This document shows, piece after piece, positions 1-64,000 of a stretch of 64,000 nt of DNA. The notes beneath the pieces are model-generated. The model made no database searches. It was not told where the DNA came from and was given only the letters and a program-made list of their open reading frames with translations. Position 1 is the first letter of the stretch. Each line of letters begins with the position of its first letter. The stretch spans positions 186,001 through 250,000 of the forward strand of contig NZ_FYEE01000007.1 of NCBI RefSeq assembly GCF_900187645.1. The letters run 5' to 3'. The position numbers and the translations under genes are program-made. This DNA comes from Pseudomonas sp. Irchel 3E20 (lineage in GTDB: Bacteria; Pseudomonadota; Gammaproteobacteria; Pseudomonadales; Pseudomonadaceae).

Positions 1-443
1 GCCTGCTTCTGCACGGCGACATCGACCGTGACTTCGCCGGCCTTCTCGAAGCGCAGGGTCAGCGGGAAACGCTTGCCGTCGGCCAGCAGGCTGCGGTCCT
101 TCAATTCCAACAGCATCACGTGGTAGGCCATGGGGGCGAAGGTCACCTCGCCGCCGGCGGGGATCACCACGTTGGGTACCTGCTGCATTTTCATCAGGTC
201 GCCCTGCTTCACGTGTTCGTGCAGTTCAGCCTTGGCGGAAATGGGCGAGGTCACGCTTAGGAGGCGGTCGGCGTTCTTGCCGTTGTTGTGGATGACGAAA
301 TAGGCCGCCACGGTGGGGGCGTTGGGCGGCAGCTCCTGGGACCACGGGTGGGCGATGTGCAGTTCGCCGCTGGTGTACTCGTGGGCATGGGCAAAGCAGG
401 CAGGCAGCAACAGGGCGGCCATCAACAGGGTTTTCTTCAACAT
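1..443 (-). CDS. Copper chaperone PCu(A)C family protein, C-terminus outside the window
   Basis: The reading frame starts at the ATG complementary to 441-443 and runs off the left edge, giving about 147 residues. An N-terminal signal peptide (MLKKTLLMAALLLPACFAHA) targets it to the periplasm. The mature part contains HPW near residue 32, then a His/Met pattern (H-x10-M-x-M, around LHEHVKQGDLMKMQ) and a downstream G-x-H-V/M-type motif (APMAYHVMLLELK), which are the Cu(I)-binding residues of PCu(A)C (PF04314) proteins that feed copper to cytochrome oxidase. It is followed upstream in the same direction by a DUF2946 gene, a common partner in Pseudomonas copper loci. Confidence 0.85.
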   Translation of the reverse strand, partial: MLKKTLLMAALLLPACFAHAHEYTSGELHIAHPWSQELPPNAPTVAAYFVIHNNGKNADRLLSVTSPISAKAELHEHVKQGDLMKMQQVPNVVIPAGGEVTFAPMAYHVMLLELKDRSLLADGKRFPLTLRFEKAGEVTVDVAVQKQ

Positions 444-491
444 GTCGGTACTCCGGGACGATTCAGGACGCAGGATGGTTGCGAGGTTGAA

Positions 492-893
492 TCAGGCCAG
501 CGGAGAGGCGCGCGGATTGAGGCTGGGCCATTGCTGGCGCGGCGTGGGGCTGGAAAGCAGGGTGGGCGCCGGGCCCTGGGCGGGCTCCAAACGGGTGACG
601 TGCAATTGCGGCACATGCCCGGGCAGAGCCACCAGCGGCGGCGATCCGGAGCAGCACCAGCAGTGCTGCATGTTGGAGTGGTCGTCGTTCTGTGGGGCCT
701 TTTGCTCCAGGCTGCCCAACGACATCGCCACCATTTTGGTGCCACTGGAGGAGCAGAAGCTGCCCCACATCACTTGCTCGCTGGCCGCGCCGCTGGCGCT
801 TTGCGCCATGGCCCCGGAAATCGGCATGGCGAGCAGGTTGAACAGCACTGCTAGGCAGGCGATCCAGGCAAGTGCTAGCCGTTGTCGGGGCAT
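492..893 (-). CDS. DUF2946 family protein
   Basis: A 133-residue protein if translation starts at the ATG at 893; a GTG at 926 would add 11 residues but gives no better ribosome binding site. A hydrophobic N-terminal segment (about residues 5-30) acts as a signal or anchor. Behind it is a short region with a CWCC cluster (QHCWCCSG) and several His/Met residues, typical of the DUF2946 proteins found beside copper-uptake genes. It lies 48 bases upstream of the PCu(A)C gene on the same strand, so the two are probably co-transcribed. Function is unknown; involvement in copper handling is inferred from the neighbour and the Cys/His residues. Confidence 0.75.
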   Translation of the reverse strand: MPRQRLALAWIACLAVLFNLLAMPISGAMAQSASGAASEQVMWGSFCSSSGTKMVAMSLGSLEQKAPQNDDHSNMQHCWCCSGSPPLVALPGHVPQLHVTRLEPAQGPAPTLLSSPTPRQQWPSLNPRASPLA

Positions 894-990
894 GGGTGGG
901 ATCCAGTGAGGTGGACGTTCAAGCACGCTATTTAGCCTGATCGGCCCGGATAAGTAAAAAGCCCGCCTGCGGTGTGGTGTCGCAGCGCGC

Positions 991-1362
991 TCAGGGGATA
1001 TCGATCAACGCACCCAGCTCGCGCTCCAACTCCTGCGGGTCGCCCAGGTTCAGCTCGACGAGGCGGCGCAGGTGGCTGATGGACGCAAGGTCGATGTGCT
1101 CGCACACAAAACCCAATTGCCCGTGGTCGTCGTGGGCCAGGCGCACGCGCATGTGCACGGGGGTGTCGGGGGCGAGGTGGATATCGACGTCGAAGGCTTC
1201 GCCAGGGTCGCCCTGCCAGGGTTGCGGGCGCTGGATCAACAGGCCTTTGAGGGATAGGTCGAGCAATTGCACGCTCCAGGTGCGAGCCTGCTGGCGCAGT
1301 TCGGTCCTGGCATTAAAGGCGATACGCTTGAAGCGGCGGCGATCTGCGGCATTTTCGCTCAT
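991..1362 (-). CDS. mapZ: PilZ-domain c-di-GMP adaptor, MapZ-like
   Basis: A 123-residue stand-alone PilZ protein. The c-di-GMP signature is complete: the arginine box RxxxR at residues 9-13 and D35-x-S37-x-x-G40. The C-terminal stretch SISHLRRLVELNLGD is, as I recall it, nearly identical to P. aeruginosa PA4608 (MapZ). That protein binds c-di-GMP and then the chemotaxis methyltransferase CheR1, lowering receptor methylation and changing flagellar switching. The neighbouring cstA-type operon is also as in P. aeruginosa, which supports orthology. The ATG start at 1362 gives the family length. A hairpin at 1406-1428 lies just upstream. Confidence 0.85.
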   Translation of the reverse strand: MSENAADRRRFKRIAFNARTELRQQARTWSVQLLDLSLKGLLIQRPQPWQGDPGEAFDVDIHLAPDTPVHMRVRLAHDDHGQLGFVCEHIDLASISHLRRLVELNLGDPQELERELGALIDIP

Positions 1363-1405
1363 GGCCCAACCCTCTGGATGTGGGAAGACTATAGACCAGC
1401 CGCTT

Positions 1406-1428
1406 ATTTGTGGTTTTTTCCCACAAAT
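1406..1428. other. Inverted repeat between mapZ and the cstA-type gene
   Basis: ATTTGTGG at 1406-1413 pairs with CCACAAAT at 1421-1428 around a T-rich loop. It lies in the divergent region between mapZ and the transporter operon, so it could be an operator or a leader hairpin of either transcript. Only the symmetry itself is seen. Confidence 0.35.
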
Positions 1429-1523
1429 GAAGGCTCAAGACCAAAGCAGGGGGCTGGCCTTTAAGGCCGGCCGCGCTAAACTCCGAGGGCTGTCTTTCTG
1501 TCCACCCTGGCTGGAATAAAAAA

Positions 1524-3590
1524 ATGAAAAACAATAATAGCCTGCTACGCCACATACCCTGGCTGCTGCTGGCAATCGTCGGAGCGTGCGCCCTTGGCGT
1601 CGTGGCCTTGCGCCGAGGCGAGGCGATCAACGCCTTGTGGATCGTGGTCGCGGCAGTGGCCATCTACTTGGTCGCCTATCGTTACTACAGCCTGTTCATC
1701 GCCAACAACGTGATGCAACTGGACCCCCGGCGGGCTACCCCCGCAGTGCTCAACAATGACGGTCTGGACTATGTGCCGACCAACAAACACATTCTTTTCG
1801 GGCACCACTTCGCTGCCATCGCTGGCGCGGGGCCGCTGGTGGGCCCGGTACTGGCCGCGCAAATGGGCTACCTGCCCGGCACGCTGTGGCTGATCGCCGG
1901 CGTGGTGCTGGCCGGTGCAGTGCAGGATTTCATGATCCTGTTCCTCTCCACCCGCCGTAACGGCCGTTCCCTGGGGGATATGGTGCGTGAGGAAATGGGC
2001 CGCATCCCGGGCACCATTGCCCTGTTTGGCTGCTTCCTCATCATGATTATCATCCTCGCGGTGCTGGCGCTGATCGTGGTCAAGGCCCTGGCCGAGAGCC
2101 CATGGGGCATCTTCACGGTGATGGCGACCATCCCGATCGCGATGTTCATGGGCATCTACATGCGCTACATCCGCCCGGGCCGCATCGGCGAAATCTCGAT
2201 CATCGGCGTGCTGTTGCTGCTGGGTTCTATCTGGCTGGGCGGGCAGATCGCCGCTGATCCGGTGTGGGCCAAGGCCTTCACCTTCACTGGCATCCAGATC
2301 ACCTGGATGCTGATCGGCTACGGTTTCGTCGCCGCAGTATTGCCGGTGTGGCTGATCCTGGCCCCGCGTGACTACCTCTCCACCTTCCTCAAGATCGGCA
2401 CCATCATCGCCCTGGCCATCGGCATCCTGGTGACCATGCCCGACCTGAAAATGCCGGCATTGACCCAGTTCATCGACGGCACCGGGCCGGTATGGAAGGG
2501 CGGGCTGTTCCCGTTCCTGTTCATCACCATCGCCTGTGGCGCGGTGTCGGGCTTCCACGCGTTGATCTCTTCGGGCACCACGCCCAAGCTGTTGGCCAAC
2601 GAAGCGCACTCGCGCTACATCGGCTATGGCGGCATGTTGATGGAGTCCTTCGTGGCCATCATGGCCATGGTTGCCGCGTCGGTGATCGAGCCGGGCGTGT
2701 ACTTCGCCATGAACAGCCCGGCCGCGATTGTCGGCTCGGACGTGGTCAGCGTGGCGCAAACCGTCAGCAGTTGGGGCTTTGCCATTACCCCCGAAGCGCT
2801 GCAAGCGGTGGCCAATGACATCGGTGAAACCACCATCCTGGCCCGTGCCGGTGGCGCGCCAACCCTGGCGGTCGGTATCGCGCAGATCCTGCACAGTGTC
2901 CTGCCGGGTGAAAACACCATGGCATTCTGGTACCACTTTGCGATTCTGTTCGAGGCTCTGTTCATCCTGACCGCCGTGGACGCAGGCACCCGTGCCGGGC
3001 GTTTCATGCTCCAGGACTTGCTCGGCTCCTTTGTGCCAGCGCTCAAACGCACCGAATCCTGGACCGCCAACCTGATCGCCACCGCCGGTTGTGTGGCGAT
3101 GTGGGGCTACCTGCTGTACCAAGGCGTGATCGACCCTCTGGGCGGGATCAACACCCTGTGGCCGCTGTTCGGCATCTCCAACCAGATGCTGGCGGGTATC
3201 GCGCTGATGCTGGCCACGGTTGTGCTGATTAAGATGAAACGCCAACGCTACATCTGGGTGACCATGCTGCCGGCTGTGTGGCTGCTGATCTGCACCACCA
3301 CCGCAGGCTTCATCAAGCTGTTCGACGCCAACCCCGCGATCGGCTTCCTGTCGCTGGCCAAGAAGTACAGCGATGCCCTTGCCAACGGCCAGATCCTGGC
3401 CCCGGCCAAGAGCATCGACCAGATGCAGCACGTGATCTACAACGCCTACACCAACGCCACGCTCACGGCGCTGTTTTTGGCGGTGGTCTTCAGCATCCTG
3501 TTCTATGCGCTCAAGGTCGGCATTGCTGCCTGGGGCAACAAGGAGCGCACGGATAAAGAGTCGCCGTTCCAGGCCGTGCCGGATGCGTAA
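1524..3590 (+). CDS. cstA: CstA/BtsT family carbon-starvation transporter
   Basis: A 688-residue inner-membrane protein with about 15-16 hydrophobic segments. It carries the family motif [20 protein letters not shown] around residues 93-112 and a conserved central motif ([15 protein letters not shown]) near residue 340. CstA/BtsT proteins take up pyruvate and, in some species, peptides during carbon limitation. The following genes encode a YjiX-type small protein and a YjiA-type GTPase, the same order as E. coli btsT-yjiX-yjiA, so a pyruvate-transporter role is plausible. The ATG at 1524 follows a purine-rich GGAAT. Whether the substrate is pyruvate or peptides cannot be told from sequence. 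Confidence 0.93.
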
Positions 3591-3604
3591 GCGAGGAATG
3601 CGCC

Positions 3605-3802
3605 ATGTTCAATGACCTGAGTCGCCTCGGTAAGTACCTCGGTCAGGCCGCGCGCCTGATGGTCGGCATGCCCGACTACGACAACTACGTCGAGCATATG
3701 CAGACCAAACACCCGGACAAACCGATGATGGACTACGAGGCGTTCTTTCGCGAACGCCAGGAAGCCCGTTACGGGGGCAAGGGTGGGCCCAAGTGCTGTT
3801 GA
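3605..3802 (+). CDS. YbdD/YjiX family protein
   Basis: A 65-residue protein 14 bases downstream of the CstA-like transporter with its own AGGA site. It has the conserved core of the YbdD/YjiX family ([19 protein letters not shown], residues about 21-39) and the C-terminal end with GPKCC. Family members are small companions of CstA/BtsT permeases and, in E. coli, are needed for full transport activity. Co-transcription with the transporter is expected. A short palindrome GACCCG/CGGGTC at 3801-3817 follows immediately and may end or process the transcript. Confidence 0.88.
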
Positions 3803-3830
3803 CCCGCTAGTCGGGTCGATGTAACCCCTT

Positions 3831-3917
3831 GTGGGAGCGTGCCTGCCGCGATGGCGGACTGTCAGCCAACAGCGATGTTGAATCTGGCACCACCATTGCG
3901 GGCAGGCCCGCTCCCAC
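3831..3917. repeat. REP doublet (inverted pair)
   Basis: GTGGGAGC at 3831 and GCTCCCAC ending at 3917 form the outer arms, with CCGCGATGGCGG and CCATTGCGGGCAGG inside. This is the inverted-pair (REPIN-like) layout of the GTGGGAGC class of Pseudomonas REP sequences. It sits between yjiX and the GTPase gene and could act as mRNA stabiliser or attenuator inside the operon. Confidence 0.85.
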
Positions 3918-3955
3918 ATTTGTTTTGTTCCTTGCGTTATTCAGGAGAACTGCTT

Positions 3956-4918
3956 TTGTCCTCTCCCATCCCCGTTACCGTCCTCAGCGGCTTTCTCGGC
4001 GCCGGCAAAACTACGTTGTTGCGCCACCTACTCAAGGCCGAGCACGGCTTGAAAATCGCCGTGATCGAAAACGAATTCAGTGACGCCGGCATTGATACTC
4101 AGTTGTTGGGTGATGAGCCGGTACAAGTCATGACCCTGTCCAATGGTTGCGTGTGCTGCACCATCCACACCGACCTGACCAAAGCCCTGTTCCTGCTGCT
4201 CGAGCGCCTGGACAGTGGCGAGATCGCCTTCGATCGCCTGGTGATCGAATGCACCGGGCTGGCCGACCCGGCGCCCGTGGCCCAGACGTTTTTCATCGAT
4301 GAAGAACTGCGCGAGCGCTACATCCTCGACGGCATCATCACCCTGGTGGACGCCGCGCATGCCGAATTCCACCTGACCCAGACCATCGCCCAGGCGCAGG
4401 TCGGCTTTGCCGACCGGTTGTTGGTAAGCAAGCGCGACCTGGTGGACGAGCAGGCCTTCACCGCCCTGAGCGAGCGCCTGACCCGGATCAACCGCCGGGC
4501 GCCGATCCGGGTGGTCGAGCATGGCCGGATCGACCTGGCCGAGTTGCTGGACGTGCGCGGGTTCAACCTCAACGCTGACCTGGGCGGTGGCCTGAACCTG
4601 CGGCCAGTGGCTAAGGCCGCGGCCACCGACCGGATCTGCAGCCTGGTGCTGCGCACCGACAAACCGCTGGATATCGACCGGCTCAGCGAATTCATGAACC
4701 AACTGCTGGAAGACCACGGCAAACAACTGCTGCGTTACAAAGGCGTTCTGAACATTGGCGGTGAGGCGCGGCGCCTGGTGTTCCAAGGCGTATTGAAACT
4801 CTACGGCTTCGATTGGGATACCGAGTGGGCCGAAGATGCAGTGCGCGAAAGTGTCATTGTGTTCATCGGCGACGATTTGCCCCACGAAAAAATAAAGAAA
4901 GCTTTCGAGCAACTCTGA
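3956..4918 (+). CDS. yjiA: YjiA/COG0523 family P-loop GTPase (metal-binding)
   Basis: A 320-residue G3E-family GTPase. The Walker A motif [11 protein letters not shown] covers K18, and the metal-binding C64-V-C66-C67 motif of COG0523 is intact (NGCVCCTI). The C-terminal CobW domain follows. COG0523 proteins bind Zn, Co or Ni and serve as metallochaperones or in stress adaptation. Its position after a btsT-yjiX pair points to the YjiA subgroup. The start is TTG at 3956, chosen because AGGAG lies 9 bases upstream and it removes a non-homologous N-terminal extension translated from the REP element. Confidence 0.88.
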
Positions 4919-4924
4919 AAAACT

Positions 4925-4950
4925 CGCCTGCCCACAGCAGGCGGCTTTTA
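4925..4950. terminator. Intrinsic terminator after yjiA
   Basis: CGCCTGC (4925-4931) pairs with GCAGGCG (4937-4943), followed by GCTTTTAT on the plus strand. It closes the cstA-yjiX-yjiA operon and, from the other side, could also serve the convergent gene at 4957-5514. Confidence 0.75.
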
Positions 4951-4956
4951 TATCGA

Positions 4957-5514
4957 TCAAACTTCGTCCGGGTCGCTGATATACGGGGTATTGCGCTCAA
5001 GTATCTTCATGCGCCAAGTCAGTTGGGTGCCGTATTCGCCAATGAAGTGATGCACTCTATTTATTTTCGAGAACTTGTTGTTAAGCCCCAAGGGGGCGCC
5101 TGCACGGGTTTGGATACGCACGTCCACTTGGTCGGACTGAATGTCGTCCAACGTAATAATGTTGCCGTCCAAGTCCAGAAAGTTAAACGTTGTGGTGTCT
5201 CTACCCGCCGCAGGCAGGGCGGCGAACTTGTCATGCTGGTTCTTGCTGATGACCTTGCCGTAGTAAGGGCCTGGAGTGCGGTTGTAGAAGGTGTAGTAGT
5301 CGTCTTCATTGCGGCAGTAGAACACCAGGGGCGGGTTCACGTTGACCGCGATCATGGTCAGCACATTGGAGACATCGCGGACTTCCGTGGCGATGGAAGG
5401 CGTATCGTAGTGCAGGACGGTGACTTTTTCGTTGAAGGTCTGACCTGGAAAGTGCAGCCAGGAGCCGTTGACGGTGAACGTTGCGAGGAATGATTTGTTT
5501 CGGCTGGTACTCAT
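4957..5514 (-). CDS. Hypothetical protein, family not recognised
   Basis: A 185-residue protein if translation begins at the ATG at 5514, which has AAGGA about 10 bases upstream; a TTG at 5523 would add three residues. There is no signal peptide, membrane segment or known catalytic motif. The composition is ordinary with several aromatic/charged stretches (CRNEDDYYTFYNRTPGPYYG), suggesting a soluble beta-rich protein. GC content is visibly lower than in the neighbours and several codons are unusual for this genome (AATAAT, TTATTT), so it may be a recent acquisition. It stands alone between two terminators. No function can be assigned. Confidence 0.7.
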   Translation of the reverse strand: MSTSRNKSFLATFTVNGSWLHFPGQTFNEKVTVLHYDTPSIATEVRDVSNVLTMIAVNVNPPLVFYCRNEDDYYTFYNRTPGPYYGKVISKNQHDKFAALPAAGRDTTTFNFLDLDGNIITLDDIQSDQVDVRIQTRAGAPLGLNNKFSKINRVHHFIGEYGTQLTWRMKILERNTPYISDPDEV

Positions 5515-5641
5515 GGTTCTCAAATCCTTTTGAGAGTGTTTAGGAGAAGTGCACTTTTGAGGTTAGTCGAAGGGGTGACGGTGTTTGCACAAGTCTGTTT
5601 TTGGATGTTTCCCCTTACATTCGCCACTCAACGTTCAGACG

Positions 5642-5674
5642 AAAAAAAGCCCGGTCATAAGACCGGGCTTTTTA
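5642..5674 (-). terminator. Strong intrinsic terminator downstream of glyA
   Basis: AAGCCCGGTC and GACCGGGCTT flank the 4-base loop ATAA, with a run of A on the left and T on the right, so it can work in both directions. On the minus strand it ends the glyA transcript 23 bases after the stop codon. Confidence 0.93.
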
Positions 5675-5696
5675 GTGCCGCGTAGTAACGGGGCGA

Positions 5697-6950
5697 TTAA
5701 GCGCCGTATACCGGCAGCTTGGCGCAGATGGCTTTGACCTTCTCACGTACCGCGTCGATCACGGTTTCGTTGTTCAGGTCGGCCAGGATGTCGCAGATCC
5801 AGCCAGCCAGCTCCTTGCACTCGGTTTCCTTGAAGCCGCGAGTGGTCACGGCGGGTGTGCCGAAGCGCAGGCCCGAGGTGACGAACGGCGAGCGTGGGTC
5901 GTTAGGCACCGAGTTTTTGTTCACGGTGATGAACGCCTTGCCCAGTGCGGCATCGGCGTCTTTGCCGGAGATGTCCTGCTTGATGAGCGACAGCAGGAAC
6001 AGGTGGTTTTCAGTACCGCCGGAAACTACGTCGAAACCGCGCTCGATGAACACGCTGGCCATGGCCTGGGCGTTCTTGATGACCTGTTGTTGGTAGGCCT
6101 TGAACTCAGGCTGCAGTGCTTCCTTGAAGCAGATGGCCTTGGCGGCGATCACGTGCTCCAGTGGGCCGCCCTGGGAACCAGGGAACACCGCGGAGTTGAG
6201 CTTTTTCTCGATGTCGGCGTTGGCGCGCGCCAGGATCAGGCCGCCACGTGGGCCGCGCAGGGTCTTGTGGGTGGTGGTGGTGACCACGTCGGCGAACGGT
6301 ACCGGGTTCGGGTACACGCCAGCGGCGACCAGGCCGGCCACGTGGGCCATGTCGACGAACAGGTAGGCGCCTACCTTGTCGGCGATTTCACGGAAGCGTG
6401 GGAAATCGAGGATCTGGGAGTAGGCGGAGAAACCAGCCACGATCATTTTTGGCTTGTGTTCCAGGGCCAGGCGCTCGACTTCGTCGTAGTCGATCAGGCC
6501 ATCGGCGTTGATGCCGTACTGGATGGCGTTGTACAGCTTGCCCGAGGAAGAAACGCTGGCACCGTGGGTCAGGTGACCGCCGTGGGCCAGGCTCATGCCC
6601 AGAATGGTGTCGCCGGCCGAGAGCAGGGCCAGGTACACGGCGCTGTTGGCTTGGGAACCGGCGTGTGGCTGGACGTTGGCGTAATCGGCGCCGAACAGCT
6701 CCTTGGCACGGTCGATGGCCAGTTGCTCAACCACGTCGACGTACTCGCAACCACCGTAGTAGCGCTTGCCCGGATAACCTTCGGCGTACTTGTTGGTCAG
6801 GGCCGAGCCTTGAGCTTCCATCACCGCTGGGCTGGCATAGTTTTCCGAAGCGATCAGCTCGATGTGTTCTTCCTGGCGCTGAGCTTCTTGCTCCATGGCG
6901 GCAAAAAGATCGGCGTCGAACTTGGCAATAGTCAAATCACGGCTGAACAT
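5697..6950 (-). CDS. glyA: Serine hydroxymethyltransferase
   Basis: A 417-residue PLP enzyme that interconverts serine and glycine while loading tetrahydrofolate with a one-carbon unit. The PLP lysine is K229 in [14 protein letters not shown]. The N-terminal signature ([14 protein letters not shown]) and the substrate-binding segment [13 protein letters not shown] are intact. The ATG at 6950 gives the usual family length and start ([12 protein letters not shown]); a further upstream start would add four residues without support. Gene order glyA-morA matches the P. aeruginosa glyA copy next to morA, so this is one of the several glyA paralogues that Pseudomonas carries. Confidence 0.96.
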
Positions 6951-7062
6951 GGCGGTCCTCAAGGATCGGGGGCAGAAAAGAGGGGCATTCTAACCCATGC
7001 GCTTTTAGAAGGGATATGAAACGCGATCAGGTTGTGGGAGAGCGAGCTTCAAGTGGGGAGCT

Positions 7063-7106
7063 ACAAGCGGCAAGTTAAAGCCAACGCGCTACTGCTTGCC
7101 GCTTGT
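7063..7106. repeat. Inverted repeat, 12-base arms, downstream of morA
   Basis: ACAAGCGGCAAG at 7063-7074 is repeated exactly in inverse at 7095-7106, inside a longer patchy region (7026-7129) of related AGCTTCAAG/CGGCAAG words. This resembles the imperfect AGCTNCAAG repeats scattered in P. fluorescens genomes. It lies where the morA transcript would end, but there is no U-tract. Confidence 0.55.
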
Positions 7107-7133
7107 CGCTTTAAGCTTGCCGCGCTCTTGCTG

Positions 7134-10100
7134 TCAGTCGAACAGGAAGAGCGCATCGTTGCTGAATTGGGCTTCGAAACGGTTGGCCGGCATCGGGCGG
7201 CCGAACAGGTAGCCCTGCACTTCGTCGCAGCCGTGTTCGCGCAGGAAGTCCAGTTGCTCGTGGGTCTCCACGCCTTCGGCGATCACCGCCAGGTTCAGGC
7301 TGTGGGCCATGGCGATAATGGCGCGGGCGATCTGGGCGTCCTGTTCGCCGCAGGGCAGGCCATCGACGAAGGTGCGGTCGATTTTCAGCACGTCGATGGG
7401 GAACTGCTTCAGGTAGTTGAGCGAGGAGTAGCCCGTGCCGAAGTCGTCCACCGCGATGCTCAGGCCCAGGTTCTTCAGGCTGGCGAGGATTTGCAGGGCT
7501 TCGCTGACTTCGCGCATCAGGATGCTTTCGGTCAGTTCCAGCTCCAGGCACGCCGGCGGTAGGCCGGTGTCCCTGAGGATGTTGGCGATGCGGGTGCCCA
7601 GTTGGCCGTCGGAGAACTGCCGTGCCGAGATGTTCACCGAGACTTTCGGCACGCGCACCTTCGCCAGGTGCCAGGCTTTGAGCTGGCGGCAGGCTTCGGC
7701 GATGACCCAGTCGCCCACATCCACCACCAGGCCCAGCTCTTCGAGCACCGGGATGAAGTCCCCCGGCGGTACCAGCCCACGCCGTGGATGGCGCCAGCGC
7801 AGCAGGGCTTCGGCGCCGGTCAGGCGTTTGCCGTCGCCGCTGAACTGGGGTTGGTAATAAAGGACGAATTCGTTCTGGTCCAGGGCGTGGCGCAGGTCGC
7901 TTTCCAGCTCCAGGCGTTCCAGGGCGCTGGCGTTCATGTCGGCCTGGTAGAACTGGAAGTTGTTCTTGCCGCGTTCCTTGGCGTGGTACATGGCGGTGTC
8001 GGCGTTCTTCATCAACTGGCTCAGCTCGTTGCCGTCCTGGGGGCTCAGGGCGATGCCGATACTGGCGGTGACGAAGAACTCGCGGCCTTCAAGGACGAAG
8101 GGTTTGACCAGGCTGGCGAGGATTTGCTCGGCGACGTGGATGGCGCGGTTGAGGGCCATTTCGCGGCTGGCACGCGGTTGCAGGAGCAGGGTGAATTCGT
8201 CGCCGCCCATGCGCGCCACGGTGTCGTCATCGTCAACGCAGCCGAGCAGGCGCGTGGCCATTTCCTTGAGCATACGGTCGCCGGCCGCGTGGCCGAGGGA
8301 ATCGTTGATTGGCTTGAAGCGGTCCAGGTCGAGGAACATCAGCACCACCCACGACTTCTGCCGCTCGGCCGATTGCAGCGCGGTGTGCAGGCGATCCTGG
8401 AACAGCGTGCGGTTGGGCAGGTGGGTCAGGGCGTCGTAGTAGGCCAGGCGATGGATGCGCTGCTCGCTGGCCTTGCGCTCGCTGATGTCGCTGAAAAAAC
8501 ACACATAGCTGGCCAGGTCGCCTTCGTCGTCCAGCACCGCGGTGATGCCGACCCAGGCCGGGTAGTGCTCGCCGTTGCGGCGCTTGAGCCAGACCTCGCC
8601 TTCCCAGCTGCTGTGCTGGTGCAGTTGCTTGAGCACATAGCGCAGGTGGGCTTCCTGTTGGTCGTCGACGGTGAGCATGTTGGGCAACTGGTCGAGCACC
8701 TGCGCCACCGCATAACCGCTGACGCGGCTGAAGGCCTCGTTGGCCTGCACGATATAGCCGGCCGGGTCGGTGATAAGGATCGCCGAGGTGGAATGCTCGA
8801 ACACCGTGGCCGCCATGCGCAGGTCTTTTTCCGCGCGGCGCTGCTGGCTGATGTCGCGGCCCACCCCCAACACCCCCTCGAACGCACCGTGTTCGTCCCA
8901 CACCAGCACCAGGCGCAACTCGATGGGGATCTTGCGCCCGTCGGCGCGCAGGCAGTCGAACAGGAACAACTGGGTCTGCACCTGGTCGCGCAGTTGGGCC
9001 AGTTGCTCGGGTTTGTCCAGGGCTTTGCTGACGCGATCCATCAGGCTGTAGATGCCGCTCAGTTGCTGGGGGTTGGCGATGGTCGATTGCCAGCCATTCT
9101 GGAAGATCCAGTCCACGGCAAAGCCCAGTACGGCTTGCACCGAAGGGCTGACGTAGTTGAGCGAGAGTTTGTTGTCGGTGGAGAAAATCACGTCGCTGAT
9201 GCTCTCGGCGAGCATGCGATAGCGCTGCTCGCTGTCGCGCAGCGACTCGCTGGCTTCGATCTGGTCGGTGATGTCCTTGGCCACGCCAATGATGCGCGTG
9301 ACCTGGTTGTGACGGTCGCGGGCCAGGGCCTGCTCGCGGACCTCGAAGCGCCGCCATTGGTTGTTGCGGTGGCGAAAACGCAACTGGCATTGCAGCAATT
9401 GCGCGTAGCCGCTGCGGCGCTGTTCCTGGCGGGCGAGGTGGTAGAGGTCGGCGTCTTCGGGGTGCAGCAGGATCTCCCAGAAGTACTCGCCCATCTGCTG
9501 CAACTCGGTCTTGTTGTAGCCCAGGGTCTGGCCCAGGTGATGGTTGCTGAAAATCATCCGCTGGCTGACGACGTCCTGCACGTAGAGGTGATCGGGCACT
9601 GTGCGCACCACGTCGGACCAGAAGCCTTCGCGTTCTACCAGCGACAACTCGATCAGCTTGCGGCTGGTGATGTCGCTGATGCTCAGGATCACCGCTTGGT
9701 AGTCGCTGCGCTCGCGGGGCAGGCGCAGCACCAGCCACAGATGCTGGTCGTTGCCCTGGGCGTCCTTGAGCTTGATTTCCAGCTCCAGTTGCTGCTGTTG
9801 CTCCAGCACCGCTTCAAGCAATTGATTACCGATGGCATTGCCCACCTGCGGGTCGCCGGCAATCAACAGGCTCCAGGCGTCTTCGCAGGAACTGACGTTG
9901 AGCAATTGCAGGGCGACCTGGTTGACCTCGGTGATGCGCAGCTCTTGCAGCAGGTATTGGCGCTGGCCCGGTTGGCCTTGCAGCCATTGGCGCAGTTCGT
10001 CGCCGGTTTGCAGGTGGCTGTTATTAAAGAAAGCCTTGAGCCCGGACAGGTCCAGCACGCACAAGGCCACGCCCGTGCCTTCAAAAATGTCCTGGTAGCG

Positions 10101-10985
10101 GCGCCGGCCCTCATGCAACTGGCGCTGGCGGCGGCGCATGTTGAGCAGGGCGACAAGCGGTAGTAGAGAGAACGCCAGCCCTAGCAGGCATTTGCCGATA
10201 AACGCCGGCAGTAGTTGCTCGACCACCGCTTGCTCATCAAACAACCCGCGCAGTTGCCAGTCGCTTTTACCCAGGGGTACCACCAGCACGCTGTCTTCGA
10301 GGGCTTCGGGGGGCAGGACCTGGTTGTGCGCCGCCGCCAGGTTGGGGCTTTGCCCGATGATCTGTTGGGTCAGTTGGTTTTCCAGCGCCCATTGGGCCGA
10401 GGCTGGGTGTTCGCCGCTCTTGCCCAGGCCTTGCACGAAGCGAGGGGCCAAACGTAGCGCCCAGTAGCCTTTGCTGTCGCCGCTGGGTTGGTGCAACAGC
10501 AGGTACGCCACCGAGCCATCCGCCGCGCTGCCGTAGAAGTAGCGTTGGGCGCGGCTGCGTTGGGTCATCTGCGCCAGCCATGGGTGGTCGCCGCTGGCGG
10601 CGGCGCTGTCGCTGCGCACTTGGCCTTCGCTGTCGAGCAGGGCCAGGCTGCGCAGGTCGGGCAGCGAGCGCTGGAGTTTGGCCAGCAGCGCCTGCAGTTC
10701 ATCGGATGAGCGGGGTTGTTCGACGATCGGTAGCAGATTCAGGGCGATCTGCGCGTTCAGCGCCATGTTCAGGTTGATGTGGTCGGCCTGGTCTGCGCTG
10801 TAGTCGATGGTGTATTGGCGTTCGTGTTGCTGGGTTTGCTTGAGCTGGTCGAGCAGTTGCCAGAACAGCAGGGCCAACAGCAACAAGACCATGGTTGCCA
10901 GTGCGCCCTTGATGGTGCCGCGCAGAGGCAAGCCGGGCGCAGAGTTTGGCGCGCGCGCGGACGAAGGCGAAGTGACATTGGGCAA
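7134..10985 (-). CDS. morA: MorA-like membrane-bound diguanylate cyclase/phosphodiesterase
   Basis: A 1283-residue sensor. A transmembrane segment at about residues 27-46 and another near 267-285 enclose a periplasmic sensory region. Several PAS/PAC units follow in the cytoplasm (about 290-840), then a GGDEF domain with an intact MGGDEF motif and an EAL domain with EALLRW and [10 protein letters not shown] intact, so both c-di-GMP synthesis and hydrolysis are possible. The usual RxxD inhibitory site before GGDEF is replaced by acidic residues. Length and position beside glyA match MorA, the motility/biofilm regulator first described in P. putida. It is close to mapZ, another c-di-GMP gene. 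Confidence 0.88.
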
Positions 10986-11268
10986 GCTGTGACCCTGCGA
11001 TTTGGCTGGACTGGCGCGACGTGCACTATAAGCCGGACGCCCAAAGGGCGGCTAGCATGCCCTGAGTTGTGGCAAAGTGCCAGCCCCTGCTGGCTGGACT
11101 CATATGATCCGTTGAGGTAGCTTTGCCGGTTACGCGAAGGCGCTCCAGCCCCAGACAATCAGGCATTTTCCGCACGCAGGCATTGATCGCGATCAACGGC
11201 CCGCGCCGCGCATAGCCTGGCCCGGGCTTCGCCCGCTTTATTCACCCGTCACTGACCCTAGGTTCTCC

Positions 11269-12933
11269 ATGGCTCAATACGTCTTCACCATGCATCGGCT
11301 GAGCAAAGTTGTTCCGCCGAAGCGGGAAATCCTGAAAAACATTTCGCTGTCCTTCTTCCCCGGCGCCAAGATCGGCGTGCTGGGCCTCAACGGTTCGGGT
11401 AAATCCACCCTGTTGAAAATCATGGCTGGCGTCGACACCGAGTTCGACGGCGAAGCGCGCCCGATGCCTGAACTGAACATCGGCTACCTGCCGCAAGAGC
11501 CGCAACTGGACCCGACCAAGACCGTGCGTGAAGTGGTCGAGGAAGCAGTCAGCGTCATCAAGGACGCCCAGGCGCGCCTGGATCAGGTCTACGCCGAATA
11601 CGCCGACCCGGATGCCGACTTCGACAAACTGGCCGCCGAACAGGCCAAGCTCGAAGCCATCCTGCAAGCCGGCGACGGCCACAACCTGGATCGTCAACTG
11701 GAAGTGGCCGCCGATGCGCTGCGCCTGCCAGCCTGGGACGCCAAGATCGAGCACCTGTCCGGTGGCGAAAAACGCCGTGTGGCTCTGTGCCGCTTGCTGT
11801 TGTCGGCTCCCGATATGCTGCTGCTCGACGAACCGACCAACCACTTGGACGCTGACTCGGTGGCTTGGCTGGAGCACTTCCTGCACGATTTCCCGGGCAC
11901 CGTGGTCGCGATCACGCACGACCGGTACTTCCTCGACAACGTCGCCGGTTGGATCCTGGAACTGGACCGCGGTGCGGGCATTCCGTACGAGGGCAACTAT
12001 TCGGGTTGGTTGGAAGCCAAGTCCGATCGTCTGGCCCAGGAATCCAAGCAGCAATCGGCCCATGAAAAGGCCATGAAGGACGAACTGGAATGGGTGCGCA
12101 AAGGCGCCAAGGCCCGCCAGTCCAAGTCCAAGGCGCGCCTGGCGCGCTTTGAGGAAATGCAGTCGCAGGAATTCCAGAAGCGCAGCGAAACCAACGAGAT
12201 CTATATCCCGGCTGGTCCGCGCCTGGGTGACAAGGTCATCGAATTCAAAAACGTCTCCAAGGGCTATGGCGACCGCGTGTTGATCGACAACCTGTCGTTC
12301 TCCATGCCAAAGGGCGCGATCGTCGGCGTTATCGGCGGTAACGGCGCGGGTAAATCCACGCTGTTCCGCATGCTGATGGGCAAGGAACAACCGGATTCGG
12401 GCAGCATCGAAATCGGCGAAACCGTGCAACTGGCCTGCGTGGACCAAAGCCGTGACGACCTGGACGGCAGCAAGACCGTGTTCCAGCAGATCTCCGACGG
12501 CTCGGACCAGATCCGCATCGGCAACTACGAAATCCCGTCGCGTACTTACGTCGGGCGTTTCAACTTCAAGGGCGGCGACCAGCAGAAGTTCGTCAAGGAC
12601 CTCTCTGGTGGTGAGCGCGGCCGCTTGCACCTGGCCCTGACCCTGAAAGAGGGCGGCAACGTCCTGCTGCTCGACGAACCGTCCAACGACCTGGACGTTG
12701 AAACCCTGCGTTCCCTGGAAGAAGCCCTGCTGGACTTCCCGGGCGCCGCCATTGTGATCTCCCACGATCGGTGGTTCCTCGACCGTGTGGCGACCCACAT
12801 CCTGGCGTACGAAGACGACTCGCAAGCGGTGTTCTTCGAGGGCAACTACACCGAGTACGAAGCCGACCGCAAAAAACGCCTCGGCGACGCAGCGGCCCAG
12901 CCGCACCGCGTACGGCACAAGAAACTGGCCTGA
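11269..12933 (+). CDS. ettA: Energy-dependent translational throttle protein EttA (ABC-F ATPase)
   Basis: A 554-residue cytosolic ABC-F protein with two nucleotide-binding domains and no membrane part. Walker A lysines are K45 (GLNGSGKST) and K362 (GGNGAGKST), and signature motifs [11 protein letters not shown] and [12 protein letters not shown] are both present. The EttA arm insertion in the first domain and the linker rich in basic residues ([19 protein letters not shown], about 281-299) are seen. EttA binds the ribosomal E site and gates the first elongation steps according to ADP/ATP ratio. ATG at 11269 starts the canonical [11 protein letters not shown]. Confidence 0.95.
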
Positions 12934-12953
12934 TTCGCGCCGGTGGTTTGAAC

Positions 12954-12981
12954 AACGGAGCCCTTGGGGGCTCCGTTTTTA
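12954..12981 (+). terminator. Intrinsic terminator of ettA
   Basis: AACGGAGCCC pairs with GGGCTCCGTT, followed by TTTATTT. It starts 20 bases after the ettA stop codon. Confidence 0.9.
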
Positions 12982-13015
12982 TTTGCGTGTTTTTTTCTCG
13001 GGGGCAGAGGGGCTT

Positions 13016-13038
13016 CATCGCGGGCGAGCCCGCGATGG
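13016..13038. repeat. Single REP-type palindrome
   Basis: CATCGCGGGCGAGCCCGCGATG is a perfect short palindrome with the REP core (CGCGGGC/GCCCGCG). It lies in the 302-base space between ettA and gdhA, which otherwise holds the ettA terminator and the gdhA promoter region. Confidence 0.7.
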
Positions 13039-13178
13039 CGGTTTACCTGATGGTGCAACCCTAGAATTGATAATCCCCGTTTAGGTGCAAAACAGCCGAG
13101 AAAACCCTGCCGATTTACATCCAATGCACCATTTAATTTCATAACTGCGACATTTTGCGCTGTCGCGGTGCGAAATGA

Positions 13179-15067
<1,889 letters not shown>

Positions 15068-15161
15068 GGCATTTCTCCTGTCATGCAGGGTTGGGCCATG
15101 GTCGCAGCCTTTTGGTTTCATCGGGCGTTGCAAAGCGACCTGTGGGGCGCTGTTTTGCGCT

Positions 15162-17015
15162 TCAGTAGTGATACCACTTCAATTCCAGCATCACTTCGTT
15201 CTCGGCCGAGGCCAGGTGGCTGAATTCGCGCTGGGCACTCAGGCGCAGGCCCAGGTTGCGCGACAACTCCCATTGCTGGTTGAGGCTCAGGCTACGGCGC
15301 ACTTCGCCGTTGGTGAAGTAGTCGCCGCGCGCCTCCAGGCTCAGGTTGCCCAGGGGGTTTTTCCACAGCAGGCCGGTATTGAACCCGGCGGCTGGGGAGA
15401 TGAATTCGGCGAAGTCGTTGTTGTGCTCCACGCGCACGGTACCCAGGGCAAAGCCGAGCAGGTCGTCACCCAGTTGCCAGGTGCCGCCGGCGCCACCATT
15501 GACGTGGCTGACCAGGGTTTCGTCGTCGTGCTTGCCCGGCACCCGTTCCAGGCCCCCGGTGACTTGCCACGACAGTGGTTGCAGCAGCTCGTTGCGCGGG
15601 GTCAGGGAGCGGATGGTGGCCAGGTCCAGTTGCTGCAACTGCCAGCGATTGCCTTCGTACTGGCGCACTTTCATTTGCAGGATTTCGATCTGCGCGCCCA
15701 GGGGGAAGCCTTCGGCGTTGTCGTTGAGGTCGTGATAGGCCATGCGCAGGCCGTATTCGGCGAAGGCATCGTCGCCCCGGGTGCCGATGCCGGCCTGCCA
15801 GGTGCGCGATTCGTGGCCGTCCTCGGGCAGGCCGGGGCGGGGGATGTCCAGCTCCGGCGCAGGGTTCTGGTTGATCGCGCGCAACAGTTCGAAGCTGCGC
15901 TGGGCCCGTTGCGGGTCGCGTTCCTGGCCGTTGGCGCGGTAGCGCTCCAGGCGATAGGCGGCGTCGATAATCAACGCCTGGCGCGCGCGGGGCAGGGCCT
16001 TGAAGGCCGGGGCCTGGAGCTGTTGCTGGTCGGCGCTGACCTTGAGCACCCATTGCTGTTCGTCACCGTCCAGCGGCTCGGCGCGGCTGAGCAATTCGCG
16101 CTCGCGGGAGGGGCGATAGTCGATCTTCTCCACCAGGCCCGCGTCCTTGACCGCTTTCACCGTGTCGGTGGGGATGGCGGTAAGGGGGAATTGCTCGGTC
16201 AGCTTCAGGCCCGGGCGGGCCACTTGCAGCAGCTCGAGTAGGCGATAGGAGCAGTTTTCGTCGAAGAAAAAGTAGTCGAACTTGATCTGCTTGAGTTCCC
16301 AGACGTGCTCGACCATGCGCTCAGTCTCGACTTGCGTCAGGTTCAGCCGGTATTCCCACAGGTCGCGGTTCTCCAGGCTGCGGTACTCGGAGAGCTTTTC
16401 CTGGTAGGGCACCAGGGCGAAGAGGCCGGGGTAGCCGCCCATCAGGCCTTTCCAGGCGTAGAGGATGCTGTTGTCGGAGCCTTCGATGTAGGCGCCGAAG
16501 TTGATCGCGTAGCTGAGCAGGGCGGTCTGGTCGCTTTGCACATCGGCCTGGTCGATGCGCAGCAGGGTATGGCCGAACATCGACGACGGGCTATTGAGGT
16601 AAGCCGCCGGGAAAATCATCACCGCGCTGTGGGGCGAAACGTCCTTGAACCACTGGGTGAATTCGGCGCACGCCACCGTGGGCAGGTCGGTGAGGCTCAG
16701 TTGCGCCTTGAGCCAACGGGTGCGCGCCGGGTACACGCACTGGGCGTGTTGCTCGCCGGCGCTGGCAGGCGCGTAGAGCGCTTGCAGGGTGGCTTGCAGC
16801 TCGGCATCGGGGCGTTCGGCGCCGTTGGCGGCGAGGAAGAACTTGGGGTCGCTGACATAGCTGCGCCAGCCGCCGAGCTTGGCGGTTTCGTAGTGGCCCA
16901 GGGAAATCCAGAAGGGGTCGTTGGCCAGTTGCTGCAAACGCGGGTTGTCGATCTGTGGTGCGGCGGACAACGGGGCGCAGACACAGAGCGCCAGGTAGGC
17001 AAGGCGTTTGAGCAT
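15162..17015 (-). CDS. Large periplasmic DUF4105 (Lnb N-terminal-type) protein
   Basis: A 617-residue exported protein with a signal peptide (MLKRLAYLALCVCAPLSAA). The central region contains the DUF4105 signature: SSMFGHTLLRIDQ (about 146-158), INFGAYIEGSDNSILYAWKGLMGGYPG (about 172-198) and FDYFFFDENCSYRLLELL (about 247-264), giving a conserved His and Cys that could be catalytic. The C-terminal part looks like a beta-rich domain. DUF4105 is related to the periplasmic domain of Lnb, a lipoprotein N-acyltransferase of some Gram-positives, so an acyl-transfer or envelope role is possible but unproven. It is followed upstream by a terminator of the DUF3015 gene, so it is probably transcribed separately. 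Confidence 0.8.
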   Translation of the reverse strand: MLKRLAYLALCVCAPLSAAPQIDNPRLQQLANDPFWISLGHYETAKLGGWRSYVSDPKFFLAANGAERPDAELQATLQALYAPASAGEQHAQCVYPARTRWLKAQLSLTDLPTVACAEFTQWFKDVSPHSAVMIFPAAYLNSPSSMFGHTLLRIDQADVQSDQTALLSYAINFGAYIEGSDNSILYAWKGLMGGYPGLFALVPYQEKLSEYRSLENRDLWEYRLNLTQVETERMVEHVWELKQIKFDYFFFDENCSYRLLELLQVARPGLKLTEQFPLTAIPTDTVKAVKDAGLVEKIDYRPSRERELLSRAEPLDGDEQQWVLKVSADQQQLQAPAFKALPRARQALIIDAAYRLERYRANGQERDPQRAQRSFELLRAINQNPAPELDIPRPGLPEDGHESRTWQAGIGTRGDDAFAEYGLRMAYHDLNDNAEGFPLGAQIEILQMKVRQYEGNRWQLQQLDLATIRSLTPRNELLQPLSWQVTGGLERVPGKHDDETLVSHVNGGAGGTWQLGDDLLGFALGTVRVEHNNDFAEFISPAAGFNTGLLWKNPLGNLSLEARGDYFTNGEVRRSLSLNQQWELSRNLGLRLSAQREFSHLASAENEVMLELKWYHY

Positions 17016-17099
17016 GGTGGCAACTTAATAAAAAAGAGACCCGAGTCGGGGTGGGGCGACCGGTAAGCCTGGGGCAGGCTTGAGCGGCCAGGTCCAAAA

Positions 17100-17128
17100 A
17101 ACAAAACCCGCCCCATGAAGGGGCGGGT
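17100..17128 (-). terminator. Intrinsic terminator of the DUF3015 gene
   Basis: ACCCGCCCC (17106-17114) and GGGGCGGGT (17120-17128) form the stem; on the minus strand it is followed by TTTTGTTTTTT. It lies directly after the DUF3015 stop codon. Confidence 0.9.
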
Positions 17129-17137
17129 GGGCCGAGC

Positions 17138-17626
17138 TTATGCCGGAGTGGCGTATTTAGCCAGGCGAGCGTCGCCCTTGAGGATGGCCAGGGTGTTGGT
17201 ATGCACGTCTTCAGCGGTGGCGTCTGCCTTGGTGAAGATCTGTTGGAAGTGTTCGTGGGTGACTGCGGCGAAGTGCGCGCGGTCTTCAGGTGCCACGCCG
17301 AGTACCACGGCATAGGTGGTCAGCGCTTCGCCCTGACCCTTGGCCATGTCTTCGGAGAGTTCGTTCATCATGCCGTTCATGGCGAACCAGGATTTGCCGC
17401 CGTAGGTCAGCGAAGCGTTGGTGGCGCAGCCGTTGGTGCCGGAAGTCATGCCGAACGTGGCGTTGCCGGAAGTGCCGTTGGTGGTGGATGCCAGGAAGTG
17501 AGCCGGGGTGCCACGCTGACCTTCGAACAGCATGTTGCCCCAACCGCAATCCGGGCCGCCTGGCGCCTGAGCCATAGCGTTGATGGATACAGCGGCGAAG
17601 AGAGTACCGAGAAGAATCCGTTTCAT
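17138..17626 (-). CDS. DUF3015 family exported protein
   Basis: A 162-residue protein with a clear signal peptide (MKRILLGTLFAAVSINAMAQA). The mature part begins with a Cys-Gly-Trp-Gly-N motif (DCGWGNMLFEGQRG) followed by a Ser/Thr/Asn/Gly-rich segment (ASTTNGTSGNATFGMTSGTNGC) and an alpha-helical C-terminus, the DUF3015 pattern. Function is unknown. It is encoded just upstream of the DUF4105 gene, as in other Pseudomonas, but a strong terminator separates the two. ATG at 17626 is preceded by AAAGAGAACAAAGCT. Confidence 0.85.
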   Translation of the reverse strand: MKRILLGTLFAAVSINAMAQAPGGPDCGWGNMLFEGQRGTPAHFLASTTNGTSGNATFGMTSGTNGCATNASLTYGGKSWFAMNGMMNELSEDMAKGQGEALTTYAVVLGVAPEDRAHFAAVTHEHFQQIFTKADATAEDVHTNTLAILKGDARLAKYATPA

Positions 17627-17856
17627 AGCTTTGTTCTCTTTATGTGCATACCAATGGACAGGAGTCTGGCCCGTATCAGCGCCAGTCGGGCCGGTTATTT
17701 GCCCAGCCGCGCAGCTTGGAGTTTAGGCACGATCCCAGGGTTCCGTGATTTTTTGTAAAACAATCGTCGAGGCTCCGGTTTATCGGGGCTTGACCGGGGT
17801 TTTGGGTGGTGTTCCTGGCTGGAGGGGGCCGACTGCATGCCATGAGCTGCACGTGT

Positions 17857-17954
17857 GTGGAGCGGGGCGGCGCTCCGCTCACCCGCGATGGCGTCGGCCT
17901 ATCCAACGCTGATACAGGCTGATACGCCGCCATCGCGGGCAAGCCCGCTCCCAC
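17857..17954. repeat. REP doublet
   Basis: A degenerate left arm (GTGGAGCGGGGC, 17857 onward, with CACCCGCGATGGCG) and a good right arm (CGCCATCGCGGGCAAGCCCGCTCCCAC ending at 17954, listed here as its two halves CGCCATCGCGGG and GCTCCCAC) make an inverted REP pair. It occupies much of the 439-base gap between the DUF3015 gene and the protease gene; the rest of the gap shows no gene. Confidence 0.8.
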
Positions 17955-18065
17955 AGGTGTCTTCATTGCGCCCGGGTGACGGCTACAGTTACCGCGTGCC
18001 TTGCCAGCCAGGCATACCCGGCGCCAGAATGCCGCCATCCGCCCCGCCTGATGTAAGGAAGTCCG

Positions 18066-20504
18066 ATGCCTGATCCTGTTGCTGCCAGCTTGCGTCTCGC
18101 GCCTGAAGCGCTGACCCGTCCGTTTTCCGCTGAACAGTTCAGCTTCTCGACCACCAATGATTTGGAGCCCTTTCGCGGTGTGCTTGGCCAGGAACGTGCC
18201 GTCGAGGCCTTGCAGTTCGGTGTGGCGATGCCACGCCCCGGCTACAACGTATTTGTCATGGGCGAGCCGGGCACCGGCCGTTTTTCTTTCGTCAAACGCT
18301 ACCTCAAGGCCGAGGGCAAGCGCCTGCAGACCCCGGCGGACTGGGTCTACGTCAACAACTTCGATGACCCCCGCGAACCCCGGGCCCTGGAGCTTCCCTC
18401 TGGCGAAGCGGGCGCTTTCATCGCCGATATCAATGGCTTAATCGACAACCTGCTGGCGACTTTTCCGGCGGTGTTCGAGCACCCGTCCTACCAGCAGAAG
18501 AAAAGCGCCATCGACCGCGCCTTCAACCAGCGCTACGACCGCGCGCTGGACGTGATCGAACGCCTGGCCCTGGAAAAAGACGTCGCCCTGTACCGCGACA
18601 GCAGCAATATCGCGTTCACCCCGATGGCCGAAGGCAAGGCGCTGGACGAGGCGGAGTTCGCCCAATTGCCGGAGGCTGAGCGTGAGCGCTTCCACGTCGA
18701 TATCTCCGAACTGGAAGAGCGCCTGAACGAAGAGCTGGCGAGCCTGCCGCAGTGGAAGCGTGAGTCGAGCAACCAGATGCGCCAGCTCAACGAAGAGACC
18801 ATCACCCTGGCCTTGCAGCCGCTGTTGGCGCCGTTGTCGCAGAAGTACGCGGAAAACGCCGCCGTGTGCGGCTATCTGCAAGCGATGCAGGTGTATTTGC
18901 TCAAGACCGTGGTCGAGCAACTGGTGGACGACAGCAAGACCGACGCCGTGGCGCGCAAACTGCTCGAAGAGCAGTACTGCCCCAGCCTGGTGGTCGGCCA
19001 CCCCGCCAGTGGCGGCGCGCCGGTGGTGTTCGAGCCCCATCCGACCTACGACAACCTGTTCGGCCGCATCGAGTACAGCACCGACCAGGGCGCGCTCTAC
19101 ACCACCTATCGGCAGTTGCGCCCCGGTGCGCTGCACCGCGCCAATGGCGGCTTCTTGATCTTGGAAGCGGAAAAAATGCTCAGCGAACCGTTCGTGTGGG
19201 ACGCGCTCAAACGCGCCCTGCAATCGCGCAAGCTGAAAATGGAGTCGCCGTTGGGCGAACTGGGGCGCCTGGCCACGGTGACCCTGACGCCGCAGCACAT
19301 TCCGTTGCAGGTCAAGGTCATCATTATCGGCGCGCGCCAGTTGTACTACACGCTGCAGGACCTGGATCCGGACTTCCAGGAGATGTTCCGGGTGCTGGTG
19401 GACTTCGACGAAGACATCCCGATGGTCGACGAAAGCCTGGAACAGTTCGCCCAGTTACTCAAAACCCGCACCAGCGAAGAAGGCATGGCGCCGCTGACCG
19501 CCGACGCGGTGGCGCGCCTGGCCACCTACAGCGCACGCCTGGCCGAGCATCAGGGGCGCTTGTCGGCGCGTATCGGCGATCTATTCCAGTTGGTCAGCGA
19601 GGCGGATTTCATTCGCCACCTGGCCGGCGATGAAATGACCGATGCCGGGCATATCGAACGCGCCCTCAAGGCCAAGGCCACCCGCACTGGCCGGGTGTCG
19701 GCACGGATTCTCGACGACATGCTGGCGGGGATCATCCTGATCGACACCGACGGCGCCGCAGTCGGCAAGTGCAACGGCCTGACGGTGCTGGAAGTGGGCG
19801 ATTCGGCCTTCGGTGTGCCGGCGCGGATCTCGGCCACGGTGTACCCGGGCGGCAGCGGTATCGTGGACATCGAGCGCGAGGTCAACCTCGGGCAACCGAT
19901 TCACTCCAAGGGCGTGATGATCCTCACCGGTTACCTGGGCAGCCGCTATGCCCAGGAATTCCCCTTGGCGATTTCCGCAAGCATTGCCCTGGAGCAGTCC
20001 TACGGCTACGTCGATGGCGACAGCGCCTCCCTGGGCGAGGCGTGCACGCTGATTTCGGCATTGTCCAAAACGCCGCTCAAGCAGTGTTTTGCCATTACCG
20101 GCTCGATCAACCAGTTCGGTGAAGTGCAAGCGGTGGGCGGGGTCAACGAGAAGATCGAAGGCTTCTTCCGCCTCTGCGAGGCCCGTGGGCTGACGGGGGA
20201 GCAGGGGGCGATCATTCCCCAGGCTAACGTCGCCACCTTGATGCTCGACGAGAAAGTCCTGGCGGCGGTGCGGGCCGGACAGTTCCACGTGTATGCCGTG
20301 CGTCAGGCGGACGAAGCCCTGAGCCTGTTGGTCGGTGAGCCGGCCGGCGAGCCGGATGAGGAGGGGCAGTTCCCCGAAGGCAGCGTCAATGCGCGGGTGG
20401 TGGAGCGCTTGCGGGTGATCGCGGAAATGATTAGCGAAGACGACCTCAAGGACGCCGAGAAGGAGTTGGCGCAGCAGGCGTTGGTCGAAGCCAAGCCCGC
20501 CTGA
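18066..20504 (+). CDS. LonB-like AAA+ ATP-dependent protease
   Basis: An 812-residue Lon-related protease lacking the classical Lon N-domain. An AAA_32-type ATPase region is followed by a C-terminal S16 peptidase domain. The catalytic dyad is S653 in DGDSAS and K696 in VNEKIEGFF, spaced 43 residues as in Lon. The Walker A motif reads GEPGTGRFS, with arginine where lysine is usual; the Walker B-like segment is GGFLILEAEKML. Proteins of this kind degrade misfolded or damaged proteins, but the physiological substrates of this Pseudomonas branch are not known to me. ATG at 18066 follows AAGGAAG. Confidence 0.88.
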   Translation: MPDPVAASLRLAPEALTRPFSAEQFSFSTTNDLEPFRGVLGQERAVEALQFGVAMPRPGYNVFVMGEPGTGRFSFVKRYLKAEGKRLQTPADWVYVNNFDDPREPRALELPSGEAGAFIADINGLIDNLLATFPAVFEHPSYQQKKSAIDRAFNQRYDRALDVIERLALEKDVALYRDSSNIAFTPMAEGKALDEAEFAQLPEAERERFHVDISELEERLNEELASLPQWKRESSNQMRQLNEETITLALQPLLAPLSQKYAENAAVCGYLQAMQVYLLKTVVEQLVDDSKTDAVARKLLEEQYCPSLVVGHPASGGAPVVFEPHPTYDNLFGRIEYSTDQGALYTTYRQLRPGALHRANGGFLILEAEKMLSEPFVWDALKRALQSRKLKMESPLGELGRLATVTLTPQHIPLQVKVIIIGARQLYYTLQDLDPDFQEMFRVLVDFDEDIPMVDESLEQFAQLLKTRTSEEGMAPLTADAVARLATYSARLAEHQGRLSARIGDLFQLVSEADFIRHLAGDEMTDAGHIERALKAKATRTGRVSARILDDMLAGIILIDTDGAAVGKCNGLTVLEVGDSAFGVPARISATVYPGGSGIVDIEREVNLGQPIHSKGVMILTGYLGSRYAQEFPLAISASIALEQSYGYVDGDSASLGEACTLISALSKTPLKQCFAITGSINQFGEVQAVGGVNEKIEGFFRLCEARGLTGEQGAIIPQANVATLMLDEKVLAAVRAGQFHVYAVRQADEALSLLVGEPAGEPDEEGQFPEGSVNARVVERLRVIAEMISEDDLKDAEKELAQQALVEAKPA

Positions 20505-20511
20505 GGCCTGT

Positions 20512-20540
20512 GGCAAGCGGGTCGGCCCCGCTTGCCATTT
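20512..20540 (+). terminator. Probable terminator after the LonB-like gene
   Basis: GGCAAGCGGG (20512-20521) pairs perfectly with CCCGCTTGCC (20527-20536), followed only by ATTTCG, a weak U-tract. Confidence 0.5.
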
Positions 20541-20705
20541 CGATGCGTCAAAAAGTCGACAATGACCATTCGGCGCCTGGTTAGGCCCGCCAACTTGCTG
20601 ACTTGGCTTTTCTTCTATGCTCAGGACAGGGAATCGACAGTCATCACTGGATCGAGCCGGCCCCCTCGTGGGGGCTGAACACCGGATCTACCGAGGGTCG
20701 CCGCC

Positions 20706-21026
20706 ATGCCGCGCAACCTCTGCCTCACCCGCCAGTGCCTGGGCCTGGTCACCCGCATCGAATGCAGCATTCGCCCGCTCGCCGGGGAAACCGGCATGTG
20801 GACGTTGCTATTCGCCGCCGGTATGGCCGGCGAGCAGCCCACGGCGATCAAGGCGCAGGGCCCGTTCCATGGGCCGTTCGTCGCCGAGTCCATTCTGAAA
20901 ACCATCGTTGAAAGCCTGACGTCCCACGGCTATGAGTTGGCCGACGACCCGCAGATCTGGTGCCTGCACTTGCAGGCGCAACTGCGCGAGATCAATGGCG
21001 GGCGCTGCCACCCCACGGCGTTCTAG
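20706..21026 (+). CDS. Conserved hypothetical protein
   Basis: A 106-residue soluble protein without signal peptide or membrane segment. It holds four cysteines (two near the start, CLTRQC, then C20 and C86/C100 region) and a compact C-terminal part (DDPQIWCLHLQAQLREINGGRC). Its position between the LonB-like protease and the UPF0114 gene matches a conserved hypothetical gene of P. aeruginosa (PA4575 as I recall). No known domain is recognised. Start at ATG 20706; the reading frame has the codon usage of the neighbours, so it is probably real. Confidence 0.65.
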   Translation: MPRNLCLTRQCLGLVTRIECSIRPLAGETGMWTLLFAAGMAGEQPTAIKAQGPFHGPFVAESILKTIVESLTSHGYELADDPQIWCLHLQAQLREINGGRCHPTAF

Positions 21027-21061
21027 GCGCGGCACCGCGGTTTATGGGTGTTTGAGCGGCT

Positions 21062-21069
21062 GCTATACT
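21062..21069 (+). promoter_or_regulatory. Putative extended -10 promoter of the UPF0114 gene
   Basis: GCTATACT is a near-consensus extended -10 hexamer (TATACT) ending 32 bases before the ATG. No good -35 box is seen at the usual distance. Confidence 0.4.
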
Positions 21070-21101
21070 CGCCGCCATTTTCTGCCCTTGTGTGAGATTC
21101 A

Positions 21102-21590
21102 ATGGAACGTTTTATCGAAAATGCTATGTACGCCTCGCGTTGGCTGCTGGCGCCGATCTACTTTGGCCTGTCCCTGGGCTTGCTGGCGTTAGCGCTGAAG
21201 TTCTTCCAGGAAGTGCTGCACGTTTTCCCCAACATTTTCGCGATGGCGGAGTCCGAGTTGATCCTGGTGTTGTTGTCGCTGATCGACATGGCGCTGGTGG
21301 GCGGCCTGTTGGTGATGGTGATGATTTCCGGCTACGAGAATTTCGTCTCCCAACTCGACATCGATGACCACAAAGAGAAGCTCAACTGGCTGGGTACCAT
21401 GGATTCGTCTTCCCTGAAGATGAAAGTGGCCGCCTCGATCGTCGCGATCTCGTCGATCCACCTGCTGCGCATCTTCATGGATGCCAAGAACGTCGATCCC
21501 GAGCACTTGATGTGGTACGTCATCATCCACATGACGTTCGTGGTCTCGGCATTCGCCATGGGTTACCTGGACAAGCTGACCAAACACTGA
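21102..21590 (+). CDS. UPF0114 (TIGR00645) integral membrane protein
   Basis: A 162-residue protein with four predicted membrane helices (about residues 10-35, 50-80, 105-130 and 137-155). The start [26 protein letters not shown] and the motif [16 protein letters not shown] are the hallmarks of the UPF0114/YqhA family. Function is unknown; distant relationship to small inner-membrane proteins only. Transcribed from its own promoter. It is followed by a 10-base-pair hairpin at 21602-21628 without a clear U-tract. Confidence 0.9.
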
Positions 21591-21601
21591 TTCCCCGGCG
21601 C

Positions 21602-21628
21602 CAGTAGGCGCGCACTTTGCGCCTACTG
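21602..21628. other. Perfect hairpin after the UPF0114 gene
   Basis: CAGTAGGCGC (21602-21611) and GCGCCTACTG (21619-21628) can pair over 10 bases. It may stabilise or end the upstream mRNA, but no T-run follows. Confidence 0.5.
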
Positions 21629-21737
21629 ATCTCGATCGCGGCAGTGTGCTAGTCTGCTCGCCCTTTTTATCAAGGGTTTTCCGGGAGCCGGCCTTATACC
21701 AAGCGGCTTCCAGGGTGCCCCACAGCGGAGCCGTGTT

Positions 21738-22355
21738 ATGTCCGAAGTCAATCTGTCCACCGACGAAACCCGCGTCAGCTACGGCATTGGCCGTCAGTTG
21801 GGCGACCAACTGCGCGACAACCCGCCGCCCGGCGTTAGCCTGGACGCGATCCTGGCAGGCCTGACCGACGCCTTCGCCGGCAAGGAAAGCCGTGTTGGCC
21901 AGGAAGAAATGTCCGCCAGCTTCAAGGTTATCCGCGAAGTCATGCAAGCCGAAGCCGCTGCCAAGGCTGAAGCCGCTGCCGGCGCTGGCCTGGCATTCCT
22001 GGCCGACAACGCCAAGCGCGAAGGCATCACTACTCTGGCCTCCGGCCTGCAATTCGAAGTGCTGACCGCGGGTGAAGGCGCCAAGCCATCGCGTGAAGAC
22101 ACCGTGCGCACGCACTACCACGGCACGCTGATCGACGGCACGGTATTCGACAGCTCCTACGATCGTGGGCAGCCAGCGGAATTCCCGGTGGGTGGCGTGA
22201 TCGCTGGCTGGACCGAAGCCCTGCAACTGATGAATGCCGGCAGCAAATGGCGCTTGTACGTGCCGAGCGAACTGGCCTACGGCGCTCAGGGCGTGGGTAG
22301 CATCCCGCCGCACAGCGTTTTGGTGTTCGACGTCGAACTGCTCGACGTTCTGTAA
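21738..22355 (+). CDS. fklB: FKBP-type peptidyl-prolyl isomerase
   Basis: A 205-residue protein with an N-terminal FKBP_N dimerisation part (residues 1-100, alanine/glutamate-rich helix EAAAKAEAAAGAG) and a C-terminal FKBP domain (about 115-205). Active-site pattern residues are present: YHGTLIDGTVFDSSYDRG, FPVGGVIAGWTEALQLM, YGAQGVGSIPPHSVLVFDVELL. There is no signal peptide, so it acts in the cytoplasm, like E. coli FklB. Gene order next to UPF0114 and the octaprenyl synthase locus is conserved in Pseudomonas. ATG at 21738. Confidence 0.93.
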   Translation: MSEVNLSTDETRVSYGIGRQLGDQLRDNPPPGVSLDAILAGLTDAFAGKESRVGQEEMSASFKVIREVMQAEAAAKAEAAAGAGLAFLADNAKREGITTLASGLQFEVLTAGEGAKPSREDTVRTHYHGTLIDGTVFDSSYDRGQPAEFPVGGVIAGWTEALQLMNAGSKWRLYVPSELAYGAQGVGSIPPHSVLVFDVELLDVL

Positions 22356-22375
22356 GGTTGGTTGAAGCGGTGTGG

Positions 22376-22395
22376 GCCTGCATTGCGATGCAGGC
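22376..22395 (+). terminator. Possible terminator hairpin after fklB
   Basis: GCCTGCAT-TGCG-ATGCAGGC is a perfect 8-base-pair hairpin 20 bases after the fklB stop; the tail AACTCGATTT has only a weak T-tract. Confidence 0.45.
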
Positions 22396-22484
22396 AACTC
22401 GATTTCAGGTTTGCGCCGCGGTGAAACAGCCGCGGGCAAGTCGGGTCGCCGCACCGTTTGCTTCTATAGGTTCTGCGGGGTGGT

Positions 22485-22742
22485 TCATGGGTGGAACTTA
22501 CCGTTGAGCTCCGTCACCGGGCGCAAGGCTCGGGCATAGCAGAACAGAAACAGGTTGCGCACCAACTCCTTAAGCACCACCGGCTCGCTGGAGTTCAGGC
22601 CATGGAGATCCAGGTCGCCCTGGTCTTGCAGCTCATTGAGCGCTTCTTCTTCCAATACGGCACAGACTTCCCCGGTTTCCCTGTGAAGGATCCTGAGGTA
22701 GGGGTGTGGGCGGTCCAGCCAGGCGTCGATCAAATAAGTCAT
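22485..22742 (-). CDS. Small conserved protein with a Fur box upstream
   Basis: An 85-residue acidic soluble protein (MTYLIDAWLDRPHPYLRILHRETGEV...). The start at 22742 is preferred over the ATG at 22749 because GGAG lies nine bases before it, whereas it would touch the other ATG. No known domain is recognised. Its place beside ispB/fklB corresponds to P. aeruginosa PA4570, which I recall as an iron-starvation-induced gene of unknown role. Here a good Fur box at 22768-22787 lies 26 bases upstream, which fits iron repression. Function unknown. Confidence 0.78.
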   Translation of the reverse strand: MTYLIDAWLDRPHPYLRILHRETGEVCAVLEEEALNELQDQGDLDLHGLNSSEPVVLKELVRNLFLFCYARALRPVTELNGKFHP

Positions 22743-22767
22743 GGTTCTCATCTCCGTTGAAGGGTTC

Positions 22768-22787
22768 GATGAGAATAATTCTTATTC
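22768..22787 (-). promoter_or_regulatory. Fur box upstream of the small gene at 22485-22742
   Basis: GATGAGAATAATTCTTATTC matches 13 of 19 positions of the Fur consensus GATAATGATAATCATTATC and is itself nearly palindromic. It lies just upstream of the ribosome binding site of the minus-strand gene, where a repressor would block transcription. Confidence 0.75.
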
Positions 22788-22922
22788 AAGTAATAGCAAG
22801 CGCCTATTGGCGATTTCTGCATTTTTTTGTGTGGGCATTGCATGGGCTGACAGAGCTATGGCTTTTTGCTATTGCTGGCCGCGGTGCCGTCCCGCATTGC
22901 ACGGGATGGCAGCCAGCATGGT

Positions 22923-23264
22923 TCAGACCTTTCTGACGAACTCGGACTTGAGCTTCATCGGGCCGATGCCCTCGATCTTGCAGTCAATGTCGTGGTCGCC
23001 GTCACACAGGCGGATGTTCTTGACCTTGGTGCCGACCTTGACCACCAGGGAAGTGCCCTTGACCTTGAGGTCTTTGATGACGGTGATGGTGTCGCCGTCT
23101 TGCAGGACATTACCGACCGAATCCTTCTTCACGGTTTCGTCGCTGGCTGTCTCGGCCTCGTCAGAGGCGGACCACTCGTGGGCGCACTCCGGGCAGATCA
23201 GCTGTGCGCCGTCTTCATAGGTGTATTCGCAATTGCATTTTGGGCAGGGTGGCAACGTGCTCAC
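22923..23264 (-). CDS. yjdM: YjdM/PhnA family zinc-ribbon protein
   Basis: A 113-residue protein. The N-terminus holds a zinc ribbon (C7-x2-C10 and C24-x2-C27), and the rest is the PhnA/YjdM core ([62 protein letters not shown]). Despite the old name it is not a phosphonoacetate hydrolase; its role is unknown. The start is GTG at 23264 with AAGGAG five bases upstream. It stands alone between the iron-regulated small gene and ispB. Confidence 0.92.
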
Positions 23265-23346
23265 TAAGGCTCCTTGGATTCAGGATCGCTAAAAAGCGCA
23301 CATTGTATAGGGTTTTAGCTGGGGCAGGGGTGCAACGCAAAAGCAA

Positions 23347-23368
23347 GTGGGAGCAGGCGTGCTCCCAC
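23347..23368 (-). terminator. Hairpin ending ispB, derived from a REP arm
   Basis: GTGGGAGCA-GGCG-TGCTCCCAC is a perfect 9-base-pair hairpin; on the minus strand it is followed by TTGCTTTTGCG. It lies 12 bases after the ispB stop and uses the REP GTGGGAGC sequence. Confidence 0.65.
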
Positions 23369-23380
23369 CGGGTGTGGCGG

Positions 23381-24349
23381 TCAGTGAGTACGGGCGACCG
23401 CGAACTCGCTCAATTCGATCAGGGCGTCGCGGTACTCGCTGGCCGGGATGGCTTCCAGGCACTGGATGGCGCGAGCCACGTAATCGCGTGCCAGTTGCGC
23501 TGTGTATTCCAGCGAGCCGGACGCTTCCACGGCGGTGCGGATGCTTTCCAGGTCTTCGATGCCGCCCTTTTGGATTGCCTGGCGCACCAGCGCGGCTTGC
23601 TCGGCGGTGCCTTCGCGCATGGTGTAGATCAGCGGCAGGGTCGGCTTGCCTTCGGCCAGGTCATCGCCGACGTTTTTGCCCAGGGTGTCGGCGTCGCCAC
23701 GGTAGTCGAGCAGGTCGTCAACCAGTTGGAACGCCACGCCCAGGTGATCGCCAAAGGTGCGCAACGCCTCTGCCTGTTCGGCGGTGGCGCCGGCCAGGAC
23801 GGCGGCACTGTGGGTAGAAGCCTCGAAGAGCATGGCGGTCTTGCCACGAATGACTTCCATGTAGGTTTCTTCGCTGGTGCTGGCGTCGCGCACTTTGGAC
23901 AGTTGCAGCACCTCGCCTTCGGCGATGATGCGCGTGGCCTGGGAGAGGATCTTCATCACTGGCATGGAGCCCAGCTCGACCATCATCTCGAACGAGCGCG
24001 AGTACAGGAAGTCGCCCACCAGCACGCTCGGGGCGTTGCCCCACATGGCGTTGGCGGTGGAGCGGCCACGGCGCATGCCGGACATATCGACCACATCGTC
24101 ATGCAGCAGGGTGGCGGTGTGCAGGAACTCGATGGTTGCGGCGAGCAGGCGCATGTCGTCGCCCTCGCGGCCCAGCGCCTTGCCGCACAGCAGCACCAAT
24201 AGAGGACGCAGGCGCTTGCCCCCGGCCGAGGTAATGTAGTCGCCGATTTTCGATACCAGCGGTACTCGGGAAGTCAGCTGTTTCTTGATGATACCGTCGA
24301 CGGCGCTAAAATCGTCCGCCACCGCGCGGTAGAAAGCTTGGGGTTGCAT
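23381..24349 (-). CDS. ispB: Octaprenyl/all-trans-polyprenyl diphosphate synthase
   Basis: A 322-residue trans-prenyltransferase that builds the ubiquinone side chain from farnesyl diphosphate and isopentenyl diphosphate. The first aspartate-rich motif is D84-D-V-V-D88 followed by MRRG, and the second is DDLLDYRGD near residue 211. The chain-length region before the first motif (FLHTATLLH) is of the long-chain type. It is divergent from rplU across 241 bases, the conserved arrangement in gammaproteobacteria. ATG at 24349. Confidence 0.95.
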
Positions 24350-24428
24350 CAGCGACAGGTGCTCCAGAAGGGTTGCGCGGCATGCTAGGACCCGTGCCCC
24401 TGGGTGTCAAGGCGCGTTGGACGCCCCC

Positions 24429-24457
24429 TTGCAAGGTGCGGGTGCCTTGCGTACAAT
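24429..24457 (+). promoter_or_regulatory. Sigma70 promoter of rplU-rpmA
   Basis: TTGCAA (24429-24434), 17 bases, then TACAAT (24452-24457), followed by a GC-rich discriminator CGCGCACC typical of growth-rate-controlled ribosomal promoters. A leader of about 125 bases precedes rplU. Confidence 0.75.
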
Positions 24458-24590
24458 CGCGCACCCTGAACTTCCTGGGCAGCACCTGCCTTACGCAATT
24501 GCATCTGGGCCGTTCCAGCCTCATGCAGCCATGCCAGCCAATACCTCTTCTTATAAAGAGCTGGGTGAGCAGGATTATCGGAGAAATACC

Positions 24591-24905
24591 ATGTCTTACG
24601 CAGTAATCGTTACAGGCGGCAAGCAGTATAAAGTCGCTCCAGGTGAATACCTGAAGATCGAAAAGCTGGAAATCGCTACCGGCGAATCCGTCACTTTTGA
24701 TCGCGTTCTGTTGGTTGCCAATGGCGACGACGTAAATATCGGTGCCCCAGTTGTTGCTGGTGCTACCGTTGTGGCTGAAGTGATCTCCCAAGGTCGTCAC
24801 GATAAAGTCCGCATCATCAAGTTCCGTCGTCGTAAGCACCACATGAAGCGTATGGGCCACCGCCAGTGGTACACCGAGATCAAAATCACCGGTATTCAGG
24901 CTTAA
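24591..24905 (+). CDS. rplU: 50S ribosomal protein L21
   Basis: A 104-residue protein with the L21 start ([20 protein letters not shown]) and the conserved basic end ([22 protein letters not shown]). It binds 23S rRNA near L20. ATG at 24591 is preceded by GGAGAAATACC. It forms an operon with rpmA 35 bases downstream, the conserved bacterial order. Confidence 0.98.
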
Positions 24906-24940
24906 TTTCAGCCTAATTCCTCACTAGGAGAATTGAACTC

Positions 24941-25216
24941 ATGGCACACAAAAAAGCTGGTGGTAGTACCCGTAACGGTCGCGACTCAGAAGCCAAACGC
25001 CTTGGCGTGAAGATGTATGGCGGCCAGGTCATCGTTCCAGGCAACATCATCGTGCGTCAGCGCGGCACCCAATTCCACGCCGGTTACGGTGTTGGCATGG
25101 GTAAAGATCACACCCTCTTCGCTAAAATCGAAGGCGTGATCAAGTTCCAGGTTAAAGGCGCCTTCGGTCGTCGTTACGTAAGCGTTGTCCCGAAGACTGA
25201 AGTCGTCGCGGCATAA
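24941..25216 (+). CDS. rpmA: 50S ribosomal protein L27
   Basis: A 91-residue protein starting [20 protein letters not shown]; this N-terminal tail reaches the peptidyl-transferase centre. The length is slightly above the 85 residues of E. coli because of the C-terminal end KTEVVAA. AGGAG lies upstream of the ATG at 24941. It is followed by a strong terminator. Confidence 0.98.
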
Positions 25217-25231
25217 TTACGTAGTTGCTGG

Positions 25232-25260
25232 AAAAGCCCTGTCTTGCGACGGGGCTTTTT
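25232..25260 (+). terminator. Intrinsic terminator of rplU-rpmA
   Basis: AAAAGCCC(T)GTC and GAC(G)GGGCTTTTT form the stem around loop TTGC, followed by TTTTTCG. It begins 16 bases after rpmA. Confidence 0.92.
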
Positions 25261-25375
25261 CGTTTGTGGGGTGAGTCTCTTGCAAAACTGTTTGTATGGG
25301 CTGCCAGCGCTGGATTGTGCGGTCGTTGATTGAGGTCGCTGCGCTCATTTTTGCAAGAGTCTTATGTCTTGGTGA

Positions 25376-26635
<1,260 letters not shown>

Positions 26636-26656
26636 TTCGTTGCAGTAAACTACAAG

Positions 26657-26680
26657 CGCCGCTCACTGAGCGGCGTTTTA
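26657..26680 (+). terminator. Intrinsic terminator after obg
   Basis: CGCCGCTC-ACT-GAGCGGCG followed by TTTTAG, 22 bases after the obg stop codon. proB continues 77 bases further, so read-through or a separate promoter would be needed for it. Confidence 0.85.
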
Positions 26681-26756
26681 GTATCTGTAAAAACTCCTAC
26701 TAATAATCGCGCGGGTGGTGCTGGGTCGCGCCGCTCGCAAGCTAAGGTTGAAGATG

Positions 26757-27875
26757 ATGCGGAGCAAGGTGACAGGTGCGCAGCGTTGGGTCGTGAAGAT
26801 CGGCAGTGCGTTGCTGACGGCGGATGGCAAGGGGCTGGATCGTGCGGCCATGGGTGTCTGGGTCGAGCAGATGGTGGCCCTGCATGAGGCGGGTGTGGAG
26901 TTGGTGCTGGTGTCCTCCGGGGCCGTGGCTGCCGGCATGAGCCGCTTGGGCTGGACGGCGCGACCCAGCGCGATGCACGAGCTCCAGGCTGCTGCTGCTA
27001 TCGGTCAGATGGGCTTGGTGCAGGCCTGGGAGTCGAGCTTTGCCGAGCATGGTCGCCATACTGCGCAAATCCTGTTGACCCATGATGACCTGTCTGATCG
27101 CAAGCGTTACCTCAATGCCCGCAGCACGTTGCGTGCCCTGGTCGAGCTCAAGGTGATTCCGGTCATCAACGAGAACGACACGGTGGTCACCGATGAAATC
27201 CGCTTTGGCGACAACGATACCCTGGCGGCGCTGGTGGCTAACTTGGTGGAGGCGGATCTGCTGGTGATTCTCACGGATCGCGACGGGATGTTCGATGCCG
27301 ATCCGCGCAACAACCCCGATGCCCAGATGATTTACGAGGCGCGCGCGGACGACCCGGCGCTGGATGCGGTGGCGGGCGGCACGGGTGGCGCCCTGGGGCG
27401 CGGCGGTATGCAGACCAAGCTGCGTGCGGCGCGCCTGGCGGCGCGCTCCGGCGCTCATACCATCATCGTTGGTGGGCGCTTGGAGCGGGTACTGGACCGG
27501 CTCAAGGCTGGCGAGCGCATCGGCACGTTGCTGTCGCCGGAGCGCGGCATGCTGGCGGCGCGCAAGCAATGGCTGGCCGGGCATCTGCAGACGCGCGGTA
27601 CCTTGGTGCTGGATGAAGGGGCGGTTTCTGCCTTGTCTCGGGGCAACAAGAGCCTGCTGCCGGTGGGTGTGAAACTGGTGCAGGGTAGCTTCCGTCGCGG
27701 TGAAATGGTGGTGTGCGTCGCGCCGGATGGTCGTGAGATCGCGCGCGGGCTGGCCAATTACAGCGCCCTTGAGGCGCAAAAAATCATCGGGCAGTCGTCT
27801 GAGGCGATTGTCGGTCTCTTGGGTTACATGGCGGAGCCGGAACTGGTTCACCGCGATAACCTGATTCTGGTTTAA
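26757..27875 (+). CDS. proB: Glutamate 5-kinase
   Basis: A 372-residue enzyme that phosphorylates glutamate in the first step of proline synthesis. The amino-acid kinase domain (residues about 8-260) contains [34 protein letters not shown] and [19 protein letters not shown] domain follows (about 280-360), as in the longer bacterial ProB. Two adjacent ATG codons (26754 and 26757) are possible; the second gives the usual [16 protein letters not shown]. Order obg-proB is standard in Pseudomonas. Confidence 0.96.
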
Positions 27876-27886
27876 GGGAAACCTGT

Positions 27887-28354
27887 ATGCGCATGGCTAA
27901 AGGGTGGTTGGGGCTGTTGCTGGCGATGCCGTTGCTGGCATCGGCCGAAGAGATTGGTCGGGTGTCGACGGTGTTCAAGTTTGTCGGGCCGAACGACCGG
28001 ATTGTGGTCGAGGCGTTCGATGATCCGAAGGTCGAAGGTGTGACCTGCTACCTGTCCCGCGCCAAGACGGGCGGTGTAAAGGGTGGTCTGGGGTTGGCCG
28101 AGGATCGTGCTGAGGCGTCGATTGCTTGTCGCCAGGTCGGGCCGATCAGCTTCAAGGGCGAGCTCAAGGAGGGTGATGAAGTGTTCAAGGAGCGCACGTC
28201 GCTGGTGTTCAAGACCATGCAGGTGGTGCGTTTCCTCGACAAGAAGCGCAATACCCTGGTGTACCTGGTGTACAGCGACCGCTTGATCGAAGGCAGCCCG
28301 CAGAATGCGGTGACGGCCATCCCGATCCTGCCATGGGCCAATAGCGCGCAGTAA
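27887..28354 (+). CDS. creA: CreA family periplasmic protein
   Basis: A 155-residue exported protein with signal peptide ([20 protein letters not shown]). The mature sequence is the CreA core: [52 protein letters not shown], then [33 protein letters not shown]. Two conserved cysteines may form a disulphide. Function is not known. It lies 11 bases after proB with a short GGGAAACC site, so it is probably in the same transcript. Confidence 0.93.
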
Positions 28355-28373
28355 ATGGGTGTGATTTATGGGG

Positions 28374-28405
28374 ATGGGAGTGGCGTTGCCGGCTCCCATT
28401 TTTTA
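28374..28405 (+). terminator. Intrinsic terminator of proB-creA
   Basis: ATGGGAG (28374-28380) and CTCCCAT (28393-28399) with additional inner GC pairing, followed by TTTTTT. Confidence 0.85.
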
Positions 28406-28427
28406 TGCCGGTATAAATCCTAGGCAA

Positions 28428-28455
28428 TAAAAAACCGACCCTGGGGTCGGTTTTT
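28428..28455 (-). terminator. Intrinsic terminator of rpsT
   Basis: AAAACCGACCC and GGGTCGGTTTT around a 2-base centre, with A-run and T-run on either side. It is symmetrical and lies 15 bases downstream of rpsT on the minus strand. Confidence 0.92.
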
Positions 28456-28470
28456 TAACAAGCGTGTCGC

Positions 28471-28749
28471 TTAGGCTGCTACAGCAAGGTTCAATGCCTT
28501 GATGTGGCCATTCAAGCGGCCTTTATGGCGAGCAGCTTTGTTTTTGTGAATGATGCCTTTGTCAGCCATGCGGTCGATGACTGGCACGGCCAGAACGTAA
28601 GCGGCTTGTGCTTTTTCAGCGTCTTTTGCGTCGATGGCTTTGACTACATTCTTGATGTAGGTGCGAACCATGGAACGCAGGCTGGCGTTGTGGCTGCGAC
28701 GCTTCTCAGCCTGTTTTGCACGTTTTTTGGCGGAAGGTGAGTTGGCCAC
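28471..28749 (-). CDS. rpsT: 30S ribosomal protein S20
   Basis: A 92-residue, lysine/arginine/alanine-rich protein of three helices ([27 protein letters not shown]..., [18 protein letters not shown]). It binds 16S rRNA helix 44 early in assembly and, in enterobacteria, represses its own translation. It is transcribed alone, divergent from murJ. Start at ATG 28749, with GAGGAGC upstream. Confidence 0.98.
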
Positions 28750-28802
28750 CGTCGAGCTCCTCGAAAGACTTTTTAGGGAATAGCAAACAAAATAGGCCGC
28801 GA

Positions 28803-28831
28803 ATCATGCCGATGAGTTGAAGTCTTGTCAA
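28803..28831 (-). promoter_or_regulatory. Sigma70 promoter of rpsT
   Basis: On the minus strand TTGACA (28831-28826), 17 bases, then CATGAT (28808-28803), followed by GC-rich CGCGGCC discriminator. It lies about 54 bases upstream of the rpsT start. Confidence 0.65.
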
Positions 28832-29001
28832 GGGCGGTTGATGCGTTCCGCTAAGTGGTAGGTGTGGGGCACCCGGATATTTCTTTCCGGCGCCTGACCT
28901 GTAAACTCGCGAGCTTTGGCTCTGTGCTGCTGCGGCGCGGAGTATCGCATAAGTGGGCGCGTTGTTCGCCTGCTGTTTATCGACAGGCGAAAACTCTTTC
29001 C

Positions 29002-30540
29002 ATGAATCTGCTTAAATCCTTGGCCGCCGTCAGCTCTATCACGATGATTTCCCGGGTCCTGGGGTTTGTCCGTGACACCCTTATTGCGCGCATATTCGGT
29101 GCCGGTATGGCCACGGATGCGTTCTTTATCGCGTTCAAGTTGCCCAATCTGTTACGCCGCATCTTTGCCGAAGGGGCGTTTTCCCAAGCGTTCGTGCCGA
29201 TCCTGGCGGAATACAAAAGCCAGCAGGGCGACGAAGCGACCCGCACTTTCATTGCCTACGTCTCGGGCCTGCTGACGCTCGTACTGGCGCTGGTCACGGT
29301 GTTGGGCATGGTAGCGGCGCCCTGGGTGATCTGGGCGACGGCACCGGGTTTTACCGATGAACCGGCAAAATTCACCCTGACCGCCGACCTGCTGCGAGTG
29401 ACCTTTCCTTATATATTGCTGATCTCCCTGTCGTCCCTGGCAGGCGCGATCCTCAACACCTGGAACCGGTTCTCCGTACCGGCCTTCGTGCCGACGCTGC
29501 TCAATGTCAGCATGATCCTGTTCACGTTGTTCCTGACCCCTTACTTCGACCCGCCCATCATGGCGCTGGGGTGGGCGGTGCTGGCCGGTGGCCTGGCGCA
29601 GTTGCTCTATCAACTGCCGCACCTGAAAAAAATCGGCATGCTGGTGTTGCCGCGCCTGAACCTGCGCGACTCCGGCGTATGGCGGGTGATGAAGCAGATG
29701 CTGCCGGCGATCCTAGGTGTGTCGGTGAGCCAGATTTCCTTGATTATCAACACGATTTTCGCTTCGTTCCTGGTGGCGGGCTCGGTGTCCTGGATGTACT
29801 ACGCCGACCGTTTGATGGAGTTGCCCTCCGGCGTCCTCGGGGTGGCGTTGGGCACGATCCTGTTGCCCACGTTGGCCAAGACTTACGCGAGCAAGGACCG
29901 CCACGAGTATTCGCGCATTCTCGATTGGGGTCTGCGCCTATGCTTCGTACTGGTGCTGCCCTGCGCTCTGGCCTTGGGCATCCTGGCTGAGCCTCTGACG
30001 GTTTCGCTGTTCCAGTACGGTGAATTCGGCGCCCATGACGCCGCCATGACTCAGCAGGCGTTGGTCGCCTATTCGGTCGGGTTGCTTGGGATTATCGTCA
30101 TCAAGGTGCTGGCGCCGGGCTTCTACGCCCAGCAAAACATCCGCACGCCGGTGAAAATCGCCATCTTCACCCTCGTGGTCACGCAACTGTTCAACCTGCT
30201 GCTGATCGGGCCGCTGGCCCATGCGGGCCTGGCGCTGGCCATCAGTGCCGGCGCCTGCCTCAATGCGGGGCTGCTGTTCTATCAGTTGCGCAAGCAGCAG
30301 ATGTATCAGCCTCAGCCAGGTTGGGGGCGCTTTGGCCTGAAGTTGCTGGTGGCGGTGGCGATGATGTCGGCGGTGCTGTTGGTGGCGTTGCACTTTATGC
30401 CGGCCTGGAGTGAGGGTCACATGCTGGAGCGGTTCCTGCGCCTCGGTGCGTTGGTGCTGGCGGGGGTGGTGACCTATTTCGGCATGCTCGCAGCGATGGG
30501 CTTTCGCCTGCGTGATTTCAATCGCAAGGCCCTGAACTGA
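29002..30540 (+). CDS. murJ: Lipid II flippase MurJ
   Basis: A 512-residue inner-membrane protein with about 14 hydrophobic segments, of the MviN/MurJ branch of the MOP superfamily. It flips lipid II for peptidoglycan synthesis. Recognisable segments are [19 protein letters not shown] (residues 15-33), [22 protein letters not shown] (about 45-66) with the essential arginines, and [27 protein letters not shown] (about 263-289). ATG at 29002 ([18 protein letters not shown]) gives the family length; an upstream in-frame start at 28855 is not supported. Confidence 0.96.
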
Positions 30541-30659
30541 CGGGTTTTTGCGCTTAAGTGCGCGTCAGGCATCAGTTCGAGGCATTTGGCGGCGAGCTTG
30601 CCTGTCGTCAGCCGCCGGGTGTGGTTATAATCGACCACTTTATGAGCAAGAAGCGCGTT

Positions 30660-31598
30660 ATGCAGCTGGTTCGAGGCCTCCACAACTTGCGCCCCCAGCA
30701 TCGGGGCTGCGTCGCCACTATTGGCAACTTTGACGGTGTTCACCGTGGTCACCAGGCGATCCTGGGTCGGCTGCGTGAACGTGCGCTTGAGTTGGGCGTA
30801 CCCAGCTGCGTGGTGATATTCGAGCCACAACCGCGGGAGTTCTTTGCGCCGGACACCGCCCCGGCACGCCTGGCGCGTTTGCGCGACAAACTGCAATTGC
30901 TGGCCGAAGAAGGCGTCGACCGGGTGCTGTGCCTGGCCTTCAACCAGCGCTTGAGCAAACTCAGTGCCACCGAGTTTGTCGATACCATCCTGGTCGATGG
31001 CCTGGGCGTACAGCACCTGGAGGTCGGCGACGACTTCCGCTTCGGTTGCGACCGGGTGGGGGATTTCGACTTCCTGCAGCAGGCCGGTGGTGCCCGGGGC
31101 TTTACCGTTGAAGCCGCACAGACCGTCGAACTCGATGGTTTGCGCGTGAGCAGCACCCAGGTCCGTAACGCCCTGGCCGCGGCGGATTTCCCCCTGGCCG
31201 AGCGTTTGCTCGGTCGCCCGTTCCGCATCGCCGGGCGGGTGCTGCATGGGCAAAAACTGGCGCGCCAACTGGGTACGCCCACCGCCAACGTGCAACTCAA
31301 GCGCCGCCGCGTGCCGCTGACCGGGGTTTACCTGGTGAGCGTCGATATCGATGGCCAGCCGTGGCCCGGCGTTGCCAATATCGGCGTGCGGCCAACGGTG
31401 GCCGGCGATGGCAAGGCCCACTTGGAAGTTCATCTTTTAGATTTTGCCGGCGATCTGTATGACCGGCGTTTGACGGTGGTTTTCCACCAAAAGCTGCGTG
31501 AAGAGCAGCGTTTCGCCTCTCTGGAGGCGCTGAAAACGGCGATCAATGCGGATGTCGCCGCCGCCCGTGCCCTAGCCGCACCTAGCGCCAATCGCTAA
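30660..31598 (+). CDS. ribF: Bifunctional riboflavin kinase / FAD synthetase
   Basis: A 312-residue enzyme that makes FMN and then FAD from riboflavin. The N-terminal adenylyltransferase domain has TIGNFDGVHRGHQ (about 20-32) and the ISSTQVRNAL-type motif (VSSTQVRNAL). The C-terminal flavokinase domain (about 180-310) has GRVLHGQKLARQLGTPTAN and NIGVRPTV. The ATG at 30660 gives MQLVRGLHNLRPQHRG, the family start; ATG at 30642 would add six residues. Fourteen bases separate it from ileS, in the conserved order ribF-ileS-lspA. Confidence 0.95.
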   Translation: MQLVRGLHNLRPQHRGCVATIGNFDGVHRGHQAILGRLRERALELGVPSCVVIFEPQPREFFAPDTAPARLARLRDKLQLLAEEGVDRVLCLAFNQRLSKLSATEFVDTILVDGLGVQHLEVGDDFRFGCDRVGDFDFLQQAGGARGFTVEAAQTVELDGLRVSSTQVRNALAAADFPLAERLLGRPFRIAGRVLHGQKLARQLGTPTANVQLKRRRVPLTGVYLVSVDIDGQPWPGVANIGVRPTVAGDGKAHLEVHLLDFAGDLYDRRLTVVFHQKLREEQRFASLEALKTAINADVAAARALAAPSANR

Positions 31599-31612
31599 CT
31601 GAAGAGCCATAA

Positions 31613-34444
31613 ATGACCGACTATAAAGCCACGCTAAACCTTCCGGACACCGCCTTCCCAATGAAGGCCGGCCTGCCACAGCGCGAACCACAGATTCTGC
31701 AGCGCTGGGACAGCATTGGCCTGTACGGGAAGTTGCGCGAGATTGGCAAGGATCGTCCGAAGTTCGTTCTTCACGACGGTCCTCCCTACGCCAACGGCAC
31801 GATCCACATCGGTCATGCGCTGAACAAGATTCTCAAGGACATGATTATCCGCTCCAAGACCTTGGCCGGTTTTGATGCGCCTTATGTTCCGGGCTGGGAC
31901 TGCCATGGCCTGCCGATCGAGCATAAGGTCGAAGTGACCCACGGCAAGAACCTGGGCGCGGACAAGACCCGCGAACTGTGCCGTGCCTACGCCACCGAGC
32001 AGATCGAAGGGCAAAAGTCCGAGTTCATCCGCCTCGGCGTGTTGGGCGATTGGGCCAACCCCTACAAGACCATGAACTTCAAGAACGAGGCTGGCGAAAT
32101 CCGTGCCTTGGCTGAAATCGTCAAGGGTGGTTTCGTGTTCAAGGGCCTCAAGCCTGTGAACTGGTGCTTTGACTGCGGCTCGGCCCTGGCCGAAGCGGAA
32201 GTTGAGTACGAGAACAAGAAATCCTCCACTATCGACGTCGCCTTCCCGATCGCCGACGAAGCCAAACTGGCCGCAGCCTTTGGCCTGCCCAGCCTGGGCA
32301 AGCCTGCGTCCATCGTGATCTGGACCACCACCCCGTGGACCATCCCCGCCAACCAGGCCCTGAACGTCCACCCGGAGTTCACCTACGCCCTGGTGGATGT
32401 CGGCGACAGGCTGTTGGTGTTGGCCGAAGAGTTGGTAGAAGCCTGCCTGGCCCGCTACGAGCTGCAAGGCTCGGTTATCGCCACGGCGACCGGCAGCGCG
32501 CTGGAGCTGATTAATTTCCGCCACCCGTTCTACGATCGCCTCTCGCCGGTGTACCTGGCCGAGTACGTCGAACTGGGCGCCGGCACTGGCGTGGTGCACT
32601 CTGCGCCAGCCTATGGCGTGGACGACTTCGTGACCTGCAAAGCCTACGGCATGGTCAACGACGACATCATCAACCCCGTGCAGAGCAACGGCGTGTACGT
32701 GCCGTCCCTGGAGTTCTTCGGCGGCCAGTTCATCTGGAAGGCCAACCCGGCCATCGTCGATAAACTGAGCGAAGTCGGTGCGTTGCTGCACACCGCCGTC
32801 ATCGAACACAGCTATATGCACTGCTGGCGCCACAAGACCCCGCTGATCTACCGCGCCACCGCGCAGTGGTTCATCGGCATGGACAAACAGCCAGCCACCG
32901 GCGATACCCTGCGCCAACGGGCCATCAAGGCCATCGAAGACACCCAGTTCGTCCCGGCCTGGGGCCAGGCGCGCCTGCACTCGATGATCGCCAACCGCCC
33001 GGACTGGTGCATCTCCCGCCAGCGCAACTGGGGCGTGCCGATCCCGTTCTTCCTGAACAAGGAAAGCGGCGAGTTGCACCCACGCACCGTTGAACTGATG
33101 GAAGAAGTCGCCAAGCGTGTCGAAGTCGAAGGCATCGAAGCCTGGTTCAAGCTCGACGCCGCCGAACTGATCGGCGAAGACGCACCGCTCTACGACAAGA
33201 TCAGCGACACCCTGGACGTGTGGTTCGACTCCGGCACCACCCACTGGCACGTGCTGCGTGGCTCGCACCTGATGGGCCACGACAGCGGCCCGCGCGCCGA
33301 CCTGTACCTGGAAGGTTCCGACCAGCACCGCGGCTGGTTCCATTCCTCGCTGCTGACCGGTTGCGCCATCGACAACCACGCACCGTACCGCGAACTGCTG
33401 ACCCACGGTTTCACCGTTGACGAAGCGGGTCGCAAAATGTCCAAGTCCCTGGGCAACGTGATCGCACCGCAAAAGGTCAACGACACCCTGGGCGCCGACA
33501 TCATGCGCCTGTGGGTCGCGTCCACCGATTATTCGGGCGAGATCGCGGTTTCCGACCAGATCCTGCAACGCAGCGCGGACGCCTACCGGCGTATCCGCAA
33601 CACCGCGCGCTTCATGCTCTCGAACCTGACCGGTTTCAACCCGGCCACCGACCTGATGCCTGCGCAAGACATGCTGGCCCTGGACCGCTGGGCCGTGGAC
33701 CGCGCCCTGCTGCTGCAACGCGAGTTGCAAGAGCACTACGGCGAGTATCGCTTCTGGAACGTCTACTCCAAGGTGCACAACTTCTGCGTGCAAGAGCTGG
33801 GCGGTTTCTACCTGGACATCATCAAGGACCGCCAGTACACCACCGGCGCCAACAGCCAGGCCCGGCGTTCCTGCCAGACTGCACTCTTCCACATCAGCGA
33901 GGCGCTGGTGCGCTGGATCGCGCCGATCCTGGCGTTCACCGCCGATGAGTTGTGGGAATACCTGCCGGGCGAGCGCAACGAATCGGTGATGCTCAACACC
34001 TGGTACGAAGGCCTGACTGAGTTGCCCGAAGGCGTCGAGCTGGACCGCGCCTACTGGGAGCGGATCATGGCGGTCAAGGCGGCTGTCAACAAAGAGCTGG
34101 AAAACCAACGCGCGGCCAAGGCCGTCGGTGGCAACCTGCAAGCCGAAGTCACGCTGTTCGCCGAAGAGGCGCTGAGCGCCGACCTGGCCAAGCTGAGCAA
34201 CGAACTGCGCTTTGTTCTCATCACCTCCACCGCCACCCTCGCACCGTTCGTGCAGGCCCCGGCTGACGCGGTAGAGACCGAAGTCAGCGGCCTCAAGCTC
34301 AAAGTGGTCAAGTCTGCTTTCGCCAAGTGCGCCCGTTGCTGGCACTGCCGCGAAGACGTTGGCGTGAACCCAGAGCACCCGGAAATCTGCGGTCGTTGCG
34401 TCGATAACATCAGCGGTGCCGGCGAGGTACGTCACTATGCCTGA
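31613..34444 (+). CDS. ileS: Isoleucyl-tRNA synthetase
   Basis: A 943-residue class I enzyme. The HIGH motif ([14 protein letters not shown]) covers H65 and the KMSKS motif ([10 protein letters not shown]) starts at K608. An editing CP1 domain lies between ([14 protein letters not shown] near 238). The C-terminal zinc site has C906, C909, C926 and C929 (CARCWHC, ICGRC). This is the zinc-containing, mupirocin-sensitive bacterial type. It follows ribF directly and overlaps lspA by eight bases. Confidence 0.98.
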
Positions 34445-34949
34445 GGCCACTAGCCGTTTCGGGCGCTCGGGCTGGCTGTGGTTGAGCCTGCTGGTCTTGG
34501 TCATCGACCAGGCCAGCAAGCATTACTTCGAAGGTTCGCTGACCATGTACCAGCAGATCGTGGTCATTCCCGACTACTTCAGCTGGACCCTGGCCTACAA
34601 CACCGGCGCCGCTTTCAGCTTCCTCGCCGACAGCTCTGGCTGGCAGCGCTGGCTGTTTGCGCTGATCGCCATCGTGGTCAGCGTGGTGCTGGTGGTCTGG
34701 CTCAAGCGGCTGGGCCGCAACGACACCTGGCTGGCGATTGCCTTGGCCCTGGTGTTGGGCGGCGCGCTGGGCAACCTATACGACCGCATCGCCCTGGGCC
34801 ATGTGATCGATTTCATCCTGGTGCATTGGCAGAACCGCTGGTACTTCCCGGCGTTCAACTTTGCCGACAGCGCCATCTGCGTGGGCGCAGTAATGCTGGC
34901 CCTGGACATGTTCAAAAGTAAGAAAACCGGAGAAACCGTTCATGACTGA
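34437..34949 (+). CDS. lspA: Lipoprotein signal peptidase II
   Basis: A 170-residue inner-membrane aspartyl protease with four transmembrane segments. It cleaves prolipoproteins at the lipobox after diacylglycerol transfer. The catalytic aspartates lie in [16 protein letters not shown] and [11 protein letters not shown]. The ATG at 34437 overlaps the ileS stop, indicating translational coupling; an in-frame ATG at 34416 lies inside ileS and is unlikely. Confidence 0.97.
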
Positions 34950-35385
34950 AGCCTCGCAACGCATCGGCCAGAACACGGAAGTCACCCTGCACTTTGCCCT
35001 GCGCCTGGACAATGGCGACACCGTCGACAGCACGTTCGACAAGGCCCCAGCGACTTTCAAGGTTGGGGATGGCAACCTGCTGCCAGGCTTTGAGGCAGCT
35101 TTGTTCGGCTTCAAGGCGGGCGACAAGCGCAACCTGAAAATCGAGCCGGAGAACGCCTTCGGCCAGCCCAACCCACAGAACGTGCAGGTTATTGCGCGTT
35201 CGCAGTTCCAGGACATGGACCTGTCGCCCGGCCTGCTGGTGATCTTCAACGATGCGGCCAACACCGAATTGCCCGGTGTGGTGAAGGCGTTCGACGACAC
35301 CCAAGTGACCATCGACTTCAACCACCCGCTGGCAGGCAAGACCCTGACCTTTGATGTCGAGATCATCGGCGTCAAAGCGCTGTAA
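34942..35385 (+). CDS. fkpB: FKBP-type peptidyl-prolyl isomerase, SlpA/FkpB type
   Basis: A 147-residue cytosolic FKBP with an inserted IF (chaperone) domain in the flap. Conserved segments are LHFALRLDNGDTVDSTFDKAPATF, GDGNLLPGFEAALFGFKAGDKR and PENAFGQPNPQNVQVI. Its start overlaps the lspA end by eight bases, the usual lspA-fkpB-ispH order. It probably assists folding of nascent or membrane proteins. Confidence 0.94.
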   Translation: MTEASQRIGQNTEVTLHFALRLDNGDTVDSTFDKAPATFKVGDGNLLPGFEAALFGFKAGDKRNLKIEPENAFGQPNPQNVQVIARSQFQDMDLSPGLLVIFNDAANTELPGVVKAFDDTQVTIDFNHPLAGKTLTFDVEIIGVKAL

Positions 35386-35391
35386 ATAAGT

Positions 35392-35479
35392 GTGGGAGCG
35401 GGCTTGCCCGTGATGAGTGCCTGACATTCAGCATCGATGTTGACTGACACGGCGCTATCGCGAGCAAGCTGGCTCCCAC
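35392..35479. repeat. REP doublet between fkpB and ispH
   Basis: GTGGGAGCGGGCTTGCCCG at the left and GAGCAAGCTGGCTCCCAC at the right form an inverted REP pair enclosing about 50 bases. It separates ispH from the upstream operon genes. Confidence 0.85.
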
Positions 35480-35533
35480 AGATGGTTTTCTACGGTTTTC
35501 GCTATTTCTTGCGCGCAAGACACGAGGCACAGC

Positions 35534-36481
35534 ATGCAAATCAAACTCGCCAACCCCCGTGGCTTCTGCGCCGGTGTGGACCGGGCGATCGAAATCGTCA
35601 ATCGCGCCCTGGAAGTCTTCGGGCCGCCGATTTACGTGCGCCACGAAGTGGTCCACAACAAGTTCGTGGTCGAAGACCTGCGCGCGCGCGGGGCGATTTT
35701 CGTCGAGGAACTGGACCAGGTGCCCGACGACGTCATCGTGATCTTCAGCGCCCACGGCGTTTCCCAAGCCGTGCGTACCGAGGCGGCGGGCCGTGGCCTG
35801 AAGGTGTTCGACGCCACTTGCCCGTTGGTGACCAAGGTCCATATCGAAGTGGCGCGCTATAGCCGCGACGGCCGCGAATGCATCCTGATCGGCCACGCCG
35901 GCCACCCGGAAGTCGAAGGCACCATGGGCCAGTACGACGCCAGCAACGGCGGCTCGATTTATCTGGTGGAAGATGAAAAAGATGTCGCCGCGTTGCAGGT
36001 GCGCAACCCGGAGAAAATCTCCTTCGTGACCCAGACCACCCTGTCGATGGACGACACCAGCCGTGTCATCGATGCCCTGCGCAGCCGTTTCCCGGCCATC
36101 GGCGGGCCGCGTAAGGACGACATCTGCTACGCCACGCAAAACCGCCAGGACGCGGTCAAGCAACTGGCGGACGAATGCGATGTGGTGTTGGTGGTTGGTA
36201 GCCCCAACAGTTCCAACTCCAACCGCCTGCGTGAGCTGGCCGAGCGCATGGCGACCCCGGCCTATCTGATCGACGGCGCCGAAGACCTGCAACAGAGCTG
36301 GTTCGAGGGCGTCGAGCGCATTGGCATCACTGCGGGTGCGTCGGCGCCGGAAGTGCTGGTGCGGGGCGTGATCCAGCAACTGCACGCTTGGGGCGCCACC
36401 GGTGCTGATGAACTGGCCGGCCGCGAAGAAAATGTCACCTTCTCCATGCCCAAAGAGCTACGCGTTCGTTCCCTGCTGTGA
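35534..36481 (+). CDS. ispH: 4-hydroxy-3-methylbut-2-enyl diphosphate reductase
   Basis: A 315-residue iron-sulphur enzyme making IPP and DMAPP in the last step of the MEP pathway. The three cluster cysteines are in GFCAGVDRA (C12), DATCPLVTK (near 96) and [10 protein letters not shown] (near 197). Other motifs are FSAHGVS and [10 protein letters not shown]. The 3' end overlaps the convergent pseudopilin gene by 24 bases. ATG at 35534 begins [14 protein letters not shown]. Confidence 0.97.
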
Positions 36482-36991
36482 ACACAACGCCTGTTCGGCC
36501 TTGTCGCTGCGCAGGCTGACCCGGCCGCTGCGTGAGAGCACCACTTGATGGTGGCTCACGCCTCCCTCCCTGGCGCAGATGTGCAGCGTCCCGGCCTGGA
36601 ACGCCCCGCCCGGTAGTAGCGGCTCGCCCAGGCTACTGAAGCGTACGTACTGGCGCACCGGGCGATTACCCACAATCGACACCCGCCCATCCTGATACCG
36701 CTCGGACAGCACCGGGTTGTTTTTGTCCTCGTGGCCTGCGCCGCTGATATCCAGAATCACGTTCCAGCCGTGGCTCCAGTCACCCTCCACACCGTGGATA
36801 ACCACGGTCTGGTTGCGCAGGATGGCCTGGGTGCGGGCGTGGCCCATGGCGCCGGCCAGTTGCCGGGCGGTGTTTTCTCGGCTAACGGACTCAATCAGCC
36901 CCGTGACTGGCGGTACGGCCACGTTCACGGCAATGGCCGCGATGGCCATGCCGGTCAACAGCTCAATCAGGCTGAATCCTTTCTGACTCAT
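36458..36991 (-). CDS. fimT: FimT/GspH family minor pseudopilin
   Basis: A 177-residue type IV pilin-like protein. The prepilin site is MSQKG^[22 protein letters not shown] with the glutamate at +5, followed by a GspH/FimT domain ([29 protein letters not shown]). PilD would cleave and N-methylate it. It is divergent from the other minor pilin genes, unlike the P. aeruginosa order fimT-fimU-pilVWXY1Y2E as I recall it. FimU is an alternative name; the two cannot be separated by eye. Confidence 0.88.
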
Positions 36992-37215
36992 GCTTCTTCC
37001 TCCTTGGGCGGGGGCTTGCGGTAGGACTAGTTATAGACCCTGTCTTGCGCCTCTCCGGGACCGAGGCGCGGGGATTATGTTGCCGCGTGTTCCGCTGCCG
37101 GGCGTGCCGCAAATCTTGCCGCTACCCTTGTGCCTGGCCCGCTATTGATCTCGCTGGTTCCAGGAAGGGAGCCGACGATGGTGGCAATTGGCGCCCCCTC
37201 AAGGACGATCGACGC

Positions 37216-37662
37216 ATGACTCAAACAACGGGTGTTCCACTCAAGGCGCAGCAGGGGATGACCCTGATCGAAGTATTGGTGTCGCTGGTGATTCTCGGCG
37301 TAGGGCTGCTGGGGGCGGCGGCGATCCAGCTCAATGCGCTGAAGTACACCGACAGTTCGCGCATCAGCAGCCAGGCCAGTTTTGTCGCCTACGACATGCT
37401 CGACCGCATTCGTGCCAATCCCTTGGCCGACTACAGCGCCCCGTCTGGCGTCGGCGCCATGAGCGGCATTGCTCAACAGGACTTGGACGACTTCAGGCGC
37501 AATATCCTCGACTTCGGCGGCCCCACCGCGACCGGCAGCATCGCCATGAACGGGCCCCACGTCACCATCAACCTCAAGTGGGATGACGCCCGGGCCAGCC
37601 ATCCGGGCACCGCGCCGCTACGCAGTTTCGTGCTGACCAGCCGCGTCGCGGAGGCTCCGTGA
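37216..37662 (+). CDS. pilV: PilV-type minor pilin
   Basis: A 148-residue prepilin with a leader of 14 residues ending QQG^MTLIEVLVSLVILGVGLL (E at +5). The remainder (QLNALKYTDSSRISSQASFVAYDMLDRIRANPLA) matches PilV-type minor pilins. Start at ATG 37216; upstream in-frame starts would give an overlong leader. The pilW start overlaps its stop. It begins a reduced minor-pilin operon. Confidence 0.88.
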   Translation: MTQTTGVPLKAQQGMTLIEVLVSLVILGVGLLGAAAIQLNALKYTDSSRISSQASFVAYDMLDRIRANPLADYSAPSGVGAMSGIAQQDLDDFRRNILDFGGPTATGSIAMNGPHVTINLKWDDARASHPGTAPLRSFVLTSRVAEAP

Positions 37663-38372
37663 GGCGCCGCGTTTATGGGGGCTTTGGCCTCATTGAGCTT
37701 TTGCTGGCCATGGCGTTGAGCCTGGTGGTAGTGCTGGGAGTGGTGCAGCTGTTTATCGCGGCCAAAAGCACTTACCTCAGCCAAAGCGCATCGGCTGCGC
37801 TGCAGGAAGACGCCCGTTACGTGCTGAGCAAAATGCTCCAGGAAATCCGCATGGTGGGCCTTTCGGGTTGCCTGGCCAGCATCGAAGACCTGAGTGCGGC
37901 GGGGGACTTTTCCTGGCATATCCGCCGGCCCATCGAATGGGACGCCGCCGCGCGGCGCCTGACGCTGATCGCGGCGGATGTGGGGCAGGGTGGCGGGTTG
38001 CCGACCTGGACCGTGCTGACCGATTGCATGACCGCCGCCCGGGCCTACACCGGTAGCCGCCGGCCCCCGCCCGGCCAGTGGGCCTTGCCCATCCGACGGC
38101 TGACTTACACCGTTCAGGATGGCCAGTTGTATACCGGCACCGGAACCGGCCCTAACCAAGCCGTACTGGTGAGCAATGTCGAAGGTTTTGACGTGAGTTT
38201 CGGCGTGGCCAACGCTCCGGCCGATCTGGCGGCGGCCTACTACACCGACACGCCGGGCGACCCCTCCCTCATTCGTAGCGTGCGTTTGGGCCTGGTTCTC
38301 AAGGACCCGACCGGTCGGGTGCGCAGCCAGGCATTCAATGGGCTGGCCGCACTGCGCAACCGGCTGCCGTAG
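37659..38372 (+). CDS. pilW: PilW-type minor pilin
   Basis: A 237-residue prepilin with GTG start in the GTGA overlap with pilV. The processing site is RRRVYGG^FGLIELLLAMALSLVVVLG with E at +5. The following helix (SQSASAALQEDARYVLSKMLQEIRMVGLSGC) and a large C-terminal domain fit PilW. In type IV pili PilV, PilW, PilX and PilE form the tip complex that primes fibre assembly. Confidence 0.88.
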   Translation: MRRRVYGGFGLIELLLAMALSLVVVLGVVQLFIAAKSTYLSQSASAALQEDARYVLSKMLQEIRMVGLSGCLASIEDLSAAGDFSWHIRRPIEWDAAARRLTLIAADVGQGGGLPTWTVLTDCMTAARAYTGSRRPPPGQWALPIRRLTYTVQDGQLYTGTGTGPNQAVLVSNVEGFDVSFGVANAPADLAAAYYTDTPGDPSLIRSVRLGLVLKDPTGRVRSQAFNGLAALRNRLP

Positions 38373-38381
38373 GGGGTTGCC

Positions 38382-38843
38382 ATGAGGAACCCCGCGCAGC
38401 GCGGTATGGCGTTGCTGGCCAGCCTGGTGTTTTTACTGCTGTTGACGCTGATCGGCCTGTCATCGCTGCAAAACGCCACCCTGCAGGAAAAAATGACGGG
38501 CAACCTGATGGCCCGCAACCTGTCCTTTCAGATCGCCGAATCGGCACTGCGCACGGGTGAAAGTGCGGTGCGGGTCGAAGGCGCAGGCGTGCCCCTTTGC
38601 GTGGCCACGCAGTGCCTACCCCCGGCGGAATCGGCGTTGGTCACCGAGCCCGGGTTCAATGCTGCCTCCGGGGTGATGTGGGTGGCAGCGGCCCAAGGCC
38701 TTTACGGGTTACAGAACCTGGGCCCGGTGCTGGGGGCCGTCAACGTGCCCGCCGAGACGCAAGCGAACCTGTTCCGCGTCACGGCAGTGGGCATTGCCGG
38801 CCAGTCGCGCAGTGTGGTGGAGAGTGTCTATGCCCTGTATTGA
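38382..38843 (+). CDS. pilX: PilX-type minor pilin
   Basis: A 153-residue prepilin. The leader is short (QRG^MALLASLVFLLLLTLIGLSSLQ) and the +5 residue is alanine, not glutamate, as usual for PilX proteins. The motif LQEKMTGNLMARNLSFQIAESAL is the PilX family signature. It starts nine bases after pilW. Its 3' end overlaps the small secreted protein gene by 14 bases. Confidence 0.88.
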   Translation: MRNPAQRGMALLASLVFLLLLTLIGLSSLQNATLQEKMTGNLMARNLSFQIAESALRTGESAVRVEGAGVPLCVATQCLPPAESALVTEPGFNAASGVMWVAAAQGLYGLQNLGPVLGAVNVPAETQANLFRVTAVGIAGQSRSVVESVYALY

Positions 38844-39165
38844 GCGGTACGCCGGGCGGCTGGCGGCTTTTTTCGCCGCCTCGGCCCTTGCATTCACTGA
38901 TCTGGGTTATGCCGGTGAGCCCGTGCCGGTGGCAAGCTTGGCGCCGCTGGCAGTGGCTGAGGAACGCTCGCAGGCGCGCAAATACAGCGCTAAAACGCCC
39001 GCCACCCCGGCGTTCGGCGTTAAGATGCGCAACCCGCGGGCACCGGGCGGCTGGGGCGATGAACTCATCCCCGATGGCCAGGCCCGCTACCCCGCCGCCA
39101 GCACCGTGCTTAGCGCGGAACCGAGCAGCACCGGCCGCCGGATCATGTGGCGACAAATCCAGTAA
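38830..39165 (+). CDS. Small exported protein of unknown function in the minor-pilin operon
   Basis: A 111-residue protein with an N-terminal hydrophobic signal (GRLAAFFAASALAF) and a proline/alanine-rich mature part (SAKTPATPAFGVKMRNPRAPGGWGDELI). It overlaps pilX by 14 bases and precedes pilE by 15, so it is translated within the operon. It occupies the place where PilY1 and PilY2 are found in P. aeruginosa, but it is far too short to be PilY1 and has no recognisable PilY1 or von Willebrand domain. Whether it is a PilY2-like relic or a new component is open. Confidence 0.65.
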   Translation: MPCIERYAGRLAAFFAASALAFTDLGYAGEPVPVASLAPLAVAEERSQARKYSAKTPATPAFGVKMRNPRAPGGWGDELIPDGQARYPAASTVLSAEPSSTGRRIMWRQIQ

Positions 39166-39180
39166 GTGAGAGCTTGAGGC

Positions 39181-39582
39181 ATGCGCAGATCCAACCAAGG
39201 TTTGACCCTGATCGAACTCATGATCGTGGTCGCGATCATCGGCATCGTGATTACCATCGGTCTTCCCATCGCGACCGAGTACGTGAAGAAAACCCACCGC
39301 ACCGAAATCGCGGCGTTGTTGACTGAACAGGCGCAGAACCTTGAGCGCCTGCACTCCAAAACCAATCAATACAGCGGTGCCACCGACCTGAGCCCGGGCA
39401 ACGACTACTACAACCTCAGCGCGACACTGGCCGAGCAGACCTTTCTGCTGACGGCGGTGCGCAAGCACGAGGCGTTGATGGTCGATGACAAGTGCGGCGA
39501 TTTCACCCTCAGCCATACAGGCCAGCGCGGCAACATCAATACCGCCGAAGGTGTGAGCGAAAAAGACTGCTGGGGGCGTTGA
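39181..39582 (+). CDS. pilE: PilE-type minor pilin
   Basis: A 133-residue prepilin. The leader is seven residues, SNQG^LTLIELMIVVAIIGIVITIGLP, with E at +5; the first mature residue is leucine rather than the usual phenylalanine. A C-terminal disulphide pair is likely (DDKCGDFTLSHTGQRG ... EKDCWGR). It matches the PilE minor pilin at the end of the cluster in Pseudomonas and precedes thiO by 55 bases. Confidence 0.9.
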   Translation: MRRSNQGLTLIELMIVVAIIGIVITIGLPIATEYVKKTHRTEIAALLTEQAQNLERLHSKTNQYSGATDLSPGNDYYNLSATLAEQTFLLTAVRKHEALMVDDKCGDFTLSHTGQRGNINTAEGVSEKDCWGR

Positions 39583-39637
39583 GCCCGCTGGCCGGGCGCC
39601 CTGGGCGCTCGCTGTTTTTTCATTGTGGGAACTGAAA

Positions 39638-40738
39638 ATGGCCAATCAAGAACAAGTGCTGATTGTTGGCGGCGGCGTTATCGGGCTGTTGACCGCGTTT
39701 AACCTGGCGAGCGCGGGGCGCAGCGTGCTGTTGCTGGACCGCAGCGGTCTCGGCCAGGAGGCGTCCTGGGCGGGCGGCGGCATCGTCTCGCCCCTGTACC
39801 CGTGGCGCTACAGCCCGGCGGTCACGGCGCTGGCGCATTGGTCGCAGGATTTCTATCCGCGGTTGGCCGAGCAACTGTTTGCCACCACCGGGGTCGATCC
39901 CCAAGTGCATACCACCGGCCTGTATTGGCTGGACCTGGAAGACGAAGCCGAGGCCTTGGCCTGGGCCGAGCGGGAAAATCGACCGCTGCGCGCCGTGAAC
40001 CTGTCGGCTGTGCAAGAGGCCGTGCCGGTGCTGGGGGAGGGGTTCGCCCGGGCCATTTACATGGAAAACGTCGCCAACGTGCGTAATCCGCGGCTGATTA
40101 AAGCCCTTCGCACGGCGCTGGAAGCCCTGCCGAATGTGGCCATCATGGAGCACTGCGAGGTCAGCGGTTTTGTCCTGGAAGGCCAGCGGATCGTAGGGGT
40201 GCAAACCTCCATCGGCGAGGTGCGGGCCTATCAAGTGGTGCTGACGGCCGGGGCCTGGAGCGGCGAATTGCTCAAGACCGTGGGGCTGGAATTGCCGGTC
40301 GAACCGGTCAAGGGCCAGATGATCCTCTACAAGTGTGAGGCAGACTTTCTTCCGAGCATGGTCCTGGCCAAGGGGCGTTACGCAATTCCCCGCCGCGACG
40401 GCCATATTCTGGTGGGCAGCACCCTGGAGCACGAAGGTTTCGACAAAACGCCCACCCTATCGGCCCTGGAAAGCCTGAAAGCCTCGGCGGTGGAGCTGAT
40501 TCCAGCGCTGGCGCACGCCGAGGTGGTCGGCCATTGGGCGGGATTGCGCCCCGGTTCGCCCGAAGGCATTCCCTACATCGGCCAGGTGCCGGGTATCGAA
40601 GGCTTGTGGCTCAATTGCGGGCATTACCGCAATGGCCTGGTACTAGCGCCGGCCTCCTGCCAGTTGTTCGCGGATTTGCTACTGGGCCGCGAGCCGCTGA
40701 TCGACCCGGCGCCTTACGCCCCGGCCGGGCGGATTTAG
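39638..40738 (+). CDS. thiO: Glycine oxidase ThiO
   Basis: A 366-residue FAD-dependent oxidase that converts glycine to dehydroglycine for the thiazole ring of thiamine. The N-terminal dinucleotide motif GGGVIGLLTAFNLASAG and the C-terminal GLWLNCGHYRNGLVLAP segment are conserved. The start ATG 39638 (MANQEQVLIVGGG) has GGGAACTGAAA upstream. It overlaps the convergent PilR-like gene by four bases. Confidence 0.94.
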   Translation: MANQEQVLIVGGGVIGLLTAFNLASAGRSVLLLDRSGLGQEASWAGGGIVSPLYPWRYSPAVTALAHWSQDFYPRLAEQLFATTGVDPQVHTTGLYWLDLEDEAEALAWAERENRPLRAVNLSAVQEAVPVLGEGFARAIYMENVANVRNPRLIKALRTALEALPNVAIMEHCEVSGFVLEGQRIVGVQTSIGEVRAYQVVLTAGAWSGELLKTVGLELPVEPVKGQMILYKCEADFLPSMVLAKGRYAIPRRDGHILVGSTLEHEGFDKTPTLSALESLKASAVELIPALAHAEVVGHWAGLRPGSPEGIPYIGQVPGIEGLWLNCGHYRNGLVLAPASCQLFADLLLGREPLIDPAPYAPAGRI

Positions 40739-41721
40739 TCCAGGCCGAGTTTTTTCAGGCGATAGCGCATCGAGCGAAAGGACAGGCTCAGGCGTCGGGC
40801 CGCCGCGGTACGGTTCCAGCGCGTTTCCTCCAGGGCCTGAAGGAGCAGGCTGCGTTCGATGTGTTCCAGGTGTTCTTCCAGGTTGTTGACGTGCGCCAGG
40901 CTGATCCCCTGCAGTTCAACCGGGCCCGGCGACGCTGGCAGATAGAGGTCGCTGGCCTCGATCAAAGGGCCGTCGCACAGCGCATAGGCGCGTTCCAGCA
41001 GGTTCTCCAGTTCCCGTACGTTGCCGGGGAACGGATAGTTTTTCAGCACTTCAATGGCTTGCGCATGCAAGCGTGGGCGGGCGGAACCTGGGCGGCGGGG
41101 AATTCGCCCGAGGATGTGGTTGGCCAGCAGTTCGATATCCTCGCGCCGTTCGCGCAATGGGGCGACCCGCAGTTCAATCACATTCAAGCGATAGAACAGG
41201 TCCTGGCGAAAGCGCTGGGCGTGGACTTCGGCCCGCAAGTCCTTGTGGGTGGCGCAGAGGATGCGCACGTCAACCGGTTCCTCGCGCTGCCCACCCACCG
41301 GGCGCACGGCTTTTTCCTGCAGGGCCCGCAGGAGCTTGACCTGCATTGCCAGCGGTAAGTCCGCCACTTCGTCGAGAAACAGTGTGCCGCCGTGTGCGGC
41401 CTGGAACAGCCCCGGTTTGTCATCGCCCGCGCCGCTGAAACTGCCTTTGCGGTGGCCGAAGAACTCGCTTTCCATCAGCTCGGCGGGAATGGCGCCGCAG
41501 TTGATCGGCACAAAGCCGTGCCCGGCCCGGTGGCTGCGTTGGTGCAGGGCCCGGGCCACCACCTCCTTGCCGCTGCCGGATTCGCCGCTGATGTAGATCG
41601 GCGCATGGCTATTGGCGAGTTTGTCGATGTGTTGGCGCAGGCGTTTGATGGCCGGAGAGTCACCGAGCAGACGCGGGGCGTCTTCGGCGGCGAGGCGCGG
41701 GTGTCGGGAATGTGGGTTCAA
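40735..41721 (-). CDS. pilR: PilR-like sigma54 activator lacking a receiver domain
   Basis: A 328-residue protein with only two of PilR's three domains. The AAA+ region has Walker A GESGSGKE (K52), a GAFTGA-type loop reading GSFSGA (93-98) and the DExx box LFLDEVADLP; the C-terminal Fis-type HTH is NRTAAARRLSLSFRSMRYRLKKLGLD. The N-terminal receiver of PilR (about 120 residues with a phospho-Asp) is absent. The only start in frame is TTG at 41721; an in-frame TAG lies about 60 bases further upstream. No pilS is nearby. Position after thiO supports orthology with PilR. Confidence 0.8.
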   Translation of the reverse strand: MNPHSRHPRLAAEDAPRLLGDSPAIKRLRQHIDKLANSHAPIYISGESGSGKEVVARALHQRSHRAGHGFVPINCGAIPAELMESEFFGHRKGSFSGAGDDKPGLFQAAHGGTLFLDEVADLPLAMQVKLLRALQEKAVRPVGGQREEPVDVRILCATHKDLRAEVHAQRFRQDLFYRLNVIELRVAPLRERREDIELLANHILGRIPRRPGSARPRLHAQAIEVLKNYPFPGNVRELENLLERAYALCDGPLIEASDLYLPASPGPVELQGISLAHVNNLEEHLEHIERSLLLQALEETRWNRTAAARRLSLSFRSMRYRLKKLGLD

Positions 41722-41830
41722 CGCGATGTCCGTCCATGGGCAAACAGCAGCCGCCTCCTTGGCGTGCTTTGCAGTCTAGGCATGCAGGGCCGACTTTACC
41801 GGCCCTGGTTGTCGCAAGTTATGTGGCGCC

Positions 41831-42058
41831 TTAGGACGGGCGCGGGCCTTGTTCCAGGTGGGGCTGGCTGCAATACCATTGCTGTTCCAGGCTCAGGGCG
41901 CGGTCCCTGGGCAGGTGTACGCCGCAATGGGCGCAACGCACCATGGGCGCGGCGCTTTGCTCGGGTGGCGGGGTGGTGGCGGATGTCGAGCGCTTGAATT
42001 TGCGCCAGAACCATACCGCAGCGGCAATCAGGGCGATCCAGAACAGTAAACGAAGCAT
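41831..42058 (-). CDS. PP0621 family small membrane protein
   Basis: A 75-residue protein with an N-terminal membrane helix (MLRLLFWIALIAAAVWFWRKF) and a C-terminal mini zinc-ribbon-like part (MVRCAHCGVHLP ... YCSQPH). This pattern is annotated as PP0621 family. Function is unknown. In species with a full pilSR locus pilS would lie next to it; here the PilR-like gene follows directly after 109 bases. Confidence 0.8.
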   Translation of the reverse strand: MLRLLFWIALIAAAVWFWRKFKRSTSATTPPPEQSAAPMVRCAHCGVHLPRDRALSLEQQWYCSQPHLEQGPRPS

Positions 42059-42137
42059 GGCAGTCAGCTTTTTGACGAAAGAGCCGGCAGTTTAGCCAAG
42101 GTGCTGGGCAGCGCCCAGCGCAATAAAGCGCGGGCAC

Positions 42138-42163
42138 AAAAAAGGAGGCTCGAAAGCCTCCTT
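42138..42163 (-). terminator. Intrinsic terminator of bamD
   Basis: AAGGAGGCT (42142-42150) and AGCCTCCTT (42155-42163) with loop CGAA; on the minus strand the stem is followed by TTTTGTG. It begins 18 bases after the bamD stop codon. Confidence 0.92.
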
Positions 42164-42181
42164 CTTGATATTGCCCTGGCG

Positions 42182-43204
42182 TCAGTCGAACACGCCAAAG
42201 GTCATATAGCTGAACCACGAGCGGTCGCTGTTGTTGCCTTCGGCTTCGTGCTGTTCTTCTTCCATCACGTCGCCATTGGCATCCTTAGGCTTGAGCTCGG
42301 CCGGGATCGCGTCCTTGGCGTCTTGGTACTGGCGCATCACGTCCTGGTTGGCGCGGGTTTCGCCCGGCGGCAGCGGTGGACGGGATTCGATCAGGCCCAG
42401 GGTGGCCTTGCTCAGCCACGAACGGTTGTCCGCTTCGGCAACGCTTGGCACGAACTGACCGTCCACCAGGGTGCGGTGGTCCGGGTAGTTGAGCTTGAGG
42501 GTTTCCAGGCTGGTGTTGGCCAATTCGTCCAAGTGCAGGCGCTGGTAGGACTCGACCATTACCGCCAGGCCGTCGCCGACCGAAGGGGTTTCCTGGAAGT
42601 TTTCCACCACGTAGCGACCACGGTTGGCTGCGGCGACGTAGGCCTGACGGGTCAGGTAGTAGTCGGCAACGTGGATTTCGTAGGCCGCCAGCAGGTTGCG
42701 CAGGTAGATCATGCGCTGCTTGGCGTCCGGCGCGTAGCGGCTGTTGGGGTAGCGGCTGGTGAGCTGGGCGAACTCGTTGTAGGAGTCGCGCGCGGCACCG
42801 GGGTCACGCTTGGTCATGTCCAGCGGCAGGAAGCGCGCCAGCAGGCCCACGTCCTGGTCGAAAGAGGTCAGGCCCTTGAGGTAGTAGGCGTAGTCCACGT
42901 TCGGGTGCTGGGGGTGCAGGCGAATGAAGCGCTCGGCGGCCGACTTGGCAGCCTCGGGCTCGGCATTCTTGTAGTTGGCGTAGATGAGCTCGAGTTGAGC
43001 CTGATCGGCGTAGCGACCGAACGGGTAGCGCGATTCCAGGGCCTTGAGCTTGGCGGTGGCGCTGGTATAGCTGTTGTTGTCCAGGTCGGCCTGCGCCTGC
43101 TGGTACAGCTCGACTTCGCTCAGGTTTTCGTCGACGACTTCCTTCGATGAGCAAGCAGCGGTCAATGCGAGGATGGCGATCAGCAGCAGGTGTTTCACTT
43201 GCAT
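42182..43204 (-). CDS. bamD: Outer-membrane assembly lipoprotein BamD
   Basis: A 340-residue lipoprotein with signal and lipobox LTAAC (C18), followed by tetratricopeptide-type repeats ([80 protein letters not shown]). BamD is the essential partner of BamA in beta-barrel insertion. The ATG at 43204 ([18 protein letters not shown]) places the lipobox correctly; a longer upstream frame has no support. It is divergent from rluD. Confidence 0.96.
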
Positions 43205-43355
43205 GGCGGCTTGCGTCCCTATGACGGCCGCTGTCTTGGGCGGGGCCGTCCTGTTATGATGAGCGCCCCGTTGAAAAGCCTCGGGGCAAAAGACGCCGTA
43301 TTTAACCACAAGCGCGCAGCCGAAACCAAAGGCTGTGCCGACGCCCAGTCCGAGC

Positions 43356-44318
43356 ATGTCCGATAAAATTGAACTTCGCGCAGAGGTGCCGTCCGAATTG
43401 GGCGGCCAACGCCTCGATCAAGTCGCCGCACAATTATTCGCTGAGCACTCGCGCTCGCGCCTTTCCGCCTGGATCAAAGACGGCCGCCTGACTGTGGATG
43501 GAGCGGTTATCCGCCCGCGAGACACAGTTCATGGCGGTGCGATTCTTGAGCTGACTGCCGAGCAGGAAGCCCAGGGAGAATGGATCGCTCAGGACATCGA
43601 GCTCGATATCGTCTACGAAGACGATGACATCCTGGTCATCAACAAACCCGCAGGCCTGGTGGTTCACCCGGCGGCCGGGCATGCCGATGGCACCTTGCTC
43701 AATGCCCTGCTGCACCACGTGCCGGACATCATCAACGTGCCGCGTGCCGGCATCGTGCATCGCCTGGACAAGGACACCACCGGCCTGATGGTGGTGGCCA
43801 AGACTATCCAGGCGCAGACCCAGTTGGTGACGCAGCTGCAGAGCCGCAGCGTCAGCCGGATCTACGAGTGCATCGTGATAGGTGTCGTGACGGCGGGCGG
43901 CAAGATCAACGCGCCCATCGGTCGCCACGGCCAGCAGCGCCAGCGCATGGCGGTAATGGAGGGGGGCAAGCAAGCCGTCAGCCACTACCGCGTGCTGGAG
44001 CGTTTCCGCTCTCACACCCACGTGCGGGTCAAGCTGGAAACCGGCCGGACCCACCAGATCCGCGTGCACATGGCCCACATCAACTTCCCATTGGTGGGCG
44101 ATCCGGCCTACGGCGGCCGCTTCCGCATCCCGCCGGCGGCCAGCGTGACCATGGTCGAGTCCCTTAAAAGCTTCCCGCGTCAGGCGCTGCATGCGCGTTT
44201 CCTGGAGCTGGACCATCCGACCACCGGTCAGCGCATGAGCTGGGAGTCGCCGCTGCCGGACGACTTCGTCTGGTTGCTGTCGCTGCTCAAGCAAGACCGC
44301 GAGGCGTTCATCGGATGA
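43356..44318 (+). CDS. rluD: 23S rRNA pseudouridine synthase RluD
   Basis: A 320-residue enzyme with an N-terminal S4 domain ([30 protein letters not shown]) and a RluA-type catalytic domain with [15 protein letters not shown], where D138 is the catalytic aspartate. It makes pseudouridines 1911, 1915 and 1917 in helix 69 of 23S rRNA. ATG at 43356 begins [11 protein letters not shown]. The stop overlaps the start of pgeF (ATGA), and bamD-rluD-pgeF-clpB is the usual order. Confidence 0.96.
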
Positions 44319-45040
44319 ATGACTGGCTGATCCCCGACTGGCCTGCACCGGCCGGGGTACAGGCCTGCGTCACCACCCGCGCGGGCGGCGTCAGCCTGGC
44401 GCCGTTCGACAGCCTCAACCTCGGCGATCACGTTGATGACAGCCCCGCGGCCGTTGCCGAAAACCGCCGGCGCCTCACCGACCATTTCTCCATCGCGCCT
44501 GCCTGGTTGCAGCAAGTCCACGGCATAGACGTGGTGCATGCCGACCCTTCGCAGGTCGCCCGGGCAGACGCCAGCTGGACCGCTACCCCAGGCATTGCCT
44601 GTACCTCGATGACCGCCGATTGCTTGCCCGTGCTGTTCTGTGACCGCGCCGGCACCCGCGTGGCCGCGGCCCACGCCGGTTGGCGCGGCTTGGCGGCGGG
44701 CGTGCTCGAAGCCACTCTGGACAGCCTCGCCGTGGCGCCGGATCAGGTGCTGGTATGGCTGGGGCCCGCCATCGGGCCTACGGCCTTTGAAGTCGGCCCG
44801 GAAGTGCGCGAGGCCTTCGTGCGGCAGATGCCAGAAGCGCAGCAGGCCTTCGTACCCAGTGCCAATGCGGGCAAGTTTATGGCCGACATCTACCTGCTGG
44901 CGCGCCTGCGCCTGGCGGCCCGTGGTGTCACGGCGGTGTATGGTGGCGGCTTCTGCACGGTCAGCGACCCACGCTTCTTTTCCTATCGCCGCAGCCCCCG
45001 CACTGGTCGATTTGCCTCCCTTATTTGGCTCGCGCACTAG
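44315..45040 (+). CDS. pgeF: Peptidoglycan editing factor / multicopper-like purine nucleoside phosphorylase
   Basis: A 241-residue YfiH/PgeF family protein. It has conserved His/Cys positions of the laccase-like fold: LQQVHGIDVVHAD, TADCLPVLFCDRAGTRVAAAHAGWRGLAAG and FSYRRSPRTGRFASLIWL. Family members hydrolyse or phosphorolyse purine nucleosides and remove wrong amino acids from peptidoglycan precursors. It is translationally coupled to rluD through ATGA. Confidence 0.93.
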   Translation: MNDWLIPDWPAPAGVQACVTTRAGGVSLAPFDSLNLGDHVDDSPAAVAENRRRLTDHFSIAPAWLQQVHGIDVVHADPSQVARADASWTATPGIACTSMTADCLPVLFCDRAGTRVAAAHAGWRGLAAGVLEATLDSLAVAPDQVLVWLGPAIGPTAFEVGPEVREAFVRQMPEAQQAFVPSANAGKFMADIYLLARLRLAARGVTAVYGGGFCTVSDPRFFSYRRSPRTGRFASLIWLAH

Positions 45041-45070
45041 ACTCTGCTGACCTGCGTCAACCTTACAGCG

Positions 45071-45098
45071 CTTGAATCTCCCAGAATCGACCGCATCT
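45071..45098 (+). promoter_or_regulatory. Heat-shock (sigma32) promoter of clpB
   Basis: CTTGAA (45071-45076), 14 bases, then CCGCATCT (45091-45098), close to the consensus CTTGAA-N13/14-CCCCATNT. It lies about 75 bases before the clpB ATG. Confidence 0.85.
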
Positions 45099-45171
45099 AT
45101 AGCGGTATCTGGCAGGTTTCTTCATTCAGGATGTGTTCATAGCTCCGGCCTGCTCAAAAGGAAGGTGACTC

Positions 45172-47736
<2,565 letters not shown>

Positions 47737-47761
47737 GGTGCAGTCCTGACGCGCCAAGTAG

Positions 47762-47789
47762 AGGCCCTGCATCGCGGGGCCTTTTTTTT
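47762..47789 (+). terminator. Intrinsic terminator of clpB
   Basis: AGGCCC and GGGGCCT form the stem around TGCATCGC, followed by eight T residues. Confidence 0.9.
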
Positions 47790-47921
47790 CGGTAGGGCGT
47801 TGAACTCAAAGGAAAAGGCTTGTAAAGTGCGCCCCGCAGTATGTCAGCCCAAGGCTTTCTTCTCCCCAAGAAGAAAACTGAAAGAAGTCGCAAATCATTG
47901 TCTTAAAAGCAATTTAAAGGG

Positions 47922-47949
47922 TTGACAGGGGTTTTTAAGATTGTAGAAT
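47922..47949 (+). promoter_or_regulatory. Strong sigma70 promoter of the tRNA cluster
   Basis: A perfect -35 TTGACA (47922-47927), 16 bases, then TAGAAT (47944-47949) and a GC-rich discriminator AGCGCGCC. It precedes tRNA-Asn by about 80 bases, the arrangement of stable-RNA promoters. The rest of the 297-base gap after clpB shows no gene. Confidence 0.8.
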
Positions 47950-48033
47950 AGCGCGCCTCAGACACACGAACGCAGCGATGTGAACGGGTAGAAGAGGCTG
48001 AAGTAAGCAGTAGATGTAATTGAAATATGTAGT

Positions 48034-48109
48034 TCCGTGATAGCTCAGTCGGTAGAGCAAATGACTGTTAATCATTGGGTCCCAGGTTCGAGTCCTGGTC
48101 ACGGAGCCA
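48034..48109 (+). tRNA. tRNA-Asn (GTT)
   Basis: A 76-base gene with encoded CCA. The acceptor TCCGTGA pairs with TCACGGA, the anticodon loop CTGTTAA gives GTT, and the T arm has GGTTCGAGTCC. It is the first gene of a tRNA transcript. Confidence 0.96.
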
Positions 48110-48118
48110 ATTTCAAAC

Positions 48119-48195
48119 CGGGGTATAGCGCAGTCCGGTAGCGCGCCTGCTTTGGGAGCAGGATGTCAGGAGTTCGAATCCCCTTACCCCGACCA
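48119..48195 (+). tRNA. tRNA-Pro (TGG)
   Basis: A 77-base gene with CCA. CGGGGTA pairs with TACCCCG and the anticodon loop CTTTGGGAG gives TGG. An identical copy lies at 48371-48447. Confidence 0.95.
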
Positions 48196-48200
48196 TTTTT

Positions 48201-48276
48201 GGGTCGTTAGCTCAGTTGGTAGAGCAGTTGGCTTTTAACCAATTGGTCGTAGGTTCGAATCCCACACGACCCACCA
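48201..48276 (+). tRNA. tRNA-Lys (TTT)
   Basis: A 76-base gene with CCA. GGGTCGT pairs with ACGACCC and the anticodon loop CTTTTAA gives TTT. It is followed after about 65 bases by an intrinsic terminator. Confidence 0.96.
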
Positions 48277-48339
48277 TTTTTGAAACCAGCGTTGCTGGGA
48301 TCGAATCTTAAGATCAGCGGCCAAAAGCCATGATCGAAG

Positions 48340-48369
48340 AAGGCGACTTGAAAAGGTCGCCTTTTTTTT
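48340..48369 (+). terminator. Intrinsic terminator after tRNA-Lys
   Basis: AAGGCGAC and GTCGCCTT pair around CTTGAAAAG-type loop sequence, followed by TTTTTTT. It lies between tRNA-Lys and the second tRNA-Pro. Confidence 0.88.
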
Positions 48370-48370
48370 C

Positions 48371-48447
48371 CGGGGTATAGCGCAGTCCGGTAGCGCGCCT
48401 GCTTTGGGAGCAGGATGTCAGGAGTTCGAATCCCCTTACCCCGACCA
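48371..48447 (+). tRNA. Second tRNA-Pro (TGG), identical to the first
   Basis: A 77-base gene with the same sequence as 48119-48195. It begins right after the T-run of the preceding terminator and has no recognisable promoter of its own in the short space available, so its expression depends on read-through or a hidden promoter. Confidence 0.94.
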
Positions 48448-48455
48448 TATTGAAA

Positions 48456-48488
48456 ATCCCCGTATCGTCAGATACGGGGATTTTTTTT
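48456..48488 (+). terminator. Intrinsic terminator after the second tRNA-Pro
   Basis: AATCCCCGTATC and GATACGGGGATT pair around GTCA, followed by eight T residues. Confidence 0.92.
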
Positions 48489-48516
48489 GTCTGCGCAAAA
48501 GTTGAGTGCCGATCAG

Positions 48517-48603
48517 GCCCGCTCCCTGTGGGAGCGGGCCTGCCCGCGATGGTGATCTGCTAGCTCATGCACGTGTGAGAGGTACACCGCCATCGTCGGC
48601 TGG
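48517..48603. repeat. REP doublet downstream of the tRNA cluster
   Basis: GCCCGCTCCC-TGT-GGGAGCGGGC forms a strong palindrome joined to CTGCCCGCGATGG; a degenerate second arm CGCCATCGTCGG lies near 48590. It lies in the 3' intergenic region between the tRNAs and the convergent ndh gene. Confidence 0.8.
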
Positions 48604-48627
48604 ACCAAGCCCCACAAAGTGTGTGGA

Positions 48628-49926
48628 TCAGTGCAGCTTCAGGCGCGGTTCGGTGCCGCGGCCAATGCGGCTGCCCAGCATCAGCATTGCCGTGCGGAAA
48701 GGGCCGTACAGCGCCATTTGGTGCATGCGATACAGCGAGATATAGAACATGCGCGCCAACCAGCCTTCGAGCATTACGCTGCCGGTCAGGTTGCCCATCA
48801 GGTTGCCCACGGCGGAAAACCGCGACAGCGAAATCAGCGAGCCATAGTCGGTGTACTTGTAGCTGGGCAGTGGCTTGCCTTCGATCCGCAGTTTCAGCGA
48901 TTTGGTCAGCAAGGACGCCTGTTGGTGGGCGGCCTGGGCCCGGGGCGGTACGTTGCGGTCGGTGCCCGGTTGCGGGCAGGCCGCGCAGTCGCCGAAGGCG
49001 AAGATGTTTTCGTCGCGGGTGGTTTGCAGGGTGGGCAGCACCTGCAACTGGTTGATGCGGTTGGTTTCCAGGCCATCGATGTCCTTGAGGAAGCCTGGCG
49101 CGCGAATTCCGGCGGCCCAGACTTTCAGGCTGGCGTTAATCACCTGGCCATCGGCCGTTATCAGGCTGTCGGCGGTCACTTCGCTGACGGCGGCGTTGGT
49201 CATCACGTTGACTCCCAGCTTCTCCAGGGTTTTATGCACCGGTCCGCCGATCCGCTCCGGCAGGGCGGGCAGCACCCGTGGGCCGGCCTCGATCAGGGTG
49301 ATGTGCATGTTTTCCGGGAGAATCCGGTCCAGGCCATAGGCCGCCAGTTCATGGGCGGCGTTATGCAGCTCGGCGGCCAGTTCCACCCCCGTGGCGCCGG
49401 CGCCGACGATGGCCACGCTGATCTGCTGCACCACATCGGTTTGCCCGGCGTGGGCGCGCAGGTAGTGGTTGAGCAGTTGCTGGTGGAATTTCTCGGCCTG
49501 TTTGCGGGTGTCGAGGAACAGGCAATGCTGCGCCGCGCCCTGGGTGCCGAAGTCGTTGGTGGTGCTGCCGACGGCGATCACCAGGGAGTCGTAGCCCAGT
49601 TCGCGGGCCGGCACCAGCTCCAGGCCTTGTTCGTCGTAAGTGGCGGCCAACTGGATTTTCTTCCGCTCGCGGTCGAGCCCGCTCATGCGCCCAAGCTGGA
49701 ACTCGAAGTGGTTCCATTTCGCCTGGGCAACATAGTTGAGCTCGTCTTCGCTGGAGTTCAGCGAACCGGCGGCCACTTCATGCAGCAGCGGCTTCCAGAT
49801 GTGGGTGAGGTTGGCGTCTACCAGTGTCACGCTGGCGGTGCGACGTTTGCCCAGGGTCTTACCCAGGCGGGTCGCCAACTCCAGGCCGCCGGCGCCGCCG
49901 CCGACAATGACAATTCGATGAGTCAT
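48628..49926 (-). CDS. ndh: Type II NADH dehydrogenase (NAD(P)/FAD-dependent oxidoreductase)
   Basis: A 432-residue membrane-associated flavoprotein that passes electrons from NADH to ubiquinone without pumping protons. FAD-binding GGGAGGLELA (about 9-18) and NADH-binding VGAGATGVELAAEL (about 174-187) are both intact, as is the second FAD contact FAFGDCAACPQPG (about 317-329). A C-terminal amphipathic/hydrophobic region would anchor it. The ATG at 49926 begins MTHRIVIVGGGAG. Confidence 0.94.
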   Translation of the reverse strand: MTHRIVIVGGGAGGLELATRLGKTLGKRRTASVTLVDANLTHIWKPLLHEVAAGSLNSSEDELNYVAQAKWNHFEFQLGRMSGLDRERKKIQLAATYDEQGLELVPARELGYDSLVIAVGSTTNDFGTQGAAQHCLFLDTRKQAEKFHQQLLNHYLRAHAGQTDVVQQISVAIVGAGATGVELAAELHNAAHELAAYGLDRILPENMHITLIEAGPRVLPALPERIGGPVHKTLEKLGVNVMTNAAVSEVTADSLITADGQVINASLKVWAAGIRAPGFLKDIDGLETNRINQLQVLPTLQTTRDENIFAFGDCAACPQPGTDRNVPPRAQAAHQQASLLTKSLKLRIEGKPLPSYKYTDYGSLISLSRFSAVGNLMGNLTGSVMLEGWLARMFYISLYRMHQMALYGPFRTAMLMLGSRIGRGTEPRLKLH

Positions 49927-49986
49927 GGGGATATCTCGCAAGGCTAAAAAAAATCGGTGCGGTTACCCGAGCGAGCGCCAGGCAGC

Positions 49987-50160
49987 TCATAGCGTCAGGT
50001 AACTCAAGAGGCGGCTCAGCAACCCGAGCGCGATCACCGTCACCAGCACCACCGCCAGCAGCAGCCACGGCCGAAAAGGGCGGCGCTCCACGCGGTTCTG
50101 GGACAGTTGCAGGTACTGTTCGACATGCTTTTGGTCGTCGGGGTTCAGGCGGCTGGTCAT
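49987..50160 (-). CDS. DUF3094 family small membrane protein
   Basis: A 57-residue protein (MTSRLNPDDQKHVEQYLQLSQ at the start, one membrane helix WLLLAVVLVTVIALGLLSRLL near the end). It is below the size usually listed by ORF finders. This pattern is DUF3094, conserved in Pseudomonas beside ndh; function unknown. It lies 60 bases upstream of ndh on the same strand and may be co-transcribed. Confidence 0.8.
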   Translation of the reverse strand: MTSRLNPDDQKHVEQYLQLSQNRVERRPFRPWLLLAVVLVTVIALGLLSRLLSYLTL

Positions 50161-50208
50161 AAAGGCCTCGTCGGTAGACGTTGCTGAATGAAAGGGCGGT
50201 ACAACGGT

Positions 50209-50736
50209 TTATCCGGGGTTGAAGGGAGCATAGCCCGTCTCGGACAGCGGCTCGACGCACAGTGGGTCATCGACGCGGATGATGCCGCTGTGGATCACCC
50301 GGGCAGTGATTCCGCCATGGCCGCGTACTGCTTGAAAGGTGCCCAGGCCCAGGCGTTGCTCCAGGCGTGCGCAGGGCTGGCACCAGCCCGTAGTCTCGAA
50401 AATCGCCTGGCCGATGCGAAAGCGCCGGCCCTTGAGGCTGAACAGGTTGATACCGCTGATGACCAGGTTGCGCCGCAGGTCCTGGGCCTGGACGGGCTGC
50501 TGCGGTGCCCGGCCGAGCAAGGCGCTGATAACGGCCAGATGCTCCCACTGGATCAACGTCACCTGCCGTGCGTTGCGCGGGCCTGGCCGGGCATGATCGC
50601 CCGTCAGCCCCGCTTCGCGGCGGGCTTCGACGGCCTCCAGTTCGACCATGGCCCCGCGTGATTCGGGGCGCACGCCAATCCAACGCACCCGGCCCTGCTG
50701 CGGTACGTGGGCAATCAGCTCTTGCAAGGGGCTCAT
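50209..50736 (-). CDS. MOSC domain-containing protein
   Basis: A 175-residue MOSC protein related to the C-terminal part of molybdenum-cofactor sulphurases and to YiiM/YcbX. The GAMVELEAVEARREAGLTGDHA segment and the conserved Cys in GWCQPCARLE are present, followed by RGGVIARVI-like GGITARVIHSG. Such proteins bind the molybdenum cofactor, often for N-hydroxylated compound reduction. Its ATG (50736) shares a base with the stop of the upstream DUF1780 gene. Confidence 0.88.
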   Translation of the reverse strand: MSPLQELIAHVPQQGRVRWIGVRPESRGAMVELEAVEARREAGLTGDHARPGPRNARQVTLIQWEHLAVISALLGRAPQQPVQAQDLRRNLVISGINLFSLKGRRFRIGQAIFETTGWCQPCARLEQRLGLGTFQAVRGHGGITARVIHSGIIRVDDPLCVEPLSETGYAPFNPG

Positions 50737-51362
50737 CACAGGCTGATCCCGACATCGAACACGATGCTGCGCCCCAGGTTGTTGCGCAAAAAGTCCGGCG
50801 CGTCGGGGTGGGCGAACAGCACGCGGGCGAACGTGGGGCCCACCAGCGATAGCGAACGCCAGCCCTGGCGCAGGTATTCGGTGGGCGGCGGGAAGTGGCT
50901 GTTGAGGTCCAGCACTTCGCGCTTGAGGCTGGCGAAGGCGATGATGTCCAGTTCGCCCAGGTCCATGCCGCGCTCTTTATAGTTGTGGGCTTTTTTGCGC
51001 AGGGTCGGCGCCAGCCGCAGCAGGAAGTCGTTGGCCGGGATGCGTCGGGGCTTGGCTTCTCGGCGCACCAATTGGCTCAGGGAGAACGCCGTGCGCCGGC
51101 GCTGCAACTCGTCGCGCCATTCATCGTTGAGGCGCCGGCCCTCGTCTAGGACGAAAAACACCTCGAAATTGGCATCGCGAAACAGCACGTCCGGCGGTTC
51201 GCCCGCGGGGCTGAATTCTTCGAGGCGATAGGGGATGTTCAACCCCTGCAAAAGCCGCTGGCACACCCAGCGTTCACGCTCCCATTTGCGGGCGTTGGAC
51301 AAAAAGGCGTTGGCCTGCTCGGCCGCGATGGTCAGCAGGCGTAGGTAATCTGAGTCATCCAT
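50736..51362 (-). CDS. DUF1780 family protein, putative nuclease-like
   Basis: A 208-residue soluble protein of the DUF1780 family, conserved in Pseudomonas. It has a charged C-terminal region and the segment PPDVLFRDANFEVFFVLDEGRR (about 54-75), which has a PD-x-E spacing reminiscent of PD-(D/E)XK folds, although the lysine is not obvious. It overlaps the MOSC gene start. Function unknown; nuclease activity is only a guess from that motif. Confidence 0.8.
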   Translation of the reverse strand: MDDSDYLRLLTIAAEQANAFLSNARKWERERWVCQRLLQGLNIPYRLEEFSPAGEPPDVLFRDANFEVFFVLDEGRRLNDEWRDELQRRRTAFSLSQLVRREAKPRRIPANDFLLRLAPTLRKKAHNYKERGMDLGELDIIAFASLKREVLDLNSHFPPPTEYLRQGWRSLSLVGPTFARVLFAHPDAPDFLRNNLGRSIVFDVGISL

Positions 51363-51441
51363 CGCCCCAGCTTAGCGCCCAAATGGGCTTTTGAAGACCC
51401 CCCATTTTCCTGGCGCCGGCCGCAAACAGGCGAAACACCCC

Positions 51442-51477
51442 TGCACAAAACGGATAGCGATCTGCACAAAGCGGATA
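51442..51477 (+). promoter_or_regulatory. Tandem XylS/BenR-type operator upstream of benK
   Basis: Two direct repeats, TGCACAAAACGGATA (51442-51456) and TGCACAAAGCGGATA (51463-51477), each fit the XylS/BenR half-site TGCA-N6-GGNTA, with a 21-base period as in the TOL Pm promoter. A -10 candidate TACCCT lies 21 bases downstream. This predicts benzoate-inducible activation by an AraC-family BenR. Confidence 0.88.
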
Positions 51478-51577
51478 TTGCAGGGCGCAGGGCCTGCCTA
51501 CCCTGCGATGGCCTGCCTATAAAAACGAGGGCGTTCTCGCCCATCGTTTACAAAAACAACAACAAGAGACAGATGCC

Positions 51578-52918
51578 ATGCGCAAAATCGACGTTCATGA
51601 GGTTATCGACAAAGCTCGGTTCAACCGCTTCCACTGGATGGTGCTGTTCTGGTGTGCCTTGATTATCATTTTCGACGGCTACGACCTGGTGATTTACGGC
51701 GTGGTCCTGCCGGTACTGATGAAAGAGTGGGGCCTCACCCCCCTGGAGGCTGGGGCGCTGGGCAGTTATGCGTTGTTTGGCATGATGTTCGGGGCGCTGT
51801 TTTTTGGGCCGTTGTCCGACAAGATCGGGCGTAAGAAAGCCATCACCATTTGCGTCATCCTTTTTAGCGGCTTCACCGTGCTCAACGGTTTTGCCCGCAA
51901 CCCCACGGAATTCGGCATCTGCCGCTTCATTGCCGGGCTCGGCATTGGCGGGGTGATGCCCAATGTGGTGGCGCTGATGAACGAGTACGCGCCGAAGAAA
52001 ATCCGCAGCACCCTGGTGGCCATCATGTTCAGTGGCTATTCAGTGGGCGGCATGTTGTCGGCGGGCCTGGGCATTGTGCTGATCCCCAGTTTCGGCTGGC
52101 AGTCGGTGTTCTACGTGGCGGTGCTGCCGCTGCTGATGCTGCCGCTGATTATGTATTTCCTGCCGGAATCGGTGGGTTTCATGCTGCGCCAGGGCCGCAA
52201 CGAAGAAGCGCGCAAGGTGCTGGAGCGGGTCGACCCGGGCTACGTCGCGCAAAGCAGCGACCAACTGCACATGAGCGAAGTCAAAGGCACCGGCACCCCG
52301 GTGTTGCAGTTGTTCCGCGAAGGCCGCGCCGTGCGCACGCTGATGCTGTGGGTGGCGTTTTTCTGCTGCCTGCTGATGGTTTACGCCTTGAGTTCCTGGC
52401 TGCCGAAACTGATGGCCAACGCCGGCTACAGCCTGGGTTCGAGCCTGTCGTTCCTGTTGGTGCTCAACTTCGGCGCGATCTTCGGCGCGGTGGGCGGTGG
52501 CGTGCTGGGCGACAAGCTCAACCTGCCGCGGGTGCTGGCGGTGTTCTTCGCCGTGGCCGCCATCTCCATCACCTTGCTGGGCTTCAAGAGCCCGACGCCG
52601 GTGCTGTACCTGCTGATCGCCATTGCCGGGGCCACCACCATCGGTTCGCAGATTCTGCTGTACGCCTGCGCCGCGCAGTTCTACTCCATGGCCATTCGTT
52701 CCACGGGGCTTGGCTGGGCTTCCGGGATTGGCCGCAACGGCGCTATCGTCGGGCCACTACTGGGCGGGGCGTTGTTGGGCATCAGCCTGCCGCTGCAACT
52801 GAATTTCATGGCCTTTGCCGTACCGGGCGCGATTGCGGCGGTGGCGATGACCCTGTTTGCCATCAGCAGCCAACGTTCCACCCGCGCCACTGCGGCCCTG
52901 ACGCCCACCCGCGCCTGA
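51578..52918 (+). CDS. benK: BenK-like aromatic acid:H+ symporter (MFS)
   Basis: A 446-residue protein with 12 predicted membrane helices of the aromatic acid:H+ symporter family. The conserved intracellular loop DKIGRKKAI and the helix 1 motif FDGYDLVIYGVVLPVL (D34/D37 region) match BenK/PcaK transporters, which import benzoate or related acids. It opens a transport set with benE and an OprD-type porin and follows the BenR-type operator. ATG at 51578 after AGAGAC. Confidence 0.88.
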   Translation: MRKIDVHEVIDKARFNRFHWMVLFWCALIIIFDGYDLVIYGVVLPVLMKEWGLTPLEAGALGSYALFGMMFGALFFGPLSDKIGRKKAITICVILFSGFTVLNGFARNPTEFGICRFIAGLGIGGVMPNVVALMNEYAPKKIRSTLVAIMFSGYSVGGMLSAGLGIVLIPSFGWQSVFYVAVLPLLMLPLIMYFLPESVGFMLRQGRNEEARKVLERVDPGYVAQSSDQLHMSEVKGTGTPVLQLFREGRAVRTLMLWVAFFCCLLMVYALSSWLPKLMANAGYSLGSSLSFLLVLNFGAIFGAVGGGVLGDKLNLPRVLAVFFAVAAISITLLGFKSPTPVLYLLIAIAGATTIGSQILLYACAAQFYSMAIRSTGLGWASGIGRNGAIVGPLLGGALLGISLPLQLNFMAFAVPGAIAAVAMTLFAISSQRSTRATAALTPTRA

Positions 52919-52924
52919 GCCGGT

Positions 52925-52949
52925 GCGACACGGCGCAGTGCCGTGTCGC
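52925..52949. other. Perfect hairpin between benK and benE
   Basis: GCGACACGGC (52925-52934) and GCCGTGTCGC (52940-52949) can form a 10-base-pair stem in the benK-benE gap. No T-run follows, so a role in mRNA stability or partial termination is more likely than full termination. Confidence 0.6.
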
Positions 52950-53021
52950 CCACGTTCGATAGAACAAGAGCACCCGGGCCCTGTGCCACGGGTTGCCAGA
53001 TGAGTCTTGCGGTGAGGTGCC

Positions 53022-54233
53022 ATGAAAGCGTTTTTCCATGACTTTTCCCTGTCTGCGGCAGTGGCCGGGTTTATCGCCACGGTGATTTCCTATGCCGGGC
53101 CCTTGGTGATTATTTTCCAGGCTGCCGAAAGCGCGCAGATGCCCCGGGAGCTGCTGTCGTCCTGGGTTTGGGCGATTTCCATCGGCAGCGCCGTGTTGGG
53201 CATCGGCCTGAGCCTGCGCTACCGGGTGCCGGTGATTATTGCCTGGTCGGCGCCGGGTTCGGCGCTGCTGGTGGCGTTGCTGCCGGGGATTTCCATGGAA
53301 GAGGCCGTGGGCGCCTACCTGGTCAGTAGCCTGATTATTTTCGCAGTGGGCATTTGCGGGGCCTTCGACCGGATCATCAGCAAACTGCCCAGCGCCATTG
53401 CGGCGGCGATGCTGGCGGGGATTCTGTTCAGGTTCGGCACCGGCCTGTTCGTGTCCTTGCAGGGCAAGCCGTTGCTGGTGCTGGCGATGTTCGTCACCTA
53501 CCTGGTGTGCAAGCGCCTGCTGCCGCGCTATGCGGTGCTGATGGTGTTGTTGGTGGGTTGCGCTATCACGTTTGCCGCCGGCGATTTGCACCGTGAAGCC
53601 CTGGTCATTGGCCTGGCGACGCCGGTGTGGGTCACCCCGCAATTTAGCCTCAGCGCGACCCTTAATATCGCCTTGCCCCTGGTGATGGTGGCGCTGACCG
53701 GGCAGTTTGTGCCCGGCATGGCGGTGCTGCGCGCCAGCGGCTACAACACCCCGGCCAGCCCGATCATCGCCAGCAGTGCCCTGGGCACCGCGTTGCTGGC
53801 GCCGTTTGGTTGCCACGGGTTGAACCTGGCCGCCATCACCGCGGCCATCTGCACTGGCCGTGAGGCCCACGAAGACCCAAGCAAGCGCTACGTTGCCGGG
53901 GTGGTGGGCGGGCTGTTCTACCTGGTGCTGGGGATTTTTGGCGCCACCTTGGTTTCGCTGTTTTCGGCCTTTCCCAAGGAGCTGATCGCAGCGCTGGCGG
54001 GGCTGGCGTTGTTCGCCGCCATCGGCGGCGCCCTGGCCGGCGCCATGGCGGTGCCCAACGACCGCGAAGCGGCGCTGGTGACCTTCCTCACCACGGCCTC
54101 GGGTATGTCGCTGTTCGGTTTGTCCGCCGCATTCTGGGGCCTGATCTTCGGCATTGCCGCCCATGTCCTGCTCAACGCCCGGCGGCCCGCGCCGGTCGTG
54201 GCCGCCCCCGGCGAGGTGGCGCGCCGCCCCTGA
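53022..54233 (+). CDS. benE: BenE-family benzoate transporter
   Basis: A 403-residue membrane protein with about 12 hydrophobic segments of the BenE (benzoate:H+ symporter) family, distinct from the MFS. Recognisable motifs are WSAPGSALL, the NAT-like segments and GCHGLNLAAITAAICTGREAHEDPSKRYVAG. Redundant MFS and BenE uptake systems often sit together in Pseudomonas ben clusters. Start at ATG 53022 with GGTGAGG upstream. Confidence 0.92.
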   Translation: MKAFFHDFSLSAAVAGFIATVISYAGPLVIIFQAAESAQMPRELLSSWVWAISIGSAVLGIGLSLRYRVPVIIAWSAPGSALLVALLPGISMEEAVGAYLVSSLIIFAVGICGAFDRIISKLPSAIAAAMLAGILFRFGTGLFVSLQGKPLLVLAMFVTYLVCKRLLPRYAVLMVLLVGCAITFAAGDLHREALVIGLATPVWVTPQFSLSATLNIALPLVMVALTGQFVPGMAVLRASGYNTPASPIIASSALGTALLAPFGCHGLNLAAITAAICTGREAHEDPSKRYVAGVVGGLFYLVLGIFGATLVSLFSAFPKELIAALAGLALFAAIGGALAGAMAVPNDREAALVTFLTTASGMSLFGLSAAFWGLIFGIAAHVLLNARRPAPVVAAPGEVARRP

Positions 54234-54332
54234 TTCACGCCTGATTTTCCACCCCGTTCCCATGCCCTCGGCCGCCCGGGCGCTGCCGCGTTCGTGTGCC
54301 ACCTGTCGATCAATAACAATAAGAGCCAAACG

Positions 54333-55601
54333 ATGAAACAGACCTTCCAGAGCACCCCTTGCGTCCTGTCCCTGGCTATCGGCCTGGGCTGCTCCACCTC
54401 CGTGCTGGCCGCCGACAGCGGCTTTATCGAGGACACCACGGCGACCTTGCAGGCGCGTAACTACTACTTCAGCCGCGACTTTTCCGACATCGTCGGCGCC
54501 AATCAGCAGTCCAAGGCCGAGGAGTGGGCCCAGGGTTTTATCCTCAACGTTAAATCGGGCTACACCCAGGGCACCGTCGGTTTTGGCCTGGACGTGATCG
54601 GCTTGCTGGGGCTTAAGCTCGACAGCAGCCCCGATCGGGTCAACACCGGGTTGTTGCCGGTGCAGGACGACGGCCGCGCGGCGGATGACTACAGCCGCCT
54701 CGCCGGGGCGTTGAAAGTGCGCTTCTCCAAGACAGAACTGCGCATCGGCGAATTGCAGCCCAACCTGCCGGTGCTGGCCTTCAGTGATATCCGCCTGCTT
54801 CCCCCGAGTTATCAGGGGGCCAGCGTCACGTCCGGCGAAATCAACGGCTTGACCTTGCAGGGTGGCCATTTGAAATCCACCAGCCTGCGCAACGAGGCGG
54901 GCGACGACAAGATGCAAGCCATGCTCGGCCACGTGCCGCAACGCCAGGTCAGCAGCGACGGCTTCAACTTTGCCGGGGCCGACTATGTGTTCAACGACAA
55001 ACGCACCTCGGCCAGCGCTTGGTTCGGCCAGTTGGAAGACATCTACCACCAGCGCTTTTTGGGCCTCAAGCACAGCGAACCGATGGGCGACTGGACCCTG
55101 GGGGCCAACCTAGGCTTTTACGATTCGCGCGAAGACGGCAAAAAACTACTGGGCAACATCGACAACCAGGCGTTTTTCTCCCTGCTGTCGGCCAAGCGCG
55201 GCGGCCACACCTTTTACGTCGGCTACCAGGGGATGTTCGGCGACAGCGCGTTCCCGCGGGTGTTCGCCAACGTCACCCCCCTGGGCAACGAAGTGCCCAC
55301 CTATGAATTTGCCTACACCGACGAACGCTCCTGGCAGGTGCGCCACGACTACGATTTCGCCGCCCTGGGCGTGCCCGGCCTGACCAGCACCGTGCGTTAC
55401 ATTTCCGGTAACAACGTCGACACCGGCAAGGGGTTCGAGGGCAAGGACCGCGAGCGCGACCTGGACCTGGGCTACGTGATCCAGAGCGGCACCCTCAAAG
55501 GCCTGGGCATGCGCGTGCGCAACGTGATGGCGCGTTCCAACTACCGCAGCGATATCGACGAAAACCGCCTGACCCTCAGCTACACCTGGACCCTGCTGTG
55601 A
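54333..55601 (+). CDS. benF: OprD/BenF-like outer-membrane porin
   Basis: A 422-residue OprD-family porin with a signal peptide ([20 protein letters not shown]). The mature protein starts [22 protein letters not shown] and ends with [10 protein letters not shown], the usual C-terminal aromatic-rich strand. OprD family channels take up amino acids or aromatic acids; its position after benK-benE suggests BenF-like benzoate specificity. The ATG at 54333 is preceded by AATAAGAGCC. Confidence 0.88.
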
Positions 55602-55662
55602 CCGGCGCCGGGGCGGCCAACCTGGCGTTGGCCTGGCGCGGCGCCAATCGGTTGCGGCGGGC

Positions 55663-55872
55663 TTAGGCCGGGCCGCCGCAATCGCCCATCACCATATAAG
55701 TGACGCTATGGGTTTGCCCTTGGTGGTCGATATAGACCATGGTGGCCGGTACCACGTCGCAGACGTTGGGGATATCGCTGATAGACACGACTTTGGCGAC
55801 GTCCAGGGTGGGTTCGCCGGCCAGGGCGCCGGTGGCGACAAGGGCGAGGAACAGACTGAGCAGGGTTTTCAT
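55663..55872 (-). CDS. DUF2790 family small exported protein
   Basis: A 69-residue protein with signal peptide (MKTLLSLFLALVATGALAGE) and the DUF2790 core LDVAKVVSISDIPNVCDVVPATMVYIDHQGQTHSVTYMVMGDCG. Two cysteines are present in the mature part. Such proteins are numerous in Pseudomonas and respond to copper or other stress in some species; this one has no evident partner here. Confidence 0.85.
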   Translation of the reverse strand: MKTLLSLFLALVATGALAGEPTLDVAKVVSISDIPNVCDVVPATMVYIDHQGQTHSVTYMVMGDCGGPA

Positions 55873-55993
55873 GGTGGCCTCTTGTATATGTGAGCTGATG
55901 TGTACAGTTTAGCCCTCGCGGCTGTAGGAAAAAGCCGCGTTCGCCTGATGCAGCCTTACATCAAACGCAACAGTCACAGGCCCCGGAGGCTTT

Positions 55994-56926
55994 ATGGATG
56001 TACTCAATAGCCTGCGGGTGTTCGTGCAGGTGGTCGATAGCGGCAGCTTTACGGCTGCGGCACAGGCCCTGGATCTTTCGACCGCGCAGGTCTCGCGCCT
56101 GGTGGCGGACCTGGAGCAGCACGTGCAGGCGCGCCTGCTGCAACGCACCACCCGGCGCCTGGGCCTGACTGACGCCGGCGAGCGCTTTTTGCTGCGCGGG
56201 CGGCAGATCCTCGAAGAAATGCAAGTGGCCACCGCCGAAGCCCGTGGCGCCCACCTCAAGCCCAGCGGGCGCTTGCGCGTGCATACCCTGCACGGCCTCG
56301 GCATGCTGATAACCCCGCTGATCGCCCGCTACTGCGAGCTGTACCCGGACGTGGTGTTCGAACTGAGCCTGTCCCAGCGCAACCCCGACCCGTTGGAAGA
56401 AGGCCACGACGTGGTGATTTCCATCGCCCAGGAACTGGCCGATTCCCAGTTCGTCGCCCAGGTCATCGGGCAGATCTACAGCGCGCCGTTCGCCTCGCCC
56501 GCGTATCTGCAGCGCCACGGTGTGCCGGCCAGCCCGGCGGCGCTGAACGAGCACCGCTGCTTGCGCTTGCTCGACCCGATGTACAGCGACCAATGGCAGT
56601 TTCACGATGCGGAGGGCGAGCAGGGCGTCCTGCCGGGGCCGACCTTCCAAAGCAACGTCGCTGAATCCATGGTCAACGCCTCGGAGGCGGGCATGGGCGT
56701 GAGCCTGGTGCCGTTCTACGCCGCCACCCGCCCGCTCAGTGAAGGCCGCTTGCTGCGTTTGCTGCCCGCCTATCGCCTGCGCGAGCGCAACGTCTACGCG
56801 CTGTACCCGTCGCGGCGCTTTCTCGACGCCAAGGTGCGCACCTGGGTGGACTTTCTCCAGGCTGAGCTGCCCCAAGTCTTCGCCGCGCACGAAGCGGTGA
56901 TGAACGACCCGCGACACTGGGCTTGA
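55994..56926 (+). CDS. LysR-family transcriptional regulator
   Basis: A 310-residue regulator with an N-terminal winged helix-turn-helix (residues 1-60: MDVLNSLRVFVQVVDSGSFTAAAQAL, STAQVSRLVADLEQHV) and a substrate-binding domain (about 90-300). The signature TTRRLGLTDAGERF is intact. It is transcribed from a 121-base gap away from the DUF2790 gene and does not sit near a ben-type operator, so it is probably not BenR or BenM. Targets are unknown. Confidence 0.9.
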   Translation: MDVLNSLRVFVQVVDSGSFTAAAQALDLSTAQVSRLVADLEQHVQARLLQRTTRRLGLTDAGERFLLRGRQILEEMQVATAEARGAHLKPSGRLRVHTLHGLGMLITPLIARYCELYPDVVFELSLSQRNPDPLEEGHDVVISIAQELADSQFVAQVIGQIYSAPFASPAYLQRHGVPASPAALNEHRCLRLLDPMYSDQWQFHDAEGEQGVLPGPTFQSNVAESMVNASEAGMGVSLVPFYAATRPLSEGRLLRLLPAYRLRERNVYALYPSRRFLDAKVRTWVDFLQAELPQVFAAHEAVMNDPRHWA

Positions 56927-56986
56927 CGCTCGCGCTGCGGGGCGGGTGTAGACTGGCGGCTCGTTTATCCAGGCAAGGAGTCGGCA

Positions 56987-57454
56987 GTGAAATTTTTCCC
57001 GGTGGTGATCTTGAGCCTCATGCCCCTGTGGGCGCAGGCGTTGGAAGTGGGCGAGAAACTGGCGCCCTGGACCCTGCTCGACCAGTTCGACCAGAGCTAC
57101 AGCCTCAACGACCAGACCCGCACCCTGCTGGTGGCGCGCACCATGGACGGCGCCAAACTGGTCAAAGCCGTGCTGCTGGACCAGCCCAAGGGCTACCTCG
57201 AAGCCCGCGACGCGGTGTTCGTCGCCAATATCGAACCGATGCCCAAGTTGATCGCGCGGATGTTCGCCATCCCCGCCATGCGCGATTACCCGTATCGGGT
57301 CATGCTCGACCGTGATGGCCAGGTAGTGGCGGCATACCCGGGCGCGGCGGACAAAGTGCTGTGGCTGCAACTGGACCACGGCCAGGTGCAGCAGGTGCGC
57401 GAATTCGATAACGCCGCCAGCCTGCGCGAGGCGCTGGAGAAGCCGCTGCCATGA
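56987..57454 (+). CDS. Thioredoxin-fold-like exported protein (often labelled FAD/FMN-containing dehydrogenase)
   Basis: A 155-residue protein with a signal peptide (MKFFPVVILSLMPLWAQALE). The mature part looks like a small thioredoxin-like fold without the CxxC pair. It starts at GTG 56987 with AAGGAG six bases upstream and overlaps the next gene by four bases. Pseudomonas annotations often call it a dehydrogenase without supporting motifs, so I assign no function. Confidence 0.7.
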   Translation: MKFFPVVILSLMPLWAQALEVGEKLAPWTLLDQFDQSYSLNDQTRTLLVARTMDGAKLVKAVLLDQPKGYLEARDAVFVANIEPMPKLIARMFAIPAMRDYPYRVMLDRDGQVVAAYPGAADKVLWLQLDHGQVQQVREFDNAASLREALEKPLP

Positions 57455-58149
57455 TCGGCGCCGAACTGCTGTCGGGCACCAGCCTGCTGGTCGGTTGGCT
57501 GATTTACCTGCCGGTACTGGCCTGGGCCCTGCTGCGTTCGCCGTGGGTCGAGTTGTTCAGCGACACCCGCCGCCAGCACCTGCTGTTCGGCACGGTGTTC
57601 GCACTGTTCTTGCTGTGGCTGATGCGCCGCGACTTCGACACCGGCGTGTCCTACCACTTTATCGGCATGACTGTGGTCACCCTGCTGCTGGACTGGCCGT
57701 TGGCCATAGTCGGCGGCCTGGTGGCGCAAATCGGCCTGGCCCTGCTGGGGCGCCAGGACTGGGTGGCACTGGGGGTCAACGGCAGCCTGTTGATCCTGTT
57801 GCCGGTGCTGGTCACCGAATGCTGCGCTTTGCTGGTGGAACGGGCGCAGCCGCGCAACCCCTTCGTGTACATTTTTTGTTCAGGTTTCTTCGCGGCGGCG
57901 CTGGCCGCCTTGTTGTGCCTGCTGGCCACGCTGGGGCTGTTGTGGGTTGACGGCGTGTTCGCCATGCCTGAGTGGCTGGAGGATTTTGTCGGCTACCTGT
58001 GGCTGATTATTTTCCCGGAGGCCTTTATCAACGGCATGTTGGTCAGCGCCCTGGTGGTGTTTTGCCCCGAATGGCTGGAAACCTTCAACCGCACACGCTA
58101 CCTCTCGGCGCCCTGGAACGACGACGACCAACGGCGCCCGCGAGGTTGA
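57451..58149 (+). CDS. Polytopic membrane protein resembling CbiM-type permeases
   Basis: A 232-residue protein with about seven hydrophobic segments. The segment GFFAAALAALLCLLATLG and the end FPEAFINGMLVSALVVFCPEWLETF resemble CbiM-like energy-coupling-factor permease components, but no adjacent ATPase (EcfA/CbiO) genes are present. It is translationally coupled to the upstream thioredoxin-like gene through ATGA. Function is uncertain. Confidence 0.65.
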   Translation: MIGAELLSGTSLLVGWLIYLPVLAWALLRSPWVELFSDTRRQHLLFGTVFALFLLWLMRRDFDTGVSYHFIGMTVVTLLLDWPLAIVGGLVAQIGLALLGRQDWVALGVNGSLLILLPVLVTECCALLVERAQPRNPFVYIFCSGFFAAALAALLCLLATLGLLWVDGVFAMPEWLEDFVGYLWLIIFPEAFINGMLVSALVVFCPEWLETFNRTRYLSAPWNDDDQRRPRG

Positions 58150-58213
58150 TCCACGTCAAGGACGGCCCGGGGGCCGCGTCGCATGCTCTGGGAAATTTCT
58201 CAGGAGCAGCGTC

Positions 58214-58429
58214 ATGAGCGTTTATGAATGGGCACGGCAGGAACTGCGGCAAAGTCTCGATTGCGCACAAGAGGTGGGTTTTGACCCGGGCCTGAGCCTA
58301 CGCGCCTTACTCAGTGCGGTGGTGCAACAGAGCAAGGGCGTGCGCAGCCTGGAAGACTTGGCCGATGAACTGCAGTTCTTGGCCGAAAACCTGGACGACG
58401 GCCAGGATTACGGTTTTATGCGGCCTTAG
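58214..58429 (+). CDS. Small hypothetical protein
   Basis: A 71-residue acidic soluble protein (MSVYEWARQELRQSLDCAQEVG... EDLADELQFLAENLDDGQDYGFMRP), mostly helical with no known domain. AGGAGC lies eight bases before the ATG. It stands between the CbiM-like gene and the yacG region. Function unknown. Confidence 0.7.
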   Translation: MSVYEWARQELRQSLDCAQEVGFDPGLSLRALLSAVVQQSKGVRSLEDLADELQFLAENLDDGQDYGFMRP

Positions 58430-58448
58430 GGCTGGCACCCCTGAGCCG

Positions 58449-58474
58449 GTGGGAGCCGGCGGGCCCGCTCCCAC
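58449..58474. repeat. Compact REP palindrome
   Basis: GTGGGAGCC and GGCTCCCAC-type arms (GTGGGAGC ... GCTCCCAC) enclose GGCGGGCCC. It lies in the convergent gap between the small hypothetical gene and yacG and may act as a shared terminator. Confidence 0.75.
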
Positions 58475-58487
58475 AGGGGCCGCAGCC

Positions 58488-58691
58488 TTAGTGCGCGCGC
58501 GGCGGCAGGTCGTCGCTGAACAGGTCGTCTTCGGCGTCCGGGGCGACCGGGATCTTGTGTTCTTCGGCCGCCCAGGCGCCGAGGTCGATCAGTTTGCAGC
58601 GGTCTGAACAAAAGGGCCGGTTGGCATTGCTGGCGTTCCATTCCACGGGCGCGCCGCAGGTTGGGCATTCGACGGTCAAGGGTTGGCTCAT
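58488..58691 (-). CDS. yacG: DNA gyrase inhibitor YacG
   Basis: A 67-residue zinc-binding protein with C9-x2-C12 and C28-x3-C32 ([12 protein letters not shown] ... [16 protein letters not shown]), the YacG signature. YacG inhibits gyrase and may support coaE function. It overlaps the coaE stop by four bases (minus strand), in the common order yacG-coaE-pilD-pilC. Confidence 0.95.
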
Positions 58692-59311
58692 GACTGGCCT
58701 CCACGCAAGGTTAGGTAAAAGTGATGCAACCGCTCGACTTCACTGTGCAGCCAGGCGAGGTCGCGGTCGTTGACCAGCACGTCATCGGCATGACGCAGGC
58801 GTTCTTCGCGGCTGGCCTGGGCCTTGAGAATCGCCTGCACCTGTTCTTCGCTGGTTTGGTCGCGCAGCAGGGTACGCGCAATTTGCAGGGGCTGCGGCGC
58901 ATCCACCACCAGCACCCGCTGGGTTATCGCCCGCTGCCCGGCCTCGATCAACAGCGGCGACACCAAAATGGCGTAGGGCGATGTGGCGCTGGCCAGGTTG
59001 TCGGCGATTTCCCGGGCGATCAGCGGGTGTAGCAATGCCTCCAGCCAACGCCGCTCCTGGGGCTCCTGAAAAATCAGCGCACGCAACGCGCCGCGGTCGA
59101 GTTGGCCGTCGGCTTGGAGCACGCCGGGGCCGAAATGCTCGGCGATCTGCGCCAGGGCCGGGCGCCCCGGTTCCACCACCCAGCGCGAAGCGTGATCGGC
59201 GTCCACCACGTGCACGCCCAATTCGATAAACCGCTGGGCCGCCGCGCTTTTGCCGCTGCCGATGCCGCCGGTCAGGCCCAGGACCCAGGGTGTGTTTACA
59301 GAGGTATTCAT
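58688..59311 (-). CDS. coaE: Dephospho-CoA kinase
   Basis: A 207-residue kinase that completes CoA synthesis. The P-loop [11 protein letters not shown] covers K21 and the conserved segment [15 protein letters not shown] follows. The ATG at 59311 shares a base with the pilD stop codon. A longer start at 59332 would add seven residues without support. Confidence 0.96.
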
Positions 59312-60180
59312 CAGTAACCGACAAACTGCCAATAGAAGTCGGCCATTTGACCACCCCAGAGCAAGGCAATCCAGCCGGCAATCGCCAGATACGGGCCAAA
59401 CGGAATGGGCGTGGTGCTTTGCGCACGCCGCAGGCGCAGCCAGATCAGCCCCAGCACGGCGCCCACCAGGGACGACAGCAGGATCGTTAAAGGCAGCACC
59501 TGCCAGCCGCCCCAGGCGCCGAGCAGGGCCAGCAGTTTGAAATCACCCTGGCCGATGCCGTCCTTGCCGGTCAGTAATTTGAACAGCCAATACACCGACC
59601 ACAGGCTCAGGTAACCGGCCACCGCACCCCACAGCGCGTCGCCCAGGGGCACGAACAGGCCGAAGCTGTTGACGATCAACCCCAGCCACAGCAGCGGCAG
59701 CACCAGCACGTCCGGCAGCAATTGGTGCTCGGCGTCGATCAGGCTCAAGGCCAGCAAGCCCCAGGACAGCACCAGCAACGCGGCGCAGGCCCAGCCCGGG
59801 CCCAGGTGCCAGGCGACAAAAGCCGAGAGCACGCCGCAGGCCAGTTCCACCAGCGGGTAGCGGGGGCTGATGGGGTGTTGGCAGTCGGCGCAGCGGCCGC
59901 GCAGCAGCAGGTAGCCGAGCAGCGGAATGTTGTGCCACGGCCGCACCGGTCGGGCGCAATGGGGGCAATGGGAGTGGGGCAGCAGCAGGTTGAAGGTGGG
60001 GCCGGGTGGTTCGGCGGGCAGTGCCAGTGCTTCAAGGGCCTGGGCGCGCCAGTCGCGTTCGAGCATCGTGGGCAGGCGCCAGGCCAGCACATTCAGGAAA
60101 CTGCCGACCACCAGCCCCAGCACCAGGGCCAGGGTGGCGAACGCTACGGGGTGGGCGGCGAGGAAATCACTCAAGGGCAT
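59311..60180 (-). CDS. pilD: Prepilin peptidase/N-methyltransferase PilD
   Basis: A 289-residue inner-membrane enzyme with about eight hydrophobic segments. Two zinc-binding CxxC pairs (C72, C75, C97, C100) and the catalytic aspartates D149 (SLIDAEHQ) and D213 (GQGDFK) are all present, so it should be active. It processes type IV prepilins and type II secretion pseudopilins, so it stays useful even if pili are lost. It is coupled to coaE. Confidence 0.96.
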
Positions 60181-60182
60181 GT

Positions 60183-61391
60183 TCAGATCGCTGTGCCGAG
60201 TTGGAAAACGGGAAGGTACATGGCAACCACCAGGCCGCCGACGATCACCCCCAGAACCGCCATGATGAACGGTTCCAGCAGGCTGGTCAGGTTATCGACC
60301 CAGTGATCGACTTCATCCTCGTAGAAGGTCGCGATTTTTTCCAGCATCAGCTCCAGGGTGCCGGATTCTTCGCCAATGGCCGTCATCTGGATCGCCATCG
60401 GCGTGAATAACCCGCAGTGGCCCATGGCGACATGCAATTGGGTGCCGCTGGCCACCGCTGCGCTCACCTCGCGCACGGTGTCGCTGAAGCGGCGGCTGCC
60501 CATGGCCCCGGCCACCGAGTTCAGCGCCTGCACCAGCGGCACCCCGGCGGCGAAGGTGGTGGCCAGCGTGCGGGCGTAACGTGCCAGGGCGGACTTATAG
60601 AGCAAAGTGCCCACCAGCGGCAGGCGTAGCAGGCAGCGGTCCAGGGCATCGCGGCACCACGCCGAGCGCCGCAGGCCCTGGCGCAGTGCGGCAGCGGCCG
60701 CCACGGCTACGGTGAACAACACTGCCCACCAGGCCTGGAGAAACTCGGCCAAAGCAATCACCAGCAAGGTGAATGCCGGCAGCTGCGCGCCAAAACCGCT
60801 GAACAGGCTCTGGAATTGCGGCACCACCTTGATAAGCAGAATCGTGCTGACGATCACCGCGACCACCACCACTGCCAGCGGATAGGTCAGGGCTTTTTTC
60901 ACCCTGGTCTTGAGCCGCTCGCTTTTTTCCTGATAGGTGGCGACGCGGTCGAGCAGGGTATCGAGGGCGCCGGCCTGCTCCCCGGCGTCGATCAGGTTGC
61001 AGTAGAGCGTGTCGAAGTACCGCGGCTGGTTGCGCAGCGCCGTGGCCAGGCTGCTGCCGGCGGCGATGTCCTGTTTGAGCTGGCGCGCCAGTGGGCCCAA
61101 CTGCGCCTCGGCACCGCCTTGGGCCATCAGCTCCAGCGCCTGCAATAGCGGCACGCCGGCCTTGGCCAGGGTGGCCAGTTGGCGGGTGAAGCGGGCCATG
61201 TCCATGGCGTTGATCCGGTGGCGCGGGGCGAACAGCGGCGCGGTTTTTTTGCGCACCCGGTGCGCCGTAATGCCCTGCTGGCGCAAGCGGGCCTTGACCA
61301 GCGGCAGGTCGGCGGCGCTGAGTTCGCCGGTTTTACGCAGGCCCTGGCGGTCGATGCCTTCCCAGGTGAATACGGAGGTTTTCGTGCTCAT
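60183..61391 (-). CDS. pilC: Type II/IV secretion platform protein PilC
   Basis: A 402-residue inner-membrane protein with two GspF/PilC domains (about 70-195 and 270-395) and three transmembrane segments (near 170, 220 and 370). Motifs such as LATLAKAGVPLLQALELMAQ and TIAAGVPLVQALN-like TTFAAGVPLVQALNSVAG are typical. PilC anchors the pilus and works with PilB, but no pilB is encoded here. The start is ATG 61391 (MSTKTSVFTWEGIDRQG). Two bases separate it from pilD. Confidence 0.95.
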   Translation of the reverse strand: MSTKTSVFTWEGIDRQGLRKTGELSAADLPLVKARLRQQGITAHRVRKKTAPLFAPRHRINAMDMARFTRQLATLAKAGVPLLQALELMAQGGAEAQLGPLARQLKQDIAAGSSLATALRNQPRYFDTLYCNLIDAGEQAGALDTLLDRVATYQEKSERLKTRVKKALTYPLAVVVVAVIVSTILLIKVVPQFQSLFSGFGAQLPAFTLLVIALAEFLQAWWAVLFTVAVAAAAALRQGLRRSAWCRDALDRCLLRLPLVGTLLYKSALARYARTLATTFAAGVPLVQALNSVAGAMGSRRFSDTVREVSAAVASGTQLHVAMGHCGLFTPMAIQMTAIGEESGTLELMLEKIATFYEDEVDHWVDNLTSLLEPFIMAVLGVIVGGLVVAMYLPVFQLGTAI

Positions 61392-61555
61392 CCTTGAGTC
61401 CTTGGGTCGCCCTGACGAAGTGCCTAAGCCTAGCCGCCAGCATGGGCCCGGCACATGGCAGGGCGGTGACGGAAAAGGGCAGGTTGGGCGCGGATTTGCC
61501 AGGGGGCAAAACGCCAGCCCGGGCCGAACGCCCCGTAGCGGTGGGGCTGTAGCCT

Positions 61556-61571
61556 TGGCACAAGCTATGCA
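61556..61571 (+). promoter_or_regulatory. Sigma54 promoter of pilA
   Basis: TGGCACAAGCTATGCA matches 14 of 16 of the consensus TGGCACGNNNNTTGCW with correct -24 GG and -12 GC spacing, 49 bases upstream of the pilA ATG. In Pseudomonas pilA is activated by PilR through such a promoter. Confidence 0.85.
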
Positions 61572-61620
61572 CCGTGGGCTTCCCGGTCACATGACCTTAC
61601 GCAAAACCAGGAGTTGGCCC

Positions 61621-62037
61621 ATGCCTCGCCAGAAAGGATTCTCCCTGCTCGAACTGCTGATCGTGGTCGCGATCATCGGCATTCTGACCACCGTGGCCTT
61701 GCCGCTGTATTCCAAATACCAGGCCAGGGCCACGGTTACCGCTGCCCTGGCCGAGGTCGCGGCACTGAAAGTGCCCTTTGAAGACCTGATAAACCAAGGC
61801 ACCGACCCCACGCTGGCGCTGATTGGCGGCCGCCCCAGCACCGCCAACTGCACCCTGGACGCTTCCGGCTCCGCAGCCACCGGGGCGGGGGCCATCACCT
61901 GTACCCTGGCCAATGCCCCGGCGCCGGCTCTGGGCGAAACCGTCACCCTGAGCCGTACCCAGGCCGAAGGCTGGAGCTGCGCCACCAGTGTGCCAGCCGA
62001 TTACGCGCCCAAAGGTTGCGGCGCCAGCAGTACCTGA
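61621..62037 (+). CDS. pilA: Type IV major pilin PilA
   Basis: A 138-residue pilin with leader MPRQKG^FSLLELLIVVAIIGILTTVALPLY (E at +5) and two C-terminal cysteine pairs (NCTLDASG ... TCTL and SCATSV ... GCGASST), one of which is the usual disulphide. AGGAG lies seven bases upstream. It is transcribed divergently from pilC. Its sigma54 promoter and terminator are intact, so it is probably a functional gene even though pilB is absent from this locus. Confidence 0.92.
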   Translation: MPRQKGFSLLELLIVVAIIGILTTVALPLYSKYQARATVTAALAEVAALKVPFEDLINQGTDPTLALIGGRPSTANCTLDASGSAATGAGAITCTLANAPAPALGETVTLSRTQAEGWSCATSVPADYAPKGCGASST

Positions 62038-62070
62038 TGGCAGAAGCCGCAACTTGCACGCAAGAAACCT

Positions 62071-62106
62071 CGCGGTCATGCAAATTGCATGACCGTGGTT
62101 TTTTGT
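62071..62106 (+). terminator. Intrinsic terminator of pilA
   Basis: CGGTCATGCAA and TTGCATGACCG form a near-perfect palindrome followed by GTGGTTTTTTG. Confidence 0.88.
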
Positions 62107-62155
62107 GTTTTTTATAACGTGTTGATTAATAAGGGATTATTTGCTGTGCAAAAGT

Positions 62156-62171
62156 TGGCACAGCCCCTGCA
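62156..62171 (+). promoter_or_regulatory. Putative sigma54 promoter upstream of the BON gene
   Basis: TGGCACAGCCCCTGCA matches 14 of 16 of the sigma54 consensus with correct -24/-12 spacing, 70 bases before the ATG of the BON-domain gene. It resembles the pilA promoter 600 bases away. Confidence 0.7.
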
Positions 62172-62241
62172 ATAACCCTGTTAACCCTGACGCCACACAG
62201 CTCTACGGCGCAGACCTTCTAGAAAAACAGGAGTTACTCGT

Positions 62242-62589
62242 ATGAAGAAGTTCGCTATCGCTGCCGCAACTGCTACCGCACTGACCCTGACCATGGCCAA
62301 CGTGGCTTTCGCCCAAACCTCCCAGGCACCAATGACCCTGGCGGCCGGTGAAGTGACCAAGGCGAAAGAAACCACTACCGACACTTGGATCACCACCAAG
62401 GTCAAGGCTGACCTGCTGACCGAAAAAGGCATTCCAGGCACCGATATCAAAGTCGAAACCAACAAAGGCGTGGTTTCCCTGTCTTCCGAAGTGGCGGTAA
62501 CCGACGCTCAGAAGGACATCGCAGTAGCCATCACCAAGAAAATCAAAGGCGTTAAAGCGGTATCGGCTGACGGCCTGAAATCCGAGTAA
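62242..62589 (+). CDS. BON-domain periplasmic protein
   Basis: A 115-residue protein with signal peptide (KKFAIAAATATALTLTMANVAFA) and a single BON domain (about 43-113: DTWITTKVKADLLTEKGIPGTDIKVETNKGVVSLSSEV ... VAITKKIKGVKAVSADGL). BON proteins such as OsmY bind envelope components or phospholipids and help under stress. AGGAG lies seven bases before the ATG. Its sigma54-type promoter is unusual for this kind of gene. Confidence 0.9.
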   Translation: MKKFAIAAATATALTLTMANVAFAQTSQAPMTLAAGEVTKAKETTTDTWITTKVKADLLTEKGIPGTDIKVETNKGVVSLSSEVAVTDAQKDIAVAITKKIKGVKAVSADGLKSE

Positions 62590-62614
62590 CACGCAAGCTT
62601 CTCGCTTGGACCGG

Positions 62615-62729
62615 GAGAAGGGGAGCGATCGGCGATCCAGTATTACGTCATCGCTCCCGAGTGGTTCACGCGCAAGGCCATAGGGATATGGCCACTGAAG
62701 GCCCCGGCAGTTTCTGCCGGGGCCTTTTT
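62615..62729 (+). ncRNA. Possible structured 3' UTR or small RNA
   Basis: Three consecutive hairpins: GGGAGCGAT/ATCGCTCCC (62621-62658), GGCCAT/ATGGCC with loop AGGGAT (62676-62693) and a strong terminator stem (62698-62729). No promoter of its own is identified and no reading frame covers it, so it may be the processed 3' end of the BON mRNA. Only the secondary structure is seen. Confidence 0.3.
62698..62729 (+). terminator. Intrinsic terminator after the BON gene
   Basis: AAGGCCCCGGCAG and CTGCCGGGGCCTT pair around TTT, followed by TTTTTC. It lies about 110 bases after the BON stop codon. Confidence 0.92.
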
Positions 62730-62786
62730 CATTGGATTGGCGGCCGCCAGGCTGATGGCGAATTGCTGTAACGCTGCCCATCTCTA

Positions 62787-62809
62787 TAGAATGAGAACTA
62801 TTCATATTT
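62787..62809 (+). promoter_or_regulatory. Fur box upstream of the fecI-like gene
   Basis: ATGAGAACTATTCAT with flanks (62787-62809) matches 11 of 19 Fur-consensus positions, including the ATGA and ATTCAT half sites, 15-37 bases upstream of the sigma factor ATG. This is the usual iron control of FecI-type genes. Confidence 0.75.
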
Positions 62810-62823
62810 ATGCCGTGGGATCT

Positions 62824-63333
62824 ATGCCCGTGTCCGCCCCTTCCAATAAGCTCGGTTTCTTCTTCAGTGACCATCACCGCTGGCTCTTGCAGCATGTGCA
62901 ACGGCACCTGCGCAACCACGCCGATGCCGAGGACACGGCGGCGGAAACCTTCTGCCAGGTGCTGGCCTCGCGCATCGACCCGGAGCAGATCCTGCAGCCT
63001 CGGGCGTACCTGTCGACCATCGCCCGGCGCCTGATTTTCGACCGCCACCGGCGCCGCCAACTGGAAATCGCCTACCTGGAGCGCCTCGCCGCGTTGCCCG
63101 AGCAATTGTCGCCCTCGCCGCAAGAACAGGCCTTGCTGATCGAAGCCTTGAGTGCCATTGACCGTGCTCTGGCGGGGTTGCCCGCGATTGTGAAAAGCGC
63201 CTTCCTCTACAGCCAACTCGACGGTTTGAGCTACGTGGCGATCGCCCGACGTTTGGGCGTGTCCGAGCGCACGGTCAGCCGTTATATGAAGCAGGCCCTG
63301 CGCCAGGTGTACCTGGCCGAGGTGGCGCCGTGA
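62824..63333 (+). CDS. FecI-type ECF sigma factor
   Basis: A 169-residue ECF sigma factor of the iron-starvation (FecI/FpvI) group. Region 2 is about 20-85 (NHADAEDTAAETFCQVLAS, RAYLSTIARRLIFDRHRRRQLE) and region 4 is about 105-165 (LSAIDRALAGLPAIVKSAFLYSQLDGLSYVAIARRLGVSERTVSRYMKQAL). It directs transcription of a TonB-dependent receptor gene, presumably beyond the window edge. ATG at 62824; an upstream frame from 62737 would place the Fur box inside the coding region and is rejected. Confidence 0.92.
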   Translation: MPVSAPSNKLGFFFSDHHRWLLQHVQRHLRNHADAEDTAAETFCQVLASRIDPEQILQPRAYLSTIARRLIFDRHRRRQLEIAYLERLAALPEQLSPSPQEQALLIEALSAIDRALAGLPAIVKSAFLYSQLDGLSYVAIARRLGVSERTVSRYMKQALRQVYLAEVAP

Positions 63334-64000
63334 GCCGCGCCGCCCTGGACCGGGCGGGCGAGCAGGCCATCGATTGGATGGTGCGCCTGCGCAGCGGCCA
63401 GGCCGACCCGCAATTGCAGGCCGGTTTGGCCGCGTGGTTGGCCCGCGACCCGGCCAATGCCCAGGCCTGGGAGCATTTGCAGCTGCGCCTGGGCGGCGCC
63501 TACGACACCTTGCGCAGCCTGGAGCCACGCGCCCCCGGCCAGGCGCGGGAAGTGCTGCTGCAACCGGGCACGTCGCGGCGCCAGGTGCTGCGCGGCCTCG
63601 CCGGGTTCGGCGTGCTGGCGGGGGGCCTGTGGCTGGGGGCGCAGAGCACACCCGGGCAGATGTTACTGGCGGACAAACGCACCGGCACCGGCGAGCGCCG
63701 CCAGTTCAGCCTGGCCGATGGCAGCCAGTTAAGCCTCAACGCCAACAGCGCCGTGGATGTGCGTTTCGAGGCCGGCCAGCGCTTGCTGTACCTGCGCGCC
63801 GGCGAGTTGATCGTGCAAGTGGCCCCGGACCCCAACCGCCCGTTTCGCGTGCGCACCGCCCAAGGCGAAATCCGCGCCCTGGGCACCCGTTTCCTGGTGC
63901 GCCAAGAGGCCGAGGCCACCCGCGTGGTGGTGCTGGAACACGCGGTGCGCGCCAGCCTCGCGGACGGCACCTCGCGGGATGTGCAGCAAGGCCAGGCTGC
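63330..64000 (+). CDS. FecR-family anti-sigma/sigma regulator, C-terminus outside the window
   Basis: At least 223 residues, starting at GTG in the GTGA overlap with the sigma factor gene. The DUF4880-type N-terminal cytoplasmic part (residues 1-75) binds the ECF sigma factor; a membrane segment (RQVLRGLAGFGVLAGGLWLG, about 85-104) and a periplasmic FecR domain follow. SRRQVLR at 82-88 is a twin-arginine motif, so export may use the Tat route, as seen in some Fec-type regulators. The receptor gene is expected downstream. Confidence 0.93.
   Translation, partial: MSRAALDRAGEQAIDWMVRLRSGQADPQLQAGLAAWLARDPANAQAWEHLQLRLGGAYDTLRSLEPRAPGQAREVLLQPGTSRRQVLRGLAGFGVLAGGLWLGAQSTPGQMLLADKRTGTGERRQFSLADGSQLSLNANSAVDVRFEAGQRLLYLRAGELIVQVAPDPNRPFRVRTAQGEIRALGTRFLVRQEAEATRVVVLEHAVRASLADGTSRDVQQGQA

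Follow-up and report, generated by a model that had tools for sequence, protein, structure and literature searches.

The DNA at positions 51442-51504 of the window (the whole stretch of 64,000 nucleotides from Pseudomonas sp. Irchel 3E20 examined in this study) is, with a probability of roughly 0.9, a BenR-dependent promoter of the Pm/Pben type that belongs to a separate benK-benE-benF operon and is switched on with benABCD. BenR binding, induction by benzoate, and the direction and strength of the effect at benK are predictions from the DNA sequence. In the proposed mechanism, benzoate-bound BenR, produced from the benR gene beside benABCD on another contig, would bind the proximal and then the distal repeat and would contact RNA polymerase at a promoter with a -10 hexamer of TACCCT and no recognisable sigma-70 -35 box, and the uptake genes would be turned on together with benABCD. 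Occupation of the proximal repeat first and the distal one second, with bending and RNA polymerase contact, is described in the accessible part of PMC5481539.

The window promoter is an ordinary switch of a known type with an informative history. Both BenR/Pben and XylS/Pm are already known (PMC1360089, PMC6449761, PMC2907835, PMC8711041, PMC5481539; excerpts of each), and a literature search that covered titles and abstract openings, with most subscription journals outside its reach, found no BenR operator before a separate benK operon. According to an excerpt of PMC6449761, predicted BenR sites from five Pseudomonas species, P. fluorescens included, were used there as 'data not shown', and the operator sites of these species may thus have been familiar to its authors.

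The operator, its predicted regulator and the genes downstream

The sequence-only reading had described a tandem at 51442-51477 with a 21-base period, both halves fitting TGCA-N6-GGNTA and differing at one base, and this description is confirmed. The half-sites TGCACAAAACGGATA and TGCACAAAGCGGATA are direct repeats separated by 6 bp that differ by a single mismatch at position 9, and the -10-like hexamer lies at the same distance as at Pm (Table 1). The half-site consensus was taken from the available portions of PMC6449761 and PMC1360089, and the spacing from Pm. A putative third half-site 21 bp upstream (51421-51435) was rejected; the resulting tandem would have 3 mismatches. A sigma-70 promoter scan of 50600-56200 found none, a result that is expected for the XylS/BenR promoter class and lends no support to the assignment.

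Table 1. Positions of the operator, neighbouring genes and leader elements in the window, and of two chemoreceptor frames in related loci
Feature	Position	Strand	Basis or remark
DUF1780 gene, divergent, upstream border of the benKEF location	50736..51362	-	
Promoter-distal BenR/XylS half-site TGCACAAAACGGATA (predicted)	51442..51456	+	sequence
Spacer GCGATC between half-sites, 6 bp, 21-bp period	51457..51462	+	sequence
Promoter-proximal half-site TGCACAAAGCGGATA (predicted), TGCA form	51463..51477	+	sequence
-10-like hexamer TACCCT	51499..51504	+	starts 21 nt past operator
Short hairpin GGGCG-TTCT-CGCCC in 5' leader	51529..51542	+	sequence
A-rich tract at the ribosome-binding site, containing AACAACAAGAGA and matching AANAANAA	51552..51569	+	
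benK-like aromatic acid/H+ symporter, 446 aa	51578..52918	+	TIGR00895 above cut-off, MFS_1
benE, benzoate/H+ symporter, 403 aa	53022..54233	+	TIGR00843 above cut-off, PF03594
benF-like OprD-family porin	54333..55601	+	PF03573; ATG start picked by analyst
22-codon open stub overlapping benF stop	55598..55666	+	weak chemoreceptor N-terminus likeness
LysR-family regulator gene	55994..56926	+	often but not always beside benKEF
Chemoreceptor frames after benF in relatives	L174:12254-13141, L141:8849-9736		

The identification of benK-benE-benF downstream was borne out by family models and by the structural relatives of the porin. The benK-like protein scores 427.7 against TIGR00895 (cut-off 418.55), a model of aromatic acid/H+ symporters rather than of BenK alone, and falls below the PcaK (4-hydroxybenzoate transporter) equivalog NF053517.1 (287.1 against 770). 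BenE scores 458.7 against TIGR00843 (cut-off 203.4), and the BenF-like porin 511.4 against PF03573 (cut-off 25), which models the OprD family rather than BenF alone; the best solved relatives of the porin are 4ft6 ('Probable porin') and 3jty ('BenF-like porin'). Gene order and strand suggest that the three genes share one transcript. The terminator scan gave 8 terminator-like stems compared to 6.3 in shuffles and found no clear terminator; the leader hairpin scored as such a stem on the minus strand, where stems were at shuffle level.

A BenR encoded elsewhere had been predicted, and the gene is present: an AraC-type benR lies at C11:23131-24084, on a different contig from the window operator, and is followed by benABCD. 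Its product is 58-61% identical to annotated XylS proteins (61.2, 58.9, 58.9, 58.4 and 58.5% for five of them, over 99-100% of the length), while its next-best paralogue in the genome is 31% identical. Both parts of the protein are about 59% identical to XylS of plasmid pWW0 (123/208 and 64/109). Among the XylS positions that we take to contact DNA (R242, N246, E249, K250, R296, E299, R302), BenR keeps R242, E249, R296 and R302 and has S, R and Q at N246, K250 and E299. The BenR protein matched no NCBIfam equivalog, and benA, benB, benC, benD and, further upstream, catA are all above equivalog cut-offs.

The same repeats had been expected before benABCD, and a second 36-mer, letter for letter that of the window, sits between the AraC-type gene and benA. 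The two operators share 43 identical bp in all and diverge sharply after that. The benA promoter of this genome consists of the operator, 21 nt and TAGCAT, and the distance from operator to start codon is 64 nt at benA compared to 100 nt at benK.

Like the window, the XylS/Pm system of TOL plasmid pWW0 (NC_003350.1) has two TGCA-N6-GGNTA half-sites with a 6-bp spacer, its -10 (TAGGCT) starts 21 nt downstream as the TACCCT of the window does, and its XylS is 58.9% identical to the BenR of this genome. Unlike the window promoter, pWW0 Pm drives the plasmid meta-pathway, with regulator and promoter on one plasmid, and the letters of the half-sites and the -10 differ. A further counterpart is BenR/Pben before benABCD (P. 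fluorescens MB214, PMC1360089; P. putida, PMC6449761; parts of both), which has the same regulator and operator type. However, the window copy precedes transporter genes where Pben precedes the dioxygenase, the -10 is TACCCT as opposed to TAGCAT, and the MB214 sites are printed 5 bp apart in the portion of PMC1360089 available, compared to 6 bp in the window. The ben cluster of P. putida KT2440 (benABCD, benK, benE-II, nicP-I, catA-II), as given in an excerpt of PMC8711041, likewise groups transport genes with genes under BenR/Pben control; there they lie inside the benABCD cluster, whereas the window strain has a distant operon with an operator of its own.

Rarity of the operator and its distribution across the genus

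The tandem is the only one without mismatches in the 64-kb window, shuffles of which contain a mean of 0.45 tandems with up to 3 mismatches. A genome-wide search (5.3 Mb on 35 contigs) found two sites with up to 2 mismatches, the one in the window and the one before benA (G000:C11:24193-24228), and no third; a reversed control pattern gave one match at the same tolerance. Of 298 genomes of the genus, 116 contain the exact tandem, at 123 sites in total, only part of which were traced to genes; the reversed pattern has no exact match. In one genome (G204) an exact tandem with divergent letters (L139:2514-2549; G204:C21:131013) lies 75 bp before an amino-acid permease frame, with a gene for a FAD-binding-domain protein adjoining, and possibly belongs to another XylS-like regulon.

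Matches to benK (E <= 1e-170) were found in 116 of the 298 genomes and matches to benA (E <= 1e-220) in 143. For 57 of these 116 genomes the upstream DNA was read, at the best benK of each and not at any less similar second copy. Genomes were classed as separated if their benK is at least 91% identical to that of the window and is distant from benA or located on a different contig; several of these assemblies are drafts. The operator (0-2 mismatches) precedes benK in all 38 separated genomes, and a -10 follows exactly 21 nt past it in each (TACCCT in 34, TAGCAT in 3, TACCAT in 1). It was also present in all eight genomes with other separated arrangements, with 2 mismatches in G096, G285, G271 and G007, 1 in G126, G116 and G198, and 0 in G292. 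In both genomes in which benF was observed to have moved alone (G092, G071), an exact operator points at benF beyond catR; in G073 an exact operator at the corresponding place points off the contig end, and benF was not seen.

Where benK follows benC or benD, the operator is absent from all 11 genomes (G071, G092, G272, G266, G093, G260, G060, G069, G227, G278 and G181), the best sites in the 450 nt upstream having 6-7 mismatches. A twelfth attached case, G073, has no site with up to 2 mismatches between benD and benK. The regulatory part of the sequence-only reading is thus supported, as in the genomes read the operator is kept with a separated benK and absent where benK lies inside the benABCD cluster. 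In P. stutzeri A1501, where benK adjoins benD, no RT-PCR product spanning benD and benK was obtained (PMC2907835, in the part available), and therefore Pben need not be the promoter of every benK that lacks this operator.

Two apparent exceptions were rejected. In G181, benK follows benC at the start of a contig and was counted as attached, with benD not seen. In G198, an operator with 1 mismatch lies one gene further upstream, ahead of a benF-like gene that is followed by benK and benE. There (L144:2935-3090) a short remnant of a benK start (MREVDVHAV) comes after the operator and leader and ahead of the benF-like gene. Two benR-like genes occur in the G007 cluster (G007:C7, L142), with 60% and 70% identity to the BenR of the window strain; benK-benF follows one of them and benA the other.

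That the operator is a chance match without function is so improbable that it can practically be dismissed. Short degenerate motifs do arise by chance, and single half-sites occur elsewhere in the window. In addition, not every exact tandem in the genus stands before a ben gene; that of G286 precedes a LysR gene. However, in 650 control windows, each 450 nt long, covering both strands and excluding ben genes, no site with up to 2 mismatches occurred, and three of them contained a site with 3; the reversed pattern is missing from all 298 genomes; and conservation of the operator follows gene arrangement, which argues for function over chance.

It is very improbable that the LysR regulator encoded downstream (Table 1), rather than BenR, controls benKEF and that the repeats are relics of how the promoter arose. 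LysR regulators often control neighbouring genes, and many, although not all, of the loci read have this LysR gene beside benKEF; such loci occur at both kinds of chromosomal place seen. Against this, no match to the LysR gene was found beside benKEF in G297, G049, G167, G038, G251, G129 and G131 (C23), loci that have both an operator (1-2 mismatches) and a correctly placed -10, and conservation of the operator and of its -10 spacing in 38 of 38 separated operons is unlike a relic. Control by BenR is the preferred reading. Because the operator is found with the transport genes, the regulon appears intact despite the separation, which indicates that a benzoate regulon can stay intact with its transport genes outside the cluster.

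Operator variants and history of the locus

An exact search had suggested that operators are rare before separated benK genes, a result that was rejected as an artefact of demanding TGCA. A strict-consensus search misses 36 of the 38 because their proximal box A is TGCG; TGCA is found there only in the window strain and G204. With 36 of 38 relatives off the consensus at this one base, the strict consensus is evidently not required at that position. The distal half-site has TGCA in 37 of 38 and GGATA in 38 of 38, GCGATC is the commonest benK spacer (20 of 38), and the benA operators of the same 38 genomes all have TGCA. These natural variants (TGCA versus TGCG, 38 genomes read) could be used to study the site requirements of XylS and BenR, and the window promoter gives biotechnology a second candidate for benzoate-inducible expression, one whose A-rich leader is longer.

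When the benK and benA operators of one genome are compared, 37 genomes show 4-12 differences over the 36 positions, and the window strain alone shows none. The exact 36-mer of the window is also found before benA in G266 and G027, where benK is near benA. In a tree of 42 BenK proteins (33 from the 38 genomes), the window strain (G000) branches first among the 33 separated proteins, with support of 99/92 for the separated group and a modest 89/76 for the rest without G000; the TGCA/TGCG difference requires two changes on this tree. The simplest reading of the sequences is that an ancestral operator has been retained at both places. The alternative, that the two 36-mers recently became identical through gene conversion or through copying of one promoter (benA or benK) into the other, is unlikely but deserves attention, given that the window genome alone among 38 has zero differences. 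On the other side stand the sharp end of identity after 43 bp, the same 36-mer at benA in the two genomes with benK near benA, and the early, modestly supported branching of the window strain.

In the proposed history, benKEF would have landed between DUF1780 and the thio/up57451-coaE-pilD genes with a Pben operator that it had either retained or acquired as a copy, and in the window strain the operator would still be unchanged in both places. DUF1780 lies upstream within about 3.2 kb in 18 of the 22 separated loci that were read more widely (window included); it is located elsewhere in G128 and G204, and was not found in the stretch read in G232 and G083. The same chromosomal place lacks benKEF in four relatives (G084, G019, G266, G156) and in G237, which has about 4.7 kb of other DNA instead. 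The empty place in relatives indicates that benKEF was probably inserted or relocated as a block.

Leader elements and a candidate chemoreceptor link

The motif AANAANAA, presumably a Crc/Hfq target, lies within -40 to +6 of the benK start in 37 of the 38 separated genomes (the exception being G172) and at benA in all 38. In the window it has 33 matches on both strands and, among 12 gene starts, occurs at benK and benF only. Catabolite control of the window's benK is likely, with the A-rich tract at the benK start probably adding translational carbon-catabolite control by Hfq/Crc. In P. putida, Crc inhibits translation of benR mRNA and presumably acts on the benK operon as well (PMC8711041, available in part).

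Most of the separated relatives read have a conserved inverted repeat, CGGCTGTACGGACGTTAGCCG, just downstream of the benK -10 and over the presumed transcription start (L038-L066), with some paired changes. It is absent from the window, G204, G128 and G232, and was rejected as part of the window finding for that reason. Across 13 hand-chosen distinct leaders, its covariation score was 0.215 compared to 0.115 in shuffles (reached by 0 of 500), but pairs with changes in both partners numbered 2 compared to 1.4 (reached by 200 of 500).

A match to a protein with an MCP signalling domain lies after benF in six of the 22 separated loci read beyond that gene (G172, G046, G128, G204, G129, G225). This chemoreceptor-domain gene is a candidate link between benzoate uptake and chemotaxis in some relatives. 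For G172 and G204 the Pfam domain was confirmed in a frame of 295 aa, which overlaps the benF stop (Table 1); the matches in G046 and G129 lack the first 83 residues, and that of G046 contains a stop. The contig of G083 ends 0.9 kb past benF. It is possible that the 22-codon stub after benF in the window is a chemoreceptor remnant, its likeness to the chemoreceptor N-terminus being weak (17 of 1000 shuffles score as high).

In G126 (L146:1719-2671; G126:C5:104218-105170), an MCP frame is preceded by an exact operator with TAGCCT 21 nt past it, and by an A-rich leader. This chemoreceptor begins MRNIDVHEVIDK, compared to MRKIDVHEVIDK in the window's BenK, and 11 of the first 12 residues of its start (MRNIDVHEVIDKP) are those of the window BenK, an apparent fusion of the promoter and start codons of benK to a chemoreceptor gene. 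A tentative extension, which we consider somewhat doubtful, is that the benK promoter, leader and first codons form a portable benzoate-response cassette. Copied from Pben, it may have been carried to, or duplicated before, transport genes that moved (benKEF, benF, benF-benK-benE), and on one occasion an in-frame fusion may have joined it to the gene of a small chemoreceptor. Elsewhere the chemoreceptor would be the fourth gene of the benKEF operon, BenR coupling uptake to chemotaxis-type signalling, and the window strain would have kept the ancestral operator and lost the chemoreceptor.

As a separate observation, related chemoreceptor genes also lie after benF in G092 and G009.
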